DNA of 64,000 nt from the NCBI RefSeq assembly GCF_024397855.1, contig NZ_CP073343.1:248001-312000 (forward strand). Direction: 5' to 3'. Positions 1 through 64,000 of this stretch are shown here, in pieces. The stretch comes from Marinomonas rhizomae (GTDB lineage Bacteria; Pseudomonadota; Gammaproteobacteria; Pseudomonadales; Marinomonadaceae). How positions within the stretch are numbered: position 1 is the first letter of the stretch; every line of letters begins with the position of its first letter. The translations under genes and the position numbers were made by a program. Under the pieces are notes generated by a model. That model was given only the letters and a program-made list of their open reading frames with translations. It searched no databases and was not told where the DNA came from.

Positions 1-2
1 AA

Positions 3-383
3 GCCAAGGTGACACACTTTATTAAAGATGTGGTGGAACCGGCGATGGAAGAAGTACAAAAAGAGCTAGCAACTCATGGGTGGAAAGCCAATATCACCCG
101 AGAGGAAAATGGCGTGACGTTCCAGCTAGAGCGTGACGAAAAATTGGACTTCTATTACCAAGTCGTGGCGACAGAGCATGAAATACCAGAGGCGCACAGT
201 GAGAACTCCAAATACGATACGCATTGGCAAGCGGATGTGTATATTCGCAATGGTGCTCTGGGTTATGAACTCTATGGCTGCAGCCAAGATGAAGTCATTC
301 GAGATTTGATTGACCAGCTAGAACAGTACTTCAACTTTGTTGATGCCGCGCCAGGGCAATTGCCTTGGAATACGGTGTCGTAG
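3..383 (+). CDS. C-terminal fragment of a BCCT-family (betaine/choline/carnitine) transporter, cut by the window edge
   Basis: The frame is open to the left edge of the window, so this is the end of a longer gene; the GTG at position 9 is probably not the real start. The visible 125 residues have no membrane segment. They match the cytoplasmic tail found on long BetT-like BCCT transporters: an FIKDVVEPAMEEV helix, a beta-rich middle, then a YELYG segment followed by an IRDLIDQLEQYFNF helix. In that family the tail senses osmotic or ionic conditions and controls uptake of betaine or choline. The family call rests on remembered motif similarity of the tail alone, since the 12-helix transport domain lies outside the window. 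A rho-independent terminator follows about 30 bases after the stop. Confidence 0.7.
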   Translation, partial: AKVTHFIKDVVEPAMEEVQKELATHGWKANITREENGVTFQLERDEKLDFYYQVVATEHEIPEAHSENSKYDTHWQADVYIRNGALGYELYGCSQDEVIRDLIDQLEQYFNFVDAAPGQLPWNTVS

Positions 384-412
384 CTTAATTTCTTAAAGCG
401 CTAAGCAAAAAA

Positions 413-450
413 AGCCAGCATTGACTCAATGAGTGAATGCTGGCTTTTTA
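413..450. terminator. Bidirectional rho-independent terminator
   Basis: Arms AGCCAGCATT (413-422) and AATGCTGGCT (436-445) form a perfect 10-bp stem, preceded by an A-run and followed by TTTTTA. It lies between two convergent genes, the BCCT tail (+) and the phosphatase/kinase fusion (-), and can serve both. Confidence 0.85.
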
Positions 451-469
451 TTAAATTGCTTATGCGCAA

Positions 470-2167
470 CTAGTTTTGTTTTTCGCTAATAACCGACTCA
501 GGAACGATGACACTTAAGGATTTAGGGCTAACGATGACTTCTAGTTTCTCTGCTTCGCGTTCTTCACCATCCACTACGTAATGACCAACTTGACTGATAT
601 CCACGGTCACACGTTGTGCGGAACGGTGAAAAATACCATTGTTACCTTCTGGTAAGTCGCTGTCTTCGTTTCTGTCGCCCATGCCAAGCATGGCCAATTC
701 CGCTAAGTTCAATATCTGCATACGCTCAGGATCTAACCAAGTTAAATCCAGTTCGCCATCCATAATATTAGGCACACCTTTGCCTTGTGCTAACAAAGTG
801 GTGATAGGTGCGGCGTTAGCAATGGTTAGGCTTGGTGTTTTGATGGTAAAAGGCTCATCGTCATTTAGCTGAATAGTAAACTCATGGACATCGTTCTGCC
901 CAATGGCTTCCCATAAACCTTTCAAGTAAGCGAGCTGACCACTGGTATTCTTTTTACTGCGATCGGCTTTTTCAATCATTTGTTGTTCAAAACCAACGCC
1001 CGCCAGCAATAGCATTAACTCACCGTTACAGGTTGCTGTGTCGATACGTTGCTCGCAGCCATCAATTAGATTCAAGCAAATGGTTTCCAATGGCGCGATT
1101 TTTGACATGGTGCCGCACAATACATGACTTAACGCATTGGCGGTGCCAAACGGAATAATGCCCAGCTTAATATTAGAGCCCACCATGGCTGCAGCAACCT
1201 CGGTGACTGTGCCATCGCCACCGCAAGCAATGATCATATCCGGCGAGGCTTTAACTGCCTCTTTGGCTAATGCTGTGCCATTTTTCTCTGGTGTGGTGGT
1301 TTTCACTGTGACATCAAAATAGGCTGATAAGTATCGCAAAATGACGTCTTTTTGCTCTTCCCATTGGCGTGTTCCAGACACAGGGTTGGCGATTAACCAA
1401 GCAGAGTTATGCACCACTAACAGCTTATTATCCAAGGCACGTTTTAAATATTTAAACTGACGTTTGTTAAGCCGAGCTGTTTGACGGATTCCACGAATTT
1501 TATCCATGATGTCATCGGGGGACGACTTTGGGTTCTGGCTTAGTAAATACGCTGCCATCATAAATACCGAGCGACCACGCCCCAACGCGCAATGTACAAC
1601 CACCGAACGCCCCGTTTTACGGTGAGTGTGTATCCAGTTCAGCGCTCGATGTATCTGTGTATCGGAAGGAACTGAATGATCAAGTATCGGAACGTTTAAA
1701 TAATCGATATCAGTTTGATAAGACACCCAATTTAAAGAACTAAATTCTGCCGTTACATCTAAGACGGCATTGATGTTTTCGCTTTTAATTTGGTGAATAT
1801 CAGAAGGAAATAAACGTCGAGCAAGGTACAAGCCTTCGTCTATTTTTTGCAACGCAGGAACAGAATCCGTGCTTCTTGCCCAGCTATTATAAAGTTGTGT
1901 GCTCCACAAAAACGGCATGAATACCCAGCGAATATAAACGGGTACCGAGCCATCGGAGCGTTTACGAAAAATAGTGGGTTTGTTAAGAAGGTAGGCAAGA
2001 CTGACAGTGAAAAAAGACAAGGCGAACCATGCCCAAGCGAGCTGGAAATAAATATTGCTGGTCATAATAACCAACAAAACAAACACGGCAGTGACCAATA
2101 AATAATAGTTTGGTTTAAACAATACAACTCTCCCAAGAGTCCAGCCATAGTTCAAACAGAGTAACAT
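470..2167 (-). CDS. Membrane-anchored dual-specificity phosphatase / diacylglycerol-kinase-like fusion
   Basis: A 565-residue fusion. Residues about 18-60 hold two hydrophobic segments that should anchor it in the inner membrane. Residues about 105-245 are a dual-specificity or tyrosine phosphatase domain with the P-loop HCALGRGRS (Cys193 as nucleophile, Arg199). Residues about 255-560 are a YegS/diacylglycerol-kinase domain with NPVSG (261-265) and the nucleotide-binding GGDGT (316-320). DAGK-family enzymes phosphorylate diacylglycerol, sphingoid bases or related lipids; the phosphatase half may act on a phospholipid or phosphoprotein. Both active sites look intact. The substrate cannot be read from sequence. 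The ATG at 2167 lacks a strong ribosome binding site, so a start slightly downstream is possible. Confidence 0.82.
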   Translation of the reverse strand: MLLCLNYGWTLGRVVLFKPNYYLLVTAVFVLLVIMTSNIYFQLAWAWFALSFFTVSLAYLLNKPTIFRKRSDGSVPVYIRWVFMPFLWSTQLYNSWARSTDSVPALQKIDEGLYLARRLFPSDIHQIKSENINAVLDVTAEFSSLNWVSYQTDIDYLNVPILDHSVPSDTQIHRALNWIHTHRKTGRSVVVHCALGRGRSVFMMAAYLLSQNPKSSPDDIMDKIRGIRQTARLNKRQFKYLKRALDNKLLVVHNSAWLIANPVSGTRQWEEQKDVILRYLSAYFDVTVKTTTPEKNGTALAKEAVKASPDMIIACGGDGTVTEVAAAMVGSNIKLGIIPFGTANALSHVLCGTMSKIAPLETICLNLIDGCEQRIDTATCNGELMLLLAGVGFEQQMIEKADRSKKNTSGQLAYLKGLWEAIGQNDVHEFTIQLNDDEPFTIKTPSLTIANAAPITTLLAQGKGVPNIMDGELDLTWLDPERMQILNLAELAMLGMGDRNEDSDLPEGNNGIFHRSAQRVTVDISQVGHYVVDGEEREAEKLEVIVSPKSLSVIVPESVISEKQN

Positions 2168-2257
2168 ACTGTTTTTTAAAAGTAAGACAGTAGCCTGTAA
2201 AGGTACAGGCAGAAAAAAGAATCTCGCAATAAAATGCAGATTTTGAGCAGAATTGTC

Positions 2258-3127
2258 TTAGTATCTGGCACCTATCATTAGTGGGTTAAAGATCGAGTTT
2301 TCGACAATAATTTTTTCTAAACGTCGCGTTGCCTCATTGGCTTTTGGCGATGTGAAAAGCGTCACTTCCATGTCTGGAAGAGTAGGCAAGTCCTCATAAA
2401 TAGCCAAATCATCTTCTAAAGTATGGTAGGGGACAATACCAATTCCCACGCCAGCACGAACCGCTGCTAGAACGCCTGAACGGCTTTGGCTGGTAAAGGC
2501 GATGCGATAAGGAATCTTAGCATTGTCGAGTGCTTCACAGGCAAATTGACGGTGTTTACAACCCTCTGCAAATACCACCAATGGCAGTACGCTTTGAGTA
2601 TGAACAAAATGATTTTTTGGCCCAATCCAAACCAATTCGTCACGGCGCAATCGAACGCCGCCTTCGGTATCAGCCAGCATTTCAACTAAAGCAATATCAA
2701 GCTTGCCTTTGTCCAAAAGCTCCAGCAAATAATCTGGACGGTAATCACAAACCGCTTCTAGCTCTGCTTCCGGGTAGCTCAAAATGAAGTCCTGCAAAAG
2801 TGGAGCAAGCGTGCGGCTGGCGTATTGATCATGAGTTCCCAACCGAACCACACCGCTGATGTCCATATTCTGAAACGAACCCATAATTTGATCATGCAGA
2901 TTTAAAAGCTGTTGAGCATGCGCTTTTAATTGCTCTCCGACAGCCGTTAATCGCACACCATGTTGACCACGTTCCATAAGTGGGTTGGCGATTAAATCCT
3001 CCAAACGATTGAGCTGCATACTAATTGTCGATGGCGCTTTGTGCAGCTGTTTGGCTGCTTCAGTCAGGTTTAGCGTCTCAGCCACCACCATAAAAGTGCG
3101 AAGTAAATTTATCGGTAAATCACGCAT
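2258..3127 (-). CDS. LysR-family transcriptional regulator
   Basis: 289 residues with the standard LysR layout. An N-terminal winged helix-turn-helix (LLRTFMVVAETLNLTEAAKQL, then STISMQLNRLEDL, about residues 8-50) is followed by a periplasmic-binding-protein-like effector domain (about 88-285). It is divergent from the MFS gene at 3261, with about 130 bases between the starts. The usual LysR arrangement would have it control that transporter and itself from the shared intergenic region. No effector can be inferred; the downstream phosphatase/kinase gene may be co-transcribed, as the gap is about 90 bases. Confidence 0.9.
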   Translation of the reverse strand: MRDLPINLLRTFMVVAETLNLTEAAKQLHKAPSTISMQLNRLEDLIANPLMERGQHGVRLTAVGEQLKAHAQQLLNLHDQIMGSFQNMDISGVVRLGTHDQYASRTLAPLLQDFILSYPEAELEAVCDYRPDYLLELLDKGKLDIALVEMLADTEGGVRLRRDELVWIGPKNHFVHTQSVLPLVVFAEGCKHRQFACEALDNAKIPYRIAFTSQSRSGVLAAVRAGVGIGIVPYHTLEDDLAIYEDLPTLPDMEVTLFTSPKANEATRRLEKIIVENSIFNPLMIGARY

Positions 3128-3260
3128 TGTTTAGTTTTCAATATAGTTGAACGTAGAGTTGAATATTTATCGATTTACCGAATAAAAGCAAGCCCCTAAT
3201 ATGGCGCCATTGATTGTTTTTTATACATGCCTTTAGAGGTGTTTAAGCAAGGAGTTTGTG

Positions 3261-4472
3261 ATGCGCATTCCAATAACATTCGGCTTTAATCAGGTTATCA
3301 GTCACGGCTTTGGCGTTTTTTTGTTTGCGGCATTAGTGCCAATGATGCAAGGCTCTGTTGATATAAATAGCTGGCATCTCGCCCTTGCTGGGGCGTTGAC
3401 ACAAGTGTCTTATCTTGTTGGCGCCATGTTATTGGGAGTGATTGGCCCGCGTTTAGATTCGGGTCGATTGTTATTGATCACGGGTAGCTTAACCACGTCT
3501 TTGCTGTTTACCATGGCATGGCTAGATAATACGACAATCATGATTTTTGTTCTCACCGTGATGGCGGCGAGCGCGGCGATTAGTTGGGGGTCGATTGTGG
3601 AATTGGTTACTCGCTATGGTCGCCCAGATCGAACCGCAACCAACCTGTCTATCGCTTCAAGTGGGACCGCTTGGGGTTACAGCGTTAACGGTTTGATCAT
3701 TTTACTGATTGTTCCACTATTGGGATGGCGTAGCGGTTGGATGGCTGCATCGGTACTTGGACTGATTACCTTGGTAGTCACCTTTAGATTGCTTAAAAGC
3801 GTTCGATCTCAGTCACAGGATCAAGACATTGATGTTACTTTCGCAATGGGCACACGGCAGTTGTTTAAAACCGTATTGCGTGAACGCACCGCTTTTCTTG
3901 CTTGCTTGATTTTGCTACTAGTGGGCGCTTCAACCATGACGTTTACCACTTGGTTGAATACCTATTTGGCGGAGTTATCACTACCGCCAGCATTAGGAGG
4001 GTATACCTGGAGCATCATTGGGTTAACGGGCATGATCGCGGGTTTCTTTGTTGGCAAATTGGCAGATAAGAAAGGCCCTAGTGTCACGCTTTTGGTTATT
4101 TTTGGCATTTTTGCTTTAGGGTTGTTGGCTTTCACTTATCGCCCCGAGCAGTTTGTTATGCTTGCAGGCTTTGGTTACGGCATGATGTATTTTCCTATTT
4201 GGGGCATTATTGCTGGCTGGATAAGCAAACAATACTCTTCCAAAGCGACCATGCAGATCAACGGTATTGGCATGGTGACATTTGGACTGGGTGGTGCTCT
4301 TGGCAATGTCTTGGCGGGGATGATTTATGATGCGACTGGTAGTTTATCTAATGTGTATTTGTTGATCTGCGGGCTGGCTGTCATATTGTTTGTATTAGCA
4401 ATGTATATCTTCTTGCATGAGCGCCAATCCAACAAACCACGTTCTGACAGCTTCTTACAGCCAGAAATCTGA
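3261..4472 (+). CDS. MFS transporter (YbfB/YjiJ-like)
   Basis: A 403-residue, about 12-helix major facilitator protein of the short YbfB/YjiJ type. The motif-A-like region between helices 2 and 3 (GPRLDSGRLL) and a second-half equivalent (GKLADKKGPS) are visible. The ATG at 3261 is preferred over the GTG at 3258 because AAGGAG sits 6 bases upstream of the ATG. It is divergent from a LysR regulator, which probably controls it. Substrate unknown; members of this group are usually treated as small-molecule or drug exporters. A hairpin follows the stop by about 25 bases. Confidence 0.85.
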   Translation: MRIPITFGFNQVISHGFGVFLFAALVPMMQGSVDINSWHLALAGALTQVSYLVGAMLLGVIGPRLDSGRLLLITGSLTTSLLFTMAWLDNTTIMIFVLTVMAASAAISWGSIVELVTRYGRPDRTATNLSIASSGTAWGYSVNGLIILLIVPLLGWRSGWMAASVLGLITLVVTFRLLKSVRSQSQDQDIDVTFAMGTRQLFKTVLRERTAFLACLILLLVGASTMTFTTWLNTYLAELSLPPALGGYTWSIIGLTGMIAGFFVGKLADKKGPSVTLLVIFGIFALGLLAFTYRPEQFVMLAGFGYGMMYFPIWGIIAGWISKQYSSKATMQINGIGMVTFGLGGALGNVLAGMIYDATGSLSNVYLLICGLAVILFVLAMYIFLHERQSNKPRSDSFLQPEI

Positions 4473-4496
4473 AAGTATGGCGGAGCTATTCTCTAA

Positions 4497-4525
4497 TGAT
4501 CGTCAGCCTTATTGGCTGACGATCA
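4497..4525. terminator. Perfect 12-bp hairpin between convergent genes, overlapping a stop codon
   Basis: TGATCGTCAGCC (4497-4508) and its exact complement (4514-4525) flank a 5-base loop. It lies downstream of the MFS gene on + and covers the last codons and stop of the radical SAM gene on -. Neither strand shows a strong T-run, so it may block convergent transcription or protect 3' ends rather than act as a textbook intrinsic terminator. Confidence 0.55.
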
Positions 4526-6437
4526 AATCGTTCAAGGCTTTGGATATCAAGTTCTGTTTTACCAAGGTCGGTTTCACTGGTTTATCAAACCAAAAGTCCA
4601 TTGATTGATCAAATCCAATGCCGTGCATGTAGTTGTAGAGCGCTTTACGAAGACCATCGCCTAACATGTCATGATCTGTGCCTGTCGGGTCGGTGAAGTC
4701 TACATCGTTTTCCGCGAACAAAATATCAGGACGTTCTGCTAGTGTGATGCCATATTCGTCTGGATTAATACCAATCGGACTGTGCGCTGTGGCAGCGAAA
4801 CGATGCCAAAAAGCCGATTGAAAGCAGCCTTCCGCCATCATCTGACGTACCATGTCTAAAGCATCAATGGTTTCTTGTTCGGTTTGTGTAGGGAAGCCAT
4901 ACATCAAATAAGAATGCACCAGAATATCCGCATCACTGAAGGCTTTGGTAACACGCGCCACTTGCTCGACGCTGACACCTTTTTTCATCAGTTTAAGTAA
5001 TCGATCCGATGCGACTTCGAGACCACCACTGACAGCAATACAGCCTGAATCGGCCAGTAGCTGACAACGCTCTGGCGTGAAGGTTTTTTCAAAACGAATA
5101 TTGCCCCACCAACTGATCACCACGCCGCGTTCGATTAAGCGTCGTGCTAAGGCAAACAAGGCTTTGGGCGGAGCGGCTTCGTCGACAAAATGGAAACCTG
5201 TTTGCCCAGTTTCTTCGATCAATTCTTCTATTCGATCCACCAATATATCGGCACCTGCCGCATCGTAGCGGTCTATATAATCCAGTGTCACATCGCAAAA
5301 GCTGCATTTGCGCCAGTAACAACCGTGGGCAATAGTCAGCTTGTTCCAGCGTCCATCACTCCAGATGCGGTGCATGGGGTTAAGCATTTCACATAGGGAC
5401 AAATATTCGGTTAACGGCAAGCCGTCGTAAATCGGTGTGCCCACATCGGTTTGGGGAATATCATGCAGCTCGGCGTTTTCATTGTAGTGAACGAATGGTT
5501 CGCCATCTTCGTCTTCAGAGAGGAAGTAAGTACGCACTAACTCATCAATTTCGCGCTGGCCGTCAAAAAATTCCAGCAAGGTCATAAAAGGACGTTCGCC
5601 ATCATCAAGGCAGAGAAAATCGACAAACTCAAACACGCGAGGGTCTTTCAGTGCACGCAGCTCGGTATTGATAAAACCGCCGCCCAATACCACAGGCAGG
5701 TCTGGATTAATGCTTTTACAGGTTTGTGCAATACGCAGCGCGCCAAGCATATTACCGGGGAAGGGTACGGTTAACGCCACGACGCTGGGTTGGGTTTCTT
5801 CCAAGTACTGCTCGACTAACTGTTCTAGAATCTCAGAGCTAAAGCTCGGCTCGCCCATCAATGTATTATAAAGATCATCAAAGCTTGGGTTGGCTGCGGC
5901 TAAACGCTCACCGTAACGGCTTACTTCAAAATACGGATCGACGCCTTGAGTAATCACAGCCGACAAATCATTAATAAACAAAGTCGCTAGATATTTGGCT
6001 TTGTCCTGCACACCCAGTTGACCAAAGGCGGTTTTCAGAATATCACCAGACACAGCTTCCATCTGTTCTATGGCATCAAACGCAGGACCTTCTGGAAGAA
6101 AACGTCGAGATGTAATGCGCAGGGCAAGGCTGGAATCTTTGCCTTGTAAAAATCGAATAACGGGTTCAACACAAAGTCGATAGCGATCAAATTCTGCTAG
6201 AAAGGTAAAAATGGCATCGGGCAGTTCGTCGTCTTCAAATGATTCGAAGTTGTCTTCTACATGTTGGCGAATAATATCCAGCGCAGGGGCTGTCATCATC
6301 TCCAGGAATAACTCAATGGCAGGATCCCTTTGCACTGCTTCATAACCACGAGAGCGCAAAAAGCCAGTCAAATACGCCGTTGCTGGATACGGTGTATTCA
6401 GTTGCGTCATGGGTGGAGTCATCAGAAGAACGGTCAT
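4509..6437 (-). CDS. B12-binding-domain-type radical SAM protein
   Basis: 642 residues. The N-terminal half, about residues 1-290, resembles the cobalamin-binding fold of B12-dependent radical SAM enzymes (LLMTPPMTQLNTPYPATAYL at the start and VVALTVPFPGNMLGALRIAQ-like strands). The radical SAM barrel follows from about 365, with an iron-sulfur cluster motif at Cys373, Cys378 and Cys381. The spacing is CX4CX2C, not the canonical CX3CX2C. Later segments, SGGLEVASDRLLKLMKKGV and YLMYGFPTQT, are typical of the SPASM-free B12 radical SAM group. Substrate unknown. The classical B12-binding histidine is not obvious. No partner gene is adjacent; glycerate kinase lies upstream with a terminator hairpin between. 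Confidence 0.82.
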   Translation of the reverse strand: MTVLLMTPPMTQLNTPYPATAYLTGFLRSRGYEAVQRDPAIELFLEMMTAPALDIIRQHVEDNFESFEDDELPDAIFTFLAEFDRYRLCVEPVIRFLQGKDSSLALRITSRRFLPEGPAFDAIEQMEAVSGDILKTAFGQLGVQDKAKYLATLFINDLSAVITQGVDPYFEVSRYGERLAAANPSFDDLYNTLMGEPSFSSEILEQLVEQYLEETQPSVVALTVPFPGNMLGALRIAQTCKSINPDLPVVLGGGFINTELRALKDPRVFEFVDFLCLDDGERPFMTLLEFFDGQREIDELVRTYFLSEDEDGEPFVHYNENAELHDIPQTDVGTPIYDGLPLTEYLSLCEMLNPMHRIWSDGRWNKLTIAHGCYWRKCSFCDVTLDYIDRYDAAGADILVDRIEELIEETGQTGFHFVDEAAPPKALFALARRLIERGVVISWWGNIRFEKTFTPERCQLLADSGCIAVSGGLEVASDRLLKLMKKGVSVEQVARVTKAFSDADILVHSYLMYGFPTQTEQETIDALDMVRQMMAEGCFQSAFWHRFAATAHSPIGINPDEYGITLAERPDILFAENDVDFTDPTGTDHDMLGDGLRKALYNYMHGIGFDQSMDFWFDKPVKPTLVKQNLISKALNDLIVSQ

Positions 6438-6496
6438 AGCCTTGCCTTTACAGTAATACCTAGTCGGAATAGGCGGATTCTAGCAAATGACCTGCA

Positions 6497-6520
6497 CAAA
6501 AGCCCCGTAAATTCGGGGCT
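6497..6520 (-). terminator. Rho-independent terminator downstream of glycerate 2-kinase
   Basis: Arms AGCCCCG (6501-6507) and CGGGGCT (6514-6520) with a 6-base loop; read on the minus strand the stem is followed by TTTTG. It ends the glycerate kinase transcript before the radical SAM gene begins. Confidence 0.7.
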
Positions 6521-6544
6521 GGTGGCGGATTATATTAGATAAAA

Positions 6545-7675
6545 CTAGCGAATAATGGCAATTATCACATCCATGACATTGGTATTGGTTGGGCCTGTAA
6601 TGAAAATAGCATCCTGTTCACGCAAGTAGGTACCTGCGTCAGCACGCTTAAGCGCGTCACGTACCGCATGCAGATCTTTTGCTGTCGAACCGTCTACAAT
6701 ACCGCCAGCGGCATCTGTGGGGCCATCGCTGCCATCTGTGCCAGCAACAAGGACGAGGATGTTATCCTTCCCAGCGATATGTTCAGCAATGCCAAGCGCA
6801 AGAGCTTGGTTTCGACCGCCACTACCAGGGTTTTCTGGTAGTTTTACCGTTGGCTCACCACCAAAAATGTAAACACCCGGCACCGCATCAAGTAGTTGTT
6901 TGCCGATATAGCTAGATAATATTTCCACATCATCATAAAGCGATTCGTTATTTTCCATCACCGTATAGCCAAGTTCTAACGCTTTGGCAGCGGATGCTTG
7001 TCGGGCAACTTGGTTGGTGCCAATCAAGGCAACGTTGGCTGTAGAGGGACAACGCTTAATGGAACCTGTTCCTGAGCCGATGACACTAATGTCGTCGCCT
7101 TCAACATCTGAGATAGCCAATACACGAACGTCAGCGCCTTTAAAGCCTTCTAATAATTTGCCATCCTTCAGAAGAGACGTTTCTTTGCGGCGGGTATTGA
7201 TCTGGCCGATATTGTAGCCAGCAGCCAGCATTTGATCTGTGAGCTTTTGCCAGTCAGCCAGTGATACGTCATCGGGTAAGGCTTCAGATAGCGCCGATGC
7301 ACCACCAGAAACGAGCAGTAATAACTGACTACCAGATGACATTTGCGTCACAGTAGAAAGCATTTTTTGGCCAGCATCCAGTGAGTTTTGATCTGGCACT
7401 GGGTGTGCAGATTCGATAACGGTCACATTGTTGGCGTCCCACATAGCTTGATCTGTATGGTCGTATTTTGTGACCAACAGCGCTGGGCAGTTGTACTTGA
7501 GTGCGGCTAATGCGCCAGCACACATGCCGCTGGCTGCTTTGCCGACGGCTATGATTTGATCTGGCTGAAAGCCTTCAAATTCAGCGACGGCACGGTAGGT
7601 TGCATTGTACCCAGCAACGGCATCAATAGCGGCATTGAAAATAGTGACAGCAGATTCTTTATCGTGTGAACTCAA
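6545..7675 (-). CDS. Glycerate 2-kinase (MOFRL / type II glycerate kinase family)
   Basis: 376 residues of the GckA/TtuD-type glycerate kinase family, which phosphorylates D-glycerate to 2-phosphoglycerate with ATP. Visible signatures are IAVGKAASGM (N-terminal domain), LLLVSGGASAL, VEGDDISVIGSG, and the C-terminal MOFRL segment GGRNQALALG ... VAGTDGSDGPTDAAGG. The start is a TTG at 7675, supported by AAGGAG 7 bases upstream. The fusion enzyme at 7839-10814 is just upstream on the same strand, but a strong terminator lies between them, so the two are neighbours rather than a simple operon. Together they suggest flow from serine or hydroxypyruvate through glycerate to 2-phosphoglycerate. Confidence 0.88.
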   Translation of the reverse strand: MSSHDKESAVTIFNAAIDAVAGYNATYRAVAEFEGFQPDQIIAVGKAASGMCAGALAALKYNCPALLVTKYDHTDQAMWDANNVTVIESAHPVPDQNSLDAGQKMLSTVTQMSSGSQLLLLVSGGASALSEALPDDVSLADWQKLTDQMLAAGYNIGQINTRRKETSLLKDGKLLEGFKGADVRVLAISDVEGDDISVIGSGTGSIKRCPSTANVALIGTNQVARQASAAKALELGYTVMENNESLYDDVEILSSYIGKQLLDAVPGVYIFGGEPTVKLPENPGSGGRNQALALGIAEHIAGKDNILVLVAGTDGSDGPTDAAGGIVDGSTAKDLHAVRDALKRADAGTYLREQDAIFITGPTNTNVMDVIIAIIR

Positions 7676-7756
7676 ACTCGTTCTCCTTATTTGCGTAACA
7701 TGCCAATTACTTGAATCATGGCAGTGATTGCCTTACTAGCATATTCTTTTTTCGCG

Positions 7757-7806
7757 TAAAAAAAAGCCGCATCAACAGGACATATGTCACGGCGTTGATG
7801 CGGCTT
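7757..7806 (-). terminator. Strong rho-independent terminator after the aminotransferase-dehydrogenase fusion
   Basis: Arms AAGCCGCATCAAC (7764-7776) and GTTGATGCGGCTT (7794-7806) form a perfect 13-bp stem. On the minus strand it is followed by eight T residues. Confidence 0.88.
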
Positions 7807-7838
7807 ATCGAGCTATCTATGTAACTAGATACGACTTA

Positions 7839-10814
7839 TTATTTGCCGAAAGGACCTTGAAGACCGTTCTGAGCAAGTAGCGTACCGTAGATATTTGAGT
7901 TCAATACCATCATTTCCGTGTACTCTGCTACCAACGCAGCACGCTTGTCGGCGTCTTCTGTTGCGTTGATTGCGCCCCAGTACGCTGCCAATTGCGTTGC
8001 ACTTTCTGCTAGTTGCTTGATCTGCTCAGCAGATAAGTTCGCAACCGAGCTAGAGTTTACTTTACCTACACCGTTTACTGTTTTAGCGCCGCCATCGGTG
8101 AAGCCTTCAGGTAGATCACCTTTTAGGTTCACGACTTTACCGTATTGAATAACGGATAATAGTTGATCAACCGCTTGCTTAGCACCTTCAACACGAGACA
8201 CGTGCTCAGTGTCAGCTGCCGCGTGCGGTAGAAGCTCCATCTTACCGACGTGTTTTTCGTAAATGTTACGGTACGGCACCATAGGACCAGACAATTCGCC
8301 AGTAGCTGGGTCTTTAAACAAATCCGCATCGATTGCTGCGTAACGGATTTGGCCGCTTGCTAAGGCAGCGTCTAACGCTTCGATGTCAACTACTTCGCCA
8401 CGGTCGTAGTTAACTAGCACGGCACCTTGTTTCATTGCAGAGAAAACGTCTGCATTGATGATGTCAGAATTGCTGAATTTACCAGTGTCAGCGTTGAATG
8501 CACCTAGGCCAGTGTGTGGGCTAAGTACGTCAGCGTCTTGTGCTGCTTCAACGATGCTAGAGGCGTAAGTGAAGCCTTCAGACTCAATCCACTTCTGGTG
8601 AGCAGGGCGAGCGTATACAGATACATTCATGCCAAATGCTGCGCCCAGTTTCGCGACTTCACGACCAATATTGCCGTAACCAACAACCGCTAGCTTCTTA
8701 CCTTCAAGCTTAGTCGTTGGGAACTCTGCAAGGTTCTTGCCTGTATCAAAATCACCAGCCACAACGCGATCATGCATGGCAGATACTTGTAGATCAGGAA
8801 GCACTTTAAGCAGCGCTTTCATTGCTGCTTGTGCGGTTGCACGAGAGTTGAAGCTTGGTGTGTTCATCAGTGGTGCAACACCACCTTCACCGTTGCCGCC
8901 GCCCCAGCTAGCAGAACCCATGTTGCCTGTACCCGCACCGATACGTACGCCACCTAGCTCGAACTTAGATTCCGCTGGGAAGAATGTCGCCGCCGCGATC
9001 ACGGCATCGTATTGACCTTCGCCAGTTTCCGCTAGTAGCTCGTCTTCACGGCTTAGGCTTGGCTGGTAGAAGAAATGCACTTTACCTTTCGCAAGGTCGC
9101 CTGCTGCTGAAACAGAACCGAAGTGGAATTCACCGCCTTGAGACTTGATGTAAGCTGCTACTTCACTGCAATCAGCGTTGCCGTCAGCATCGAATACCAT
9201 ACCAACAAGATCAGCAATCAGTACTTTGTAAGCACGGTTTGCATCGTCTACACGTACGTCGCCTTCAGCTGACGCTGATACAGCGCTTTCGAATGACTCG
9301 CCTTGTTCCGCTAGCAATTCTTCAAGAACCGCGTTTTTCGCACGTAGGTAGCAGTACTGGATGTTTTCTAGTAGCGCCGTGATGTCTTGTGAAGGACGGA
9401 TACCACCGATCCATGCACGGTAGTCACCTGGCGTACCTGGGAATGCGTTTACGTAACGAGCAACGTCTAGACCTTTCTCATGCGCACCGTCAGTATGAGT
9501 GACGCCTTCGTAGCCAAGCATTTGCTTAGATTTCGCGATGATACGAGCGTGAACGTCTGCGTCTGTGATGTCACCGTCAGTCACTTTTAGAAGTGTTACC
9601 GCCGCACCACGTGAGTCCGTATTGGCTACGCCTAGTTCAAACAAATCATTGCTATTGATCCAGTCGTTTACTTGTACACGGTTCGCAGTAGAGCGAGCGT
9701 TTAGAGCATACACATCACCGATCATTTTTTCGTTGCGTAGAATCGCAAAAGTCGTTTCGGCAAAGGCTAGCGTGCTGAACGTGTTGATAATGCCGCCCAG
9801 CATTTGGTCTTTTTCGGCGTCGTAGATTGGACCAAGGTCTGTTGTTTTCTCGCTTGATAGAGGCTCTTTAGCGTCACGTGGCACAGCGATTTTAAGCTGA
9901 CGTGGAATCGCCCAAGATGGATCTTTTTGGTTCGCATTGATGCGAGCAAGCGCTGGCTTCGTTAGAGAAACGATAAAGTAACCAGAAATACCACCGATTG
10001 CCTTTTGGAACGGCATAAATAGGTTACATTTCGTAAGCACACCGTCTACTAGTTCTTGCGACCAAGGCATCGCACCAAGTAGAGACGTCGCATCAATGAC
10101 CGCATGATGTTCTTCTGGATTAGCATCAACCCAAGCAAGTAGGTTAGCAATCTCTTGTTCTGTGTAAGTGGTTGCGCCAGTTGTTTCATGGCCCACACCA
10201 AAGAATAATTTCACACCTTTTTCTATCAGGAAGTCTGCGCTTGGGATGCTACCTTCGCCTTCAGCGAAAAGAATACGGCTTTCGTCACCGTTCGTCGCGT
10301 AGCGTTGTAGCTCAGTTAGCTGAGTTCCCCAAGATTGGCGGAAGAAACCACCCGCTTTACCTTCAACTGATTCTGGCTTAGGCGTATCAACAAAGACGAT
10401 CTGAGACGGATCGTTTGCTGTCATCAAATGAAGCGCGGCCGCCGTGAAACCACTGTGACCACCACCTAGACCAACCGCCATACTGTTTGCTTTAGGGAAG
10501 CCAAAGTAACGGTGAATTTCACGCATCATGTCATTTAAGACTTTGTCAGCAGGGTAGCCACGGTGCATACCACGACCGATTTCTGCGGTAGTGAAACTAC
10601 CAATACGATTGCCTTTATCATCCAATTTTGGATAGTTTGCTTCTATCCATGCATCGAATTCGAAACGGAGTTGACGCGCATCGACTTCATTCTGAGTCAT
10701 ATCCGTAATAGGACCCACACCGAAGAACTGGTTGCTAGTCGCCTGAGGAGCGCCATTTTTAGTCAGAGAAAGCGCACTGGCGCGAGCGGACTTAAGTTGC
10801 TCAATTGAAGTCAT
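7839..10814 (-). CDS. Aminotransferase (SerC-like) / D-2-hydroxyacid dehydrogenase (SerA-like) fusion enzyme
   Basis: 991 residues, two enzymes in one chain. Residues 1-500 form a class V aminotransferase close to phosphoserine aminotransferase, with the PLP lysine in FMPFQKAIGG (Lys271) and a cofactor segment GLGGGHSGF (115-123). Residues about 520-890 form a 2-hydroxyacid dehydrogenase: NAD-binding GYGNIG (712-717), catalytic Arg805 in VNYDRGEVVD and His864 in LLPHAAADT, and the GAGTGNMG loop (626-633). A helical extension of about 90 residues ends the protein. Chemistry could be phosphoglycerate to phosphoserine, or serine to hydroxypyruvate to glycerate. The adjacent glycerate 2-kinase favours the catabolic direction, but this is inference. 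A long leader with a terminal 8-bp stem precedes it. Confidence 0.82.
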   Translation of the reverse strand: MTSIEQLKSARASALSLTKNGAPQATSNQFFGVGPITDMTQNEVDARQLRFEFDAWIEANYPKLDDKGNRIGSFTTAEIGRGMHRGYPADKVLNDMMREIHRYFGFPKANSMAVGLGGGHSGFTAAALHLMTANDPSQIVFVDTPKPESVEGKAGGFFRQSWGTQLTELQRYATNGDESRILFAEGEGSIPSADFLIEKGVKLFFGVGHETTGATTYTEQEIANLLAWVDANPEEHHAVIDATSLLGAMPWSQELVDGVLTKCNLFMPFQKAIGGISGYFIVSLTKPALARINANQKDPSWAIPRQLKIAVPRDAKEPLSSEKTTDLGPIYDAEKDQMLGGIINTFSTLAFAETTFAILRNEKMIGDVYALNARSTANRVQVNDWINSNDLFELGVANTDSRGAAVTLLKVTDGDITDADVHARIIAKSKQMLGYEGVTHTDGAHEKGLDVARYVNAFPGTPGDYRAWIGGIRPSQDITALLENIQYCYLRAKNAVLEELLAEQGESFESAVSASAEGDVRVDDANRAYKVLIADLVGMVFDADGNADCSEVAAYIKSQGGEFHFGSVSAAGDLAKGKVHFFYQPSLSREDELLAETGEGQYDAVIAAATFFPAESKFELGGVRIGAGTGNMGSASWGGGNGEGGVAPLMNTPSFNSRATAQAAMKALLKVLPDLQVSAMHDRVVAGDFDTGKNLAEFPTTKLEGKKLAVVGYGNIGREVAKLGAAFGMNVSVYARPAHQKWIESEGFTYASSIVEAAQDADVLSPHTGLGAFNADTGKFSNSDIINADVFSAMKQGAVLVNYDRGEVVDIEALDAALASGQIRYAAIDADLFKDPATGELSGPMVPYRNIYEKHVGKMELLPHAAADTEHVSRVEGAKQAVDQLLSVIQYGKVVNLKGDLPEGFTDGGAKTVNGVGKVNSSSVANLSAEQIKQLAESATQLAAYWGAINATEDADKRAALVAEYTEMMVLNSNIYGTLLAQNGLQGPFGK

Positions 10815-10845
10815 TGTTCATTACCTGCAAGATAGTTAAATACGT

Positions 10846-10950
10846 ATGCTCTGGCGTTGTGGCTATTCTAAAACCGGACAAGGGGCTCACTGTCTTTTTT
10901 ATCCCCCATAGATACTGCTTACATCCATGGCTGGCACCCTAACAGAGCAT
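10846..10950 (-). promoter_or_regulatory. Possible structured 5' leader of the aminotransferase-dehydrogenase gene
   Basis: On the minus strand, AUGCUCUG (10950-10943) can pair with CAGAGCAU (10853-10846), closing a domain of about 105 bases that ends about 30 bases before the start codon. Inside it a CCAUGGAU ... AUCUAUGG hairpin and a GGGG/CCCC pairing are possible. It does not match the glycine, SAM, THF or cobalamin riboswitch consensus as I remember them. It could be an unrecognised riboswitch, an attenuator or chance. Confidence 0.3.
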
Positions 10951-11153
10951 TGCTTCTTTGTTTAAACACAAAACGACATAAGAAAATCTGTATAACATTC
11001 GTTCTAGTGCAGGAGTGTAAGCTTGTTCAACGACACAAAAGTGTTCTGAAAACGCCAAAATAATGCGTTTCTCCTACACATGGACGTATTCCATCGACTT
11101 AAAAGCAAAAAAGCGCACTTTATGGCGCAAGGGGAAGGAGAAAACGGGTGGAA

Positions 11154-11182
11154 TGCTCGTATTAGAATGGTGAAATACGAGC
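11154..11182 (-). terminator. Hairpin downstream of mtgA
   Basis: GCTCGTATT (11155-11163) and AATACGAGC (11174-11182) form a 9-bp stem just after the mtgA stop on the minus strand. There is no T-run directly behind it. About 40 bases further on, a short GCGC stem followed by TTTTTT on the minus strand may do the actual termination. Confidence 0.45.
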
Positions 11183-11190
11183 GTTAAAGA

Positions 11191-11868
11191 TTATTCAAGA
11201 ATGGGCTTCAAATAGTCCGGGCCAAGTTGCTGCATTTGCTGTTCAACCCAGGCTACTCTTTGACGAAGATAATAGGTTAAATTATTAGGATTTCGAGTAC
11301 GTGGGCTTGGCAGCATGATGGCTAAGCGCGCCGCTTGGTTCTCGGTGAGTTTGCTAGCGGAGCGGCCAAAATAATGCTGGCTCGCGGCTTCGACACCATA
11401 AATGCCTTGCCCAAACTCCGCTATGTTCAAATACACCTCGAGAATGCGTTTTTTACCCCAAAGTGTTTCAAGGCTCACGGCAAAGCCCGCTTCTAATCCT
11501 TTGCGAATAAAACTTCGACCAGACCAAAGGAAAAGATTCTTCGCGGTTTGCTGGGTAATCGTGCTCGCACCACGAAGACCTTGTCCATCATCGTATTGGT
11601 CAAGCGCCTTACTTATCGCGGTAAAATCAACGCCGAAGTGATTGGGAAAGCGTTGGTCTTCAGAAGCAACCACGGCGAGTGGCATATAGGGCGGTAGCTT
11701 ATCAATGCTGATCCAATCTTGAGTGACCGGATAAGGACTTTGCAACATAAACGCTGTGGTTGGTGGCGGTATAAAGCGAAACACCAGTAAAACAAGAATC
11801 AGCAATAGCAAAGCACGCCAAAGAATCGTCCAAGCTTTTTTGAAAATACCCTGTTTACGCTTTGCCAT
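11191..11868 (-). CDS. mtgA: Monofunctional biosynthetic peptidoglycan transglycosylase
   Basis: 225 residues, the usual MtgA length. One N-terminal membrane anchor (about residues 15-33, LLLLILVLLVF) is followed by a GT51 glycosyltransferase domain. The catalytic motif EDQRFPNHFGVD (Glu near residue 71) and the RGASTITQQTAKNLFLW motif are intact, as are the KRILEVYLNIAEFG and RLAIMLPSPR blocks. It polymerises lipid II into glycan strands on the periplasmic face of the inner membrane, without a transpeptidase domain. It stands alone; hairpins follow the stop. Confidence 0.95.
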   Translation of the reverse strand: MAKRKQGIFKKAWTILWRALLLLILVLLVFRFIPPPTTAFMLQSPYPVTQDWISIDKLPPYMPLAVVASEDQRFPNHFGVDFTAISKALDQYDDGQGLRGASTITQQTAKNLFLWSGRSFIRKGLEAGFAVSLETLWGKKRILEVYLNIAEFGQGIYGVEAASQHYFGRSASKLTENQAARLAIMLPSPRTRNPNNLTYYLRQRVAWVEQQMQQLGPDYLKPILE

Positions 11869-12071
11869 TTATGCTCTCTTAATTATTCGAACGAGGCTTT
11901 CTAGCCCGCGACAACCAAGAGTATAAACAATAACAGTGGTAAATCTTTAATGAATCTTTAGTTTTTGCTGCGCAGACTCTATACCTCGATTCCTGTAGCA
12001 TTCGCCCACCAAAATTTTACCGTCCGCAACATCGGATTTCACCTTACATCATAGCAATAGGACATTGCCAA

Positions 12072-12794
12072 ATGGCCGACTTTAAAACTCACGTTACTGT
12101 GGCTGCCATACTCAGCGCACCATTGGCAGCCAGCACCTTTATTATGGGCTTTGCCAATATGAACGAGGCCATTTTTTACGCCTTAGCTGGCACCCTTGGT
12201 GGATTGCTGCCTGATATCGATGCCGATGATTCTGCCGCTATTCGTCTGATATTTCGGCTCTTTGGCGCCTTGGCTGGTGGTCTGGCGATTGCGTTTGGAA
12301 TGGATAAACTGATCCATTGGCAGGTACTCGCCTTAGCGATTGTCAGTTATTTAGTTGTGCGTTTTCCGATTCGTTGGGCGTTTGAGCAATTCACCATACA
12401 CAGAGGTACGCTGCACAGTCTGCTGGCTAATATAATGTTTGCCATGCTTGCCGTTCCTATTACTTACCATTTGTTCGCTCTTGAAGCGAAAACTGCTTGG
12501 GGTATTGGTGGTTTTATCTTCTTGGGTGCGACCATCCATCTCATACTTGATGAGCTATACAGTATTGAATTGTCTGGCATGCGCATCAAACGCTCGTTTG
12601 GCACCGCGATGAAGCTCACCGATTGGGGTGAGCCGCTGGCGTCGCTGATGTTGGTGCTCTGCTGCGTTGTGGGTTATTGGTTAAGCCCAAGTGCAGAGGC
12701 TTGGCTAACCGTCTTTACTTGGTGGCCGGAGAACGTACAGTTATCAGACTGGTTTACACAAGAGCTAAACGAATTACGTCAGCTTTGGGGTTAG
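12072..12794 (+). CDS. YdjM/DUF457-family membrane-bound metal-dependent hydrolase
   Basis: 240 residues with four to five predicted membrane helices and the polar motifs of the YdjM family: the N-terminal MADFKTHV (His), GGLLPDIDADDS (acidic metal-binding cluster, about residues 43-54), HRGTLHSLL (about 114-122) and HLILDELYS (about 156-164). The conserved His and Asp residues sit at membrane edges and probably bind metal. In E. coli ydjM is an SOS-induced gene of unknown substrate; no LexA box is evident here. It is preceded by AGGACA and divergent from mtgA. Confidence 0.8.
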   Translation: MADFKTHVTVAAILSAPLAASTFIMGFANMNEAIFYALAGTLGGLLPDIDADDSAAIRLIFRLFGALAGGLAIAFGMDKLIHWQVLALAIVSYLVVRFPIRWAFEQFTIHRGTLHSLLANIMFAMLAVPITYHLFALEAKTAWGIGGFIFLGATIHLILDELYSIELSGMRIKRSFGTAMKLTDWGEPLASLMLVLCCVVGYWLSPSAEAWLTVFTWWPENVQLSDWFTQELNELRQLWG

Positions 12795-12827
12795 AGGGAT
12801 AAATGGGGTCATAGGATCAAGACTGGC

Positions 12828-13211
12828 TTATGAAGACATAACCCAGTCTGTCGCTTCTTTCTTACGCTTGAACACCTTAATGTCTGCAGAGATAAACCAG
12901 CTAATCACACGAATGAATCTATTTTGCCAACGGCTTTTCCCGTAGATGGCAATGCGATTGAATTCACCGCCCAGTCGCTGACTTAGTAAAAACTCGGACC
13001 AAGCGCTTTTCATGCTCCAGCCTTCAAACTCACTAATATCCACCAACAAACCCGCATAAGGGGAATGGATGGTGTACAGCGCCGCCTCTAGTTTAGGCGT
13101 GATGCTTTCAAAATCCATGTCACTTGGGTGACCTGAGGTTTTTACATTGAGTAACAGCTTGTCGTTATAACGCTTTGCATTCAGCGAAACACCATTTGTA
13201 TAAGTCGTCAT
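12828..13211 (-). CDS. SpoIIAA-like / STAS-type domain protein
   Basis: 127 residues forming a single SpoIIAA-like domain: beta strand LLLNVKTSG, helix FESITPKLEAAL, core strand GLLVDISEFEGWS (about residues 59-71), then IAIYGKSRWQNRF and the terminal FKRKKEATDWV. Proteins of this type are small cytoplasmic ones with a fold like anti-sigma antagonists; function is generally unknown and they often appear in marine gammaproteobacteria. Start supported by AGGAG upstream of the ATG at 13211. Single gene, convergent with the YdjM-like gene. Confidence 0.8.
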   Translation of the reverse strand: MTTYTNGVSLNAKRYNDKLLLNVKTSGHPSDMDFESITPKLEAALYTIHSPYAGLLVDISEFEGWSMKSAWSEFLLSQRLGGEFNRIAIYGKSRWQNRFIRVISWFISADIKVFKRKKEATDWVMSS

Positions 13212-13527
13212 AATTAGCTCCTAAAAAGCGCTTATCGATAGTGTTACTTTAGAACAAAATTGCCAGTAGGAAAGTTGATTAACTCAGCATAGATAGTCAG
13301 CAAGCAGTGTGTAATTTGCGCATTTTGCTAAAAGTGTCAGCAAAGACAATAGAAAAAGGGCCAATCAGTAAAACTAAATAGCGAGTGTGACAAGGCTTGT
13401 ATGTCCCAAGTGGCTATCTCAAAATTGAAATTGGTTAGCGAATAAACAATTATTAAGCTCATCTGTTTTGTGATCTGATTAAATTCTTTGAAAGCATTAT
13501 TCACAAAAATAAAAATAGGAACTCATC

Positions 13528-14628
13528 ATGAATGCTAGACAGAATGTGCGGTTTATTGGGTTACTGATTGCCGAAATAGTCATTGCCATTGCTTTTACAA
13601 TACAGCTCGCTTTGACAGATATTATGCCAACAGGTATCAGCTTAATACTGATCTGGCTACTCACCGTAGCGGCAATATTTACCCTATTCATTTATCGAAA
13701 AAGTACAGGACAACAACATCAAATGCTCCAATTTGTTAGTGATGTATTGGCTAAGCATTCCTCTGATCATACTCAGTTGGCATTACCTAACAATTTGGAT
13801 GATTTTCCACTATGGATAGATCATGCCATTCACCAATTAACACAGCATAAACATGAAAAATTGCAGACGGCTGAATTAAACACCGTTCCGGCACTTCATA
13901 GTCAAATTGATGAACTGAGTCAGATTGCCAATAAACAGGAGCAAGATCTGTCAGATATTCTCGAACGTCGTCAGCACAGTGCTCCGCTCATTCAAGGTGT
14001 CGCGGCCAATACCAAAATCATCACTCAAAAGGTAGGAGCCTTGGTGGATGATGCCAATCAAGGTCAACAAAACTTACAATTGGCTGAGGGTGTTCTTCAA
14101 GAACTTATTAACCAAGTCACCTCGACTTCGGACGTGATTAATCTGCTCTCAAATAACTCGGCGCAAATATCTTCTGTTTTAGATGTGATTCGTAGCATTG
14201 CCGACCAAACGAACCTGTTGGCACTTAATGCGGCCATTGAAGCAGCCCGTGCGGGTGAACAAGGACGAGGTTTCGCAGTCGTCGCGGACGAGGTTCGCAA
14301 CTTAGCTAGCAAAACCCAACAGTCCACCCAAGACATTCAGGCTATGATTGAAAGTCTCCAAAAAGGCGTAGCGGAGGCAGTTAATAACATCGATGGCAGT
14401 GTTCAGTCGGTGCAAAATACCGTTGAATTTACCAAGAAAGCAGGCGTTTCTTTGATTGAAATATGTACTGAAGTGAATGAAATCAACCAACTCGTTAATG
14501 AAAACTCCGTCAAACAAATCAATATTGGTAAATTGGCTATAGAAGTGAATGAGCGACTGCAGCACCTTAATGAACGAACCCTTGAAGCAAAAGCCCTATC
14601 AACACAGCTTCAGGAGACGACTTCTTAG
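13528..14628 (+). CDS. Methyl-accepting chemotaxis protein without a periplasmic sensor
   Basis: 366 residues. Two closely spaced membrane helices (about 8-28 and 33-50) leave almost no periplasmic loop. After them comes a cytoplasmic coiled coil and the receptor signalling tip, [20 protein letters not shown] and [15 protein letters not shown] (about residues 225-265), which binds CheA and CheW. There is no recognisable HAMP domain. The lack of an extracellular sensor suggests it reports on the membrane or cytoplasm, or pairs with another sensor. AGGAAC precedes the ATG. The roughly 315 bases upstream (13212-13527) hold no gene I can support, only its presumed promoter. A perfect hairpin terminator follows. 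Confidence 0.88.
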   Translation: MNARQNVRFIGLLIAEIVIAIAFTIQLALTDIMPTGISLILIWLLTVAAIFTLFIYRKSTGQQHQMLQFVSDVLAKHSSDHTQLALPNNLDDFPLWIDHAIHQLTQHKHEKLQTAELNTVPALHSQIDELSQIANKQEQDLSDILERRQHSAPLIQGVAANTKIITQKVGALVDDANQGQQNLQLAEGVLQELINQVTSTSDVINLLSNNSAQISSVLDVIRSIADQTNLLALNAAIEAARAGEQGRGFAVVADEVRNLASKTQQSTQDIQAMIESLQKGVAEAVNNIDGSVQSVQNTVEFTKKAGVSLIEICTEVNEINQLVNENSVKQINIGKLAIEVNERLQHLNERTLEAKALSTQLQETTS

Positions 14629-14663
14629 AGTCATTTCGTTTAGTAAATTCAGCAGATCTAAAT

Positions 14664-14695
14664 AAAAAGAGGTGGACTATTTTACCTCTTTTTTT
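14664..14695. terminator. Bidirectional rho-independent terminator
   Basis: AAAAAGAGGT (14664-14673) and ACCTCTTTTT (14684-14693) form a 10-bp stem ending in a T-run. It terminates the chemoreceptor and overlaps the 3' end of the convergent DUF2256 gene. Confidence 0.85.
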
Positions 14696-14826
14696 ACTTG
14701 GCGTTTGCAGCGTTCAGAGCAGTATTTTACCTGTGGCCAATCCCTTTCCCATTTTTTACGCCAGGCAAATGGACGCTGGCAGACGGGACAAATTTTTTCG
14801 GGTAAATGGGTTTTTTTATGAGTCAT
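14677..14826 (-). CDS. DUF2256 small zinc-finger-like protein
   Basis: A 49-residue gene. Translation from the ATG at 14826 contains CPVCQRPFAWRKKW (Cys13, Cys16) and VKYCSERCK (Cys36, Cys40), the full DUF2256 signature with four metal-binding cysteines and the conserved tryptophans. Proteins of this family are about 40-60 residues and of unknown function; they are often found beside photolyase- or cryptochrome-related genes in other bacteria, which are not present here. The stop (TAG) lies inside the terminator shared with the chemoreceptor gene. Recognition is from motif match and is strong. Confidence 0.9.
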   Translation of the reverse strand: MTHKKTHLPEKICPVCQRPFAWRKKWERDWPQVKYCSERCKRQVKKEVK

Positions 14827-14880
14827 CCCGTAGTTACGCAAACAGTAATAGATTGGGATCAGTCAAAATGACCAATCCCA

Positions 14881-15477
14881 CTAAACCACTTGCTGAGAGA
14901 GAACATTGCGACGGAATTGCAGGATAACCAATATAATCAAAAACCCTACCGCCAAGCAGAACGGAAACAGCACTGTCGTCACAGAGTAGGCTTCCAGCGC
15001 CACCACAGAGCACACATTACGTAGAATCATAATAATGAAGAAAATACGACTGTCTTCAAAAGGGCGGTGATAAACTTTTCGAAAGGTCGGACCAAAACCT
15101 ATCATATCGATCGTGGTCAGAATCAACACAGCCCACAAGGGATCATTGGTTACGTACCACAGAGGCAAGGATGCCATGGCAAGAGCCAAACATCCCCAAT
15201 CCAATTTAGTAATAGTGGCATCCCCGCGCTTTATATACGCTAAGAAGGCAATGAAAATTGTAATAAAACCAGATAATCCAATGGGCCATGCTCCAGCACC
15301 GCCATCGGCTTCCAGTTGAGCAAAAAAAACGATGGTGGTGGTAATGCCCCAAATTACCCACGAAAACACATGAGGCTTCACTTGGCCGCGTAAAATCAGC
15401 GCAATATAAGGCACAAAACCAACCATCGCCAACGCAATAGCAATGCCGCTAAAAACAAGCTTTATATTAAAATCCAT
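14881..15477 (-). CDS. Seven-helix membrane protein with SWEET/PQ-loop-like internal repeat
   Basis: 198 residues, almost entirely membrane. About seven helices can be drawn. The first three (with GFVPYI in helix 1 and KPHVFSWVIWG) and the last three (with IGFGPTF in the equivalent place) look like a duplicated three-helix unit joined by a single linker helix. That is the 3+1+3 layout of SWEET and PQ-loop transporters. Sequence similarity to known sugar transporters is too weak to name a substrate, and the protein may be an uncharacterised family. AAGGCAG precedes the ATG at 15477. Confidence 0.55.
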   Translation of the reverse strand: MDFNIKLVFSGIAIALAMVGFVPYIALILRGQVKPHVFSWVIWGITTTIVFFAQLEADGGAGAWPIGLSGFITIFIAFLAYIKRGDATITKLDWGCLALAMASLPLWYVTNDPLWAVLILTTIDMIGFGPTFRKVYHRPFEDSRIFFIIMILRNVCSVVALEAYSVTTVLFPFCLAVGFLIILVILQFRRNVLSQQVV

Positions 15478-15624
15478 CTGCCTTGCCTACTTCATCCGTC
15501 ATGGTAAAACTCGATTCTACCGACTTCATTGTTAAACAGACGGACAAAACACGTCATTTTTGCACCAAAGTAGGTCGTTTTGGGTGAGTGGTAAATTGGG
15601 TTAATAGGTAAGTCGGACTAGGTT

Positions 15625-15710
15625 GAGTATGCAGGCCAACCTAGTCTGGCATTGGGGAGTGATAGATTTAAAGAAGTGATTGAAAAGCGAACAGACAGTC
15701 GTGATGTGTT
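15625..15710 (+). pseudogene. Relic of a REP-associated tyrosine transposase (C-terminal part)
   Basis: The stretch translates as LALGSDRFKEVIEK, almost the same as the LGNDRFKEEIEK near the C-terminus of the intact transposase at 26464-27165, and the DNA is alignable for about 57 bases. It runs in frame into the AI-2E transporter gene, which is why a naive reading would start that gene too early. No other part of the transposase remains. An imperfect hairpin, GACTAGGTTG (15616-15625) with CAACCTAGTC (15637-15646), overlaps its left end. Confidence 0.65.
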
Positions 15711-15753
15711 AGGGTCTATAAGATATGTCTCTATAAAACCAAGGAAGAGATTC

Positions 15754-16806
15754 ATGGGATCTGATTATAACCATTACATGCGCCGATTATTGGCGACCAT
15801 AGGTATCATCGCGATCGCGGTCAGTGTTTTTTTATTATTTTGGCACCTAGCGTATGTGCTGGTATTACTTTTTGGCGGTGCGTTATTTGCTGTGTTTTTG
15901 GTGGGGCTTGCTAGCCCTTTGCAAGCCTTTATACCGCTTCCTCGGTGGAGTTTAGTATTACTGGTTGCTATCGTGTTTACCGGATTATTATTGCTCGCGG
16001 GGTATTTGGCAGGTCCTGCCGTTGCCGATCAAATGGTTCAACTAAGTGAGCAGTTGAGTGGCGGCTTAAATCAGTTGGAGAGCTATCTAAAACAGCAAAC
16101 ATGGGGTGAAGCCTTACTGAAGTGGGCCCAAGAGCAATGGCAACAAGCGCCTTTGTCGCCAGGAAAATTAATGGGCCAAGTAACGGGGGCGTTTTCCACC
16201 ATTTTCGGTGCCGTTGCTGATTTGTTTGTCATGCTGTTTATTGGCTTTTATTTGGCTCTCCACCCCAAGCCTTATGTTCAAGGTTTTCTATTCCTTTTTC
16301 CGCGAGAAAAGCGGGACCGTTTGAACGAAGTCATGTCTTCCGTTTACCACGCACTAAAATGGTGGTTAATTGGACGTGCAACATCCATGGCGGCTGTCGG
16401 TTTATTAACGGCGGTTGGTCTTTGGCTGCTTGATATGCCATTGATCATGGCGCTGGCATTATTGGCAGGTCTATTGTCGTTCGTTCCTTTTATTGGCCCA
16501 ATAGCCGCAGCTATTCCTGCTATTTTGGTTGGGTTGATAGACAGCCCAAACCAAGCGCTCTATGTCGTGTTGGTGTATTTCATTGTGCAGCTTTTGGAAA
16601 GTAACATTTTAACCCCTTACGTACAGAAACAAGCCGTATCGCTTCCTCCTGCCGTCATGCTCAGTGGTCAAATGTTGATGGGCGCGGTGTTCGGCTTACA
16701 GGGCTTAGCGTTATCGACCCCCATGCTGGTATCCATGATCGTTGTCGTGCAAATGCTGTATGTGTGCGACGTGTTGGGCGAAAAAATTCGCCCCTTGGGA
16801 CAATGA
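15754..16806 (+). CDS. AI-2E family transporter / PerM-like permease
   Basis: 350 residues with about eight membrane helices, the AI-2E/UPF0118 family. Typical features are the glycine-rich FSFVPFIGPIAAAIPAILVGL-like segment near residue 250 and LLESNILTPYVQ near 290. Family members have been linked to autoinducer-2 or ion export, but the substrate here is unknown. The ATG at 15754 is chosen because AAGGAAGAGA lies just upstream. The extra 34 codons upstream in the same frame match a transposase relic and are not part of the gene. EamA transporter gene follows after about 110 bases. Confidence 0.85.
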   Translation: MGSDYNHYMRRLLATIGIIAIAVSVFLLFWHLAYVLVLLFGGALFAVFLVGLASPLQAFIPLPRWSLVLLVAIVFTGLLLLAGYLAGPAVADQMVQLSEQLSGGLNQLESYLKQQTWGEALLKWAQEQWQQAPLSPGKLMGQVTGAFSTIFGAVADLFVMLFIGFYLALHPKPYVQGFLFLFPREKRDRLNEVMSSVYHALKWWLIGRATSMAAVGLLTAVGLWLLDMPLIMALALLAGLLSFVPFIGPIAAAIPAILVGLIDSPNQALYVVLVYFIVQLLESNILTPYVQKQAVSLPPAVMLSGQMLMGAVFGLQGLALSTPMLVSMIVVVQMLYVCDVLGEKIRPLGQ

Positions 16807-16916
16807 TCTTTATACAAATTGGTGTAAGTTGGAGGCAGATAAAATACCTATATTAAGATGTTCTTCAATCCGAACATTCCCGATTATTAAACGAACGATG
16901 AAAGGCGAATAACCAA

Positions 16917-17804
16917 ATGAGCTCATTGGAAATGGAGGCGCAGCGCACCTTAGTGGGAAAAGGCGTGCTGTTATGTTTAGCTGCGATGTTGGTGTTCGCG
17001 TCACAAGATGCCGTGACAAAAATTCTCGTACAGGATATGTCCGTGGCGCAAGTGGTATTAGTGCGCTATTGGGTATTTGCCTTGTTTGCCATCATCTGGG
17101 TGTCGCGCACCAGCACCATTCGCCATGCATTGCGTTCTGTTCGCCCTAAGTTACAAGTATTGCGGTCCTTATTATCCATCGCTGAGATTGCGATTTTTAA
17201 TCTAGCTCTGCGTCATCTTGGCTTGGCAGAATCCCATTCGCTGATGGCGGCGTTCCCATTAATGGTGATTGCCTTGGCGGCACCCATTCTAGGGGAACGG
17301 GTAAGCATAAAATCTTGGTTGGCGGTTTGTGTTGGCTTTGCCGGAACGCTCGTTATCCTTCGACCTGGATTGGACGTCTTCAAGCCTGAGTCATTGATAC
17401 CATTAAGCGCAGCCTTGTGTTTTGCCTGCTACCACGTGGTGACTCGTCAGGTCAGCTCTGCGGGTGATGGTTTTCATACCAACATACTCTATATGGCGTT
17501 GATCGGCTTAGTGTGTGCAACCCTCTTTGGTGTGACGGCATGGCGAGCTCCAAGCATGCAGGAATGGGTGTTATTGGCCGTGATCTCTATTATGAGTGTC
17601 GCCGCACAGCTTTTGTTAGTGAAAGCGCTAGAGTATGCGCCTGCCTCAGTGTTACAACCGTTCAACTACAGCTTATTGGTATTTGCCACTATTATCGGCT
17701 TCTTAGTATTTAGCGAACTACCAGACAGATGGACCATTGTAGGAGCGGGCATTGTCATTGCCAGTGGACTGTATGTGATCTATTTACAGCGTGCTCGCGA
17801 ATAG
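16917..17804 (+). CDS. EamA/DMT-family transporter
   Basis: 295 residues with ten predicted membrane helices in two EamA repeats (about residues 10-145 and 155-290). Landmarks are MLVFASQDAVTKIL in helix 1, the APILGERVSIKSWLAV segment closing the first repeat and LVFSELPDRWTIVGAGIVIA closing the second. Proteins of this RhaT/EamA type usually export metabolites or amino acids. Substrate unknown. It may be co-transcribed with the AI-2E gene or have its own promoter. Confidence 0.88.
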   Translation: MSSLEMEAQRTLVGKGVLLCLAAMLVFASQDAVTKILVQDMSVAQVVLVRYWVFALFAIIWVSRTSTIRHALRSVRPKLQVLRSLLSIAEIAIFNLALRHLGLAESHSLMAAFPLMVIALAAPILGERVSIKSWLAVCVGFAGTLVILRPGLDVFKPESLIPLSAALCFACYHVVTRQVSSAGDGFHTNILYMALIGLVCATLFGVTAWRAPSMQEWVLLAVISIMSVAAQLLLVKALEYAPASVLQPFNYSLLVFATIIGFLVFSELPDRWTIVGAGIVIASGLYVIYLQRARE

Positions 17805-17826
17805 TTTTGTCTTAATAATATAGATA

Positions 17827-17855
17827 TTGCAATGTAAACTTTACTTGGCTATATT
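17827..17855 (+). promoter_or_regulatory. Sigma-70-type promoter for a possible small RNA
   Basis: TTGCAA (17827-17832) and TATATT (17850-17855) are separated by 17 bases, a good match to -35 and -10 elements. Transcription would start near 17862, with no convincing long gene directly downstream. Confidence 0.5.
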
Positions 17856-17861
17856 ATGAGC

Positions 17862-17946
17862 ACAACTTATCCTTCTTCCACGCGTGGCGACATACAGACC
17901 CTTGGAGTTGGACGAATAAGCCGGCCTCGTGCCGGTTTTTTCACAT
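17862..17946 (+). ncRNA. Candidate small RNA of about 85 nt
   Basis: The promoter at 17827-17855 is followed about 70 bases later by a hairpin, CCGGC (17921-17925) with GCCGG (17931-17935), and a T-run (17936-17941). This makes a compact transcription unit. The interior contains a palindrome CCACGCGTGG and two GGA motifs close together (TTGGAG and TTGGAC). A 55-codon frame starting at 17856 also spans it, but has no ribosome binding site or recognisable product. I do not recognise a known RNA family; the terminator could instead belong to the EamA transcript. Confidence 0.4.
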
Positions 17947-18065
17947 CTACGGCCTTGGTAGGCGTGAATGAACAATGGATATGGAAAGTCCTTACCTCTC
18001 TTCTTTTGTCTCTTTGGTATTAGACTCGCCAGTCACTATGACCTCTAAGTAAGTGGACTGAAAAT

Positions 18066-19002
18066 ATGAAAACGAGAGTCTACATTGATGGTTACAACTT
18101 CTACTTTGGTTGCTTAAAAGGCACGCCATATAAATGGTTGGATCCTGTTTCTCTTATTGAAACCTTACTGGTGCGTTCTGGTGTCCCTGAATCCGTTCTT
18201 GATGAATTGGCGGTTAAATTTTTTTACCGCTGAAATCTCTGAACGCGCAGCATCGGATAGCAGCTCTTTGAAGGATCAACGAGCTTATCATCTTGCGTTG
18301 CATAATCACCGCCAAGGTAGATTGCAGACCATAAAGGGCAAATACTCAATTGATAAAACCAAATTTCCTAAAGTTGAGCGAGATGAAAGAGGCAAAGAGA
18401 CAGAGCCCAAGTCTTCTGATCGGGTGAAAATATGGAAAATGGAAGAGAAACAAAGCGATGTTAATGTGGCTTTGGAAGCAGTCTATGATGCAGTGACAGA
18501 CTTAACACTTGAGCACATTGTTTTTGTGACCAACGACACCGATATCATTCCTGTATTACGAAAAATTCAGTCTCATAATGCCTTGAAACAACGCTCTTCC
18601 GTCAAAATAGGTTTAATCATTCCAATGAGAAAGGGCGACTCAGAAAGACAAGGAAATAAGTCTTTAAAAGATTTTGCCGATTGGACTATCAAGTATATAC
18701 ATGAAGAAGAATTGCAAATTTCACAGCTACCATGCCGCGTCGTCGGGGCGAAATCTGCCATAAAGCCTGTTAGTTGGTTTAGGTATCCTGAAAGAGTTCA
18801 AGAGGTTCTGAATACCCTAAGCCAGAAAGGTGTTGAAGGCAGTATTCCCAAAGCTTGGAAATGGCTAGAGCGACCATTACATCCAGCCGATGGGATGGAT
18901 AAGATGGAAGGTATTCCAGCCAACTTGATGGATGATGAAATTGCCTTAGATATAATCCATCAACATGTAAAAGCCTATGCAGACTACAAAAAACGAAGTT
19001 GA
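18066..19002 (+). pseudogene. NYN-domain (PIN-like) protein, frameshifted in a T-homopolymer
   Basis: The ATG at 18066 gives MKTRVYIDGYNFYFGCLKG, a clear NYN-domain start with the first catalytic Asp, but the frame stops at 18232-18240 after 7 T residues in a row. With one T fewer the reading continues as FFTAEISERA through to the stop at 19000-19002, giving about 312 residues. The second part carries the other NYN acidic motif, IVFVTNDTDIIP, and a basic C-terminal region. NYN proteins are predicted metal-dependent RNases. So this is either a real single-base insertion, a sequencing error in a homopolymer, or a slippage-regulated gene. Confidence 0.8.
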
Positions 19003-19020
19003 TGCATTCCAATGCGATTA

Positions 19021-19040
19021 AGTTTTTCTGCCCCCAATTG
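19021..19040. repeat. Single REP-like unit
   Basis: Contains TTCTGCCCCCAATTG, matching the inverted form of the REP core found around the transposase at 26.2-27.3 kb. It sits exactly between the NYN gene and an ABC-transporter remnant, at the point where homology to the ABC protein begins. Confidence 0.6.
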
Positions 19041-19044
19041 TTCC

Positions 19045-19191
19045 CGTTTAGCCTCAATAACGTGGGCGGACAAGATAGTCTGCATTGGTGGCGGAGTCGT
19101 AGTAGAAGCCGGAAACCATGAAGAGTTATTAGCGAATGATGATTCCCTCTATACGCAACTGTGGAATAATCATCAAAACAATCAAGGGTAG
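19045..19191 (+). pseudogene. C-terminal remnant of an ABC exporter ATPase
   Basis: Codons from 19045 read RLASITWADKIVCIGGG, then VVVEAGNHEELLAND and SLYTQLWNNHQ, ending at a TAG (19189-19191). This is the final part of a type I ABC exporter nucleotide-binding domain, just after the H-loop, with the usual HRLxxIxxADxI and GxxHEELL patterns. Everything upstream (Walker A, signature, membrane domain) is missing and replaced by a REP-like unit. It cannot be functional. Confidence 0.78.
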
Positions 19192-19272
19192 GGAAAGGCA
19201 AAGATGTTGTTTCGAAAGGCTTGACTGACTACAGCGCGAATGTTGTCGTTAGCTCCAGCACGATCAACAATA

Positions 19273-20871
19273 TCAAAACTCACTAATTGTTTTTTGAGAC
19301 CATGTGTTAAGGGCACTTTCTAGTAGTGCTAAATTGATCGGCTTACTAATAAAATCACACATGCCTACGTCTAAGCAGCGTTTTTTGTCTTCTTCCAATA
19401 CGTTTGCAGTGAGCGCGATGATGGGAACCTCACGATAGGCTGCCATCTGTTTGATCTCAACGGTGGCTTGAAGCCCATCTTTAACGGGCATTTGCATATC
19501 CATAAAGATGAGGTCAAAGTGCCCAGCTTTGCATAAAGTAATGGCTTCTTCACCATCTTGAGCGATGGTGATTGTGACAACGCCCAACCGCTTAAGAAAT
19601 CCGTTAAGCACAATTTGATTGGTTTTATTATCCTCGGCGATCAGTACCGATAATTGCGAACAATCAACCTGTCCTGACGCATTGTCGCTTTCTTGTATGG
19701 GGATAATCTGCTTTTCGGCTTCGCATGCACTCGTCTCAATGGCAAAAAAGAACGTCGACCCTTTTGCGACTTCACTCTCTACTTTGAGTTCAGATCCCAT
19801 TAGTGTGAGTAACTTGCTGGCGATGGTCAGCCCCAGCCCTGTTCCACCAAATTTTCTCGTAATAGAAGTGTCTGCTTGTGAAAATGCGTCAAACAGCTTT
19901 TCGACATATTCTTGCTCGATGCCCATTCCTGTATCAGTCACACTGAACATCACACTTATACTTTCTTTTGGTCCCTTAGAGACCTCCGCAGCCAAGATAA
20001 CTTCGCCTTGATCGGTGAACTTGATCGCGTTACCGAGCAGATTAATAAGTACTTGCTTGATTCTTGTCTCATCACCGGTGAAGACAATATCTTCCATTTC
20101 AAGCTGATTCTTAGTCGATAAGTTAACGCCTTTAGACACAGCTAGCCCTTTAAATAGCAGCTCAAGATCTTTTAACAACTTACTCAACACGACAGGGCGA
20201 CTTTCTAGCTCAATTTTATCGGCTTCGATTTTACTCAAGTTGAGAATGTCATTAATTATTACTAATAAGCTCTGCCCAGACGAAGTAATAATATCGAGCA
20301 TTTCCTGTTGTGAGTCGGTCAAAGGTGTATGCGATAATTGTGTTGCCATGCCTAATATACCGTTCATTGGCGTACGTATTTCATGGCTCATATTCGCTAA
20401 GAATTCAGATTTCACTTTAGATGTGCGTGCAGCCGCTTGAGCCTGCGCGCTTAACCGTGAGTTTTCTTCCTCACGTTGTTTAAGGACAGAAATAGAGACT
20501 TGAAGCGCAGCGGAACGAAGTAACTCATCATTACTATCATGCATGGAAGGGTGCACTTGAGACGCAATGCTCGTGCTTTGCGCCAGACGAACAATGTTGC
20601 CGGAAGCACTGACTTCTTGCTCCACCAAAACAGTTTGCCGATTATTGATATACTCTAAAGGTTTTATGTTTTCGTCACGGCCTGCCCATGACAAGTCTAG
20701 CGCTCTCTCTGGCAGTAAACAGGCATCGTAAATTTCTTTGGCACTGATGCCTTTTGTCAAAATTGGCGCAGCATCAGCAAACTCTTCGGCGAAGCCCGGC
20801 GTCCAGTCTAACAAACACTGCTGATCATCAAACACGGCAAAACTACGACTGAAGGGTCGCAACTCATTCAT
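19273..20871 (-). CDS. Hybrid sensor histidine kinase with receiver domain
   Basis: 532 residues, no membrane segment. The N-terminal ~120 residues form a degenerate PAS-like sensor region, followed by a short coiled coil (125-155). HisKA has its phospho-acceptor His163 in MSHEIRTPMNG. The HATPase domain carries NAIKF (N-box), DTGMGI and GGTGLGL. The receiver domain (407-525) has the phosphorylation site Asp458 in FMDMQMPVKDG and Lys in SKPI. Cytoplasmic sensing is implied. Its start overlaps the end of the MetE-like gene by 8 bases, so the two are translationally coupled, an unusual pairing. No cognate response regulator lies nearby. Confidence 0.93.
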   Translation of the reverse strand: MNELRPFSRSFAVFDDQQCLLDWTPGFAEEFADAAPILTKGISAKEIYDACLLPERALDLSWAGRDENIKPLEYINNRQTVLVEQEVSASGNIVRLAQSTSIASQVHPSMHDSNDELLRSAALQVSISVLKQREEENSRLSAQAQAAARTSKVKSEFLANMSHEIRTPMNGILGMATQLSHTPLTDSQQEMLDIITSSGQSLLVIINDILNLSKIEADKIELESRPVVLSKLLKDLELLFKGLAVSKGVNLSTKNQLEMEDIVFTGDETRIKQVLINLLGNAIKFTDQGEVILAAEVSKGPKESISVMFSVTDTGMGIEQEYVEKLFDAFSQADTSITRKFGGTGLGLTIASKLLTLMGSELKVESEVAKGSTFFFAIETSACEAEKQIIPIQESDNASGQVDCSQLSVLIAEDNKTNQIVLNGFLKRLGVVTITIAQDGEEAITLCKAGHFDLIFMDMQMPVKDGLQATVEIKQMAAYREVPIIALTANVLEEDKKRCLDVGMCDFISKPINLALLESALNTWSQKTISEF

Positions 20872-21955
20872 GCAGCATTCCTTGCTTGTTTGTTAATTGT
20901 TCCGCAGCCATAGCGGTTCCCAACACGCGTGCACGAATCTTAGCAAACGCTGTTTCGCGAGTGGTTGATACATCATCACAAAAAGGGGAAAAGCCACAGT
21001 CGTCCGTAGTCCCCAGTTGCCCTAAAGGTATATAGCGAGCAGCGAGTAACACTCGTTGGCAGACTTCTTCAGGTGTTTCAATGTTAGGGTCAATGACATC
21101 GATCACACCGATAAAAGCTCGTTGATTTGGTTTTAAATAACGTGCCACTATCTTTAAGGCCCGCTCTGGATTGTCTTCCCCCGCCATGGCAATGTAAAAG
21201 TTGCCCGCTTTCAGCTCAAATAGACTAGGCAGCAGTTCAGCGTAATCCACATCCGCGCTGTGGGTCGAATCGTGATCTGCACCGGGGCAAGTATGAATGC
21301 CAATTAGAGCCCGTTCCTCTTCACTAAAGCGCACTAGCACTCGATTATTAAGCTCTATAAAAGCGTTTAATAAACCACCACTTGGATCGAGCTTGACGGC
21401 CAAACGCCCTTCGGTAAAATCAATTTGAACTTTATAAGCGCCAGCCTCAAAACAACCACGAATTTCTCTTTCCTGCTCATCGACTAGGTCATTTAAAAAG
21501 TCTTCTCGGCTGTATTCCGGCAAGCTTTCTGCTGGGTACAATAAGCTTAAAGCAGAGATAGAAATAATAGATTGCTTGAGTGGAAGTGCGGTGAAACGCT
21601 TGGCTACGCTGAATGTTTTGTAGGCATTAAGCAAAAAGTGGAATGGGCCAGCTGTAAGCCGAGGTAAGCGCCGCACATGCCCATCTTTAAAGGGGATTTC
21701 GAGACCATCTGGGGCGAGATTCTTAGCGCCTTCAACGGAGTAAGTTACGAAGTTGTGAGTCTTTCGCTGTTCTCCGTCACTTAAAATCGGCGACCCAGTC
21801 GCTTCGAATGCACGAATGGTCTGCTCAATCGCCTCCTCATAGCATGCTTCCATTGCCGCTGAATCTATCTTGCCTTCATCAAATTGCCGTTGCGCCCGCA
21901 TTAACTCCGGTGATCTAGGGATGCTTCCGATTGCTTCAGTAGGTAATAACATCAT
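20864..21955 (-). CDS. MetE C-terminal-domain-like methyltransferase (cobalamin-independent methionine synthase family)
   Basis: 363 residues, corresponding to the catalytic barrel of MetE alone. Zinc-ligand motifs are recognisable: HTCPGADHDS (His and Cys), IAMAGE (Glu) and TTDDCGFSPF (Cys). N-terminal AIGSIPRS and RKTHNF match the substrate-binding strands. Proteins of this short type are often annotated as 5-methyltetrahydropteroyltriglutamate-homocysteine methyltransferase, but many use other methyl donors or thiols. GGAG precedes the ATG at 21955. It overlaps the following histidine kinase gene by 8 bases, so both come from one mRNA. Confidence 0.82.
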   Translation of the reverse strand: MMLLPTEAIGSIPRSPELMRAQRQFDEGKIDSAAMEACYEEAIEQTIRAFEATGSPILSDGEQRKTHNFVTYSVEGAKNLAPDGLEIPFKDGHVRRLPRLTAGPFHFLLNAYKTFSVAKRFTALPLKQSIISISALSLLYPAESLPEYSREDFLNDLVDEQEREIRGCFEAGAYKVQIDFTEGRLAVKLDPSGGLLNAFIELNNRVLVRFSEEERALIGIHTCPGADHDSTHSADVDYAELLPSLFELKAGNFYIAMAGEDNPERALKIVARYLKPNQRAFIGVIDVIDPNIETPEEVCQRVLLAARYIPLGQLGTTDDCGFSPFCDDVSTTRETAFAKIRARVLGTAMAAEQLTNKQGMLHE

Positions 21956-22077
21956 TTTTTAACTCCATTCAAAATGCTTGTATAAATAGAGTGTAGACCA
22001 TTCTCTCTTTATGGATAAAAAATTAGCCTATATGCTGAAAAGTACTTTTATGAACCGAGAATTAAGGTAAAAGGGAC

Positions 22078-22155
22078 AGCCGGGTGACGCCAAGAAAGCG
22101 CGATAGGAAACCGAGTTAGACGGATTAAATTTTCACCTGACTCTGGTTACTTTCC
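22078..22155 (+). pseudogene. 3'-end relic of a RAYT transposase with its REP hairpin
   Basis: The bases GTGACGCCAAGAAAGCGCG and GGAAACCGAGTTAGACGG closely follow the 3' end of the intact transposase (27119-27165), including the conserved VTPRKRG codons. Past the stop, the TTTTCACCTGACTC half matches the REP hairpin. Only about 75 bases survive. Confidence 0.75.
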
Positions 22156-22207
22156 ATCGAAGCCATGTATCAGGTGAAGTAGTTAAATAAAATATATATC
22201 GAAGAAT

Positions 22208-22237
22208 TGCAGTCAGATGGAAGAGTATCTGACTGCA
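22208..22237. repeat. REP-like hairpin
   Basis: TGCAGTCAGAT (22208-22218) and ATCTGACTGCA (22227-22237) form a perfect 11-bp stem with an 8-base loop. The GTCAGATG core is shared with the REP units around the transposase. It lies just downstream of the DUF6624 gene (minus strand) and could also end its transcript, although there is no T-run. Confidence 0.5.
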
Positions 22238-22261
22238 GTGGCATGTATCGGCTAATAGCTG

Positions 22262-23122
22262 CTATGCAGCAATGTAGCCGCCTTCTAATGCCCATTTACG
22301 TTTTAGTGCCTGCCACTCATCTTGGGTGTATCGATAAGCTTTACGCTGACGAATCATATCAGCCCACTCTTTATTGGCTTTGTTTAAATTTATCAAACCT
22401 ACTTGCGCGCGTCTCTTATCAAGGTTCTTTGGATCAACGACATTGTCGCTGTATTCCACTCGATCACTGCGCTCATTGAAGTCATTGAATGCGCCAAAGA
22501 TGGATGGTTTATACGAGAGGGATAACCAACGATCAATCGAGACTGCGTAATATCCTCCATAGCACTCGCCTAAAGGCAAAGCCTTACGCATTAATTCAGC
22601 ACTTCGATATTGAAATTGACTGTTCTTTAAGCAGTTAATCCCCAACCAGTAACACGCCTCCATCCCTTCTCGTCCAACGATTTGAGGGCCGAGCCATCCG
22701 TATTTGTCATAGATCGCTTCGAGCATCTCGATGGACTCTTCATTAAAATCATCTAAGTTGTCGAACCAGCCAGCTTTTTTAGGTGAATAACGGCGCATCA
22801 TAGCGATACGCATAGCATTGCGTCGTGTTAACTGCTCCGCGAGTGCTGGGTCATAGTCGGCACTTGGTTGAGTGGATTTTTGAATGAATAACTTCAAGCG
22901 GCGCCAACTGGCAAAGCCATGCTGTCGAGCAGTGACTCTCTGCGCATCTAGAATAGAAAAAGGTTGCGCTAAGACTTGCTCAGATTGCAAATTTTGAAAA
23001 GAAGTATCGAAATGACTGATCAGCTCTACGACACTTGGATCGCCTGCGCGATGTTTAGATCGCAAAGCACGTGCGGCACGATGTAGATATTCAATGCTGG
23101 GGTTATTTGGCAAGGTTTTCAT
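22262..23122 (-). CDS. DUF6624-domain protein with ankyrin-like N-terminal region
   Basis: 286 residues, soluble. The first ~80 residues (IEYLHRAARAL ... ARQHGFASWRRLK) resemble the helical leader that precedes ankyrin-type repeats in many bacterial proteins. Residues from about 120 match DUF6624: YDKYGWLGPQIVGREGMEACYWLG and later LMRKALPLGE. The domain has no assigned function. GGAGAG precedes the ATG. It is a single gene bracketed by REP-derived sequences on both sides. Confidence 0.65.
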   Translation of the reverse strand: MKTLPNNPSIEYLHRAARALRSKHRAGDPSVVELISHFDTSFQNLQSEQVLAQPFSILDAQRVTARQHGFASWRRLKLFIQKSTQPSADYDPALAEQLTRRNAMRIAMMRRYSPKKAGWFDNLDDFNEESIEMLEAIYDKYGWLGPQIVGREGMEACYWLGINCLKNSQFQYRSAELMRKALPLGECYGGYYAVSIDRWLSLSYKPSIFGAFNDFNERSDRVEYSDNVVDPKNLDKRRAQVGLINLNKANKEWADMIRQRKAYRYTQDEWQALKRKWALEGGYIAA

Positions 23123-23312
23123 TTAAGCTCTCCTACATAGGTTGCACTTAACTCGCGAAAGCACAGAAAGCTAAAATGTCATATAAAAGAGTGGAGCATT
23201 ACAGGTAAGGTTAACCTTTTTCCGCGAGTCGGATGCGCCCTGAAGCACTGTGTATGATTCTAAAAACATCCAGTACGGGTTGCAAGGAAAATAGGTTTTT
23301 TTAAAGTGCGAA

Positions 23313-23408
23313 AATTGGGGAAGATGGAAATAGTGCATTATCTCTATAGCCAATTGAGTCGCCAGTAAAAAGATCGAGCATAAGCCTAATTTTCATCTGC
23401 CCCCAATT
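23313..23408. repeat. REPIN-like inverted pair of REP units
   Basis: AATTGGGGAAGATGGAAAT (23313-23331) and the inverted ATTTTCATCTGCCCCCAATT (23389-23408) pair with about three mismatches around a 57-base spacer. This is the REP doublet (REPIN) layout mobilised by RAYT transposases. The spacer includes GTCGCCAG, which also follows the REP array at 26345. Confidence 0.65.
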
Positions 23409-23462
23409 GCTCCTCTCATAGCCCGAAAAATCATCACAAATGAAATAAATGGACGTTAGATT

Positions 23463-23486
23463 AATTTTGCACCTATGTGCAAAATT
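23463..23486. promoter_or_regulatory. Perfect palindrome upstream of the phytase gene
   Basis: AATTTTGCAC (23463-23472) and GTGCAAAATT (23477-23486) are exact inverted arms around 4 bases, about 100 bases before the MINPP start codon. The size and symmetry suit a dimeric repressor or activator site. No known regulator consensus is assigned. Confidence 0.5.
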
Positions 23487-23586
23487 CATTTTTATGCAAT
23501 CAGGTTGTCATATTGACAGGTTACTGTTCCGCTTGTTTTTTGGAAATCGCATCATACCTATTTCACTTTCATTTTTAGGAAGATTC

Positions 23587-25113
23587 ATGAATCGTTATTC
23601 TCTCATCGCCTCAGCAACTATCGCCTTGTTGAGTGCGTCTAGTAGCCTCGCTCAGTCTGTTGAATATCAATACAGCAGCAAGGCAACTTATGTACCTAAA
23701 CAAGATTTAAACAGCTACGAAGCCGTACCTAATGGTTATGAAATTGCTTATACGCAATTGGTTGAACGCCATGGAGCACGCGCATTATCAAGTCCTAAAT
23801 ACGATATATTGACTAAGCAAGTATGGACGTTGGCGAAACAACGCGGTCAATTAACAGAGCTAGGTGAAAAACTTGGGCCGATCACAGATCAAGTAACCGC
23901 CGCAAACAAAACTCTAGGCTACGGCTTACTCACAAAAATTGGTGAAGAAGAGCCTTCAGGTATTGCTACACGCATGGCTGAGCGTTTGTCACCGCTCATG
24001 CGGAATACATCCCAACAGCCAGTCTGCATCCAAGTGCAAACATCAGGTAAAGCGCGGGCCAATCAAACAGCCCATTTCTTCATGCAGTCGCTTGCAAAAG
24101 ACGTTAATTATGTAAGTGATGATGCGGCGCAGTGTTATCAAACCCAAACACAAGCCAATAAAATTGATAAGAAAATGGTCAATAAATACGAGCTTTACTC
24201 CCACAAAACCAATCCAGCGAAAAACGCTAATTATCAAGAGTACAAAGGCAATTATGAAGCGTATAAAGCGTTTAAAAAATCAGACAAGCTAGAAGCGGCC
24301 TTTGATGAACTAGCAAGACTGCCGCAAACCAAATTATTGGCTCGTGAGATGCTAGAACGCATTTATAGCAAGGAGTTTGTCGACTTCCTTGAGCACCAAA
24401 TTTCTGATGACAAAAACTGCGATGTGGCGGCTGGAGATTGCTTTAAAACCAATACTCGTAAACCAGATGAAACAGAAGACGATTGGAAGTACGTGCAAAA
24501 CGAAGTCGATGCGGCATCCAAGCTTTACAACATGTTTATTATCGCGCCTGGGATGTTGCGAGAGGCCCAAGCACAAGGTGGTGAATGGGATCTGAAACAG
24601 TTTATTACGCCAGAAGAGTCCGCTTGGTTCGCTTACCAGTCTGATGCGGAAGATTTCTATGAAAAAGGGCCAAGCTTTGCGGATGGCCATGGCGTGACTT
24701 ATAACATTGCGAAGCCCCTGCTAAAAGACATGTTCAATGAAATGGACGCCGTTGCGAACGACCGCCAAGCGGTTAAGCATGTCGCCAAACTTCGTTTTGC
24801 CCACGCGGAGCAAATTATGCCCTTGGCGGCGCTTCTGCATGTCGAAGGCAGCCAGAAATCCGCGGCCCCTGATGAACTTTATAGCCAAGCAAATAATGCA
24901 TGGCGTGGCGGTTGGGTCACGCCTTACTCTGCGAACATTCAATGGGATCTGTTTAAAAGCAAAAAACCGAATAGTGCCACTTTGGTGAAGATGCTCTACA
25001 ACGAAAAAGAAATCGGCTTTAAAGACGATTGTAACGTCTTTCCAGGCACTCAGTATTTCTACAGTTTAAACGAACTAGAACGTTGTTACCGCGATGAATT
25101 AAGCCTTCACTAG
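23587..25113 (+). CDS. Secreted histidine phosphatase, MINPP-type phytase
   Basis: 508 residues starting at the ATG at 23587, which has AGGAAG just upstream; longer readings of the frame have no ribosome binding site. A signal peptide (cleavage after about SSLAQ, residue 23) sends it to the periplasm. The histidine-phosphatase motif is VERHGARA (Arg61, His62, Arg65). The second site is HAE (His406-Glu408), as in multiple inositol polyphosphate phosphatases, not the HD of AppA-type acid phosphatases. Expected role is phosphate release from inositol polyphosphates such as phytate. A porin gene follows after about 115 bases and may supply substrate or take up product. Confidence 0.82.
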   Translation: MNRYSLIASATIALLSASSSLAQSVEYQYSSKATYVPKQDLNSYEAVPNGYEIAYTQLVERHGARALSSPKYDILTKQVWTLAKQRGQLTELGEKLGPITDQVTAANKTLGYGLLTKIGEEEPSGIATRMAERLSPLMRNTSQQPVCIQVQTSGKARANQTAHFFMQSLAKDVNYVSDDAAQCYQTQTQANKIDKKMVNKYELYSHKTNPAKNANYQEYKGNYEAYKAFKKSDKLEAAFDELARLPQTKLLAREMLERIYSKEFVDFLEHQISDDKNCDVAAGDCFKTNTRKPDETEDDWKYVQNEVDAASKLYNMFIIAPGMLREAQAQGGEWDLKQFITPEESAWFAYQSDAEDFYEKGPSFADGHGVTYNIAKPLLKDMFNEMDAVANDRQAVKHVAKLRFAHAEQIMPLAALLHVEGSQKSAAPDELYSQANNAWRGGWVTPYSANIQWDLFKSKKPNSATLVKMLYNEKEIGFKDDCNVFPGTQYFYSLNELERCYRDELSLH

Positions 25114-25229
25114 CGGTACATCACCACTTTCAGTACTTAATGAACTCTTAAATAAATTATAAACACTTTTCAATAAGGTGGGGTTGCTGTTGTCTAGCGA
25201 CACGGACAAGCCTCATCGAGGAACTTAAA

Positions 25230-26159
25230 ATGAAACAGACAATTCTAGTAACCGCGATGCTTTCTTCTCTCACGACCACTTCCGTTATGGCGGCCACCAT
25301 TGTTGATCAAGACGGCTTTAAATATAAACTGAATGGTGACATCCAAATCCAATTGCAAAAAGACAATGGTGAAGATAAAAATCTCTACGTGAATTTTGAT
25401 TCTTTGAAACTTGATAACAAAATTTCTTATCAACTCACCAAGGACCTGAGTGCTTTTGGTCGAATTAAGTTTGATTTTGATGACGCGGCTAACGATGACG
25501 AAGATCAAAATAGCGCGGCACTTAAAGACGCTTATGTCGGTTTTGCTTACCGTGATACTGCGCTGTCGGTTGGTAAGCAAGATTACGCCACGGATGAGTT
25601 TGGTGTGGCGGAGGACTATGAGATGGACTCGGACGATGTGGCTTTTGATGAAACGGGTGGCGACGACGTTATCTTAGTAAACTTCGACCTAGACAAAGTT
25701 AACCTTATGCTTTCGACGGAATTACGAGCAGAAGGTGAAGACAGTGAAGACGAGCAGTCATTTGATGCGTTTGCATCATTTAATGTTTCAGACGTGGAAT
25801 TCGCCGTCGCTTATCAAAATCGTGAAGTGGCAATTCATGGCGATAAGATGGACTCGTATGGTGTGAGTGCCAAATACGATGCCGGCTTTGCGACCTTCGC
25901 AGCAGACTACTCGGAAGCGAAAGACACGTTAAAAGTCTATAACCTAGTGACCATGTTTGACGTAGCCGACTCGACCACCATGGTGCTTGGTTATGTGAAT
26001 AATAAGCCTGAATCGGATGAAGAAGTTCGTGAGTGGTATACCAACGTGACGTATGCGTTTCCTGAATTTAAAGACGTAAAAGTCTTTGCAGAGCTTTCTA
26101 ACACCAACAAAGAAGGCGCGGAAATGGCCTACGTTGCAGGCACAGAAATCGAATTTTAA
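25230..26159 (+). CDS. Gram-negative general porin
   Basis: 309 residues. Signal peptide MKQTILVTAMLSSLTTTSVM-A-A, then a 16-strand-type beta-barrel rich in alternating hydrophobic residues and acidic loops (DDAANDDEDQN, EGEDSEDEQS). It ends in a terminal aromatic residue, IEF, required for outer-membrane insertion. The strongly acidic loops suggest cation preference. It follows the MINPP gene and could be co-regulated. AGGAAC precedes the ATG. A hairpin (26171-26192) follows. Confidence 0.87.
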   Translation: MKQTILVTAMLSSLTTTSVMAATIVDQDGFKYKLNGDIQIQLQKDNGEDKNLYVNFDSLKLDNKISYQLTKDLSAFGRIKFDFDDAANDDEDQNSAALKDAYVGFAYRDTALSVGKQDYATDEFGVAEDYEMDSDDVAFDETGGDDVILVNFDLDKVNLMLSTELRAEGEDSEDEQSFDAFASFNVSDVEFAVAYQNREVAIHGDKMDSYGVSAKYDAGFATFAADYSEAKDTLKVYNLVTMFDVADSTTMVLGYVNNKPESDEEVREWYTNVTYAFPEFKDVKVFAELSNTNKEGAEMAYVAGTEIEF

Positions 26160-26170
26160 ACTTGGACTCA

Positions 26171-26192
26171 TGCCCTACTTTCCGGTAGGGCA
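26171..26192. terminator. Hairpin after the porin gene
   Basis: TGCCCTAC (26171-26178) and GTAGGGCA (26185-26192) with a 6-base loop. There is no T-run, so rho-independent activity is uncertain. Confidence 0.5.
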
Positions 26193-26211
26193 CTGAAATT
26201 GTGAAATTGTG

Positions 26212-26345
26212 AAATTGGGGTCAGATGAAAATAGAGCACCGAGCAATTGGGGTCGAGCAATTGGGGTCGAGCAATTGGGGTCCGAGCAATTGGGGTCAGA
26301 TGAAAATAGAAAACCGAGCAATTGGGGTCAGATGAAAATAGAAAA
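26212..26345 (+). repeat. REP array upstream of the RAYT transposase
   Basis: The core ATTGGGGTC occurs six times (starting near 26214, 26246, 26260, 26274, 26289 and 26321). Copies 1, 5 and 6 continue as AGATGAAAATAGA, the full REP unit. Copies 2 to 4 are 14-base tandem units, GAGCAATTGGGGTC, lacking that tail. This looks like local expansion of a REP end, and the inverted form appears after the transposase. Confidence 0.85.
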
Positions 26346-26463
26346 CGGGTCGCCAGCTTGACTCAATAAGTGTTTACCCTAAGATATCGGTTAGCCTGAT
26401 ATTTATGAACAGGATGTTCGTATCAGCGTTTTTTCAGTAAAGCTTATTTCAAAGGAGTGAAAT

Positions 26464-27165
26464 ATGGCGAGGCTTCCACGACTTTGTCCGATTGGCATCC
26501 CGCAACACATTATCCAACGTGGCAACAACCGCCAAGTGTGTTTTGCCAGTGAAGATGACTTCATCGCTTATGCGCATTGGCTAACGGAATACGCTCAAGA
26601 GTTTAACGTTAAAGTGCATGCATGGGTCTTGATGACCAATCACGTACACTTACTTGCAACACCGATGAGCGAGAGCGGTATCTCGAAGATGATGCAAGCA
26701 CTGGGGCGCCGCTATGTCCGTTATTTCAACTACACCTACCAAAGAACCGGTACATTGTGGGAGGGGCGATTTAAATCTTGTGTCATCAATGCTGAAGAAT
26801 ACTTTTTTATCTGCCAGCGATACATCGAACTGAATCCCGTTAGAGCTAATATGGTTGGTCATCCTGCTGACTACAAATGGTCGAGCTATCGCTTTCACGC
26901 CCAGGAGTCACTAGATCTACAAAGTGAGCTTTGGCAACCCCATGAACTTTATCTCAAGCTTAGCCGTCAGCAAGAAACTCGAGCGAAGCGTTACCAAGCT
27001 TTATTCAAATGTCACATCCCAGAAGAAGAACTCGGACGGATTCGATCCGCTACGCATTCAGATATGGCACTTGGGAATGACAGATTCAAAGAAGAGATTG
27101 AGAAGTTAACGGGTAGGCGAGTGACGCCAAGAAAACGCGGTAGGAAACCGAGTCAGATGGATTAA
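26464..27165 (+). CDS. REP-associated tyrosine transposase (RAYT, Y1/HUH family)
   Basis: 233 residues, full length for the family. The HUH motif is in MTNHVHLLATP (about residues 58-68) and the catalytic tyrosine in RYIELNPVRA (about residue 120). The WEGRFKSCVI and YKWSSYRFHA blocks are typical, as is the C-terminal LGNDRFKEEIEKLTGRR. These enzymes cut and join single-stranded DNA and spread REP sequences. AAGGAG precedes the ATG. REP units in opposite orientation flank it (26212-26345 and 27152-27190), and eroded copies of its 3' end lie at about 15.6 and 22.1 kb, so the family has been active here before. Confidence 0.93.
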   Translation: MARLPRLCPIGIPQHIIQRGNNRQVCFASEDDFIAYAHWLTEYAQEFNVKVHAWVLMTNHVHLLATPMSESGISKMMQALGRRYVRYFNYTYQRTGTLWEGRFKSCVINAEEYFFICQRYIELNPVRANMVGHPADYKWSSYRFHAQESLDLQSELWQPHELYLKLSRQQETRAKRYQALFKCHIPEEELGRIRSATHSDMALGNDRFKEEIEKLTGRRVTPRKRGRKPSQMD

Positions 27166-27190
27166 TTTTTTCATCTGACCCCAATTGCTG
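27152..27190. repeat. Right-hand REP hairpin of the RAYT element
   Basis: GTCAGATG (27152-27159) within the last codons pairs with CATCTGAC (27172-27179), followed by CCCAATTGC, the inverted REP core. The hairpin therefore starts inside the transposase gene. A further inverted core (GACCCCAAT) lies at 27295-27303. Confidence 0.75.
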
Positions 27191-27226
27191 CACAATTGCT
27201 GCAGCCCCCCAATTACTGCAATTACT

Positions 27227-27307
27227 CTGAATGTTCCCTTCTTGCGTTAACTAGTTGTTATTTATATGAAATTCGTGGGTATGCCCCAGCATCTGACCCC
27301 AATTGCT
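27227..27307 (+). repeat. Diverged direct repeat, copy A
   Basis: About 81 bases alignable to 27427-27507 with one single-base gap. Shared blocks include CCCTTC, ACTAGTTGTTATT-like, AAATTCGTG, CAGCATCT and AATTGCT. Copy A ends in the REP core CATCTGACCCC where copy B has CATCTTTTTCT. Confidence 0.7.
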
Positions 27308-27426
27308 TAGAGTTATATGAGTATTTGGGCTGACAAATGGAAGTATTTTGTTCAGAATAGTGATCGTGCTCCGTTTATGGTTCTCATTTTTGATTGTTTT
27401 TGACTAAGCTATTGATTTATAAGGAT

Positions 27427-27507
27427 TATGAGCGCTCCCTTCGTATGCTAACTCATTGTTATTAATATCAAATTCGTGAGGATATTCAGCATCTTTTTCT
27501 AATTGCT
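27427..27507 (+). repeat. Diverged direct repeat, copy B, immediately upstream of the NERD-helicase gene
   Basis: Second copy of the 27227-27307 repeat, about 200 bases on. It ends 14 bases before the helicase gene start codon, so it includes that gene's leader and probably its promoter. Copy A may be the leftover leader of a lost paralogue, or a duplication made when the REP element arrived. Confidence 0.65.
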
Positions 27508-27521
27508 CATTAAGGAATAAA

Positions 27522-29912
27522 ATGGCGAAAATTTACCCTACCTTTGGACCTAAAACGAACGATAGCTTAAAAGCCGAACCTCATGTTTATAATCTATTAA
27601 AGAAATTAGATGATGACTTTACTGTTATTCATTCGTTGGCTTGGTTAATGCCAAATAGATCAAGTCAAAATAAAAGTATGATAGGTGAGATCGATTTTAT
27701 TATTTTTCACCCTCATTATGGCGTGTTGGCAATTGAGGTGAAAGGTGGGAAAGTGCATATAGATAAAGATGGATTTTATTATGATAAAAGTGATTTTTAC
27801 TCTAATGAAATAAAAAAGCAATATATAGACCCTGAAAAACAATTGAGTAGAGGGTTGTGGCCGTTGCAAAATATATTAAATCCTTTTTTGAAGGGGCTTA
27901 AAATAAGTAGAGCTTTTATATTTCCTGATTCAAATTTAAATATCATGAAGCCTTCTTTATGTTATGGAAGTTTTAGTCTTCTTATTGAAAAAAAATCACT
28001 TCCTTTTTTAGAAGAAAAAATTATTGAAATAATGATGGAGCAAAAGAGATATCATAATATTCCTGATTATGATAGGAAGGCAATTGATTTTGCTGTTAAT
28101 GCTCTATTACCAAGTAAAAGAAGTATTGATTTTCTCTCAGAGCGTATTGATTATGATAAAAAGTTCTTAAAGTTTACTAGAGAGCAATATGAGTGTGCAA
28201 TCATTTCGTTAATGAAAAGAAAAAGTATTATAACTGGTTGGCCAGGGTCAGGGAAAACTTTAGTTTTATTGCAGCTCGCCAATTACTTTTCAAAACTCAA
28301 TCTCAAGGTTTTGTTTCTAACTCAAAATTCTTTACTTAGAGATAAAATATATAATTGTATTAAGGATTATAGGTGTTGTGATGTTTATACTCTTTATGGC
28401 TTCGTCGGTGGCTCTATTGATATAAAAGATCATGAGAAAATGGAAAAGTCTTTGAAACTAAAAATAGATGATGGTGGAGTGGAGAAATATGATATTTTAA
28501 TTATTGATGAATCTCAGGCTTTCAATGAAAAATATTGGCAGCATTTATACTATGCTTTTAGAGAAAAGAGGATTGTAGCAGGTATTGATGAATCTCAAAA
28601 GTTCATTTATGAGACTGGCTGTACTTTATCCTTTTTAGAAGAGCTCTTTGAAGATAAAGCTTATGTATTATGTGAAAGTTTAAGGATTCCTAAAAAAGTT
28701 TGTGATCGTATAAAGTTATTTCAGTCTCCAAAGTACTCAATTATTAATAAACGAGATGATGACGATGATACATTACAAGAAATTATAACCGATGATAAAG
28801 AGTATGAAGTTAGAAAGATATTAGATGAACTGTTTGTTGAAGGTGTATCTCCTGAGGAAATATGCATTCTCGCTCCTTTTTCTTCGGGTCGTATAGCAAC
28901 TGATCTTATACCTCAGGGAGTTACTGTTGAAAGTATAGGGCGGTTTAGAGGGCTGGAAAAACCGATAGTCATAATATATGGTGCAAATAATATAACAGAC
29001 CTTGAGTTTTTTTGTTCTTACTCTAGGGCTACATCTAAATGTATAGTTATACTCGATGTTAAGAGAATAAATGATGGGGATTACGATTCGCTAGGAAAAA
29101 ATCTTACAGATAATAAAAGTAATGAAATAAATGATTTAGTTCTTTCTCAGTCTACCAATAAATTATTAGAAAGCCTTGACTTTTCAAACACGTTGATTTT
29201 TTCTTATCCCACAAAGGTGTATTGGAGTAAAAAAATTGGGTCATATTTTGTTTTGTCAGATAAGAATCCAATATTGAGTGTCTTGTTGGCCGAATACCTG
29301 TCTTTAGATTTAGATTTTAGTGTTGTATATTATTTCCCAAATAGTATTAATTCACTTTATTTAAGGACGGAAGATTCCAGTTTTACTTTTGATGCTTTTG
29401 TGGCAAAGTGTCCTGTTTGTAATGAAAAAATTCTTTTTCATTCTGGTTCTTGCCTTTCTTGTAATAAAGTTTCAAAAAAAAATGATGTAAATCATGGTGT
29501 TATCCTAGCGCAAAGTGACATGATAAAAGAAATAAGTGGTAAAAGTCTTGAATTTAAAAAAACTCTTAATCCTAGGGTAACAGCTATTTTAGGTGTTATG
29601 AAAAGGAGTAGTATTTTTGAGGATGAAACGTTGATAGGTTTCTTCAAAGAGAATTATGAGCCTAAATATACTGCTTTATTTGCTCATGTTATTATTTCTA
29701 TGCACATAATAACGCGCTCTTCAAAGACTAATTATTTTAAGATTGGTGATATAATAAGTTTTATTTGTTCTCATAGTGATGATTATAATTTTGACAGGTT
29801 ATCACTAGCTGGAAGTCTAGGCTATATATTTGGCCTTTTGGAGAAAAAAGGCTTAGTAGATAAAGATAAAGATAAAGGAAAAAGTGGAAAATCGATTTAT
29901 TACTTGAACTGA
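27522..29912 (+). CDS. NERD nuclease-related domain / SF1-like helicase / zinc-ribbon protein
   Basis: 796 residues, much richer in A and T and in ATA, AGA and TTA codons than its neighbours, which points to recent transfer. Residues about 15-120 are a NERD domain, a PD-(D/E)XK-like predicted nuclease (GEID 55-58, IEVKGG 71-76). The helicase core has Walker A GWPGSGKT (239-246), Walker B DILIIDESQ (324-332), RFRGLE (474-479) and the arginine-containing YSRATSK (500-506). A zinc ribbon, CX2C-X10-CX2C (Cys630, 633, 644, 647), precedes a 140-residue C-terminal region. AAGGAATAAA precedes the ATG. Nuclease-helicase fusions of this kind are common in anti-phage defence; here the role is inference. 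Confidence 0.8.
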   Translation: MAKIYPTFGPKTNDSLKAEPHVYNLLKKLDDDFTVIHSLAWLMPNRSSQNKSMIGEIDFIIFHPHYGVLAIEVKGGKVHIDKDGFYYDKSDFYSNEIKKQYIDPEKQLSRGLWPLQNILNPFLKGLKISRAFIFPDSNLNIMKPSLCYGSFSLLIEKKSLPFLEEKIIEIMMEQKRYHNIPDYDRKAIDFAVNALLPSKRSIDFLSERIDYDKKFLKFTREQYECAIISLMKRKSIITGWPGSGKTLVLLQLANYFSKLNLKVLFLTQNSLLRDKIYNCIKDYRCCDVYTLYGFVGGSIDIKDHEKMEKSLKLKIDDGGVEKYDILIIDESQAFNEKYWQHLYYAFREKRIVAGIDESQKFIYETGCTLSFLEELFEDKAYVLCESLRIPKKVCDRIKLFQSPKYSIINKRDDDDDTLQEIITDDKEYEVRKILDELFVEGVSPEEICILAPFSSGRIATDLIPQGVTVESIGRFRGLEKPIVIIYGANNITDLEFFCSYSRATSKCIVILDVKRINDGDYDSLGKNLTDNKSNEINDLVLSQSTNKLLESLDFSNTLIFSYPTKVYWSKKIGSYFVLSDKNPILSVLLAEYLSLDLDFSVVYYFPNSINSLYLRTEDSSFTFDAFVAKCPVCNEKILFHSGSCLSCNKVSKKNDVNHGVILAQSDMIKEISGKSLEFKKTLNPRVTAILGVMKRSSIFEDETLIGFFKENYEPKYTALFAHVIISMHIITRSSKTNYFKIGDIISFICSHSDDYNFDRLSLAGSLGYIFGLLEKKGLVDKDKDKGKSGKSIYYLN

Positions 29913-30019
29913 TTTTTTCAGTTTTATTGAGAAATATTCAAATTACATGCTTTTAAATATTGCTGTTAAGAGCCTCGAATCTCCTTGCTTAGGCAGCTCA
30001 CCGAAGACAGACGAAATAG

Positions 30020-30048
30020 AAAGCCATGCTGCCCAGCATGGCTTTTTT
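30020..30048. terminator. Terminator between the helicase gene and polA (convergent)
   Basis: AAAGCCATGCT (30020-30030) and AGCATGGCTTT (30035-30045) around a 4-base loop, with TTTTTT following on + and a U-rich tract (CTTTCTATTTC) following on -. It can end both the helicase and polA transcripts. Confidence 0.75.
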
Positions 30049-30074
30049 CGTTTTAGAGCTACAATACAAGGCGC

Positions 30075-32840
30075 CTAATGCGCCTCATCCCAATTATCCC
30101 CAACCCCAGCCTCAACAAGTAAAGGCACGTCAATCTGACTACTGTTCTGCATGATGTCGACGATTTTTGCTTGGGCTTTTTCTAGGTCTTTTTCGGCCAC
30201 TTCGAAGATGAGTTCATCGTGTACTTGCATGATCATTTTCACGTCTAGGTCGGTTTCAGCGAGCCAGTCGTGCATTTTTATCATGGCGCGTTTGATGATG
30301 TCGGCGGCGGAGCCTTGCATCGGGGCGTTGATCGCGGTGCGTTCGGCGGCTTGGCGCATCATGGCGTTTTTCGCTTTGATGTCTGGCAAGTACAAACGAC
30401 GGCCGTAGATGGTTTCTACATAGCCTTTCTCTTTCGCGCTTTCGCGGGTGTTTTCCATGTATTGCTGTACGCCTGGGTAACGCTCGAAGTAGCGTTTGAT
30501 GTATTTGCCTGCTTCTGGGCGACCAATGCCAAGTTGTTTCGCGAGGCCAAAGGCGGACATGCCGTAGATCAAGCCGAAGTTGATGGCTTTGGCGCGGCGG
30601 CGTTGTTCGCTGGTGACGTCGTCTAAGCTGACTTCGAAGACTTCCGCGGCGGTGGCTTTGTGCACGTCGGCGTCTTTTGTGAAAGCGTCTAATAAGCCCG
30701 GATCTTGCGACAGGTGCGCCATGATGCGTAATTCGACTTGTGAGTAGTCGGCCGCGACCAGTTTGTAGCCAGCAGGTGCGATAAAAGCTTGGCGAATGCG
30801 GCGACCTTCAGCAGAACGAATCGGGATGTTCTGCAAGTTCGGATCAGTCGACGACAAACGACCTGTCGCGGTAATGGCTTGGTGGTACGAGGTATGAATG
30901 CGGCCGGTTTTCTGGATCATCTCTGGCAGTTTGTCTGTGTAAGTGGATTTCAACTTAGACAGGCTGCGGTGTTCCATGATCAAGCGAGGCAGTTCGTAGT
31001 CTTGCGCCAGTTCTTGCAAGATTGGTTCGGCGGTCGATGGCTGGCCTTTTGGCGTTTTTTTGATAACGGGCAAGCCTTGTTTTTCGAACAAGATGACTTG
31101 TAGCTGTTTTGGCGAGCTTAGGTTGAAGCTTTCGCCCGCTTCTTCGTGGGCTTTGATTTCCAGTTCTTGCAGCTTGCCGGCGATTTCAGTGCTTTGCAGG
31201 TGCAAGAGTTCTGGGTCGATCAAGGCACCAGTTTGTTCCATTTTCGCCAATACTGGAATCAATGGGCATTCGATGTCTTTAAAAATGCTGACGAGTTCTG
31301 GCGTGGTTTCGATTTTCGGCCAAATGGCTTGATGCAAACGCAAGGTGATGTCGGCGTCTTCTGCCGCATAAAACGCGGCGACTTCTAAGTCGATTTGGTT
31401 AAAGGTTTTTTGCTTGGCGCCTTTGCCTGCAATGTCTTCAAAGCTCACATTGGTGTGGCCGAGGAACTTGCTGGCAAGGGTGTCCATGTCGTGACGTGAA
31501 CTCACGGAGTTGTACACGTAAGATTCCAACATGGTGTCGTAAGCGATGCCGCGTAAGGTGATGTCGTAGTTGTTTAGCACGTTGGCGTCGTATTTTAGAT
31601 GTTGGCCGACTTTCGCTTGGTTGTCATCTTCGAGCCAAGGTTTCAGTTGTTCTAGCACCCAAGCGCGATCTAGCTGTTCTGGCGCGCCTTCATAGTCGTG
31701 CGCCATCGGAACGTAGGCGGCTTCGCCGACTTCTACCGAGAAGGACAAGCCAACCAGTTCTGCAGCCATGTAATTAAGCGAGGTGGTTTCCGTGTCGAAG
31801 GCGACAAGCTCAGCGGCTTGGATTTTTTCTAGCCATTTGTTGAAGCTTGTTTTGTCTAAGATGGTTTCGTAGTTGGCTTCGAGATTGGATTTTACCGGTG
31901 TTTCTACTTGGCCATCATTGCCGACCGTGTCGCTTGCGGTTTCTACGCTTGGCGCTTTGTCTAGGTCGGACAACCAAGTTTTGAATTCCATCTTGGTGAA
32001 CCATTCACGCAGCTTTTCTTTGTCGGCTTCGCCGTTTTTCAATTCTTGTGGTTCGAAAGGCAGTTCTACGTCGCATTTGATGGTCGCCAAGGTATAAGAC
32101 AGCTCGGCCATCTCTTTGTTGTCTTCCATTTTTTGCTTCATGGTTTTGGAACCACGAAAACCCAAGTCAGCGATCTCGTCTAGGCGGGTGTAAATGTCTT
32201 TGATGCAGCCCAAACCTTGTAGTAAAGCAAGGGCGGTTTTTTCGCCTACGCCCGGTACGCCCGGAATGTTATCGACTTTATCGCCCATCAGCGCGAGGTA
32301 ATCGATGATCAGTTCTGGCGGAATGCCGAATTTGTCTTTCACACCTTGGATGTCCATGACGGTGTTGTTCATGGTGTTCACAAGGGTGACTTTGTCGGTA
32401 ACCAGTTGTGCCATGTCTTTATCGCCGGTGGAAACCACCACTTCGCGACCCGCTTCGCCCACTTGTTTGGCGATGGTACCGATCACGTCGTCTGCCTCTA
32501 CATTATCGATGATCACCAGCGGCAAGCCCATGGCTTCCACCATGCGATGAATCGGTTCTATTTGCGGACGTAAGTCGTCCGGCATCGGTGGACGGTGGGC
32601 TTTGTATTCGCTGTAGATCTCGTCACGGAAGGTTTTACCCTTAGCGTCGAAGATGATCACCATTGGCGAATCTGGGTAGGTTTTGATTAGGCTGCGGATC
32701 ATGCTGATCACACCGCGCGTGGCGTTGGTTGGGTGACCGTCGCTGGTGTGCATGGGTGGAATCGCGTGGAATGCTCGGTAAAGGTAAGACGAACCGTCTA
32801 CCAAGATCATTGGTGTTTGTGTTGTTGAATCCGTAGCCAA
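30075..32840 (-). CDS. polA: DNA polymerase I
   Basis: 921 residues, normal length for a proteobacterial PolA. The 5'-3' exonuclease domain (1-290) opens with ILVDGSSYLYRAFHA. The proofreading domain keeps the DxE pair in VAFDTETTSLNY, so 3'-5' exonuclease is likely active. The polymerase domain has motif A DYSQVELRIMAHLS, the O-helix RRRAKAINFGLIYG and motif C MQVHDELIFE. The start is a TTG at 32840 with AGAGG 7 bases upstream; the next ATG would cut into the conserved N-terminus. The enzyme fills gaps and removes RNA primers. The nearby thrB and zinc genes match the gene order seen in pseudomonads. Confidence 0.97.
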   Translation of the reverse strand: MATDSTTQTPMILVDGSSYLYRAFHAIPPMHTSDGHPTNATRGVISMIRSLIKTYPDSPMVIIFDAKGKTFRDEIYSEYKAHRPPMPDDLRPQIEPIHRMVEAMGLPLVIIDNVEADDVIGTIAKQVGEAGREVVVSTGDKDMAQLVTDKVTLVNTMNNTVMDIQGVKDKFGIPPELIIDYLALMGDKVDNIPGVPGVGEKTALALLQGLGCIKDIYTRLDEIADLGFRGSKTMKQKMEDNKEMAELSYTLATIKCDVELPFEPQELKNGEADKEKLREWFTKMEFKTWLSDLDKAPSVETASDTVGNDGQVETPVKSNLEANYETILDKTSFNKWLEKIQAAELVAFDTETTSLNYMAAELVGLSFSVEVGEAAYVPMAHDYEGAPEQLDRAWVLEQLKPWLEDDNQAKVGQHLKYDANVLNNYDITLRGIAYDTMLESYVYNSVSSRHDMDTLASKFLGHTNVSFEDIAGKGAKQKTFNQIDLEVAAFYAAEDADITLRLHQAIWPKIETTPELVSIFKDIECPLIPVLAKMEQTGALIDPELLHLQSTEIAGKLQELEIKAHEEAGESFNLSSPKQLQVILFEKQGLPVIKKTPKGQPSTAEPILQELAQDYELPRLIMEHRSLSKLKSTYTDKLPEMIQKTGRIHTSYHQAITATGRLSSTDPNLQNIPIRSAEGRRIRQAFIAPAGYKLVAADYSQVELRIMAHLSQDPGLLDAFTKDADVHKATAAEVFEVSLDDVTSEQRRRAKAINFGLIYGMSAFGLAKQLGIGRPEAGKYIKRYFERYPGVQQYMENTRESAKEKGYVETIYGRRLYLPDIKAKNAMMRQAAERTAINAPMQGSAADIIKRAMIKMHDWLAETDLDVKMIMQVHDELIFEVAEKDLEKAQAKIVDIMQNSSQIDVPLLVEAGVGDNWDEAH

Positions 32841-32948
32841 AATAGAACCTCTTTGTGAATCGGCAAATATGAGGTCTATTCTATGTGTTTGAGCGTGTTT
32901 TTACAGCCAAAATGCCTGATAAGTTTTGAAAGCTTAATGTGAGAGGGG

Positions 32949-34046
32949 TTAACTGGCTTGCGAATGGTGCTCCGTAAGGCTGTCGTTGTACATGACGGAT
33001 TGATCTCGGCCATTGTTTTTTGCCGAATAGAGCGCTTTGTCTGCTTGCTCTATAAGCTTGCAAAAGTCCTCATGATGCGCAATCGTGGAGATGCCAACGC
33101 TGATGGTTACTTTTCCAACAGCTTTGTAAGGCAAGGCGCTTAATGTGTGCTGAAACATAGAGCCAATGAAAGGCAGCGTGTTGGTTTTGGGGTTTACTAG
33201 TATTACCGCAAACTCTTCTCCACCCCAGCGAGCTATAGTGTGTTTTTCGAAGTAGATAGTGCGCAGACGAGAGGCAAGTTCAACCAAAATCCGGTCGCCA
33301 ATCGAGTGACCGTGACGATCATTAATTTGTTTGAAATGGTCTACATCGATAAGCAGTACGCCAATATTGTCATCATGTTTGAGTTGTCCAAGCCAGAGGC
33401 TTAATCCTCTGCGGTTGTATATATCGGTTAAATAATCTCGCCCAGCTTCTAGCTCGTAACGGCGTAAGTCGCCAGTGACCTTGTTCATGTGTCGATTAAT
33501 ACTTTTTTGATAAGGAAAAACAACATAGAGCAACAAGCTTGCGGGGCCAAAGGTTCCGATTAGCTCATAACCTCGTGGTGTTTGTAACTCGTCAGGATGA
33601 CTCAAAAGGTAAGTAATAATAGGCAGAGAAATGGATGCCCACATCAGAACGATGTAACGCTTATATTGCTTTGGCAGCATGATAATACCAAGCATAATAA
33701 CCGCCATGATAAGGCCGCTAACCGGTGGGTATTCATCGACAAAGCGCCATTCATTGTTCCATGCCATCCACACATAATAGATCGTAGCGGGTGAAAAAGT
33801 AATAATGAAGAAAAGGATATAGAAAATAATGACTTTGTTTATATCAGAGTGCGGATTGTAGTGATAGTAGATCAGTACGGTAAGCAGAACTATTGCGTCG
33901 ATGCTTGGAATGATGGAGTCTATGATGTGCGCAGTAGGGTAGATGTTAAAAAAAATAGCAAAAGCGGTACTGGTGATAAACGCTCCAATGAGCAGCCGAT
34001 AAACGGCTGATACAGTGATTTTTTTTTCATCGTCATGGATCATCAT
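32949..34046 (-). CDS. Membrane-bound diguanylate cyclase (GGDEF)
   Basis: 365 residues. Six or so membrane helices (about 10-200) form an unnamed sensor region, and the C-terminal 165 residues are a GGDEF domain with RWGGEEFAV and an upstream DVDHFKQINDRHGHSIGD. The active-site GGEEF is intact, so it should make cyclic di-GMP from two GTP. The RxxD inhibitory site expected five residues before it is absent (the segment reads YFEKHTIAR), so product feedback by that route is unlikely. It stands alone, divergent from thrB and downstream of nothing obvious. Confidence 0.9.
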   Translation of the reverse strand: MMIHDDEKKITVSAVYRLLIGAFITSTAFAIFFNIYPTAHIIDSIIPSIDAIVLLTVLIYYHYNPHSDINKVIIFYILFFIITFSPATIYYVWMAWNNEWRFVDEYPPVSGLIMAVIMLGIIMLPKQYKRYIVLMWASISLPIITYLLSHPDELQTPRGYELIGTFGPASLLLYVVFPYQKSINRHMNKVTGDLRRYELEAGRDYLTDIYNRRGLSLWLGQLKHDDNIGVLLIDVDHFKQINDRHGHSIGDRILVELASRLRTIYFEKHTIARWGGEEFAVILVNPKTNTLPFIGSMFQHTLSALPYKAVGKVTISVGISTIAHHEDFCKLIEQADKALYSAKNNGRDQSVMYNDSLTEHHSQAS

Positions 34047-34289
34047 AGAGTGCTTTCGGTTGAGTCTGTTTTTTAATCATAGATGCATTGTTATCAACTT
34101 GCTGTTGTTCCTTGGTTAATATATGTCTCTTTAATTAACTAGGTTGTAACAGGTAAATGAATTGCTCGACAAAATGCGAACAGAAAAAGACCTATTTACG
34201 CTAGTTAGAATTGACCTTTTGGGGTTAATTGTAGAGCATAGGCAATTATTTTTTATTCCATCTCTTTATAGACAACAATAGGTAGAAAC

Positions 34290-35252
34290 TTGGCTGTTTA
34301 CACTTCCCTTTCGGACTCTGACATGCGCGCCTTAGTGGCCGATTATTATTTAGGTGAACTGGTTTCGTTCCAAGGCATTTCCGGAGGGGTAGAAAACACC
34401 AACTACTTTCTGACGACAACTACTGGAAAGTATGTGGTGACCTTGTTTGAAGAGTTTGATTTAGACGAAGTACCGTACTTTTTAGACGTTGTAGCCCATT
34501 TGAAACACAAAGGTTTTAATGTTCCAGCTGCTTTGATTGACATTCATGGTGAGCGACTACGTGAAGTAAATGGCCGACCCACTATTATTGTCGACTGCTT
34601 CCCAGGTGGAGAGCTAAAAGGCACAGATGAAACTTCTTGCCGATTAATGGGCGAAGCCTTAGCTAAGTTACATATTGCTGGTGAAGATTTCCCCGTACAT
34701 CGTGATAGCCACCGTGGTGTTGCTTGGTGGCACAAAACCAGTCAAGCCATTGCCCACGAGTTAGAGCCAGAACAAGCACAATTATTGTTATCACAAATTG
34801 CTGAATTTGATGACTTTATTGGCGAGCATCCAGATTTACCGAAAACCACCATCCACGGTGATTTGTTTTACAACAACACTTTGTTTGAAGGCAACAAGCT
34901 GTCTGCCATTATCGATTTCTACAATGCTTGCCATTCTTGGGTAATGTACGATTTGGCCATTGTGGTAAATGATTGGTGCTCGGATATGACCACAGGTGAA
35001 TTGGACAGTGCCAAATATAAGGCGTTAATAAAAGCCTATTTGCATGAGCGTGAAGCCACTCCTGAAGAGGTGCTTGCTTGGCCATATATGTTGAGAATCG
35101 CCGCACTGCGTTTTTGGCTGTCTCGTTTGGAGGCATGGCATGGCGCGAAGCATGATCCAGAGCGTTTGGCACAACAGCATGATCCGCTGGAGTTTCAACG
35201 TATTTTAGAGGCGCGAGTGCGTTTTACTCCAAGCTTAGTAGAGTTCCAATAA
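34290..35252 (+). CDS. thrB: Homoserine kinase (ThrB, aminoglycoside-phosphotransferase fold)
   Basis: 320 residues of the pseudomonad-type homoserine kinase, which has an APH/choline-kinase fold, unlike the GHMP-type enzyme of E. coli. Key motifs are GISGGVENTNYFL (nucleotide-binding loop), TTIHGDLFYNNTLF (catalytic HGD) and AIIDFYNAC. It phosphorylates homoserine for threonine synthesis. The start is TTG at 34290 (MAVYTSLSDSDM aligns with the N-termini of homologues), with a weak AGGTAGA ahead. thrB near polA is conserved in related gammaproteobacteria. Confidence 0.92.
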   Translation: MAVYTSLSDSDMRALVADYYLGELVSFQGISGGVENTNYFLTTTTGKYVVTLFEEFDLDEVPYFLDVVAHLKHKGFNVPAALIDIHGERLREVNGRPTIIVDCFPGGELKGTDETSCRLMGEALAKLHIAGEDFPVHRDSHRGVAWWHKTSQAIAHELEPEQAQLLLSQIAEFDDFIGEHPDLPKTTIHGDLFYNNTLFEGNKLSAIIDFYNACHSWVMYDLAIVVNDWCSDMTTGELDSAKYKALIKAYLHEREATPEEVLAWPYMLRIAALRFWLSRLEAWHGAKHDPERLAQQHDPLEFQRILEARVRFTPSLVEFQ

Positions 35253-35312
35253 AGCATGATTTTTTTAAAGTGCTGTTTTTATAAAAGGTGTTTTTTTAAA
35301 AGGTAACAGTTG

Positions 35313-35876
35313 ATGCGTTTTTTATTGTGTTTGTGTGTTGCCGCTTTTTTTGCTGGGTCAGCCATGGCGCATCCTCATGTTTGGGTAGACTCTCAGTACC
35401 GAGTCAAGGTAGATCAAGCGAGTATTGATACGCTTGAAGCGACTTGGAGTTTGGATCTTTTTACCTCTACAAGTTTGATCGCCGAATACGATGTGGATGG
35501 TGATGGAGAGCTCAGAGGTCAAGAAAAACTCGACATGATCGAGGTGCTGAAAAGTTTTGATAAGTACGGTTTTTTTATCAAAATGAAGCAAGATGGTGTT
35601 GATTTAGTGCCAAAAGGCGTACGTATTATCGATGTTCGCATTCGCGATCAGATGTTGTGGATTCGCTTGGGTATCGATTTACCCACTCCGGTCAATCTTG
35701 AAACATCGACTTTGAGTTTAGCCTTTGGTGACGATGAATTGTATTTTGCCATGGAGCCTTTAGAAGAGGGCTTGGTGCGTTTATCTGGCGCGCTAGCTGA
35801 GACTTGTACGCCTGCTGAACGTGAAGCGACAGAAACATCGGTAGCAGTTTGGGTGGATTTGACCTGTCGGTCTTAG
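35313..35876 (+). CDS. DUF1007-family secreted protein, partner of NicO-type metal permeases
   Basis: 187 residues from the ATG at 35313 (the TTG at 35310 is a less likely start; AGGTAACAG is upstream). A signal peptide ends near AMA (residue 20), exposing the conserved HPHVWVDSQY motif with its paired histidines. DUF1007 proteins are periplasmic and usually encoded next to NicO/RcnA-type nickel, cobalt or zinc transporters. Here the NicO gene is about 6.7 kb downstream (42625), after unrelated genes, suggesting an original zinc cluster was interrupted. Confidence 0.8.
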   Translation: MRFLLCLCVAAFFAGSAMAHPHVWVDSQYRVKVDQASIDTLEATWSLDLFTSTSLIAEYDVDGDGELRGQEKLDMIEVLKSFDKYGFFIKMKQDGVDLVPKGVRIIDVRIRDQMLWIRLGIDLPTPVNLETSTLSLAFGDDELYFAMEPLEEGLVRLSGALAETCTPAEREATETSVAVWVDLTCRS

Positions 35877-35916
35877 TTTTATGCCGCTGATTGGCGTCTT
35901 TTTAAGGTAGAAGCAC

Positions 35917-36552
35917 ATGTTAGAACATTTCCAATGGTTGCCTTTCTTAGCCGCAATTACTGTGCTGACGATGAGTCCGGGCGTAGACACGATTTTGGTG
36001 ATGCGCAACGCGGCGTCTGGTGGCTGGCGTTTGGGCTTTTTGACCAGCTTAGGTATTTGCATGGGGTTATTCGCTCATGCCACCGTGTCCGCATTAGGTC
36101 TGTCGGTGATTTTGCTCGGCTCTGCCGGTTTGTTTACGGCGTTTAAATTAGCCGGTGCGGCGTATCTTGTGTATTTAGGTGTGCAAGCCATTCGTAGTGC
36201 GATGAAGCCGGTTGGGATGACTTTTAAAGACGCAAAAAATCCGAAAGCATTGACGGCTTGGGCTAGCTTTCGTCAGGGTATTTTATCTAACGTATTGAAT
36301 CCAAAGCCGATTATTTTTTATATGGCATTTTTGCCGCAGTTTATAGATCCGAGTCATTCGGCATTGGCTCAATCACTTTTCATGGCCTCGCTTCACTTTA
36401 TCATAGCGATGGTGTGGCAAACGTTTCTTGCGCTTATGGTTCATAAAGCGCGAGTTTGGCTGGCGCGACCAAAAGTGGCGTTCGTCTTAGATGGCCTAAC
36501 TGGCATATTGTTGTTGGGCTTTGGTGCAAAGCTCGCATTGAGTCAACGCTGA
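35917..36552 (+). CDS. LysE-family amino acid exporter
   Basis: 211 residues with six membrane helices, the RhtB/LysE type. Landmarks are the N-terminal ITVLTMSPGVDTILVMRNAA (the SPGPxxxxV-like signature), KLAGAAYLVYLGVQAI and the NVLNPKPIIFYMAFLPQFI segment. It probably exports amino acids or homoserine-like compounds; with thrB close by, homoserine or threonine is a fair guess but not shown. AAGGTAGA precedes the ATG. It is convergent with the TetR gene, with only 3 bases between the ends. Confidence 0.88.
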   Translation: MLEHFQWLPFLAAITVLTMSPGVDTILVMRNAASGGWRLGFLTSLGICMGLFAHATVSALGLSVILLGSAGLFTAFKLAGAAYLVYLGVQAIRSAMKPVGMTFKDAKNPKALTAWASFRQGILSNVLNPKPIIFYMAFLPQFIDPSHSALAQSLFMASLHFIIAMVWQTFLALMVHKARVWLARPKVAFVLDGLTGILLLGFGAKLALSQR

Positions 36553-36555
36553 GTG

Positions 36556-37113
36556 TTAGGGGGCCTTGTATGACTGAGTGCAAACGCCTTCTAGTAACAT
36601 GGTTTCTATGATGTCGATGACTTTTATTCTGGGTACTCGACCTCTTAATTCCGCATCAATAAGCGCAGAGAACAAGCCTTGGCAGCATTCTGTCATGGCA
36701 ACTGAGCTTATATCAATTCGAAAAACACCTTCTTGCTGACCTCGTAAAAAGAACTTGTCTAGAATGCCTTGTGTTTCGACACAAGCGCCACTTTCGGCTA
36801 ACGCAGGCTGCCAATATTGTATGATGAAAATGGTTAGCTCTTTATTGGCGTAGTAGTTTTCTAGCAGCTTGCGAATCCCTTCTCTTGGTTCCGCTGTATC
36901 TAGATCGGCGTCTCGAATAGCTTCTTGATAAGCCTCAATACTACGTTGTAACAGTCTTTCAATTAGGTTTTCTCGCGTTCGGCAGAAACGATACAAGGTA
37001 GCCTTGCTCACACCGACAGCACAGGATAGCTCTTGCAATGATGCTCGAGGATATTCCACCAAAGCAAGTGCAAGTGAATTCAGCAATGTGTTGTTCGTTT
37101 CTTCTTCAGCCAT
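36556..37113 (-). CDS. TetR/AcrR-family repressor of the adjacent RND pump
   Basis: 185 residues from the ATG at 37113, which has GGAAAAAG upstream; longer in-frame readings (to 37230) would run across the operator and are unlikely. The helix-turn-helix is LQELSCAVGVSKATLYRFCRT (about residues 32-52), with a variable C-terminal ligand-binding domain. It is divergent from the RND genes at 37313 and 38501. A perfect palindrome in between (37228-37253) is its likely operator, giving drug-responsive derepression. Confidence 0.88.
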   Translation of the reverse strand: MAEEETNNTLLNSLALALVEYPRASLQELSCAVGVSKATLYRFCRTRENLIERLLQRSIEAYQEAIRDADLDTAEPREGIRKLLENYYANKELTIFIIQYWQPALAESGACVETQGILDKFFLRGQQEGVFRIDISSVAMTECCQGLFSALIDAELRGRVPRIKVIDIIETMLLEGVCTQSYKAP

Positions 37114-37227
37114 GATCTTTTTCCAAAATTTTTGACAGTTGACTTTTATTTCGACGTAAGTGCAACTCTTCGATATTGGCATTTTACTTGGAATGTCGAC
37201 GAGATGAAATAAAAAGCTATAAAGAAT

Positions 37228-37253
37228 CAAATGAATCTAAGTTGATTCATTTG
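37228..37253. promoter_or_regulatory. Candidate TetR operator
   Basis: CAAATGAATC (37228-37237) and GATTCATTTG (37244-37253) are perfect inverted arms around 6 bases. The site lies 115 bases before the TetR start and 60 bases before the RND adaptor start, in the shared control region. Confidence 0.7.
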
Positions 37254-37312
37254 GATTTATTTAGTATCTTACCTATCTTTCCCAGTCAGATAAAATTTTA
37301 AGGTACAAAACA

Positions 37313-38449
37313 ATGATACGAATTCTAAAAAATGGACGGACGCTGCTAATGCTGGCCGCGTTATTTGTTGTGTCTGGCTGTTCTTCTAGTGAGCCAGAAG
37401 ATCAAGCGAGCCCTCCACCTAGTGCAAAAGCGGCGAACGTGATGACCGTGCAACCTATTGAATTTGAAGAAAATGCCATTTTACCAGGAAGAATCGAACC
37501 TATTCGTGAGGCAGAAGTACGAGCTCGTGTTCCTGGTATCGTTTTACATAGAACCTTTGTAGAGGGATCTGATGTTAAGGCGGGAGATGTTTTGTTCGAA
37601 ATTGATCCTGCGTCTTTAAAAATAGCGCTTGATAGCGCGAAGGGTAAATTGGCCATGGCGGAAGCAACGCTGTTCGATGCCAAGATGCTGGTGGATCGTT
37701 ATGCTCCGTTATTAAAATCTCAGGCTGTTAGTAAGCAAACATTTGATGCGGCTCAAGCAGCTTATTTGAGTGCTAGCGCCTCGGTTGCTTCAGCGAAAGC
37801 CGATGTGGCGAATGCCGAACTCAGCCTTGAATATGCAACGGTGCGTGCGCCTATTTCGGGTCGTATTGGGCGAGCGAATGTCAGCGAAGGCATGTTGGTA
37901 GGGCAAGGTGATGCGACACTGCTTGCTACTATTCAGCAGCTCAACTCTGTTTATATCGATTTTACTCAGTCTGTGACCGATACCTTGAAATACAAGCAAT
38001 CTGTAAAAGGTGAGTCTACGCATAGCACGAAATTGATAGCTAGATTAGACGGTTATGACAAGCGCTTTGAAGGTAAGCTGTTGTTCTCTGATAGCCAAGT
38101 GGATGAAAAAACCGGCAACGTTGTGTTGCGTGGCTTATTTCCAAATCCAGATAAAGTGCTATTGCCTGGTATGTATGTCCGAGTTGAAGCCGTTCAATCT
38201 TATTCTTCAACAGCCATTTTAATTCCTCAGCGTGCCGTTATGCGTGGCAATAGTGGTGCGTTTGTTTACGTTGTGAATGAACAAAATACTGTGGAGTCTC
38301 GCTCTATTACAACGGGGTCTATGTCAGAAAATTTGTGGCGTATTACTGACGGTTTAAAGAGTGAAGATAAAGTAATTATTGATAATGCTGCTATGTATCA
38401 AGCAGGAGAAAAGGTAATACCTTCCGTTAAATTGGTCTCTAACATTTAG
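37313..38449 (+). CDS. RND efflux periplasmic adaptor (membrane fusion protein), lipoprotein
   Basis: 378 residues. A lipoprotein signal ends in the lipobox VSGC (Cys23), so it is anchored in a membrane. Lipoyl-like and alpha-hairpin segments follow: EAEVRARVPGIVLHRTFVEG, GDVLFEIDPA, KADVANAELSLEYATVRAPI and GRIGRANVSEGMLV. This is an AcrA/MexA-type adaptor that joins the inner-membrane pump to an outer-membrane channel. No channel gene is next to it, so it must share a TolC-like protein. The pump gene follows 51 bases on. Confidence 0.93.
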   Translation: MIRILKNGRTLLMLAALFVVSGCSSSEPEDQASPPPSAKAANVMTVQPIEFEENAILPGRIEPIREAEVRARVPGIVLHRTFVEGSDVKAGDVLFEIDPASLKIALDSAKGKLAMAEATLFDAKMLVDRYAPLLKSQAVSKQTFDAAQAAYLSASASVASAKADVANAELSLEYATVRAPISGRIGRANVSEGMLVGQGDATLLATIQQLNSVYIDFTQSVTDTLKYKQSVKGESTHSTKLIARLDGYDKRFEGKLLFSDSQVDEKTGNVVLRGLFPNPDKVLLPGMYVRVEAVQSYSSTAILIPQRAVMRGNSGAFVYVVNEQNTVESRSITTGSMSENLWRITDGLKSEDKVIIDNAAMYQAGEKVIPSVKLVSNI

Positions 38450-38500
38450 TCCGTTGCTCCTTTTATCTCAATTATTAAGACGTTTTTAGAGGCTTAATGC

Positions 38501-41500
38501 ATGTCTAATTTCTTTATTGCACGACCCAATTTTGCTTGGGTAATTGCAATTTTTATTTTGTTAGCAGGGCTGCTTGCTTTGCCTACGCTACCGGTATCGC
38601 AATTTCCAGTGGTCGCGCCACCGCAGATTACGGTAAGTGCAACGTACCCTGGCGCATCAGCTCAGGTATTGGTGGACTCGGTTACTAGTGTGATCGAAGA
38701 AGAGCTAAATGGTGCGAAAGGTTTGCTCTATTTTGATTCGTCTAGTAACGCCAATGGTATTGCTCAAATCACGGCGTCTTTTGAACCAGGTACTGACCCA
38801 GATTTGGCCCAAGTTGATATACAAAACCGACTTAAAAAAGCAGAAGCGCGTTTACCAAGTAGTGTGATTGCACAAGGCGTACAAGTAGACCAAGCGAGCT
38901 CTGGTTTCTTGATGATTTATGCGTTGACCTTCAAGGGGGATGATTCGTCTAAAAGCATCGTTGCCCTGGCCGATTACGCAGCACGTAATATTAACAACAA
39001 TATTCGTCGTGTGGAGGGCGTTGGTAAGCTGCAATACTTCGGCACCGAAGCTGCTATGCGAGTTTGGGTATCTCCTGAGAAATTGTTGAGTTACGGCTTA
39101 TCCATTGGTGATGTTAATAACGCGATTAGAAACCAAAACGTGCAAGTTCCTGCTGGCAGCTTTGGTGGTCGCCCTGCGGATAATGAACAAGAGCTAACCG
39201 CCAGTTTGGTGGTTAAAGGCTTTTTAGAAGACCCTGAAGAGTTTCGTAATATCGTATTGCGCAGTAGCTCAGATGGCTCTGCCGTGTATCTTAAAGACGT
39301 GGCTCGTGTTGAATTAGGTAAGCAAGATTATAACTTTGAGACGCGTCTGAATGGTCGTAAAGCCGTGATGGGTGCGGTGCAATTATCACCTGGTGCAAAT
39401 GCCATAGAAACGGTGAAAGCGGTGAAAGCCCGTGCTGCGGAATTAGAAGAAACTTTCCCAGACGATATCCAAATTAGCTTCCCGTATGACACCTCTAAAT
39501 TTGTTAGTGCTGCGATTGAAAAAGTAATTTACACCTTGCTTGAAGCCATTTTGTTGGTTTTCTTAGTGATGTTGCTGTTCTTACAGAATTTACGCTATAC
39601 CTTGATTCCGACTATCGTAGTGCCAGTGTGTATTTTAGGTACCTTTGCCGTGATGTCTTTCATAGGCTTTTCGGTCAATATGATGACCATGTTTGGTATG
39701 GTATTGGCGATTGGTATCTTGGTGGATGATGCCATTGTAGTGGTGGAAAACGTCGAGCGAATCATGGCGGAAGAAGGGCTTCCTCCAAAGGCGGCAACAA
39801 TCAAGGCCATGGGACAAGTGTCTGGCGCCATTGTTGGTATCACCTTAGTGTTGTCTGCGGTGTTTGTCCCGTTGGCATTTATGAGCGGTTCCGTTGGTAT
39901 TATTTATCAACAGTTTTCTATGTCGCTTGCCGTTTCTATCATGTTGTCTGGTATCTTGGCGCTGACATTTACGCCAGCGTTATGTGCCACTATATTGAAG
40001 CCGATCAACACAGAAGAGCATCATGAAAAAGGGGGGTTCTTTGGCTGGTTTAACCGAAAATTCGCGGGCTTAACGCGTCGTTATTCGACACTCAATGGCA
40101 AGCTGGTTAATCGCTCCGGTCGTTTCATGTTGGTGTATCTTGTGCTGATTATCGGCCTCGGTTATGCCTATGTGCGTTTACCAGAATCGTTCGTGCCAAC
40201 GGAAGACCAAGGTTATATGATTGTCGATTTGCAGTTACCTGCAGGTGCTACTTTTTCCCGAACTGATGACACTATGAAAGACGTTGAGCAATTCTTAGGA
40301 CAGCGTGATGCGGTCGAGAATGTGGTTGCTGTAATGGGCTTTAGTTTCTCCGGAATGGGTTCGAATGCGGGTTTGCTATTTCCGACTTTTACAGATTGGT
40401 CAGAACGTGATCAGTCTTTGTTTGATGAAATTGGGGCGTACGGTCAGTTTGCCGGTAGCATTACGGATGGTCGTTCTATGGCTGTGCCTCCTCCGCCGAT
40501 CGAAGGTATGGGTAATTCGGGCGGCTTTTCGTTACGACTACAAGACCGTAGTAATTTAGGCCGAGAAGCTTTAACGAATGCGCGTAATGTGGTGCTAGGT
40601 CAAGCAAACGCGTCTCCAATCATCGCTTATGCCATGATGGAAGGCTTAGAAGACGCACCTCAGCTTAGAATCGATATTGACCGTAAAAAAGCGACAGCCT
40701 TAGGCGTGGGTTTTGAATCGATTAATAACGCCGTGTCGACTGCGTATGGCTCAGCTTCAGTCAATGACTTTACCAATGCTGGTCGTTTACAACGAGTGGT
40801 TGTGCAAGCCGATATTGCTGATCGTATGACACCAGAGCGGGTGTTAGAGCTGCAAGTGATGAATGACGAAGGTAACCTTGTTCCTATGCGTTCGTTCGCA
40901 AGCAGCTTGTGGGAAATAGGACCGGTTCAGGTGTCACGTTACAATGGTTATCCAGCGTATAAAATTTCTGGTAGCCCGATGCCTGGTTATAGTTCGGGGG
41001 ATGCCATGCTTGAAATTGAGCGCATAGTGGACACTTTGCCAAAAGGCATTGGGTTTGAGTGGACGGGACTGTCTTACCAAGAGAAATCGGCCGGCTCTCA
41101 AGCACCTATGTTGTTGGCTATTTCGATATTAGTGGTTTTCTTGTTGTTAGTTGCATTGTACGAAAGCTGGTCTATTCCGTTTTCGGTTATTCTGATTATT
41201 CCAATTGGTGCATTGGGTGCGGTTGCGGCGGTGTACCTAACGGGAATGTCTAATGACGTTTACTTCAAAGTTGGCTTGATCACGATTATTGGTTTGTCAG
41301 CGAAGAATGCGATTTTGATTGTTGAGTTTGCCAAAGACCTTTATAAGCAAGGGTATTCCTTGAAGGACTCTGCAATTGAAGCGGCTAAATTGCGTTTCCG
41401 TCCAATTATTATGACGTCTATGGCCTTTATTCTCGGCGTAGTACCATTAACTATCGCAACGGGAGCCGGTGCAGCAAGCCAGCATTCCTTGGGTGTGAGT

Positions 41501-41602
41501 GTTATCGGCGGCATGATCTCTGCGACATTATTAGGTGTGTTGTTTGTACCTGTATTCTTTACTTGGGTGCTTGGACGCTTTCAAAAGAAAGCTGAGTCAT
41601 AA
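38501..41602 (+). CDS. RND multidrug efflux permease (HAE1/AcrB type)
   Basis: 1033 residues with the full 12-helix AcrB architecture. The N-terminus is MSNFFIARPNFAWVIAIFI. The proton-relay aspartates in helix 4 (GILVDDAIVVVENV) and large periplasmic porter regions are present, and the second half repeats the pattern (AKNAILIVEFAKD). It exports hydrophobic drugs, detergents or dyes using the proton gradient. AGAGG precedes the ATG. It is co-transcribed with the adaptor gene and probably controlled by the divergent TetR gene. A hairpin terminator follows at 41642-41667. Confidence 0.95.
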   Translation: MSNFFIARPNFAWVIAIFILLAGLLALPTLPVSQFPVVAPPQITVSATYPGASAQVLVDSVTSVIEEELNGAKGLLYFDSSSNANGIAQITASFEPGTDPDLAQVDIQNRLKKAEARLPSSVIAQGVQVDQASSGFLMIYALTFKGDDSSKSIVALADYAARNINNNIRRVEGVGKLQYFGTEAAMRVWVSPEKLLSYGLSIGDVNNAIRNQNVQVPAGSFGGRPADNEQELTASLVVKGFLEDPEEFRNIVLRSSSDGSAVYLKDVARVELGKQDYNFETRLNGRKAVMGAVQLSPGANAIETVKAVKARAAELEETFPDDIQISFPYDTSKFVSAAIEKVIYTLLEAILLVFLVMLLFLQNLRYTLIPTIVVPVCILGTFAVMSFIGFSVNMMTMFGMVLAIGILVDDAIVVVENVERIMAEEGLPPKAATIKAMGQVSGAIVGITLVLSAVFVPLAFMSGSVGIIYQQFSMSLAVSIMLSGILALTFTPALCATILKPINTEEHHEKGGFFGWFNRKFAGLTRRYSTLNGKLVNRSGRFMLVYLVLIIGLGYAYVRLPESFVPTEDQGYMIVDLQLPAGATFSRTDDTMKDVEQFLGQRDAVENVVAVMGFSFSGMGSNAGLLFPTFTDWSERDQSLFDEIGAYGQFAGSITDGRSMAVPPPPIEGMGNSGGFSLRLQDRSNLGREALTNARNVVLGQANASPIIAYAMMEGLEDAPQLRIDIDRKKATALGVGFESINNAVSTAYGSASVNDFTNAGRLQRVVVQADIADRMTPERVLELQVMNDEGNLVPMRSFASSLWEIGPVQVSRYNGYPAYKISGSPMPGYSSGDAMLEIERIVDTLPKGIGFEWTGLSYQEKSAGSQAPMLLAISILVVFLLLVALYESWSIPFSVILIIPIGALGAVAAVYLTGMSNDVYFKVGLITIIGLSAKNAILIVEFAKDLYKQGYSLKDSAIEAAKLRFRPIIMTSMAFILGVVPLTIATGAGAASQHSLGVSVIGGMISATLLGVLFVPVFFTWVLGRFQKKAES

Positions 41603-41641
41603 AGCGCATTAATTTGCGTGCGAAAAATGAATGAGTGTTCG

Positions 41642-41667
41642 AAAAAGCCGACTTTATGTCGGCTTTT
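41642..41667 (+). terminator. Rho-independent terminator after the RND operon
   Basis: AAAAGCCGAC and GTCGGCTTTT form a stem around TTTAT, followed by CTTTTTG. Confidence 0.8.
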
Positions 41668-41889
41668 CTTTTTGTCATTCACGGTTATTTATTCCTCTTT
41701 TATTCTGATTTTTTGCTAGAATTCTCTCATCTGTGTTCTCTTAGAAACGCTTCTTAAATAGAGACGGCTTTCAGGTAGATATTTGCCGTGCCACAAGCGC
41801 TGTAAATTGGGTGTGTCCTAGCAATATATGATGGGGCTTTAGATAATAAGCATGCGGCTTTGCTGCCTGTTTCTTTGGTGATTTTTTTA

Positions 41890-42510
41890 ATGAGTTTATT
41901 GATCTCGACTTCGATTAAGTTCTTCTTTCTCTTCGCTCCGTTTTTTGTATTGTCTATGTTTCTTGCGTTAACTCGCGGGGAGTCTTCTGCGTCGCGTCGA
42001 CAGGTGGCGAATAAAGCCATTATTGCTTCGGTGGCGATATCTATTGTGCTGTTGTTCTTTGGCGGTAGTTTGTTTGCTGTCTTGGGTATCACGTTGGATT
42101 CCTTTCGGATTGGCTCTGGTATTCTGCTGTTTATGTCTGCCTTGAGTTTGGTTCGTGATGGTACGCGTAATCATGCGGTGGGTATGCCAAGCGAAGAACG
42201 TGACGATGTGTCGGTTGTGCCATTAGCCGTGCCGACCATTATCGGGCCTGCGACTATAGGTACGATTCTGGTTTATGGTGCTGAATTACAAGGCTGGGAT
42301 TTGTTCATTGGCTTATGTGGTTTGTTGTTGGCGTTGGGCACCTTGGCGATCATTCTGTATTCTGGCTCTTTGATCGAGAAGATGTTGGGCCGAACCGGTT
42401 TAAATGTCTTGTCGAAAATTACGGGTTTGATTTTGGCGGCTATGGCTGCGCAGATCTTCATGAGCGGTGTGATGGGCTTTATAGAACCCGTCACGACGGC
42501 GGTTAGCTAA
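41890..42510 (+). CDS. MarC-family integral membrane protein
   Basis: 206 residues from the ATG at 41890, six membrane helices. The pattern PFFVLSMFLALTRGESSASRR near the N-terminus and PLAVPTIIGPATIGTILVYG in the middle fit MarC. Despite the old name, MarC is not a proven drug transporter and its function is unknown. The longer in-frame reading from 41860 would add ten residues and is less likely. It lies between the RND operon and the zinc cluster and has its own upstream region (41668-41889), which holds no other gene. Confidence 0.8.
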   Translation: MSLLISTSIKFFFLFAPFFVLSMFLALTRGESSASRRQVANKAIIASVAISIVLLFFGGSLFAVLGITLDSFRIGSGILLFMSALSLVRDGTRNHAVGMPSEERDDVSVVPLAVPTIIGPATIGTILVYGAELQGWDLFIGLCGLLLALGTLAIILYSGSLIEKMLGRTGLNVLSKITGLILAAMAAQIFMSGVMGFIEPVTTAVS

Positions 42511-42577
42511 GCGGTTATAAGTTAAATCTTGTACAAAATGCGGCGTTTCTAGGCTTTGGCTTCTCCTTGGGTTTTAG

Positions 42578-42594
42578 TTGTTATATCATAACAA
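42578..42594. promoter_or_regulatory. Zur-box-like operator
   Basis: TTGTTATATCATAACAA has 7-base inverted arms (TTGTTAT and ATAACAA) and closely resembles gammaproteobacterial Zur boxes built on GTTAT-ATAAC. It lies 30 bases before the NicO gene start, upstream of zur itself, so zinc-loaded Zur would repress the whole operon and its own gene. Confidence 0.8.
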
Positions 42595-42624
42595 AATTCT
42601 ATCCAATCTCGGTGAGAGCCAATT

Positions 42625-43611
42625 ATGGCAAAGAACGTCGCTTTTTTATTGTTATCTTTTTTATGTCTCAGCTCGCCTCTTTATGCCGCGATGGATTTTG
42701 CGGTGTATCAAGACTTTATCCAGTGGGTGATTTCTCAGCAGGCCACCTTTCATCGTGAATTAGTGTCTTTAGTGCGTTCTATTAGTAAGGGCGGCAGTCC
42801 AGTTTTGTTGTGGGGATTAATCTCTACCAGCTTTTTTTACGGCGTGTTTCACGCAGCAGGGCCTGGGCATGGCAAGGCGGTGATTTCGGCGTATATGCTG
42901 GCGAGCAAAGCACCATTACGTCGCGGTGTTAGCTTGGCTTTTTTATGTGCTGGCGTTCAAGCAGTGATGGCGGTATTAGTCATTGTGGTGTTGAGCCAAG
43001 TATTTTCCTTGGCGGGAAAAGCCATGCAAATCAGTCGTTTCTTTGAAGTGGCGAGTTTTGCTGCGGTTGGTTTGATTGGTGTGTGGATTCTTGTGCGCTT
43101 ATTACGCGGCCAGTCTGGTTGTGGTCATGATCACTCGCAAGATCATTTAGAAGAGCACCATAACCATTCTCATGAGGGTCACACACATGAAGGTCATTCC
43201 CATGGAAGTCATGGTCACTCGCACAGCCACTCTCATGATCATACTTGCTGTGCACACCATGAAGACGAGGCAAAAACCGCCCGTCGGAGTATTTGGGCCA
43301 TGGTGGCTGCGGTTGGTATTCGTCCTTGTACTGGGGCCATTTTGGTTTTGTTATTTTCTTTGAGCACGGGTATTTTTGTTTGGGGCCTGGTGGCGACTTT
43401 TGCCATGGCGTTAGGCACAGCAATTACGGTTGCCTCTTTGGCGGGTGTCAGTGTGTTTGTGCGCGATACCGGCTTTGCGTTAAGCAGTGAGCATCGCGTT
43501 TGGCGACAACGAGTGTCGCGCGCATTTGGTTTTATTGCCGCTTTCGCTTTGATCATCATCAGTACTTCAATGATTTGGAGCTACTTAAGTAATGCAGGAA
43601 GGGCTTTCTAA
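42625..43611 (+). CDS. NicO/RcnA-type metal permease with histidine-rich loop
   Basis: 328 residues. An N-terminal hydrophobic segment ends near SPLYA and may be a signal. Six or seven membrane helices carry the NicO motif HAAGPGHGKAVISAY (helix 2-3) and GIRPCTGAILVLLFSLSTGI. Between them is a loop of about 50 residues dominated by His, Asp and Glu (HNHSHEGHTHEGHSHGSHGH) that should bind metal. Such proteins move nickel, cobalt or zinc. It is the first gene of the zur-znuC-znuB operon, one base overlapping zur (TAATG), and a Zur-like box precedes it, so zinc is the likely cargo. Confidence 0.85.
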   Translation: MAKNVAFLLLSFLCLSSPLYAAMDFAVYQDFIQWVISQQATFHRELVSLVRSISKGGSPVLLWGLISTSFFYGVFHAAGPGHGKAVISAYMLASKAPLRRGVSLAFLCAGVQAVMAVLVIVVLSQVFSLAGKAMQISRFFEVASFAAVGLIGVWILVRLLRGQSGCGHDHSQDHLEEHHNHSHEGHTHEGHSHGSHGHSHSHSHDHTCCAHHEDEAKTARRSIWAMVAAVGIRPCTGAILVLLFSLSTGIFVWGLVATFAMALGTAITVASLAGVSVFVRDTGFALSSEHRVWRQRVSRAFGFIAAFALIIISTSMIWSYLSNAGRAF

Positions 43612-44111
43612 TGAAACATGAAGACTCGCATCAGCACGTCCATCACAACCATAATGACTGTATTGAGAGTGCGTTGAGCACGGCGGAAGCGCTGTGTGTC
43701 CAGCAGGGGCAGCGACTAACGAAAGTACGCCGTCGCGCATTGGAATTAATCTGGGAAAGTCATCGACCGCTTGGTGCTTATCAGCTATTGGCGAAGTTGG
43801 CCGAAGAAGGGTTTAACTCTGCACCACCAACGGTTTATCGTGCATTGGATTTTCTTTTAGGCGCAGGCTTGATTCACAAAGTTGAATCGATGAACGCTTA
43901 CCTTGGTTGTGCCCATGCAGACAAAGCTCACAAAGGCTATTTCTTGATTTGCGACGAATGTCACAATGTTATGGAATTTGATTACCAAGATATTCATGCG
44001 GCGTTGGTTGAAAAGGCTGCGCATCAAGGTTTTGAGCTGCGAGCTGAAACCATTGAGTTAACGGGGTTGTGCGCGAAATGTAAGGAACAATCAGCAGGAG
44101 CAAGCGCGTGA
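43611..44111 (+). CDS. zur: Zinc uptake regulator
   Basis: 166 residues of the Fur family. A His-rich N-terminal tail ([16 protein letters not shown]) precedes the winged helix with [19 protein letters not shown]. The C-terminal dimer domain has two structural zinc pairs, CDECHNV and CAKC. Its position inside a znu operon and the Zur-like box upstream identify it as Zur over Fur or PerR. With zinc bound it should repress znuCB and the NicO gene. It shares one base with the gene before and four with znuC (GTGA), so the operon is tightly coupled. Confidence 0.93.
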
Positions 44112-44884
44112 GTAAACGATTGGTTGCTTTTGACAAAATTGGTATAGCGTTTGATGGCCGAGTGTTGCTCGAAAACATAGATATGACGATCAGCGAAGGG
44201 GAAATTGTCACCCTGATTGGCCCAAACGGTAGCGGTAAAAGTACGCTGATTCGTACCCTGTTAGGCTTGCAAGAAGCCACGTCAGGCGAAGTGGTAAGAC
44301 ACAAAACCTTGCGTATCGGTTATATGCCGCAAAAGCTGCATATCGATCCGACCCTGCCATTAACGGTAAAGCATTTCTTGGCCTTGGTGCGTGGTGTCGA
44401 TAAGCAACAGATTCTTCCAACACTCGAAAAACTTGGCATTGGTCATTTGCTCCAATCCCAAGTACATGTGTTGTCTGGTGGCGAAACGCAGCGCGTATTA
44501 TTGGCTCGCGCTTTGTTGAATCGACCGAATTTATTGGTACTTGATGAGCCTGTTCAAGGCGTGGATGTGAATGGGCAAGTGGAACTTTATAACCTGATTG
44601 AAGGCATTCGTAATGAGCTAAATTGCGGTGTTTTGATGGTGTCCCATGATTTGCATTTGGTGATGGCGAAAACCGATACTGTGGTCTGTATTAATCAGCA
44701 TGTGTGCTGTTCAGGTAGTCCGCAACACGTTACAGGTCATCCAGCCTATCAAGCTTTGTTTGGCGTACCAGGAGCAGACGAATCCATCGCGATTTATGCC
44801 CATCAGCATGATCATGTGCATGATGAACACGGTAGTATTTTGTCGGACGATGGCGATGCCCATGCCCTTTGTAAACATCATTAA
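44108..44884 (+). CDS. znuC: Zinc ABC transporter ATPase
   Basis: 258 residues. Walker [10 protein letters not shown] (residues 36-44), the signature [15 protein letters not shown], Walker [13 protein letters not shown] and the switch histidine in VSHDLH are all present. The C-terminus is His- and Asp-rich ([11 protein letters not shown]), unusual for an ATPase and likely to sense or buffer zinc. Starts with GTG at 44108, overlapping the zur stop. It powers the high-affinity zinc importer ZnuABC. No znuA (binding protein) is in the window. Confidence 0.93.
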
Positions 44885-44922
44885 TCACACCTAAGTTAGC
44901 CGATATTGGAGTTTGTTAAACC

Positions 44923-45714
44923 ATGTTAGATCTTTTACTGAGAGCCTTGTTTGGTGGGTTAGGTGTGGCGGCGGTCGCTGGGCCGCTAGGGGCCTTTGTT
45001 GTGTGGCGACGCATGGCGTATTTTGGTGATACCTTGGCGCATTCTGCCTTGTTAGGCGTGGCGTTAGGCTTTTTATTCGACATCAACTTGAATCTTGCCA
45101 TTATTGTGTTGTGTGTGGGTTTGGCCTTGGTGCTGGTGACGTTGCAGAAGAAGCACATTATTGCCACGGATACTTTGTTGGGGATTTTGGCGCATTCCGC
45201 TTTGTCGCTTGGTCTAGTGGCGGTGAGTTTCCTCGATAACATTCGCATCGATTTGATGGCGTATTTATTTGGTGATTTGCTGGCGATTAACCAAGCCGAT
45301 GTGTATTGGATTTATGGCGGTGGTCTGGCGGTTATCGCGCTATTGGTGACTTTCTGGAAGCCATTGCTCGCCGTTACCGTAAACGAAGAATTGGCAAAAG
45401 TAGAAGGTTATCCGGTAGAGGCGATTCGTTTATTGCTGATGTTGCTGGTGGCTTTGGTGATTGCCGTGGCGATGAAAATTGTCGGTGTGTTGCTGATTAC
45501 CTCTTTGATGATCATTCCCGCAGCAACCGCACGGAAGCTGTCGAAGACGCCGATTCAAATGGCGTCGTTCGCTAGCTTGATTGGTTGTCTGTCTGTCTGT
45601 GGCGGTTTGTGGGCATCTTACCGCTGGGATACACCAACTGGGCCAAGTGTCGTTGTCTGTGCCGCTTTGTTGTTTTTGATCGCTTATACCTTGCCGTTTA
45701 AGCGTTTGCGTTAG
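44923..45714 (+). CDS. znuB: Zinc ABC transporter permease
   Basis: 263 residues with about eight membrane helices of the metal-type ABC-3 permease family. AAVAGPLGAFVVWRRMAYFGD at the N-terminus and the EELAKVEGYPVEAIRLLLM coupling segment are characteristic. It forms the inner-membrane channel of ZnuABC. It follows znuC by 38 bases, and a strong terminator (45741-45773) ends the operon. Confidence 0.93.
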   Translation: MLDLLLRALFGGLGVAAVAGPLGAFVVWRRMAYFGDTLAHSALLGVALGFLFDINLNLAIIVLCVGLALVLVTLQKKHIIATDTLLGILAHSALSLGLVAVSFLDNIRIDLMAYLFGDLLAINQADVYWIYGGGLAVIALLVTFWKPLLAVTVNEELAKVEGYPVEAIRLLLMLLVALVIAVAMKIVGVLLITSLMIIPAATARKLSKTPIQMASFASLIGCLSVCGGLWASYRWDTPTGPSVVVCAALLFLIAYTLPFKRLR

Positions 45715-45740
45715 CAACGTTTTCAATTATTTATTGAATG

Positions 45741-45773
45741 AAGCCGTTTTGGGAAAACAAAGCGGCTTTTTTT
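45741..45773 (+). terminator. Rho-independent terminator of the zinc operon
   Basis: AAGCCGTTTTG (45741-45751) pairs with CAAAGCGGCTT (45758-45768) with one G-U pair and a GGAAAA loop, then a run of seven T residues. Confidence 0.88.
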
Positions 45774-45872
45774 ATGGTAATTATGTGTACAAGGTTGTAA
45801 GAAATAGGCTGCTTTCAACGTCTAAAGTAGAGAAATCGACAGATCGACATTATTTATAAAAAGAGGTTCTTC

Positions 45873-47501
45873 ATGCTAGGTTTTAAGAGTATTCGAGGTC
45901 GTTTAAGGACGAGTTATTCAATCTTGCTGGTAATGTTGGTGCTGGTGATGGTGTTGGCTGCTTCTCGTTTCCAGCTGCTATCGCACAATATTCGCGGTAT
46001 TGTTGATGAAAATGCGGCTTTAGTGGAGCTAACTGGCAAATTGAATGTAAATGCCGAAAGTTTAGCTAGCCGTTTACTAATGTTATTTGTGTTAGAAGAG
46101 CGCGATGCGCGAGTGGCCATTTACAAAGAGATTGATGAGCGTAATAAGCGTTTAGATGACAGCCTAGAAAAAATGGCGATTCTGGTGCAGACAGAAAAAG
46201 ACCAATTAATCGTTACTGGCCTACAAACTCAGCGTAAAGTATACCAGGCTGCACTTCAGTCTACGGTTGAAGCATTAGAATTTGGTGAACTTGAAGATGC
46301 CAAAGCATTGATGGCAGGGCCGACTCGTAATGAATTACAGACGTTTTTAACGCAGGTTCAGGCGTTGGCTGAGCGGGAATTGGAGGCAATGCAAACTCGT
46401 CAGCAAGAGGCGCTGTCTGAGTCAGATTTAGCTATTTGGTTGATATTTGGCGTGGGAGCTTTTGCAATTTTTATTGGTGTTGTGATGTCAGTACTGATTA
46501 CTCGTAGCATTGTGAACCCGCTGAATTACGTTATGGCATTGCTAGATAGGTTTGCACGAGGTGATCTTTCTCAAGCAATTTCAGCAGATCAAAAAGGCGA
46601 AATAGGCCAGCTCTTGGATAGTGTAAAACGTATGCGAGTGAGTCTAGCAAGTGTGATTGATAAAATTGATAAAAGTGCTAAAACCGTAGTGGGTGTCGTC
46701 CGTGAAATACACGTCAGTGTGGCGGACGTGCAGCAGGGCTCTAATACACAAGCTGCAATGGCAAATGATATTCAAGCGTCAGTGAGTGAACTATCAAATG
46801 CAGCTCATATAATGGCCGACCATGTGAGTGTGTCTCGTAATCAAGCGGAAGCAGCTCATGATCTTGCAAAACATGGTAAACAGGTCATTACTTCAGCCGC
46901 TACTGATATCACAGCGGTCGCATCTTATATTGAAGAAACGTCACATGCTGTTGCGAAATTGAATCAAAGTGCCAGTACGGTTACTGACTTCGTAAACAGT
47001 ATTCGTAACATTGCGGAACAGACCAATCTACTCGCCTTGAATGCTTCTATTGAAGCCGCCAGAGCGGGAGAAAGTGGTCGAGGTTTTGCTGTTGTGGCTG
47101 ACGAGGTACGGAATTTGGCAACCAATACGGCCGAAGTGACGGCGTCTATTGATACCGTGATTACAACAATTGGTAGTTTATCTGTACAGATCTCGGATGA
47201 AATGGGAGTGGGGCAAGAAAAAATGCGCCAAGGCGTTGCTCAAATCGAAGATGTTATCGCCCCTCTGAGCCAGCTAGAGAAAGATTCGGCCAAGTCATTG
47301 GAAAGTCTGGACGGTTTGTCTCAATTGGCTCAACAGCAGGCTATAGAGGCCAATGAGATTGCTGAGCATATAACACGGATTGTCGAAGTGACGGCGAGTA
47401 ATGAACAAACATCGAAGCGTTTGAGCAAACTGACGGACACCTTGTCTGGAGCAGCAGACCAAACGGACGAAGCAACATCGACTTTTACCTTACCTCAGTA
47501 A
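45873..47501 (+). CDS. Methyl-accepting chemotaxis protein with four-helix-bundle sensor
   Basis: 542 residues. One membrane helix (about 13-33), a helical periplasmic sensor (about 35-185) of the 4HB_MCP type, a second helix (about 188-212, [20 protein letters not shown]), a HAMP linker, and the signalling domain with [20 protein letters not shown] and [15 protein letters not shown]. Methylatable Glu/Gln heptads flank the tip. Sensor ligand unknown. AGAGG precedes the ATG. It sits between the zinc operon and the convergent DoxX/bufferin operon, with a terminator at 47542-47573. Confidence 0.9.
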
Positions 47502-47541
47502 CGTATTGCGTAGATAAAGAGGGTGTTTTTTGGATGATAAG

Positions 47542-47573
47542 AAGCCACTTTTGGGAACTAAAGTGGCTTTTTT
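47542..47573. terminator. Bidirectional terminator between chemoreceptor and DoxX gene
   Basis: AAGCCACTTT (47542-47551) and AAAGTGGCTT (47560-47569) with an 8-base loop, then TTTTT. It ends the chemoreceptor transcript and, on the other strand, the bufferin operon. Confidence 0.8.
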
Positions 47574-47576
47574 ACG

Positions 47577-48062
47577 TTAGAGTGAATTAGAGTGTTTTCT
47601 GAAAAACAAGTGATCAAGCGATAGGTTGCCCGCCCCTTTGTACATAAGCAGCATTGCAATAGCCAACCAAGTGGCGTGGGTTGGGTACGCATCAGGATAC
47701 ACAAAAATCTGAATGACCAATGTCATACAAGCTAACGCAAAGGCCGCTAGGCGAGTAAATAGACCCGTTAGGATGAGGATGGGTAAAAAGTGTTCAGCCA
47801 AGGCTGCAAGAATCGCCGCAATAGCTGGAGGTAAAAGAGGTAAATTGTATTCGTATTCAAAAAGAAAGACAGCGGATTCTGTTAGGTGTGGCCAGCCTAA
47901 CTGCATTTTCATGGCAATAATATCCAGTGAAAAGCCTTCTATTTTTGTTTGCCCTGATTTCCAAAAGACGGCAGCAATGGCAAATCGAGCAATAAATAGA
48001 ATTATGGATTCTGGTATTTTTTTAAACACACTTTCGCTTTTATTCACTAAAAAGGACACCAT
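47577..48062 (-). CDS. DoxX-family membrane protein of the bufferin operon
   Basis: 161 residues, four membrane helices, the DoxX pattern with FIARFAIAAVFWKSGQTKIEGF at the start and HFLPILILTGLFTRLAA in the middle. DoxX proteins act as small membrane redox or quinone-linked components in various pathways. It is the last gene of the DUF2282-MNIO-DUF2063 operon, 27 bases after bufC, and homologous loci often carry a DoxX gene there. It may support redox steps or export of the mature peptide; that is inference. Confidence 0.85.
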   Translation of the reverse strand: MVSFLVNKSESVFKKIPESIILFIARFAIAAVFWKSGQTKIEGFSLDIIAMKMQLGWPHLTESAVFLFEYEYNLPLLPPAIAAILAALAEHFLPILILTGLFTRLAAFALACMTLVIQIFVYPDAYPTHATWLAIAMLLMYKGAGNLSLDHLFFRKHSNSL

Positions 48063-48089
48063 CTTCCACCTTCCTGTTTTATAAGTTGA

Positions 48090-48845
48090 TTACACCGTTA
48101 TTTCGGTGATTTTAATGAGTAACTTCCACTCAATGAGTTTTGCAAGTGTGCTGCCTAGGTCGAAAGATTCGGAGTGAGGCACCGCATTTTCAAGTGTTTT
48201 ATGTTGTAATAACGCATGGAGAAAATATTTTTCATCTTCGCTGATAATATAAAAAAACCCATAAAGATCAGATTTTGAAAGAAGTAAGTGCTCAGTTTTA
48301 TTTATAGAGATACTACTCATGGATACTCGAGTATCTATTTGGTGAGCTTGGTAAAGCGAGCCAATGGCGAAACTAGACGTCATCAATTGGCAGTTTGGCG
48401 ACAAACCTAATACTAAATTGCTTGGGTCTGTTGTTGCTGCAAAAGCAGCAGAAACATCATGATGTTCAAGTGTGTTGTATTCAGGCGCATTGGTGAGTAA
48501 CAGCAAGTTCCTTTCTAACGCTGAAAGGTCGGCTAAATATGGCAGACTTTGTGTTGGTTCGAAATGCCGTATAAATTCAGGAAAATCGTCGCCATATTCA
48601 CTGATAATCGGGCTTTTGGGTGGGTTGTGAGTAATGAACTCTCTTGTCATGGCACGAAAGAAATTTTCCCCAACTAGCATTTGGGTAACAGGAAAAATGT
48701 CGGCGAGAGCATCGATTAATGACACATACATATTATTTCGATAGACATTTAAGCGAACGTTCCTTTCTTCCTCTGAACTTGCCTTTATCTCAGCATAGAA
48801 AGCCTTGTCTTCACTGAATAAAGTTTCTTTAAACTGTGTGTTCAT
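48090..48845 (-). CDS. bufC: DUF2063 partner protein of the MNIO enzyme
   Basis: 251 residues. The N-terminal half has the DUF2063 pattern: RLNVYRNNMYVSLIDALADIFPV and RAMTREFITHNPPKSPIISEYG, then FPEFI. The C-terminal half is less conserved. Proteins of this group bind the precursor peptide and the MNIO enzyme during peptide maturation. The start overlaps the end of the MNIO gene by 17 bases, typical translational coupling for the pair. The gene symbol follows the published bufferin nomenclature for related loci and is applied here by inference. Confidence 0.85.
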   Translation of the reverse strand: MNTQFKETLFSEDKAFYAEIKASSEEERNVRLNVYRNNMYVSLIDALADIFPVTQMLVGENFFRAMTREFITHNPPKSPIISEYGDDFPEFIRHFEPTQSLPYLADLSALERNLLLLTNAPEYNTLEHHDVSAAFAATTDPSNLVLGLSPNCQLMTSSFAIGSLYQAHQIDTRVSMSSISINKTEHLLLSKSDLYGFFYIISEDEKYFLHALLQHKTLENAVPHSESFDLGSTLAKLIEWKLLIKITEITV

Positions 48846-49731
48846 GGTCGTATTCCTGACGGATATGAGTGCGTATTCTATTTGCGTGATTCGCTTCCAT
48901 TATCAAATCCTCGATCTGCGGTAAATTTCCATCGCGCTCAATTAACGTTGGGCAATCGCCCATACGGCTTAGTATGTGTTGATATAAGTGCCAAACATCA
49001 CGGGATACGGGCTCATCATGACTGTCTATTTTTAATGGTGTGATTGGATTTTGGTCGATGGTATGACCCGCAAGGTGAATTTGCTGTACCGCATTTGTGG
49101 GAAAGCTATCTAGATATTGGTATGGATCAGTTTGATGATTAAAACATGATACTTCTACGTTATTCACATCGAGCAATAAACCGCAGCCAGTGAGTTTTGC
49201 CATAGCCGTAATAAAGTCTATTTCGCTGCGATCACTGCGTTCGAACTCGAAATAGGTTGACGGGTTTTCAATGAGTATCTGACGTTTTAGTATGCTTTGT
49301 AATTGATCAATATGATCACACACACGTTGTAATGTAGCAGCATTATACGCCACGGGCAGTAGGTCATTTAAAAATGCGTTATCGTGGGTTGACCACGCTA
49401 GATGCTCTGAAAAAACTTCAGGTTGTGTCTCGTCTAGTAATAGAGCAACGCGTTTTAGATGTTCTTTATCTAATGAGTGCTCACTACCGATGGACAGGCC
49501 AACACCATGAACAGTAATGGGGTAGTGCTCTCTTATTTTGTGCAAGTAGTGCCGAGCAGGGCCGCCTTTGCTCAAATAATTTTCTGCGTGAATTTCAAAA
49601 AATCCCACATTGGGTAATTCGGTTAAGATGGTTTGATAGTAAGCTGATTTTAAGCTTACACCTGTGTGCAAATCGAAGCTTGAAGGCACATGGCCTTCAG
49701 CTTGCGAAATGTTTTGGCCTGAATATGACAT
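48829..49731 (-). CDS. bufB: MNIO-family (DUF692) multinuclear iron RiPP-modifying oxidase
   Basis: 300 residues from the ATG at 49731, 17 bases after the precursor stop; longer readings would overlap the precursor gene. Family blocks are intact: FFEIHAENYL, VHGVGLSIGS, FSEHLAWS, LIENPSTYFEFE, LLLDVNNVEV, IHLAGH, DSHDEPVSRDVWHLY and LIERDGNLP. The His, Glu and Asp residues of these blocks build the iron site. MNIO enzymes oxidise cysteine side chains of a precursor peptide, for example to 5-thiooxazoles. Position between bufA and bufC fixes its likely substrate as the DUF2282 peptide. Confidence 0.92.
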   Translation of the reverse strand: MSYSGQNISQAEGHVPSSFDLHTGVSLKSAYYQTILTELPNVGFFEIHAENYLSKGGPARHYLHKIREHYPITVHGVGLSIGSEHSLDKEHLKRVALLLDETQPEVFSEHLAWSTHDNAFLNDLLPVAYNAATLQRVCDHIDQLQSILKRQILIENPSTYFEFERSDRSEIDFITAMAKLTGCGLLLDVNNVEVSCFNHQTDPYQYLDSFPTNAVQQIHLAGHTIDQNPITPLKIDSHDEPVSRDVWHLYQHILSRMGDCPTLIERDGNLPQIEDLIMEANHANRIRTHIRQEYDHEHTV

Positions 49732-49748
49732 GTTATTAAAAGTCTTTC

Positions 49749-50024
49749 TTAGAAGGCTTTTAATTGGCCGTGGCCTGTTGGGGAGGTTGTAGACTCCATA
49801 TCTATGCAAGTGCCAGCAGGGACTAGTTTCCACGCATTTGATTGGTAGTCAGTTTTAGAAGTGCCTGCGCAAGAAGTGCCTGGGCCTGCAGCACAATCAT
49901 TTTGACCAGCAAGTGCAACGCCATAGCATTTTTCTTTACTTGCGGCTTCTGCTGGTACAGCAACGGCTGAAAGGGCAATCGCAGTACCAAGTGCAAGAGA
50001 TAAAGACGCTTTAGTATTTTTCAT
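49749..50024 (-). CDS. bufA: Bufferin-type (DUF2282) RiPP precursor peptide
   Basis: 91 residues. A Sec signal peptide ([20 protein letters not shown], cleavage after about residue 27) precedes a short mature part with four cysteines (Cys33, 44, 52, 73): [26 protein letters not shown] and AGTCIDM. This is the DUF2282 pattern of bufferin-1 precursors, whose cysteines are oxidised by the MNIO enzyme and then bind copper in the periplasm. The role here is inferred from motif and operon. A strong ECF-type promoter lies about 60 bases upstream. Confidence 0.92.
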
Positions 50025-50085
50025 GGGTAATCCTTATGCAATATAAAATAGAAAGACAGATAAAATCTGTTAGTTACCCTTGTCT

Positions 50086-50111
50086 GACGTTAGAAGTTTA
50101 AACTTTATTAC
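50086..50111 (-). promoter_or_regulatory. ECF-type promoter of the bufferin operon
   Basis: On the minus strand GTAATA (50111-50106) and CGTC (50089-50086) are separated by 16 bases, the same elements and spacing as at 50986-51011 upstream of the sigma gene. Transcription would start near 50080 and give a leader of about 55 bases to bufA. Confidence 0.65.
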
Positions 50112-50120
50112 ACAAAAAAA

Positions 50121-50327
50121 TTATTTTTTATCTGATTGTTTTTTATTTGATGGTTTTTTTTGTGTATAAGATCGAGATAACTCACGGATTGCTTCCATTT
50201 GTTTACCAAATTGACGACACGGTCCACAGATCGCCGTATGCATGGCCAAGTTTATCTTTTCTTTGGCGGATAAAGGGCGATCCAGTTTCTCAGAGAGCAT
50301 CTGAGTCGCTTGTTTGCATTTAATCAT
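50121..50327 (-). CDS. Small zinc-binding anti-sigma factor
   Basis: 68 residues, soluble, with the zf-HC2 pattern MHTAICGPCRQFGKQM (His and two Cys, about residues 29-36) and an N-terminal cysteine (Cys4), like ZAS-type anti-sigma proteins. It starts directly after the sigma gene stop (TAA then ATG), so the two are translated together. It should bind and hold the ECF sigma factor until a metal or redox signal releases it. A Lys-rich tail ends the protein. Confidence 0.82.
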   Translation of the reverse strand: MIKCKQATQMLSEKLDRPLSAKEKINLAMHTAICGPCRQFGKQMEAIRELSRSYTQKKPSNKKQSDKK

Positions 50328-50957
50328 TTACGACATCTCCTTTTGAAACCAGTGGTCTTCTAGACATTCTCGTAAGCGGAGCCGAGCGCGATACAAGGTG
50401 ACGTTTAGGCTGCTAACGGTTACTTCTTCGTTATGGCAGATTTCAGGTGTGTCCATTTCGAGAAATTCGCGCATCATAAATAATCGGCCGTACTTGGCTG
50501 GTAGCGCGTCCAAACAAGCATCGAAGATTCGCCAGAAGTGCTCGTTTTCAACACCATGTTCTGGTTGGTCCCATTTTTTGGGCCGCTCATCTTTTTGCCA
50601 ATGCCCATTTTCCTCGAACAAGTGTTCTATTAACGCATCGCCATTTAGGTTAGGCCCGTCTTCAAGCTGACTGGCTGCCGTGTGGCGTTTTTCCTTACGC
50701 AACAAATCGATAATTTTGTTCTTTAAAATGGAAAACACCCAAGTCTTAAACGCGGCTTGTCGCGCAAAACGATCAATATTTTGATACGCAGAGATCATCG
50801 CTTCTTGTACTGCGTCTTCGGCAATCTGATTGTCTCGAACTTGAAGCCTTGCGAACTTCAGCATCTGTGTACGTAAATCTTCAATAAAAACAGTATCCTG
50901 AAAGATATTTACTGCTGCTGAAGAATCTATTTCAACAGAAACATTCGCATTAGTCAT
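50328..50957 (-). CDS. ECF RNA polymerase sigma factor
   Basis: 209 residues with region 2 (ARLQVRDNQIAEDAVQEAMISAYQNIDRF and FKTWVFSILKNKIID) and region 4 (ALPAKYGRLFMMREFLEMDTPEI, then VSSLNVTLYRARLRLRECL). There is a fairly long linker between them. It is the first gene of the sigma/anti-sigma pair; an ECF-type promoter lies just upstream (50986-51011) and a matching one precedes bufA, so it should activate itself and the bufferin operon. Sigma factors next to DUF2282/MNIO genes are known to respond to copper in other bacteria. Confidence 0.93.
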   Translation of the reverse strand: MTNANVSVEIDSSAAVNIFQDTVFIEDLRTQMLKFARLQVRDNQIAEDAVQEAMISAYQNIDRFARQAAFKTWVFSILKNKIIDLLRKEKRHTAASQLEDGPNLNGDALIEHLFEENGHWQKDERPKKWDQPEHGVENEHFWRIFDACLDALPAKYGRLFMMREFLEMDTPEICHNEEVTVSSLNVTLYRARLRLRECLEDHWFQKEMS

Positions 50958-50985
50958 TTAAGCCTCGGAGTGTGTGTGGTCATTA

Positions 50986-51011
50986 GACGATCTTGGTCTG
51001 GCTTTTATTAC
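50986..51011 (-). promoter_or_regulatory. ECF-type autoregulatory promoter of the sigma gene
   Basis: On the minus strand GTAATA (51011-51006), 16 bases, CGTC (50989-50986). Same layout as the bufA promoter. Transcription would start about 20 bases before the sigma start codon. Confidence 0.6.
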
Positions 51012-51034
51012 TATTTTAACCGTAATTTTTCTAT

Positions 51035-51592
51035 CTATCGGCTTATTTCGGATTCAGCTTTTGCTTCAGCCAAGTACTCGTCTTTCAATTTAACGTAATT
51101 AAGTCCGGCATATTGAAAGTATTCGATTTCTTTGGCGTTAAGTGGACGGATTTGCTTAACAGGGGAGCCCATGTACATAAAACCGGTTTCTAAACGCTTA
51201 CCTGGTGGCACCAAAGAGCCAGCGCCTATGATAACTTCATCTTCAATCACTGCGCCATCAAGGATGGTGGTTCCCATGCCCACTAAGACTCGGCTGCCAA
51301 TGGTACAACCGTGCAACATCGCCATGTGACCCACTGTCACATCGTCGCCAATTTCCAAAGGGTGGCCTTCAGGTTTGTAGGTACTGGCATGAGTAATGTG
51401 CAAGCAGGAGTTATCTTGAATGCTGGTGCGAGCACCAATACGAATGCGATGCATGTCGCCACGGATCGCCACCAAAGGCCAAACCGAGCTGTCTTCGCCA
51501 ATGGTGACATCGCCAATGATCACTGCATTGTCATCGACCCATACACGGTCGCCTAGTTGTGGTGTTTTGCCACGGAAAGATTTCATCACCAT
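51035..51592 (-). CDS. Gamma-carbonic-anhydrase-like acetyltransferase-fold protein (YrdA type)
   Basis: 185 residues of left-handed beta-helix made of hexapeptide repeats (VIIGDVTIGEDSSVWPLVAIRGD, then IQDNSCLHI). The zinc histidines expected for the family appear in CLHITHAS (about residue 70) and GHMAMLHGC (about 90-95). YrdA/CaiE-type proteins are annotated as carbonic anhydrases or transferases, with the in vivo role rarely known. It is divergent from prlC with about 165 bases between. Confidence 0.87.
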   Translation of the reverse strand: MVMKSFRGKTPQLGDRVWVDDNAVIIGDVTIGEDSSVWPLVAIRGDMHRIRIGARTSIQDNSCLHITHASTYKPEGHPLEIGDDVTVGHMAMLHGCTIGSRVLVGMGTTILDGAVIEDEVIIGAGSLVPPGKRLETGFMYMGSPVKQIRPLNAKEIEYFQYAGLNYVKLKDEYLAEAKAESEISR

Positions 51593-51758
51593 ATACTGCT
51601 CTCTTACAGGATTTGATTAATAGAAAGTGTTAATAAATGAAGGAACTATTAACACAATAGCGTTTTATGCATTGAAAAAGTGTTAAGACAACCTATCTTA
51701 TTAAGCATAGTATTGACCAATGCATTACAGCGTTCAATTTTTAAAAGGATATCATGAT

Positions 51759-53789
51759 ATGTCACAGTCTGTATGGGACGCGACCAGCTTACCGAACTTC
51801 ACCGATGTCGATGTTGCGAACATCGAAGCGGACCTAGAGAAATTACTGAAGCAGAACCAAGCCGCGATTGATGCTTGTGTGAGCGAAAACACCAATCCAA
51901 CATGGGAAAGTCTTGTTTTGCCGTTGGATCAACTTCACGACGACCTAAATAACTTTTGGTCGCCAATCAGCCATTTAAATTCCGTTAAAAATACGCCTGA
52001 ATTACGTGCCGCTTACAACGCTTGCTTACCAAAATTGACTCAGTTTTATACGGATCTTGGGCAAAACAAAGCCTTGTATCAAGCTTACAAGAATCTTGCT
52101 GAAAGTGAGGCGGCGAAAACGCTAAGCCAAGCTCAAAGTGAAGCCTTGGCGCAAACGATTCGTGATTTCGAATTGTCTGGCGTCGGCCTAGAAGGTGACG
52201 CCAAGAAACGCTATGGTGAGATCAGCCAGCGTTTGTCCGAGTTGGGCAGCCAGTTTGGTGAAAACGTATTAGACGCGACACAGGCGTGGAGCAAACTAAT
52301 CACCGACGAAAGTGAACTGTCTGGTTTGCCAGAATCGGCTTTGGCACAAGCCAAACAAATGGCCGAAGCCAAAGAAAAAGATGGCTGGTTGTTCACCTTG
52401 GATTTCCCATCTTATATTCCAGTGATGAGTTACGCCGACAATGCAGAACTGCGCGAAGAAATGTACCGTGCCTTTGCGACGCGCGCGTCAGATCAAGGTG
52501 GTGACATCAAATTCAACAATGCACCTCTGATTGACGAAATTTTAGAGCTACGTCATGAGATGGCTCATATTCTTGGTTTTGATAATTACGCGGAATTGTC
52601 TGTTGCCACTAAGATGGCGGACAATGGCCAGCAGGTTATCGATTTCTTAGACGATTTAGCGAAAAAGTCAAAAAGCTCAGCAGAACAAGATCTTGCGCAG
52701 CTAACAGCGTTTGCGAAAGATGAAAATGGCATAGAGAAATTGAACGCTTGGGACATGACTTACTATGCGGAAAAACTACGCCAGCATAAGTTTAGTATTT
52801 CTCAAGAAGAGCTGCGTCCTTACTTCCCAATGAACAAGGTTTTGTCTGGATTGTTTCACGTGGCACAAACTTTATTCGGTGTGGATATTCGCGAAGAAAA
52901 AGAATTTGATAGTTATAACAAGGACTTGCAGCTTTTCACTATTAGCAAAGATGGGGAAGACGTGTCTCGTTTCTATCTAGATCCGTATGCGCGTGAAGCA
53001 AAACGCGGTGGTGCGTGGATGGATTCTTGCCGTACTCGCCGTCGTTTAAGCGATGACCGCTTGCAGCTACCGATTGCCTATCTTGTGTGTAACTTCACTC
53101 CGCCAATCGGTGACAAACCCGCTTTATTGACGCACGATGAAGTAACTACCTTGTTCCACGAATTTGGTCATGGCTTGCACCACATGTTGACCCAAGTGGA
53201 TGTGTCTTCTGTGTCGGGCATTAATGGTGTTGCATGGGATGCCGTCGAGTTGCCAAGTCAATTTATGGAAAACTGGTGCTATGAGCCAGAAGCTCTGGCT
53301 CATATTGCAGGCCATTACGAAACAGGTGAGCCGTTGCCGCAAGACTTGTTAGACAAGATGCTAGCAGCGAAGAACTTCCAATCCGGCATGCAGATGATGC
53401 GTCAATTGGAGTTTTCTTTGTTCGATTTCCGTCTGCACATGGAATATCAAAAAGACATTTCCGTTCAATCGGTGCTTGATGATGTTCGTAGCAAAGTGGC
53501 TGTGACTACGCCGCCTGAGTTTAACCGTTTCCAAAATAGCTTCTCGCATATTTTTGCAGGTGGTTACGCGGCCGGTTACTACAGCTACAAATGGGCAGAA
53601 GTGTTATCGGCAGATGCTTTCTCGAAATTCGAAGAAGACGGCATATTCAATAAAGATACTGGTGCTCGCTTCCGTGATACCATATTGGCCAATGGTGGCT
53701 CTCGTCCAGCAGCTGAATTATTTGCTGAGTTCCGCGGTCGTGAGCCAAGCACCGATGCCTTATTGAGACACAGCGGCATCGCGGCTTAA
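51759..53789 (+). CDS. prlC: Oligopeptidase A (M3 metallopeptidase)
   Basis: 676 residues from the ATG at 51759, preceded by AAAAGGAT. The zinc-binding HExxH sits in LFHEFGHGLHHML (about residues 465-477), with the third ligand Glu about 26 residues later and FSHIFAGGYAAGYYSYKWAEVL near the end. It cleaves signal peptides and other oligopeptides in the cytoplasm. A YheV-type gene follows after a hairpin, a pairing seen in related genomes. Confidence 0.96.
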   Translation: MSQSVWDATSLPNFTDVDVANIEADLEKLLKQNQAAIDACVSENTNPTWESLVLPLDQLHDDLNNFWSPISHLNSVKNTPELRAAYNACLPKLTQFYTDLGQNKALYQAYKNLAESEAAKTLSQAQSEALAQTIRDFELSGVGLEGDAKKRYGEISQRLSELGSQFGENVLDATQAWSKLITDESELSGLPESALAQAKQMAEAKEKDGWLFTLDFPSYIPVMSYADNAELREEMYRAFATRASDQGGDIKFNNAPLIDEILELRHEMAHILGFDNYAELSVATKMADNGQQVIDFLDDLAKKSKSSAEQDLAQLTAFAKDENGIEKLNAWDMTYYAEKLRQHKFSISQEELRPYFPMNKVLSGLFHVAQTLFGVDIREEKEFDSYNKDLQLFTISKDGEDVSRFYLDPYAREAKRGGAWMDSCRTRRRLSDDRLQLPIAYLVCNFTPPIGDKPALLTHDEVTTLFHEFGHGLHHMLTQVDVSSVSGINGVAWDAVELPSQFMENWCYEPEALAHIAGHYETGEPLPQDLLDKMLAAKNFQSGMQMMRQLEFSLFDFRLHMEYQKDISVQSVLDDVRSKVAVTTPPEFNRFQNSFSHIFAGGYAAGYYSYKWAEVLSADAFSKFEEDGIFNKDTGARFRDTILANGGSRPAAELFAEFRGREPSTDALLRHSGIAA

Positions 53790-53808
53790 TTTTTTGTACT
53801 GCAAGGAA

Positions 53809-53853
53809 GCAGCGCCTCGCCTGATGATAATCAGACAAGGCGCTGCTTTTTTA
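53809..53853 (+). terminator. Rho-independent terminator after prlC
   Basis: AGCAGCGCCT (53809-53818) and AGGCGCTGCT (53839-53848) close a stem with an inner CTGAT/ATCAG pairing, then TTTTTT. It may only partly separate prlC from the following gene. Confidence 0.8.
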
Positions 53854-53894
53854 TAACGCCGAATTAGGGCGTTACTTTTTTTGAAGGTAGGGTT

Positions 53895-54155
53895 ATGACA
53901 GTAAAACGCTTTATCGCAGGGGCGGTATGCCCTCGTTGTAGTGAGATGGATAAGATTCGTGCATGGCGCGACGATGACGCTGAAAAGCAATATCGTGAGT
54001 GCGTTGGTTGTGGTTACACGGATGAGCAGTCTACGGTTATACAGGCGCAGCCCACTGAGATTCCAACACGAGTAAACACGCCTCACAGCAGCTCTCCAGA
54101 AGCAGAAGAAGTCGTGATTAACTTCATTCCAAATCCGGGTTCGACTAAGCACTAG
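53895..54155 (+). CDS. yheV: YheV-family zinc-ribbon protein (DUF2387)
   Basis: 86 residues with a rubredoxin-like CPRCSEMDKI and CVGCGYTDEQ, giving two CxxC pairs for zinc. This fits the YheV/DUF2387 family of small proteins with unknown function. The C-terminal half is Pro- and Ser-rich, then VVINFIPNP. AAGGTAG precedes the ATG. A strong terminator follows. Confidence 0.85.
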   Translation: MTVKRFIAGAVCPRCSEMDKIRAWRDDDAEKQYRECVGCGYTDEQSTVIQAQPTEIPTRVNTPHSSSPEAEEVVINFIPNPGSTKH

Positions 54156-54178
54156 CCCTAACCGAGCATATGACACTT

Positions 54179-54215
54179 AAAAAGCGGATTGATATCTTTA
54201 TCAATCCGCTTTTTT
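54179..54215. terminator. Perfect bidirectional terminator
   Basis: AAAAAGCGGATTGATA (54179-54194) and its exact complement (54199-54214) around TCTT, a 16-bp stem with T-runs both ways, between convergent yheV and amylosucrase genes. Confidence 0.93.
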
Positions 54216-54233
54216 GTATCCGCTGAAAAGCGC

Positions 54234-56159
54234 TTAGTGATTGACCAACCAAAGAATGTCTAACGGTTCGATAAGGCTTAATGATGGCAAATTAATTAAC
54301 TCTTTATCGAGCAAGTTGATTGCTGTGTCTTGGCCGATTAACTCACTTAGTGATTGACCTAATGGAAGATGCCCGAGGGGTACTAGGTGTTCGCTCAGGT
54401 TGGCGATGACGAAGAGCGTTTCGTTGCCCATGGTTCGTTTGAAAGCGAATAAGTGTTCGCTGCCGAGTGAGACTAGTTCAAACTTCTGCGCAGCAAACAG
54501 CGGATTGGCTTTGCGAATTTGGATCATCTCTCGGATCAGCTGAGCGATTTTGCCTTGTGGTGTGCTCTTATCTTCTGCCAGCGCGAAATCGGCTTTGGTG
54601 AGCTTCTTACGATGCACCCAACGGCTATCATCCACCTTAGTCTGATCATTTAAGTAGTCGTTGCTGTTGAGTACACCAAGGTCGTCGCCTTGATACAACA
54701 ACGGGATGCCGGGCATGGCGAAGTTGATGCCGTTCAATAAACGAATGCGTTTGATGGCATGATCAAGCAACAGCGGATCTTCTGCGGCAATGGCGTTTTC
54801 TACACCTGCCAGAGACGCTAAGGTACCGCACACTCGGCAATCGCCATTCACTGGGTTTTCTTGAAAGGGGACGCCCGCGGCAAAAGAACCTTCGAATTGA
54901 CCCGTATAGAATTGATTCAAGAAGCGACGATGGCCGATACCATCAATGCCAAGACGATCAGAAATGGCGTCATCCCATAACCAGCCAATATCGTCATGAC
55001 AGCGGATATAGTTGATCCAAGTGGTATGCTCTGGAATGGTGAAACTGCGTTCAAGGGATTGGTATAACAAGCTGGTTTGGCGTGTCGCTAAACTTTCCCA
55101 TAACAAGGCCATCATTAGTGGGTTGTAAGACAGGGTGCACTCATTGGCGCCAATGTATTTATTGACTTCATCAGGGTGAACGATGGCTTCAGATTTAAAC
55201 ACCACTTGCGGTGCGGCAATGTCCAAGCAGGCTTTGAAAGCTTTGATCAGATTATGAGCCTTAGGTAAGTTTTCACACACTGTGCCTTTCTCTTTCCAGA
55301 CAAAGGCTAAGGCATCGAGTCGTAAAACATCACAGCCGTTTAAAATTAGATGTAACATTTCTTCGACTACAGCGACAAAAACTGCCGGATTGGAATAGTT
55401 TAAATCCCATTGAAATGAATTAAAGGTCGTCCATACATGACTGTCTAATTCAGGCAAATAGGTGAAACTGCCTCGACGGATCTGCGGAAAAATTTCACGC
55501 ACTGTCTTATTGTATTCTGTGGCCTCTTGTTCGCCCATGAAATAGTAATAACCTTGGAATTCCTGGTCGCCAGATTTTGCCGCTTCGGCCCAGCGGTGTT
55601 CGTCTGAGGTATGATTAAAGACAAAATCCAATACCATGCGGATGCCTTTTTTATGCAGCGCGGAAGCCAGGTCTTTTAAGTCTTTGTTGGTGCCCAAATT
55701 TGGTGACACGGTGCGATAATCTGAAATCGCGTAACCTCCGTCACTGTTGCCCTCTGGTGATAAGTACAGCGGCATTAGATGGACATAATTGATTCCTAAC
55801 GATTCAAAGTACGGAATCTTATCGATAAGAAAATTTAGATCATCCGCTAGTAAATCCACGTACACGGCGATGCCGACATTTTTATTGGATTCAAACCAAA
55901 ATTCTGCTTTGTCTTTGATCTGGGCTGGACGCTGTTTTTTCTGAAAATCGATAAAAGATTGCAGCAGGACTTTTAGATGATAATGCAAGTCGAAGCATTG
56001 TCCATAAAGCGGAAAAATCTGTTCGAAAAGAGGTTTGAAGCCACTTTCTAAACGCTGAATGAAAATGGCTTTTTGCTGGGATGTTAGCTGGCTAAAGTCT
56101 AATTCCGCTAATAGGCGCTGTTGTGTTTTTTGTGCTTCAAAAGCGAAATTCATGACCAT
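54234..56159 (-). CDS. Amylosucrase (GH13, alpha-glucan-forming)
   Basis: 641 residues, the length of Neisseria amylosucrase. The N-terminal helical domain (1-90) is followed by the catalytic barrel with the nucleophile in DVLRLDALAFVWKEKGT (Asp282), the acid/base Glu324 in FKSEAIVHPD and the stabiliser Asp389 in RCHDDIGWLW. The VLDFVFNHTSDEHRW block and the ENLPKAH segment are those of amylosucrases rather than maltases or sucrose phosphorylases. It transfers glucose from sucrose to a glucan chain, releasing fructose. No sucrose transporter or regulator is adjacent. AAGG lies ahead of the ATG at 56159. Confidence 0.9.
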   Translation of the reverse strand: MVMNFAFEAQKTQQRLLAELDFSQLTSQQKAIFIQRLESGFKPLFEQIFPLYGQCFDLHYHLKVLLQSFIDFQKKQRPAQIKDKAEFWFESNKNVGIAVYVDLLADDLNFLIDKIPYFESLGINYVHLMPLYLSPEGNSDGGYAISDYRTVSPNLGTNKDLKDLASALHKKGIRMVLDFVFNHTSDEHRWAEAAKSGDQEFQGYYYFMGEQEATEYNKTVREIFPQIRRGSFTYLPELDSHVWTTFNSFQWDLNYSNPAVFVAVVEEMLHLILNGCDVLRLDALAFVWKEKGTVCENLPKAHNLIKAFKACLDIAAPQVVFKSEAIVHPDEVNKYIGANECTLSYNPLMMALLWESLATRQTSLLYQSLERSFTIPEHTTWINYIRCHDDIGWLWDDAISDRLGIDGIGHRRFLNQFYTGQFEGSFAAGVPFQENPVNGDCRVCGTLASLAGVENAIAAEDPLLLDHAIKRIRLLNGINFAMPGIPLLYQGDDLGVLNSNDYLNDQTKVDDSRWVHRKKLTKADFALAEDKSTPQGKIAQLIREMIQIRKANPLFAAQKFELVSLGSEHLFAFKRTMGNETLFVIANLSEHLVPLGHLPLGQSLSELIGQDTAINLLDKELINLPSLSLIEPLDILWLVNH

Positions 56160-56334
56160 GATGTTGCCTTGTAAGACGTGCTCGTAAAAAACGACGAGTT
56201 CGGATTATTGTTGTCTAGGGAAGATTGGCGTGAAGGGGCGCTCTAACCGCAAGATTAACGCGCTTCGTTTCCTATAAAGAAAACGTAGCCTAAGGACTAT
56301 GGCGGGTCAATATGGCAACTTTCTAAATACTGAC

Positions 56335-56369
56335 TTAATTTCCGAGAAGTAGGGTATCTCGGAAATTAA
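56335..56369. repeat. Perfect 13-bp inverted repeat
   Basis: TTAATTTCCGAGA (56335-56347) and TCTCGGAAATTAA (56357-56369), 9 bases apart. It lies after the DUF3750 gene and about 180 bases before the amylosucrase start on the minus strand; it could be an operator for amylosucrase or a hairpin at the end of the lipoprotein transcript. Confidence 0.5.
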
Positions 56370-56389
56370 AGCTCTCTATGTAGGCAAAA

Positions 56390-56926
56390 TTAATTGTCAG
56401 CATAACCACTACCAATGGCGCGAAATGGCATATCCAGATCCAGCTCTGGGACTTGTAGGCCAATCCACGTTGGGAAGGTGTTGCTGTTAGGCCCAGGGAA
56501 GACGGTGTATTCGTTTGCCCAAGGATAGCGCTTCACCGCTGCGTCTATTTTCGGAATCAATGCTTCGGCTTTTGGGCCAATAATAGACAGTACTTTTTCT
56601 GGTTTCGCGCCAAACCAGTAGCGATCGGGTGTCGCCGTTTTATATTCAGATAACGCTGGAAGTCCTCTGTCTACTCGCCAACCGACCACTTCATGTACCG
56701 TGTATTCGGATGCGTTCTTTTCTTTGGTCGCCACCCAAGTATGAACCGCAAACCAACCTCGCCAACTAAAGGCATCGGCGGCATAAAACTCGATGACAGC
56801 GTCTTTTTCTGTTTCTGGAGAGGGCGCTATACCAGCAGGCTCTCGGCTTGCAGTACGCCAGTTGTCGTTGGAAGAACAAGCGCTTAAAAATAGTGTGATG
56901 AAAATAAGTCCTAGATACTTTGCCAT
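56390..56926 (-). CDS. DUF3750-family lipoprotein
   Basis: 178 residues from the ATG at 56926, preceded by AAGGA; longer readings lack a ribosome binding site and disrupt the signal. The signal ends in the lipobox LSAC (about residue 15). The DUF3750 domain shows AFSWRGWFAVHTWVATKEK, VHEVVGWRVDRGLP and RYPWANEYTVFPGPNSNTF, with conserved aromatic and charged residues. Function unknown; probably periplasmic, membrane-attached. It stands alone. Confidence 0.82.
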   Translation of the reverse strand: MAKYLGLIFITLFLSACSSNDNWRTASREPAGIAPSPETEKDAVIEFYAADAFSWRGWFAVHTWVATKEKNASEYTVHEVVGWRVDRGLPALSEYKTATPDRYWFGAKPEKVLSIIGPKAEALIPKIDAAVKRYPWANEYTVFPGPNSNTFPTWIGLQVPELDLDMPFRAIGSGYADN

Positions 56927-57055
56927 GCTTTGTCCTTGGGCTGTTGGGTATTTTATTGCTATTAACATACGCAAATTTTGGTGTATTTGGGTCACTATTT
57001 ATGGCTTTGGTTCACTATTCCCTATTTTTTGCCAAGTTCAAAAAATGAGCATAAA

Positions 57056-57080
57056 AAAACGCCAACGATGTTGACGTTTT
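57056..57080 (-). terminator. Terminator of the nitroreductase gene
   Basis: On the minus strand AAAACGTCAAC and GTTGGCGTTTT form an 11-bp stem with one mismatch and a 3-base loop, followed by TTTTTT. Confidence 0.75.
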
Positions 57081-57108
57081 AGTTTTGTACTTCTGAGTAG
57101 GCCTGAAA

Positions 57109-57747
57109 TTAGTTCATTTCAGTAATAAATTCTTCTTTTGCGCGACGGACTTTTTTCAGGTCTTTCAACCAGTCGCCTTCTTCTGCACGGTAACCCAAAG
57201 GCAATAGAATTACAGAGCGCAGATCACGTTCAGTAAGACCTAGAATCTCGTCAACTTTAGCAGGGTCAAAGCCTTCCATTGGTGTGCTGTCTACGCCTTC
57301 TTCAGCGGCTGCAATCAATGCCGTGCCAAGGCCAATGTAAGCTTGGCGAGCTGCGTGTTGATAATTTACTTCAGCGTCACGTGGAGGGTAAGCGCCAAGG
57401 ATCATTTGACGGTAGTTTTCCCAGCCTTCATTTTTAAAGCCTCGTTCGTCGTTTACTAGGTCGAACATATTATTTATGCGTTCTTCTGTGTAGTTATCCC
57501 ACGCAGCAAATACTAATAGGTGAGAACCGTCAGTGATTTGTGCTTGGTTCCAAGCATGGGGAACGATGGCTTCACGCAATGCTTTGTTCTTAACAACGAT
57601 GACTTCATATGGCTGAAGACCGCTTGATGTTGCTGTTAGGCGAATCGCTTCTAAAATACGATCTACTTTTTCTTGCTCAACGGCTTTGCTTGAGTCCATT
57701 TTTTTAGCGGCATAGCGCCAGTTCAATTTTTCTAACAAATTCGACAT
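57109..57747 (-). CDS. NAD(P)H-dependent FMN nitroreductase (NfsB-like)
   Basis: 212 residues of the nitroreductase fold. FMN-contacting segments are NWRYAAKKMD (Arg and Lys), TATSSGLQPYEVIVV (Ser) and LLPLGYRAEEGDW near the end, and a dimer-forming AARQAYIGLGTALIAAAEEGVDS helix. Such enzymes reduce nitroaromatics, quinones or dihydropteridine using NAD(P)H. The upstream 57748-57969 region holds the divergent promoters for it and sstT. Confidence 0.9.
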   Translation of the reverse strand: MSNLLEKLNWRYAAKKMDSSKAVEQEKVDRILEAIRLTATSSGLQPYEVIVVKNKALREAIVPHAWNQAQITDGSHLLVFAAWDNYTEERINNMFDLVNDERGFKNEGWENYRQMILGAYPPRDAEVNYQHAARQAYIGLGTALIAAAEEGVDSTPMEGFDPAKVDEILGLTERDLRSVILLPLGYRAEEGDWLKDLKKVRRAKEEFITEMN

Positions 57748-57969
57748 TGTAGTTCCTTGGTAAGGTTTGTATATGTGAAGAATATTAGGCCAATATAGGT
57801 TGAGTACAAGTGGTGCTTTCAGGATGAAATGAGGAAGTTGAATGATCGGTTAAATCTTCGATTTGGTTGATATGTTGCAATAATATCTGCAATTACGCCC
57901 TAAAATGGTTCATTTTTGAGCGAGGATGAAGTAAGGTGCGGCCTTGAAAATTTCAATGGACCCCTTCTA

Positions 57970-59190
57970 ATGACATTTGCTCAAAAACCTTCGCTGTTTC
58001 AGCGTTATCTTCGCGGTAGTTTGGTGCTACAAATTGCCATCGGTATAGTTTGTGGCGTCGTTCTGGCTTATGTTGCGCCTAGCATTGCCTTATCGACCAG
58101 CCTGCTTGGTGACTTTTTCGTCAAGGCACTAAAAGCCATTGCGCCAATCTTGGTGTTTTTGTTGGTGATGGCATCGATTGCCAATCACAAGCAAGCTCAA
58201 CAAAGTCATATTCGCCCTGTCATTGCGCTTTATATTGCGGGGACTTTTGTCGCCGCTTTAACGGCTGTGATGTTCAGTTTTGCCTTTCCGACGCAATTAA
58301 ACTTAGTTTCACCTGATCTAAGCCAAAGTGCACCACAAGGTATTGGCGAAGTACTGCATACACTGGTGTTTAAAATGGTCGATAATCCAGTTAACGCGTT
58401 GGTTCAAGGCAACTACGTTGGCATCTTAACCTGGGCAATTGGCTTTGGCTTAGGTTTGCGTCATGCGTCTGAATCGACGAAATCGGCATTGCAGCACATT
58501 TCGACCAGTGTGACTGGCATTGTTTCCTTCATTATCCGCTTGGCACCTTTTGGTATTTTTGGTTTGGTTGCCAGCACGATAGCGGCAACAGGCTTTGATG
58601 CTCTATTTGGTTATTCGCACCTGTTAGCGGTATTGATTGGCGCCATGCTGTTTATTGCGCTTGTTACCAATCCATTGTTGGTATTCTGGAAAATTCGTCG
58701 TAACCCGTATCCTTTGGTCTTTAAGTGTCTAAAAGAAAGTGGCGTGACAGCATTCTTTACCCGTAGTTCGGCGGCTAACATTCCGGTTAACTTAGATCTT
58801 TGTAAGCGTTTAGATTTGGATGAAGACACCTATTCTGTGTCTATTCCATTAGGTGCGACCATTAATATGGCAGGCGCGGCGATTACCATTACGGTGTTAA
58901 CCTTAGCGGCGGTGCATACTTTAGGCATCTCATTGGATTTTGGTACGGCGTTATTGCTTAGCATTATCGCGGCCGTCTCTGCGTGTGGTGCATCGGGCGT
59001 GGCAGGTGGTTCTTTGTTGCTAATTCCGTTGGCGTGTAGCTTGTTTAATATTCCAAATGAAATTGCCATGCAGGTTGTTGCTGTTGGTTTCATTATTGGT
59101 GTGTTGCAGGATTCCGCTGAGACCGCGCTAAATAGCTCGACTGATGTTTTGTTTACGGCTGCGGCTTGTCTCTCGGATGATAAGAGTTAA
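57970..59190 (+). CDS. sstT: Serine/threonine:sodium symporter
   Basis: 406 residues from the ATG at 57970, aligning with SstT N-termini ([20 protein letters not shown]). Family motifs of the DAACS fold include [13 protein letters not shown] (hairpin HP2), [21 protein letters not shown] and a C-terminal [15 protein letters not shown] loop. It takes up serine and threonine with sodium. A longer in-frame reading to 57916 lacks support. It could feed the serine-handling fusion enzyme at 7.8-10.8 kb, but there is no genetic link. Confidence 0.9.
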
Positions 59191-59220
59191 TTAGATACAG
59201 GGCTGTTTTAGAGCAGCAAA

Positions 59221-59252
59221 AAGAAAGGGAGCTTCGGCTCCCTTTCTTGTTT
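59221..59252. terminator. Rho-independent terminator
   Basis: AAGAAAGGGAGC (59221-59232), UUCG tetraloop, GCTCCCTTTCTT (59237-59248), then TTTC. Bidirectional in position, between convergent sstT and a chemoreceptor gene. Confidence 0.88.
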
Positions 59253-59283
59253 CTATGGATTACTAGCGAAACGGCTATTCGTT

Positions 59284-60933
59284 TTAAAGTTTAAACTGAG
59301 TAACCAGTTTATCAAGCTGAACAGACAGTTTCTGTAAGTTGGTGCTTGATGCAGTCAGTTCATCCGCTATTTCAGACGTTTCCGTTGTTAGCTGGTTAAT
59401 CTCTTCGACGTTTTTACTCATGTCATTGACCACAAGAGATTGTTCTTCTGTCGCAGTAGCAACCTGAATGTTCATGTCACTGATTTGGCCAATGTGTGCT
59501 GTGATTTGCTCAAGAGCCGTGTTTGCTTCATTTGCTTGACCGACTACTGAGTTGCTTTGATCTTGCCCCGTTTTAATTGTGGCAACCGTTTTAGCGGATT
59601 GTTCTTGTAGTTGGTCTATCATTTTTTGAATTTCATCAGTGGAAGCGGCTGAACGGCTTGCCAGATTACGAACTTCATCGGCAACGACGGCGAACCCTCG
59701 GCCTTGTTCACCGGCGCGAGCCGCTTCGATTGCAGCGTTCAGAGCCAGCAAGTTGGTTTGTTCTGAGATGCTACGGATAGTATCAAGAATGCTACCAATC
59801 GAATCTGTCTGCGTGGCTAATGAACCAATATCTGAACTGATGTGATTAATTTCAGTAGACAGTGCTGTTATGCCTTGGCGTGCTTTGGCAACTAAGCCAG
59901 CACCTTGATGAGCTTGTTTGTCGGCTTCTTGGGCTGCTCTTGCTGCTTGAGAAGCGTTCTCTGCGATGTTTTCAACGGTCGCGCCCATTTCATGGATTGC
60001 CGTGGCAATTTGCGTGGTACGGTCTCGTTCATTTATGCTGTTTGAATGCGTTGCCTTAGCTTTGGCGGCAACATCATTGGCGGTATGGGCAAGCTGGCGA
60101 GAGTTGTCTGCTACGTTTTCGATAGCGACGCGAACTTTAGTAATAAACTGGTTGAAGTGCTGAGCGATATCACTAAGCTCATCTTTACCATCAAGGCTCA
60201 TTACTGTGCCAAGGTCAAGCTTATCACTGGCGCTTGAAATATGTTCTTGTAGATAGGCGACACGTTGGTTAAGGCGGCGTAATACTAACCAAGCCAACAA
60301 GACAGAAGCAGAAAGCGCGATGACAATCAAAATGATCATGTCATTTCGGCTGTTTTCGTAATTTGTTTGGCTTTCAGCGTAGGCTTGCTCGCCTTGTTCA
60401 AGCAAATCATCTAGTATTTTATTAACCTCTTTACGCATGACACCGTAGCTGTTGGCATACTTTGTTTTGTAGATTTCTTGAGCTGTGGTTAGGTCATTTT
60501 TTTCGATTGCCGACAACATTGGCGCTAACTCGTTGCTTTTAACATTGGCAAATATATCAATGACTTTTTGAACTTCTGCGCGCATTTTAGGTGTGACTTG
60601 CGCCGCTAATGCTTGATTCAGTGCCATATCCATTTCAGGGATATCTTCTTTACGAGTTTCTTTGACGCGTGTTAAAGCGCCTCTTTCATCCTGCATTGCA
60701 GGAATTTCTTGTAGTAAGATGATGTCGATACCAACTCGCATACGTGGAATACGCGAGGCGACTTCTGCCATTGACCTAAGCGGCGCGCTGGTATTTTGAG
60801 CGAGTTGTTTGGTTTGTTCTTGGGCATTGGATAAACCGCGTAATCCTGCCCAGCTGATAAGCAAGAGCACTAGGCAAGGTAAGGCGATTACCGAAATGAA
60901 TTGTGTTTTCAGAGACATTTTATTGAATATCAC
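59284..60933 (-). CDS. Methyl-accepting chemotaxis protein, Tsr/Tar-like layout
   Basis: 549 residues. Membrane helix (about 10-30), helical 4HB_MCP periplasmic sensor (about 35-190), second helix (about 198-217), HAMP (to about 270) and the signalling domain with [20 protein letters not shown] and [18 protein letters not shown]. The GTG at 60933 (AGG upstream) and the ATG at 60918 are both possible starts; neither has a strong ribosome binding site. Ligand unknown. Third chemoreceptor in this window. Confidence 0.9.
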
Positions 60934-61152
60934 TATTTGAGACCTGCTGTTAGTTATTTAAATTGCGCATTTACTACGAAGTGAGTTATTACTTCTCGTT
61001 ATATAGAACAGAATATGTTTTTTTATTATACAAGATAGTTATTTTTAAAGAGCCTATTTTTTGAGCTCTATTATTAATTTTTATATTACATTCCAAAAAT
61101 GACATTTATAAATATCATCGAAAATCTTATTTAAGAATTGAAGGAGTTTGTA

Positions 61153-62391
61153 TTGGGCAGTACGTTTCGATCTTTATCAAACCCGAACTATAGGCTTTGG
61201 TTTGGTGGCGCAGTCATTTCTAATATCGGTACTTGGTTACAGCGTACGGCACAGGATTGGATTGTCATCGCAGAGCTATCGGATAAAAATGCATCAGCCG
61301 TTGGTCTGGTTGTGTTTCTACAGTTTGCGCCACAAATTCTTTTATTGCCTATCACTGGCTGGACGGCGGATCGAATGGATCGTCGTAAGCTACTTTTTAT
61401 CACTCAGTGTTTAATGGCGACGCTTGCTTTGGTATTGGGGTTGTTGGTGTTAAGTGGCCATGTAGTACTTTGGCAAGTATGCGCTTGCGCCTTCGCGCTG
61501 GGTTGTGTGGCGGCATTTGATGCACCTGCTCGCCACGCTTTTGTTTCGGACATTGTCAGTGAAAAAGAGCTATCGAATGCCGTTGGGCTCAATTCCGTGT
61601 CGTTTAACTCGGCCCGTTTAGTTGGGCCTGCCATTGCAGGGATATTAATTGCATTGATCGGAACTGGTTGGGTATTCATGATCAACGTGTTGTCTTTTAT
61701 TCCGTTATTAATCGCTCTACAGACATTTAAGAAACGCCTGCCAGCCGCTGTTCCAGACAATAGTAAAGCCACGCCTGATATGGCGAAGTTTTTAGATGGC
61801 TTTCGTTATATTTGGCAACACCGTGAGATGGCTGTGATACTGGTGATGTCCTTCTTGGTCTGCAGTTTGGGAATGAACTTTTCAGTGTATTTGTCTGCGA
61901 TGACAGTGCATGTATTTCAAGGTCATGCGGATCAATACGGCTTCTTAATTTCAATGATGGCGATTGGCTCTATTTCTGGTGCTATGGTGACGGCAAGTCG
62001 TCGTTCTTCACCGTCGTTTCGTTTTATGATTTATGTGGCTGCCATGTTCGCTGTGAGCTGTTTTTTGGTGTCAATCAGTACATCGTTTTGGGCATTTGCC
62101 GTGCTGCTTATTTTACTTGGGTTGAGTTTGCAGTTATTCACAACGTCAACGGCGTCTTATATGCAGGTGACAACAGAAAAACGTTACCGTGGACGAGTCA
62201 TGGCGGTAGTTCTCGCAACAGCGTTGGGAAGTACCGCGCTAGGTGCGCCTTTAGTTGGTTGGATTGCCGACTTTTTTGGTGCCAGATGGGCGATTGGTAT
62301 GGGCAGTTTTTCAGGTGTTGCGGCCGCGTCGCTGGGCTTTTGGTATTTGCGTAGGCAAACTCGAGCTGAATTAGAAAACAAGGCACTTTAG
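61153..62391 (+). CDS. MFS exporter (EntS/MFS_3 type)
   Basis: 412 residues, 12 helices, of the MFS_3/EntS-like group that often exports siderophores or other metabolites. Motif A is GWTADRMDRRKLLF; the start of the protein is SNPNYRLWFGGAVISNIGTWL. The TTG at 61153 is chosen because AAGGAG lies 6 bases upstream; a TTG at 61138 would overlap that site. It is divergent from the chemoreceptor gene. Substrate unknown. Confidence 0.87.
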   Translation: MGSTFRSLSNPNYRLWFGGAVISNIGTWLQRTAQDWIVIAELSDKNASAVGLVVFLQFAPQILLLPITGWTADRMDRRKLLFITQCLMATLALVLGLLVLSGHVVLWQVCACAFALGCVAAFDAPARHAFVSDIVSEKELSNAVGLNSVSFNSARLVGPAIAGILIALIGTGWVFMINVLSFIPLLIALQTFKKRLPAAVPDNSKATPDMAKFLDGFRYIWQHREMAVILVMSFLVCSLGMNFSVYLSAMTVHVFQGHADQYGFLISMMAIGSISGAMVTASRRSSPSFRFMIYVAAMFAVSCFLVSISTSFWAFAVLLILLGLSLQLFTTSTASYMQVTTEKRYRGRVMAVVLATALGSTALGAPLVGWIADFFGARWAIGMGSFSGVAAASLGFWYLRRQTRAELENKAL

Positions 62392-62517
62392 CGGAATGAT
62401 AAAACTCTAAATGAATTGCAGTCGTCTAGACCGAGTATTTAGTGTATTTTTTATAAATAGCGTCGCGTAAAGCGGTCACTCTTTTGCATAATTCTAAAAA
62501 AATTGATGGAGAACATT

Positions 62518-62720
62518 ATGTCACAGCATCTTGTATTGAGTTTTATTGGAGACGACCGTCCAGGCCTGGTTGAGCGTTTGTCCGATACTATTTCACGTCA
62601 TCATGGTAATTGGTTAGAAAGGCGCATTTAGCAGATGAATTCACAGTATTTTGAACTTATCTGTTCTCTTTGAGCATCAAGCAGTACTTGTTATTGTACT
62701 ACGTCATTTTGAATAGCTTG
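62518..62720 (+). pseudogene. Decayed GcvR-like ACT-domain regulator
   Basis: From the ATG at 62518 the frame reads MSQHLVLSFIGDDRPGLVER then LSDTISRHHGNWLERRI and stops at 62629-62631. The start is a textbook GcvR-type ACT domain (IGDDRPGLVE, HGNWLE). Beyond the stop, other frames continue the homology as HLADEFT and then SILNLSV, showing at least two indels, the first consistent with loss of about 7 bases after GAAAG. The second ACT domain is gone. The rest of 62392-62981 has nothing I can identify. Confidence 0.78.
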
Positions 62721-62981
62721 TAGTGGCATTGTTAATTAGGCAAGCATAAAGCAACGCTCTCTTAGGGGTCCTCGCTTTGAAAGTTTTGTGTAGGCTTTTG
62801 CTTGTAAAATGTAAAGACTACTTTAAAAAAATGAATGATTTGCGGGGGGGTTAGGTTTAATAATGTAACTGATGTTAAAAATATACCCGTATAGAGGTGA
62901 AGGTTGAGTGTGGCGCAAAGTGTCTCGGTTCTTCGTTCGTCTTTGATTAGAGCTTTTGTGTTTTTAAAGGGTTAATTATTC

Positions 62982-64000
62982 ATGGATTTGAAGCTTACTG
63001 CTCATCAGGGAAAAGAGTTACTAGGTAATCGCGCTAGTGTTTTAGTGGATGCTGATGTCTATTCTGTTGGCCGTGGAAACGACAATTCTTGGGTGTTACC
63101 CGATCCTAGACTTCATATCTCTAATAAACACTGTGTGATTCATCGTAAGAATAATGAGTTTCATATCACCGATATCAGCACCAATGGTGTTTATCTAAAC
63201 GGTTCATCTGACCCTCTTGGACGTGGCCGAAGCCAAGTATTAAAGCAGGGGGATGTGCTAGTGATTGGTGAGTATACTGTCTATGCCGATATGATCGGAA
63301 GTGATGCTTATTCAGAAAACTTGGCTGAAACACCAACCCACCAAGAGTTGGATCAAAGTACTATTATTGCGGAAGCGATGCAAGAGGCCGAACCGCGTGA
63401 TATGAAATTCGCATCGGTGTCTGATGTTGTTAGAGATGCACTAACTCATCCTGACTCTGTCAAAGCGAACCAAGGTTCTCATAAAACGGCGGTCAGTGAG
63501 TTAGTAAATTCAAGCGCAGCCCCTACTGGTGCTTTATCATCAGATCCTACAATCAGTGAGCTGCTACGGCCCATTGCGCCAGAAAAAGCCTACTACGTAC
63601 CGCCTAAAGTACAGTCTGCTGCTCAGCCTGATCAGAAGCATGGCGTTGAGATGCCTCATGCAGAAGATAACAACCATGATGCCATTCCTGATAATTGGCT
63701 TGATTTAGTGGCTGGAAATGAAAGTGAAACAGCCGCAGTTCATGAAGAAATGTCTCAAGCTGCAGTATCTGTGGAACAAGCTGAAGGGGTAGAGGTAACG
63801 AGCCAAGAGAGTGTTTTGACAACGCAAGAGTTGGGTTCGTTTGAAAACGCGGCGCCGCCAGTGCAAACAGAGGCGCCACTCAAGGCAGAGCCATATATTA
63901 TGCCTACTGGTAAGTCCTCGACGCAGGCTGTCGCTGAATCAACATCGGTATCTCAAGAGGCATCAGAGGATAATGACTTGTTTGAGCTGATGATGAAGGA
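62982..64000 (+). CDS. tagH: FHA-domain protein, TagH-like type VI secretion component (3' end beyond window)
   Basis: 339 residues visible, frame open at the right edge. Residues about 1-100 are an FHA domain with SVGRGNDNSWVLPDPRLHIS, NKHCVIHR and ITDISTNGVYLNGS, the signature of TagH/ImpI proteins, including the Gly-Arg and Ser-x-x-His phosphothreonine-binding residues. The rest is a low-complexity acidic linker (about 105-339). In type VI secretion loci TagH binds phosphorylated Fha-regulated partners and takes part in threonine-phosphorylation control. It probably begins a cluster continuing to the right. The ATG at 62982 has AAGGG about 20 bases upstream. Confidence 0.78.
   Translation, partial: MDLKLTAHQGKELLGNRASVLVDADVYSVGRGNDNSWVLPDPRLHISNKHCVIHRKNNEFHITDISTNGVYLNGSSDPLGRGRSQVLKQGDVLVIGEYTVYADMIGSDAYSENLAETPTHQELDQSTIIAEAMQEAEPRDMKFASVSDVVRDALTHPDSVKANQGSHKTAVSELVNSSAAPTGALSSDPTISELLRPIAPEKAYYVPPKVQSAAQPDQKHGVEMPHAEDNNHDAIPDNWLDLVAGNESETAAVHEEMSQAAVSVEQAEGVEVTSQESVLTTQELGSFENAAPPVQTEAPLKAEPYIMPTGKSSTQAVAESTSVSQEASEDNDLFELMMK

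Follow-up and report, generated by a model that had tools for sequence, protein, structure and literature searches.

A predicted Buf1 bufferin operon as a probable accessory target of a small ECF sigma factor/ZAS regulon in Marinomonas rhizomae

The window analysed in this study is a stretch of 64,000 nucleotides from Marinomonas rhizomae (assembly GCF_024397855.1, contig NZ_CP073343.1, positions 248,001-312,000 of the forward strand). Six genes, encoding a sigma factor, a ZAS anti-sigma factor, BufA, BufB, BufC, and DoxX, lie on its minus strand at 47577-50957. The ECF sigma factor (209 aa; 50328..50957) matched Pfam Sigma70_r2 and Sigma70_r4_2 and scored above the cut-offs of NCBIfam NF009196 and TIGR02943; the ZAS protein (68 aa) is encoded at 50121..50327. 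bufA (49749..50024) encodes a Buf1/DUF2282 precursor of 91 aa (PF10048, E 7e-26), and bufB (48829..49731) an MNIO enzyme, formerly DUF692 (PF05114, E 9e-102), which in a profile search was assigned to NCBIfam MNIO_BufB (NF050167, 363.6 bits against a cut-off of 310) and is related to structure 3BWW (E 2e-43). For the MNIO gene, we judged the ATG at 49731 preferable to the start of a longer GTG frame. The DUF2063 partner gene bufC (48090..48845; PF09836, E 3e-24), which overlaps bufB by 17 bases, and doxX (47577..48062; PF07681, E 1e-16) belong to the same set as the precursor and MNIO genes. On the plus strand, convergent with doxX, a gene at 45873..47501 encodes a methyl-accepting chemotaxis protein with 4HB_MCP_1 sensor, HAMP, and MCP signalling domains (Pfam). 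The original prediction had described all six minus-strand genes at these positions, and the Pfam and NCBIfam matches agreed with its families, supporting the assignment to a DUF2282/MNIO/DUF2063/DoxX bufferin set. The four cysteines of BufA (33, 44, 52, and 73) were all present in 34/34 homologues from the 80 related loci, and its N-terminus, judged by eye, resembles a typical Sec-type leader. From these family matches, bufA-bufB-bufC-doxX is predicted to be a Buf1 bufferin operon, the product of which would carry heterocycles and bind copper.

The anti-sigma factor matched zf-HC2, exceeded the cut-off of NF052368, and scored 75.7 bits against the NCBIfam antisigmaE subfamily model, for which the cut-off is 50. 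It carries the ZAS residues Cys4, His30, Cys34, and Cys37 (His30-x3-Cys34-x2-Cys37), and no membrane segment was seen by eye. The ZAS pattern followed the sigma gene in 78 of the 80 related loci. Three weak matches to solved structures, with E values from 0.016 up to 0.88 (the value for RsiW), were set aside, and NrsF was rejected as the anti-sigma factor, as PF06532 had no match in the genome. In the main-text passages considered from a published survey, NrsF is the sole anti-sigma factor named. We sampled 80 of 97 DUF2282-bearing gammaproteobacterial genomes, scoring anti-sigma genes alone, within 6 kb and by hand from coordinates; a ZAS-type gene was near the DUF2282 gene in eight genomes (M. 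rhizomae included) and NrsF in four, suggesting that in this sample a ZAS-type gene accompanies DUF2282 no less often than NrsF does.

Motif and conservation pointed to three promoters in the window: one for the sigma gene (GTAATAAA-N14-CGTCTAA; 50983..51011, minus strand), one for bufA (GTAATAAA-N14-CGTCAGA; 50083..50111, minus strand), and one for the chemoreceptor gene (GTAAGAAA-N14-CGTCTAA; 45797..45825, plus strand). The third is of the same kind as the other two and had been missed in the original prediction. The -10 element of bufA reads CGTCAGA, against CGTCAAA as the commonest form in the genus. A paired motif, GTAATA-N16-CGTC, had been proposed upstream of sigma and bufA, and these two sites were indeed its sole matches in the window (0.03 expected). 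However, a genome-wide scan with this literal motif showed no enrichment (seven matches, five of them outside the locus, whereas the reversed control had 11), and it was rejected as a genome-wide marker. The refined form GTAAKR-N15/16-CGTCWRA gave 14 genome matches against one in the control, and GTAAKAA-N14/15-CGTCWRA gave seven against none. Seven of the 14, all with weaker -35 boxes, were discounted as probably due to chance: five lie in open frames of more than 200 aa, and two are intergenic with no correctly oriented downstream gene. One site in the genome lies 198 bases upstream of recJ.

The element GTAAKAA-N14/15-CGTCWRA, with at most one mismatch, preceded the sigma gene in 28 of the 33 near loci (L010-L041 and L044, from Marinomonas, Maribrevibacterium, and Vibrio; the incomplete L042 was unscored), and bufA in 24/24 Marinomonas loci and 0/3 Vibrio loci. 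For one of the Vibrio loci, L038, the score refers to the second of two bufA copies, and a near match precedes the first. At the 46 more distant loci (L043 and L045-L089), none had the element before sigma within one mismatch; the totals over all loci are 28/79 (sigma) and 24/34 (bufA). Some distant loci carry the form GTAA...CGAC instead of CGTC. No shuffled upstream region (50 per locus) was as good in either test; the shuffles, here and in the MsrA and binding-protein tests, preserved base composition only. Several of the genomes are closely related, and the counts are therefore not independent. The element was kept before orthologous genes across many species although the spacer sequence varies. 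These comparisons support the earlier proposal of two promoters. On this prediction, the sigma factor transcribes both its own gene and bufA, recognising a bipartite element that is conserved in Marinomonas.

Further sites recurred before other genes. Of 14 genes for a leader-bearing MsrA (the own genome included), ten had the element upstream, and in the other four it exceeded one mismatch; one of the 14 frames (G376) has an in-match stop codon. Before a diverged MsrA copy it was found in 0/9 cases. It also preceded an ABC binding-protein gene in 15 of 17 genomes, again including the own genome, and chemoreceptor orthologues in 11 of 13 other loci (at most one mismatch). Across the 17 Marinomonas genomes there were 66 motif matches against 19 for the reversed control, and some sites are therefore due to chance. 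Of the 59 matches found in the 16 other genomes, 38 are upstream of one of five genes (sigma, bufA, MsrA, binding protein, or chemoreceptor) at distances of 50-205 bases, nine lie within genes, and three are intergenic with no recurrent gene. That the paired motifs are altogether a chance or housekeeping feature unlinked to the sigma factor, as the unenriched literal motif might suggest, seems very improbable: the refined form stood at 14 against one, the element persists before orthologues while spacers change, the diverged MsrA copy lacks it, and a sigma-70-like scan of 47400-51100 gave a single minus-strand match, inside the sigma gene, with none directly before sigma or bufA.

The sigma and ZAS genes are also retained in species without bufferin genes, so that the sigma regulon exists without a bufferin. 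In M. foliarum both are present, the bufferin genes are absent from the stretch compared, and four sites are kept, namely those of sigma, MsrA, the binding protein, and a gene for a VTT-domain protein. The description of the locus as self-contained was thus not borne out, the element also standing before MsrA, the ABC binding protein, the chemoreceptor, and others. An unlikely explanation, in our view, is that the sigma factor serves only itself and bufA and is freed by a metal such as copper bound to the Cys/His anti-sigma factor. The adjacency of the sigma, anti-sigma, and bufferin genes and their two matching promoters fit it, as do, in the parts of the reports considered, the SigF-dependent operons of Caulobacter, which answer to chromium and cadmium (PMC3511200, PMC6180224), and the gig operon of Cupriavidus, which answers to copper and gold (PMC10304878). 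The additional conserved sites, the M. foliarum arrangement, and the hypochlorite response of the ZAS relative whose inducer is known (PMC7907618) speak against it. The motif distribution indicates instead that the bufferin operon very probably belongs to a larger gene set under one sigma factor, with MsrA, the chemoreceptor, and the ABC transporter; because M. foliarum keeps sigma, ZAS, and four sites without the bufferin genes, the operon is probably an accessory target.

The trees and the sequence around the block bear on how the operon came to lie there. The sigma factor may be a general periplasmic methionine-oxidation regulator beside which, together with its resident ZAS gene, a bufferin set moving among Marinomonas lineages by homologous recombination was captured. 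We give this history somewhat less than an even chance; it is compatible with accessory control by the sigma factor, to which it adds a history. In quick trees, prlC of the window clusters with the bufferin-free M. foliarum and M. alcarazii, and bufB with M. profundimaris. Within the prlC clade five species carry a bufferin, and an AU test rejected the grouping of bufB with these (p 0.005), but this group was picked after viewing the prlC tree, in which the support of the 12-row clade is only 85. Agreement with M. foliarum falls on the znuB side from 98-100% through 95% to 78% at the block edge; on the other side, zas stands at about 90%, and the sigma promoter and sigma start at 100%. However, the drop on the sigma side is modest, and one prlC bin is lower (86%). 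The quick trees of prlC and bufB would be explained equally well if the foliarum group had lost the genes and a re-import had come later, or by several losses, and they are compatible with either direction, gain or loss. Sigma, ZAS, and bufferin genes also occur together in three Vibrio loci, which makes the association older than such an import.

Taken together, we consider it likely that the bufferin operon is an accessory branch of a small ECF sigma/ZAS regulon in which thiol-reactive release, GTAAKAA-N14/15-CGTCWRA promoters, copper buffering by BufA, and repair by MsrA are combined. In unstressed cells, the sigma factor would be held by the ZAS protein (Cys4, His30, Cys34, and Cys37). Thiol-reactive stress, most probably reactive chlorine or a similar oxidant and possibly excess copper in addition, would disturb the zinc-thiol site and release the sigma factor. 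From these promoters it would then transcribe its own gene, in a positive feedback, together with the bufferin operon, the chemoreceptor, the export-leader MsrA, the ABC transporter, and a few others. Exported BufA, with Cys-derived heterocycles made by BufB and BufC, would buffer periplasmic copper, while MsrA would repair oxidised methionines. The gene content, the motif conservation, and the regulon membership by motif were computed from sequence; all of the transcription, signal, protein location, and chemistry in this scheme is inferred. Among characterised relatives, the nearest whose inducer is known is the Haemophilus system, and that inducer is hypochlorite (PMC7907618); by analogy, an oxidant seems likelier than the metal signal originally proposed. 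Bufferin-type operons elsewhere are reported to respond to copper, gold, chromate, or cadmium, which leaves room for a metal signal, and the reports considered on the purpose and inducing signal of bufferins point both ways, to metals and to oxidants.

More tentatively, bufferins of this kind may be less stand-alone copper detoxifiers than one arm of a periplasmic methionine-oxidation response, in which a sigma factor under ZAS control turns on a copper-buffering peptide together with a dedicated chemoreceptor, an ABC transporter, and an enzyme that repairs methionine sulfoxide; bufferin-Msr coupling might then have arisen more than once, with ECF/ZAS pairs (here, Neisseria, and Haemophilus) and with ECF16/NrsF (Caulobacter). 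If so, the cell would buffer copper, mend oxidised proteins, and swim away from, or sense, the same stress. The conserved element defines a testable regulon, in which an uncharacterised ABC transporter, a chemoreceptor, and methionine repair are linked with a Buf1 bufferin.

In the comparisons below, we take YedY to be MsrP, a periplasmic methionine sulfoxide reductase, and the GigA of Cupriavidus to be an MNIO. According to the sections of the reports considered, Caulobacter SigF-NrsF and Sinorhizobium RpoE7 (ECF16) likewise place an ECF sigma factor with a small regulon beside a DUF692/DUF2063 operon, which in Caulobacter is annotated with DUF2282 and DoxX, and the SigF regulon includes YedY (PMC3511200, PMC6180224). 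However, their anti-sigma factor NrsF is a six-helix membrane protein rather than a ZAS protein, and the RpoE7 promoters listed for Sinorhizobium read GTAAC...CGAA, against GTAATAAA...CGTC here; with no NrsF in the genome and a promoter of another type, membership of ECF16 SigF-NrsF was rejected. Cupriavidus gigPABT-rpoQ-rsqA also has a small periplasmic protein (GigP), a DUF2063-domain protein (GigB), and a DoxX-like protein (GigT) beside an ECF sigma/anti-sigma pair, but the arrangement is divergent and the anti-sigma factor is predicted to be membrane-bound; the portions considered show no RpoQ-dependent start for gig and give copper and gold as inducers (PMC10304878).

Among the systems most like this one is Neisseria meningitidis sigmaE-MseR (NMB2140-NMB2145), again as described in the sections considered (PMC2893595, PMC3240639). 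The sigmaE consensus GTMAGBWTT-12/13-CGTCTAAH agrees with the elements here in its spacing and its GTAA and CGTC cores; the sigma promoter here has the full -10 box, whereas the bufA -10 tail does not fit, and the -35 elements (GTAATAAA/GTAAGAAA) depart from GTMAGBWTT outside the GTAA core. The MseR ligands Cys4, His30, Cys34, and Cys37 are the ZAS residues found here, and the Neisseria target MsrA/MsrB has its counterpart in MsrA, assigned here by motif only. In Neisseria, the entire operon is read from one promoter, upstream of NMB2140, whereas here sigma comes first and a second, internal promoter lies at bufA; the element before the chemoreceptor and ABC binding-protein genes is a further difference. 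The meningococcal system is described there as not responding to peroxide, diamide, or singlet oxygen. In Haemophilus influenzae, RpoE2 is paired with HrsE, a 67-aa ZAS anti-sigma factor of the type seen here, activates an msrAB reporter, and has under its control both msrAB and a cluster that encodes DoxX-like, periplasmic, UPF0276/COG3220, and DUF2063 proteins; HOCl induces this homologous DoxX cluster in an RpoE2-dependent manner, and by locus tags the cluster lies apart from the sigma gene, whereas the two are adjacent here (PMC7907618, in the parts considered). The peptides also differ, gonococcal gonophorin and H. influenzae oxazolin being of the EGKCG kind (PMC13097082, likewise in part) and the precursor here of the DUF2282 kind. 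Since the promoter cores, the anti-sigma ligands, and the Msr target agree, with the sigma factor here known by general family models, the bufferin operon is probably an accessory target of a regulon resembling those of Neisseria sigmaE/MseR and Haemophilus RpoE2.

All six genes of the predicted bufferin locus were confirmed by Pfam and NCBIfam in the 4.37-Mb single-contig genome. According to the gene layout, they are transcribed on the minus strand in the order of the ECF sigma gene (50957-50328), the zinc-type anti-sigma (ZAS) gene (50327-50121), bufA (Buf1/DUF2282 precursor, 50024-49749), bufB (MNIO, 49731-48829), bufC (DUF2063, 48845-48090), and doxX (48062-47577). The first four assignments were firm with both databases, and bufC and doxX were above the Pfam cut-off with the NCBIfam Hvf model below its cut-off. 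The closest named match found for the sigma gene was from Marinomonas foliarum (99%). A profile search of the whole genome gave one DUF2282 and one MNIO match. The four Cys residues of BufA were conserved in all 34 homologues found among 80 related loci; in Buf1, modification is described on the two central Cys and a disulfide between the outer pair (PMC12452194).

The original prediction also placed a shared promoter, GTAATA-N16-CGTC, upstream of sigma and bufA. This literal element occurred twice in the window against 0.03 expected, whereas it was not enriched in the whole genome (7 matches versus 11 in the reversed control). A refined element, GTAAKAA-N14/15-CGTCWRA, was derived by comparing the sigma-gene region of 80 records, and gave 7 genomic matches versus 0 in the reversed control. 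When upstream regions were scored with at most one mismatch, 28 of 33 near loci (from Marinomonas, Maribrevibacterium, and Vibrio) had the refined element starting 50-70 bases upstream of sigma, and all 24 Marinomonas bufA loci had it starting 68-154 bases upstream of bufA. The promoter insight was judged correct. None of the shuffled upstream regions (50 per locus) reached this threshold, nor did any of 46 more distant sigma loci or the three Vibrio bufA loci (2, 2, and 4 mismatches). Across loci, both boxes were retained and the spacer letters varied. CGTCTAA ended 24 of the 28 sigma sites and CGTCAAA 19 of the 24 bufA sites, the window's own bufA site ending in CGTCAGA. On the minus strand of 47400-51100, a single sigma-70-like match was obtained, and this lay within the sigma gene.

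Related arrangements were observed elsewhere. A Vibrio locus (L038; 6836 and 7649) carries two bufA copies, with GTAATAGA-N14-CGTCAAA before the first copy and again after the second. In Acinetobacter nosocomialis (L048; 3912), GTAATAAA-N13-CGTCTAA lies some 420 bases upstream of an MNIO frame adjoining sigma and ZAS; this locus had no match to the window's BufA. In distant sigma/ZAS loci, GTAA...CGAC replaces GTAA...CGTC before bufA (L056, L057, and L072) or sigma (L076, L083, L085, and L088), which may mean that the -10 box has shifted among members of this family.

Each of the seven genomic matches was upstream of, and directed to, a gene: sigma, bufA, a chemoreceptor at 45873, a leader-bearing MsrA, an ABC binding protein, a VTT-domain protein, and recJ. 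Across 17 Marinomonas genomes, which include close relatives, 66 matches were obtained versus 19 in the reversed control. The 59 matches outside our genome lay before genes for the binding protein (13), sigma (8), bufA (7), MsrA (6), the chemoreceptor (4), MsrB (1), and a DUF547 protein, a VTT protein, a VTT-flavin oxidoreductase, and a 129-aa unknown (2 each), within genes (9), or between genes with no recurrent gene (3). The DUF547, oxidoreductase, and 129-aa membrane-like proteins follow the element in two genomes each (L137, L146, L144, L188, L180, and L181).

In a gene-first search, the element (at most one mismatch) preceded 10 of 14 MsrA genes with a leader versus none of nine second, diverged MsrA genes (39-42% identical), an internal control that argues against a chance motif. 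It also preceded 15 of 17 binding-protein genes and, among the 80 loci, 11 of 13 chemoreceptor orthologues. The chemoreceptor region of the window (45797-47501) is convergent with doxX and has the same promoter element; orthologues flanked 13 of the 80 loci, all 13 bufferin-bearing. The binding protein (G000:C1:1857979-1859251; L216 and L232) matched NCBIfam PRK11622 and is presumably YnjB-like, with a long frame for a membrane protein and one for an ATPase-like protein seen by eye downstream. Its promoter element is conserved across 15 of 17 Marinomonas genomes, whereas several Marinomonas species are without bufferin genes beside sigma.

Sigma and ZAS were present with no bufferin genes within the stretch examined in 7 of the 33 near loci (M. 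foliarum, M. lutimaris, M. polaris, UCMA 3892, M. alcarazii, M. pontica, and Maribrevibacterium). M. foliarum, in which znuB follows ZAS almost directly, still carries the element upstream of sigma, MsrA, the binding protein, and the VTT gene. Given these loci and the elements before MsrA, the ABC binding protein, and the chemoreceptor, describing the locus as self-contained was too narrow.

Identity between the window and M. foliarum was measured in DNA bins. On the znuB side, it was 98-100% below 45400, 97% at 45400, 95% at 45500, and 78% at 45600-45699, where the alignment stops. On the other side, the sigma promoter and first part of sigma were 100% identical, the rest of sigma 90-98%, and zas about 90%, beyond which the alignment stops; this drop is modest, because one listed bin inside prlC was at 86%. 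In quick trees, the window grouped with M. foliarum and M. alcarazii for prlC and with M. profundimaris for bufB. The AU test (p 0.005) rejected a group uniting bufB with the five species of the prlC clade that carry bufferin genes, a group picked after the prlC tree was seen. The bufferin block was likely imported by homologous recombination, possibly into a lineage whose ancestor had lost it.

The ZAS pattern followed sigma in 78 of 80 loci, and ZAS has Cys4, His30, Cys34, and Cys37, the positions tested in MseR, where the three Cys matter and His30 does not (PMC2893595, PMC3240639). The Neisseria meningitidis MseR system is reported not to respond to peroxide, diamide, or singlet oxygen (same sources). 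In Haemophilus influenzae, RpoE2 activates an msrAB reporter and mediates hypochlorite induction of a DoxX cluster (PMC7907618). With MsrA as a conserved predicted target, a chlorine-type oxidant would be a likelier inducing signal than copper alone.

DUF2282 was present in 97 of 369 gammaproteobacterial genomes. Anti-sigma pairing within 6 kb of DUF2282 was scored in 80 of these on the anti-sigma match alone, with distances taken by hand: ZAS matched in eight (G000, our own, and G068, G107, G133, G156, G251, G262, and G263) and NrsF, a membrane anti-sigma, in four (G070, G169, G190, and G200; G070 and G200 have a common genus code). A 2025 survey describes Buf1 clusters with sigma and NrsF genes, and the terms zinc, ZAS, and zf-HC2 were not found when its main text was searched. 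Among the top open-access matches listed, no paper treated the bufferin/ECF sigma/Msr/chemoreceptor combination in Marinomonas.

Taken together, the Buf1 bufferin operon probably belongs, as an accessory unit, to a sigmaE/MseR-like regulon that also takes in MsrA, the chemoreceptor, and the ABC transporter. For N. meningitidis sigmaE, 24 promoters gave the consensus GTMAGBWTT, a gap of 12-13 bases, and CGTCTAAH (PMC2893595). Its GTAA/CGTC cores and their distance agree with those of the Marinomonas element, whereas the remainder of the -35 box differs. The Caulobacter SigF regulon, whose anti-sigma is NrsF, is also similar in combining DUF2282 gene sets with YedY (MsrP). In that regulon, two DUF2282/DUF692/DUF2063 gene sets are reported together with YedY (PMC3511200).
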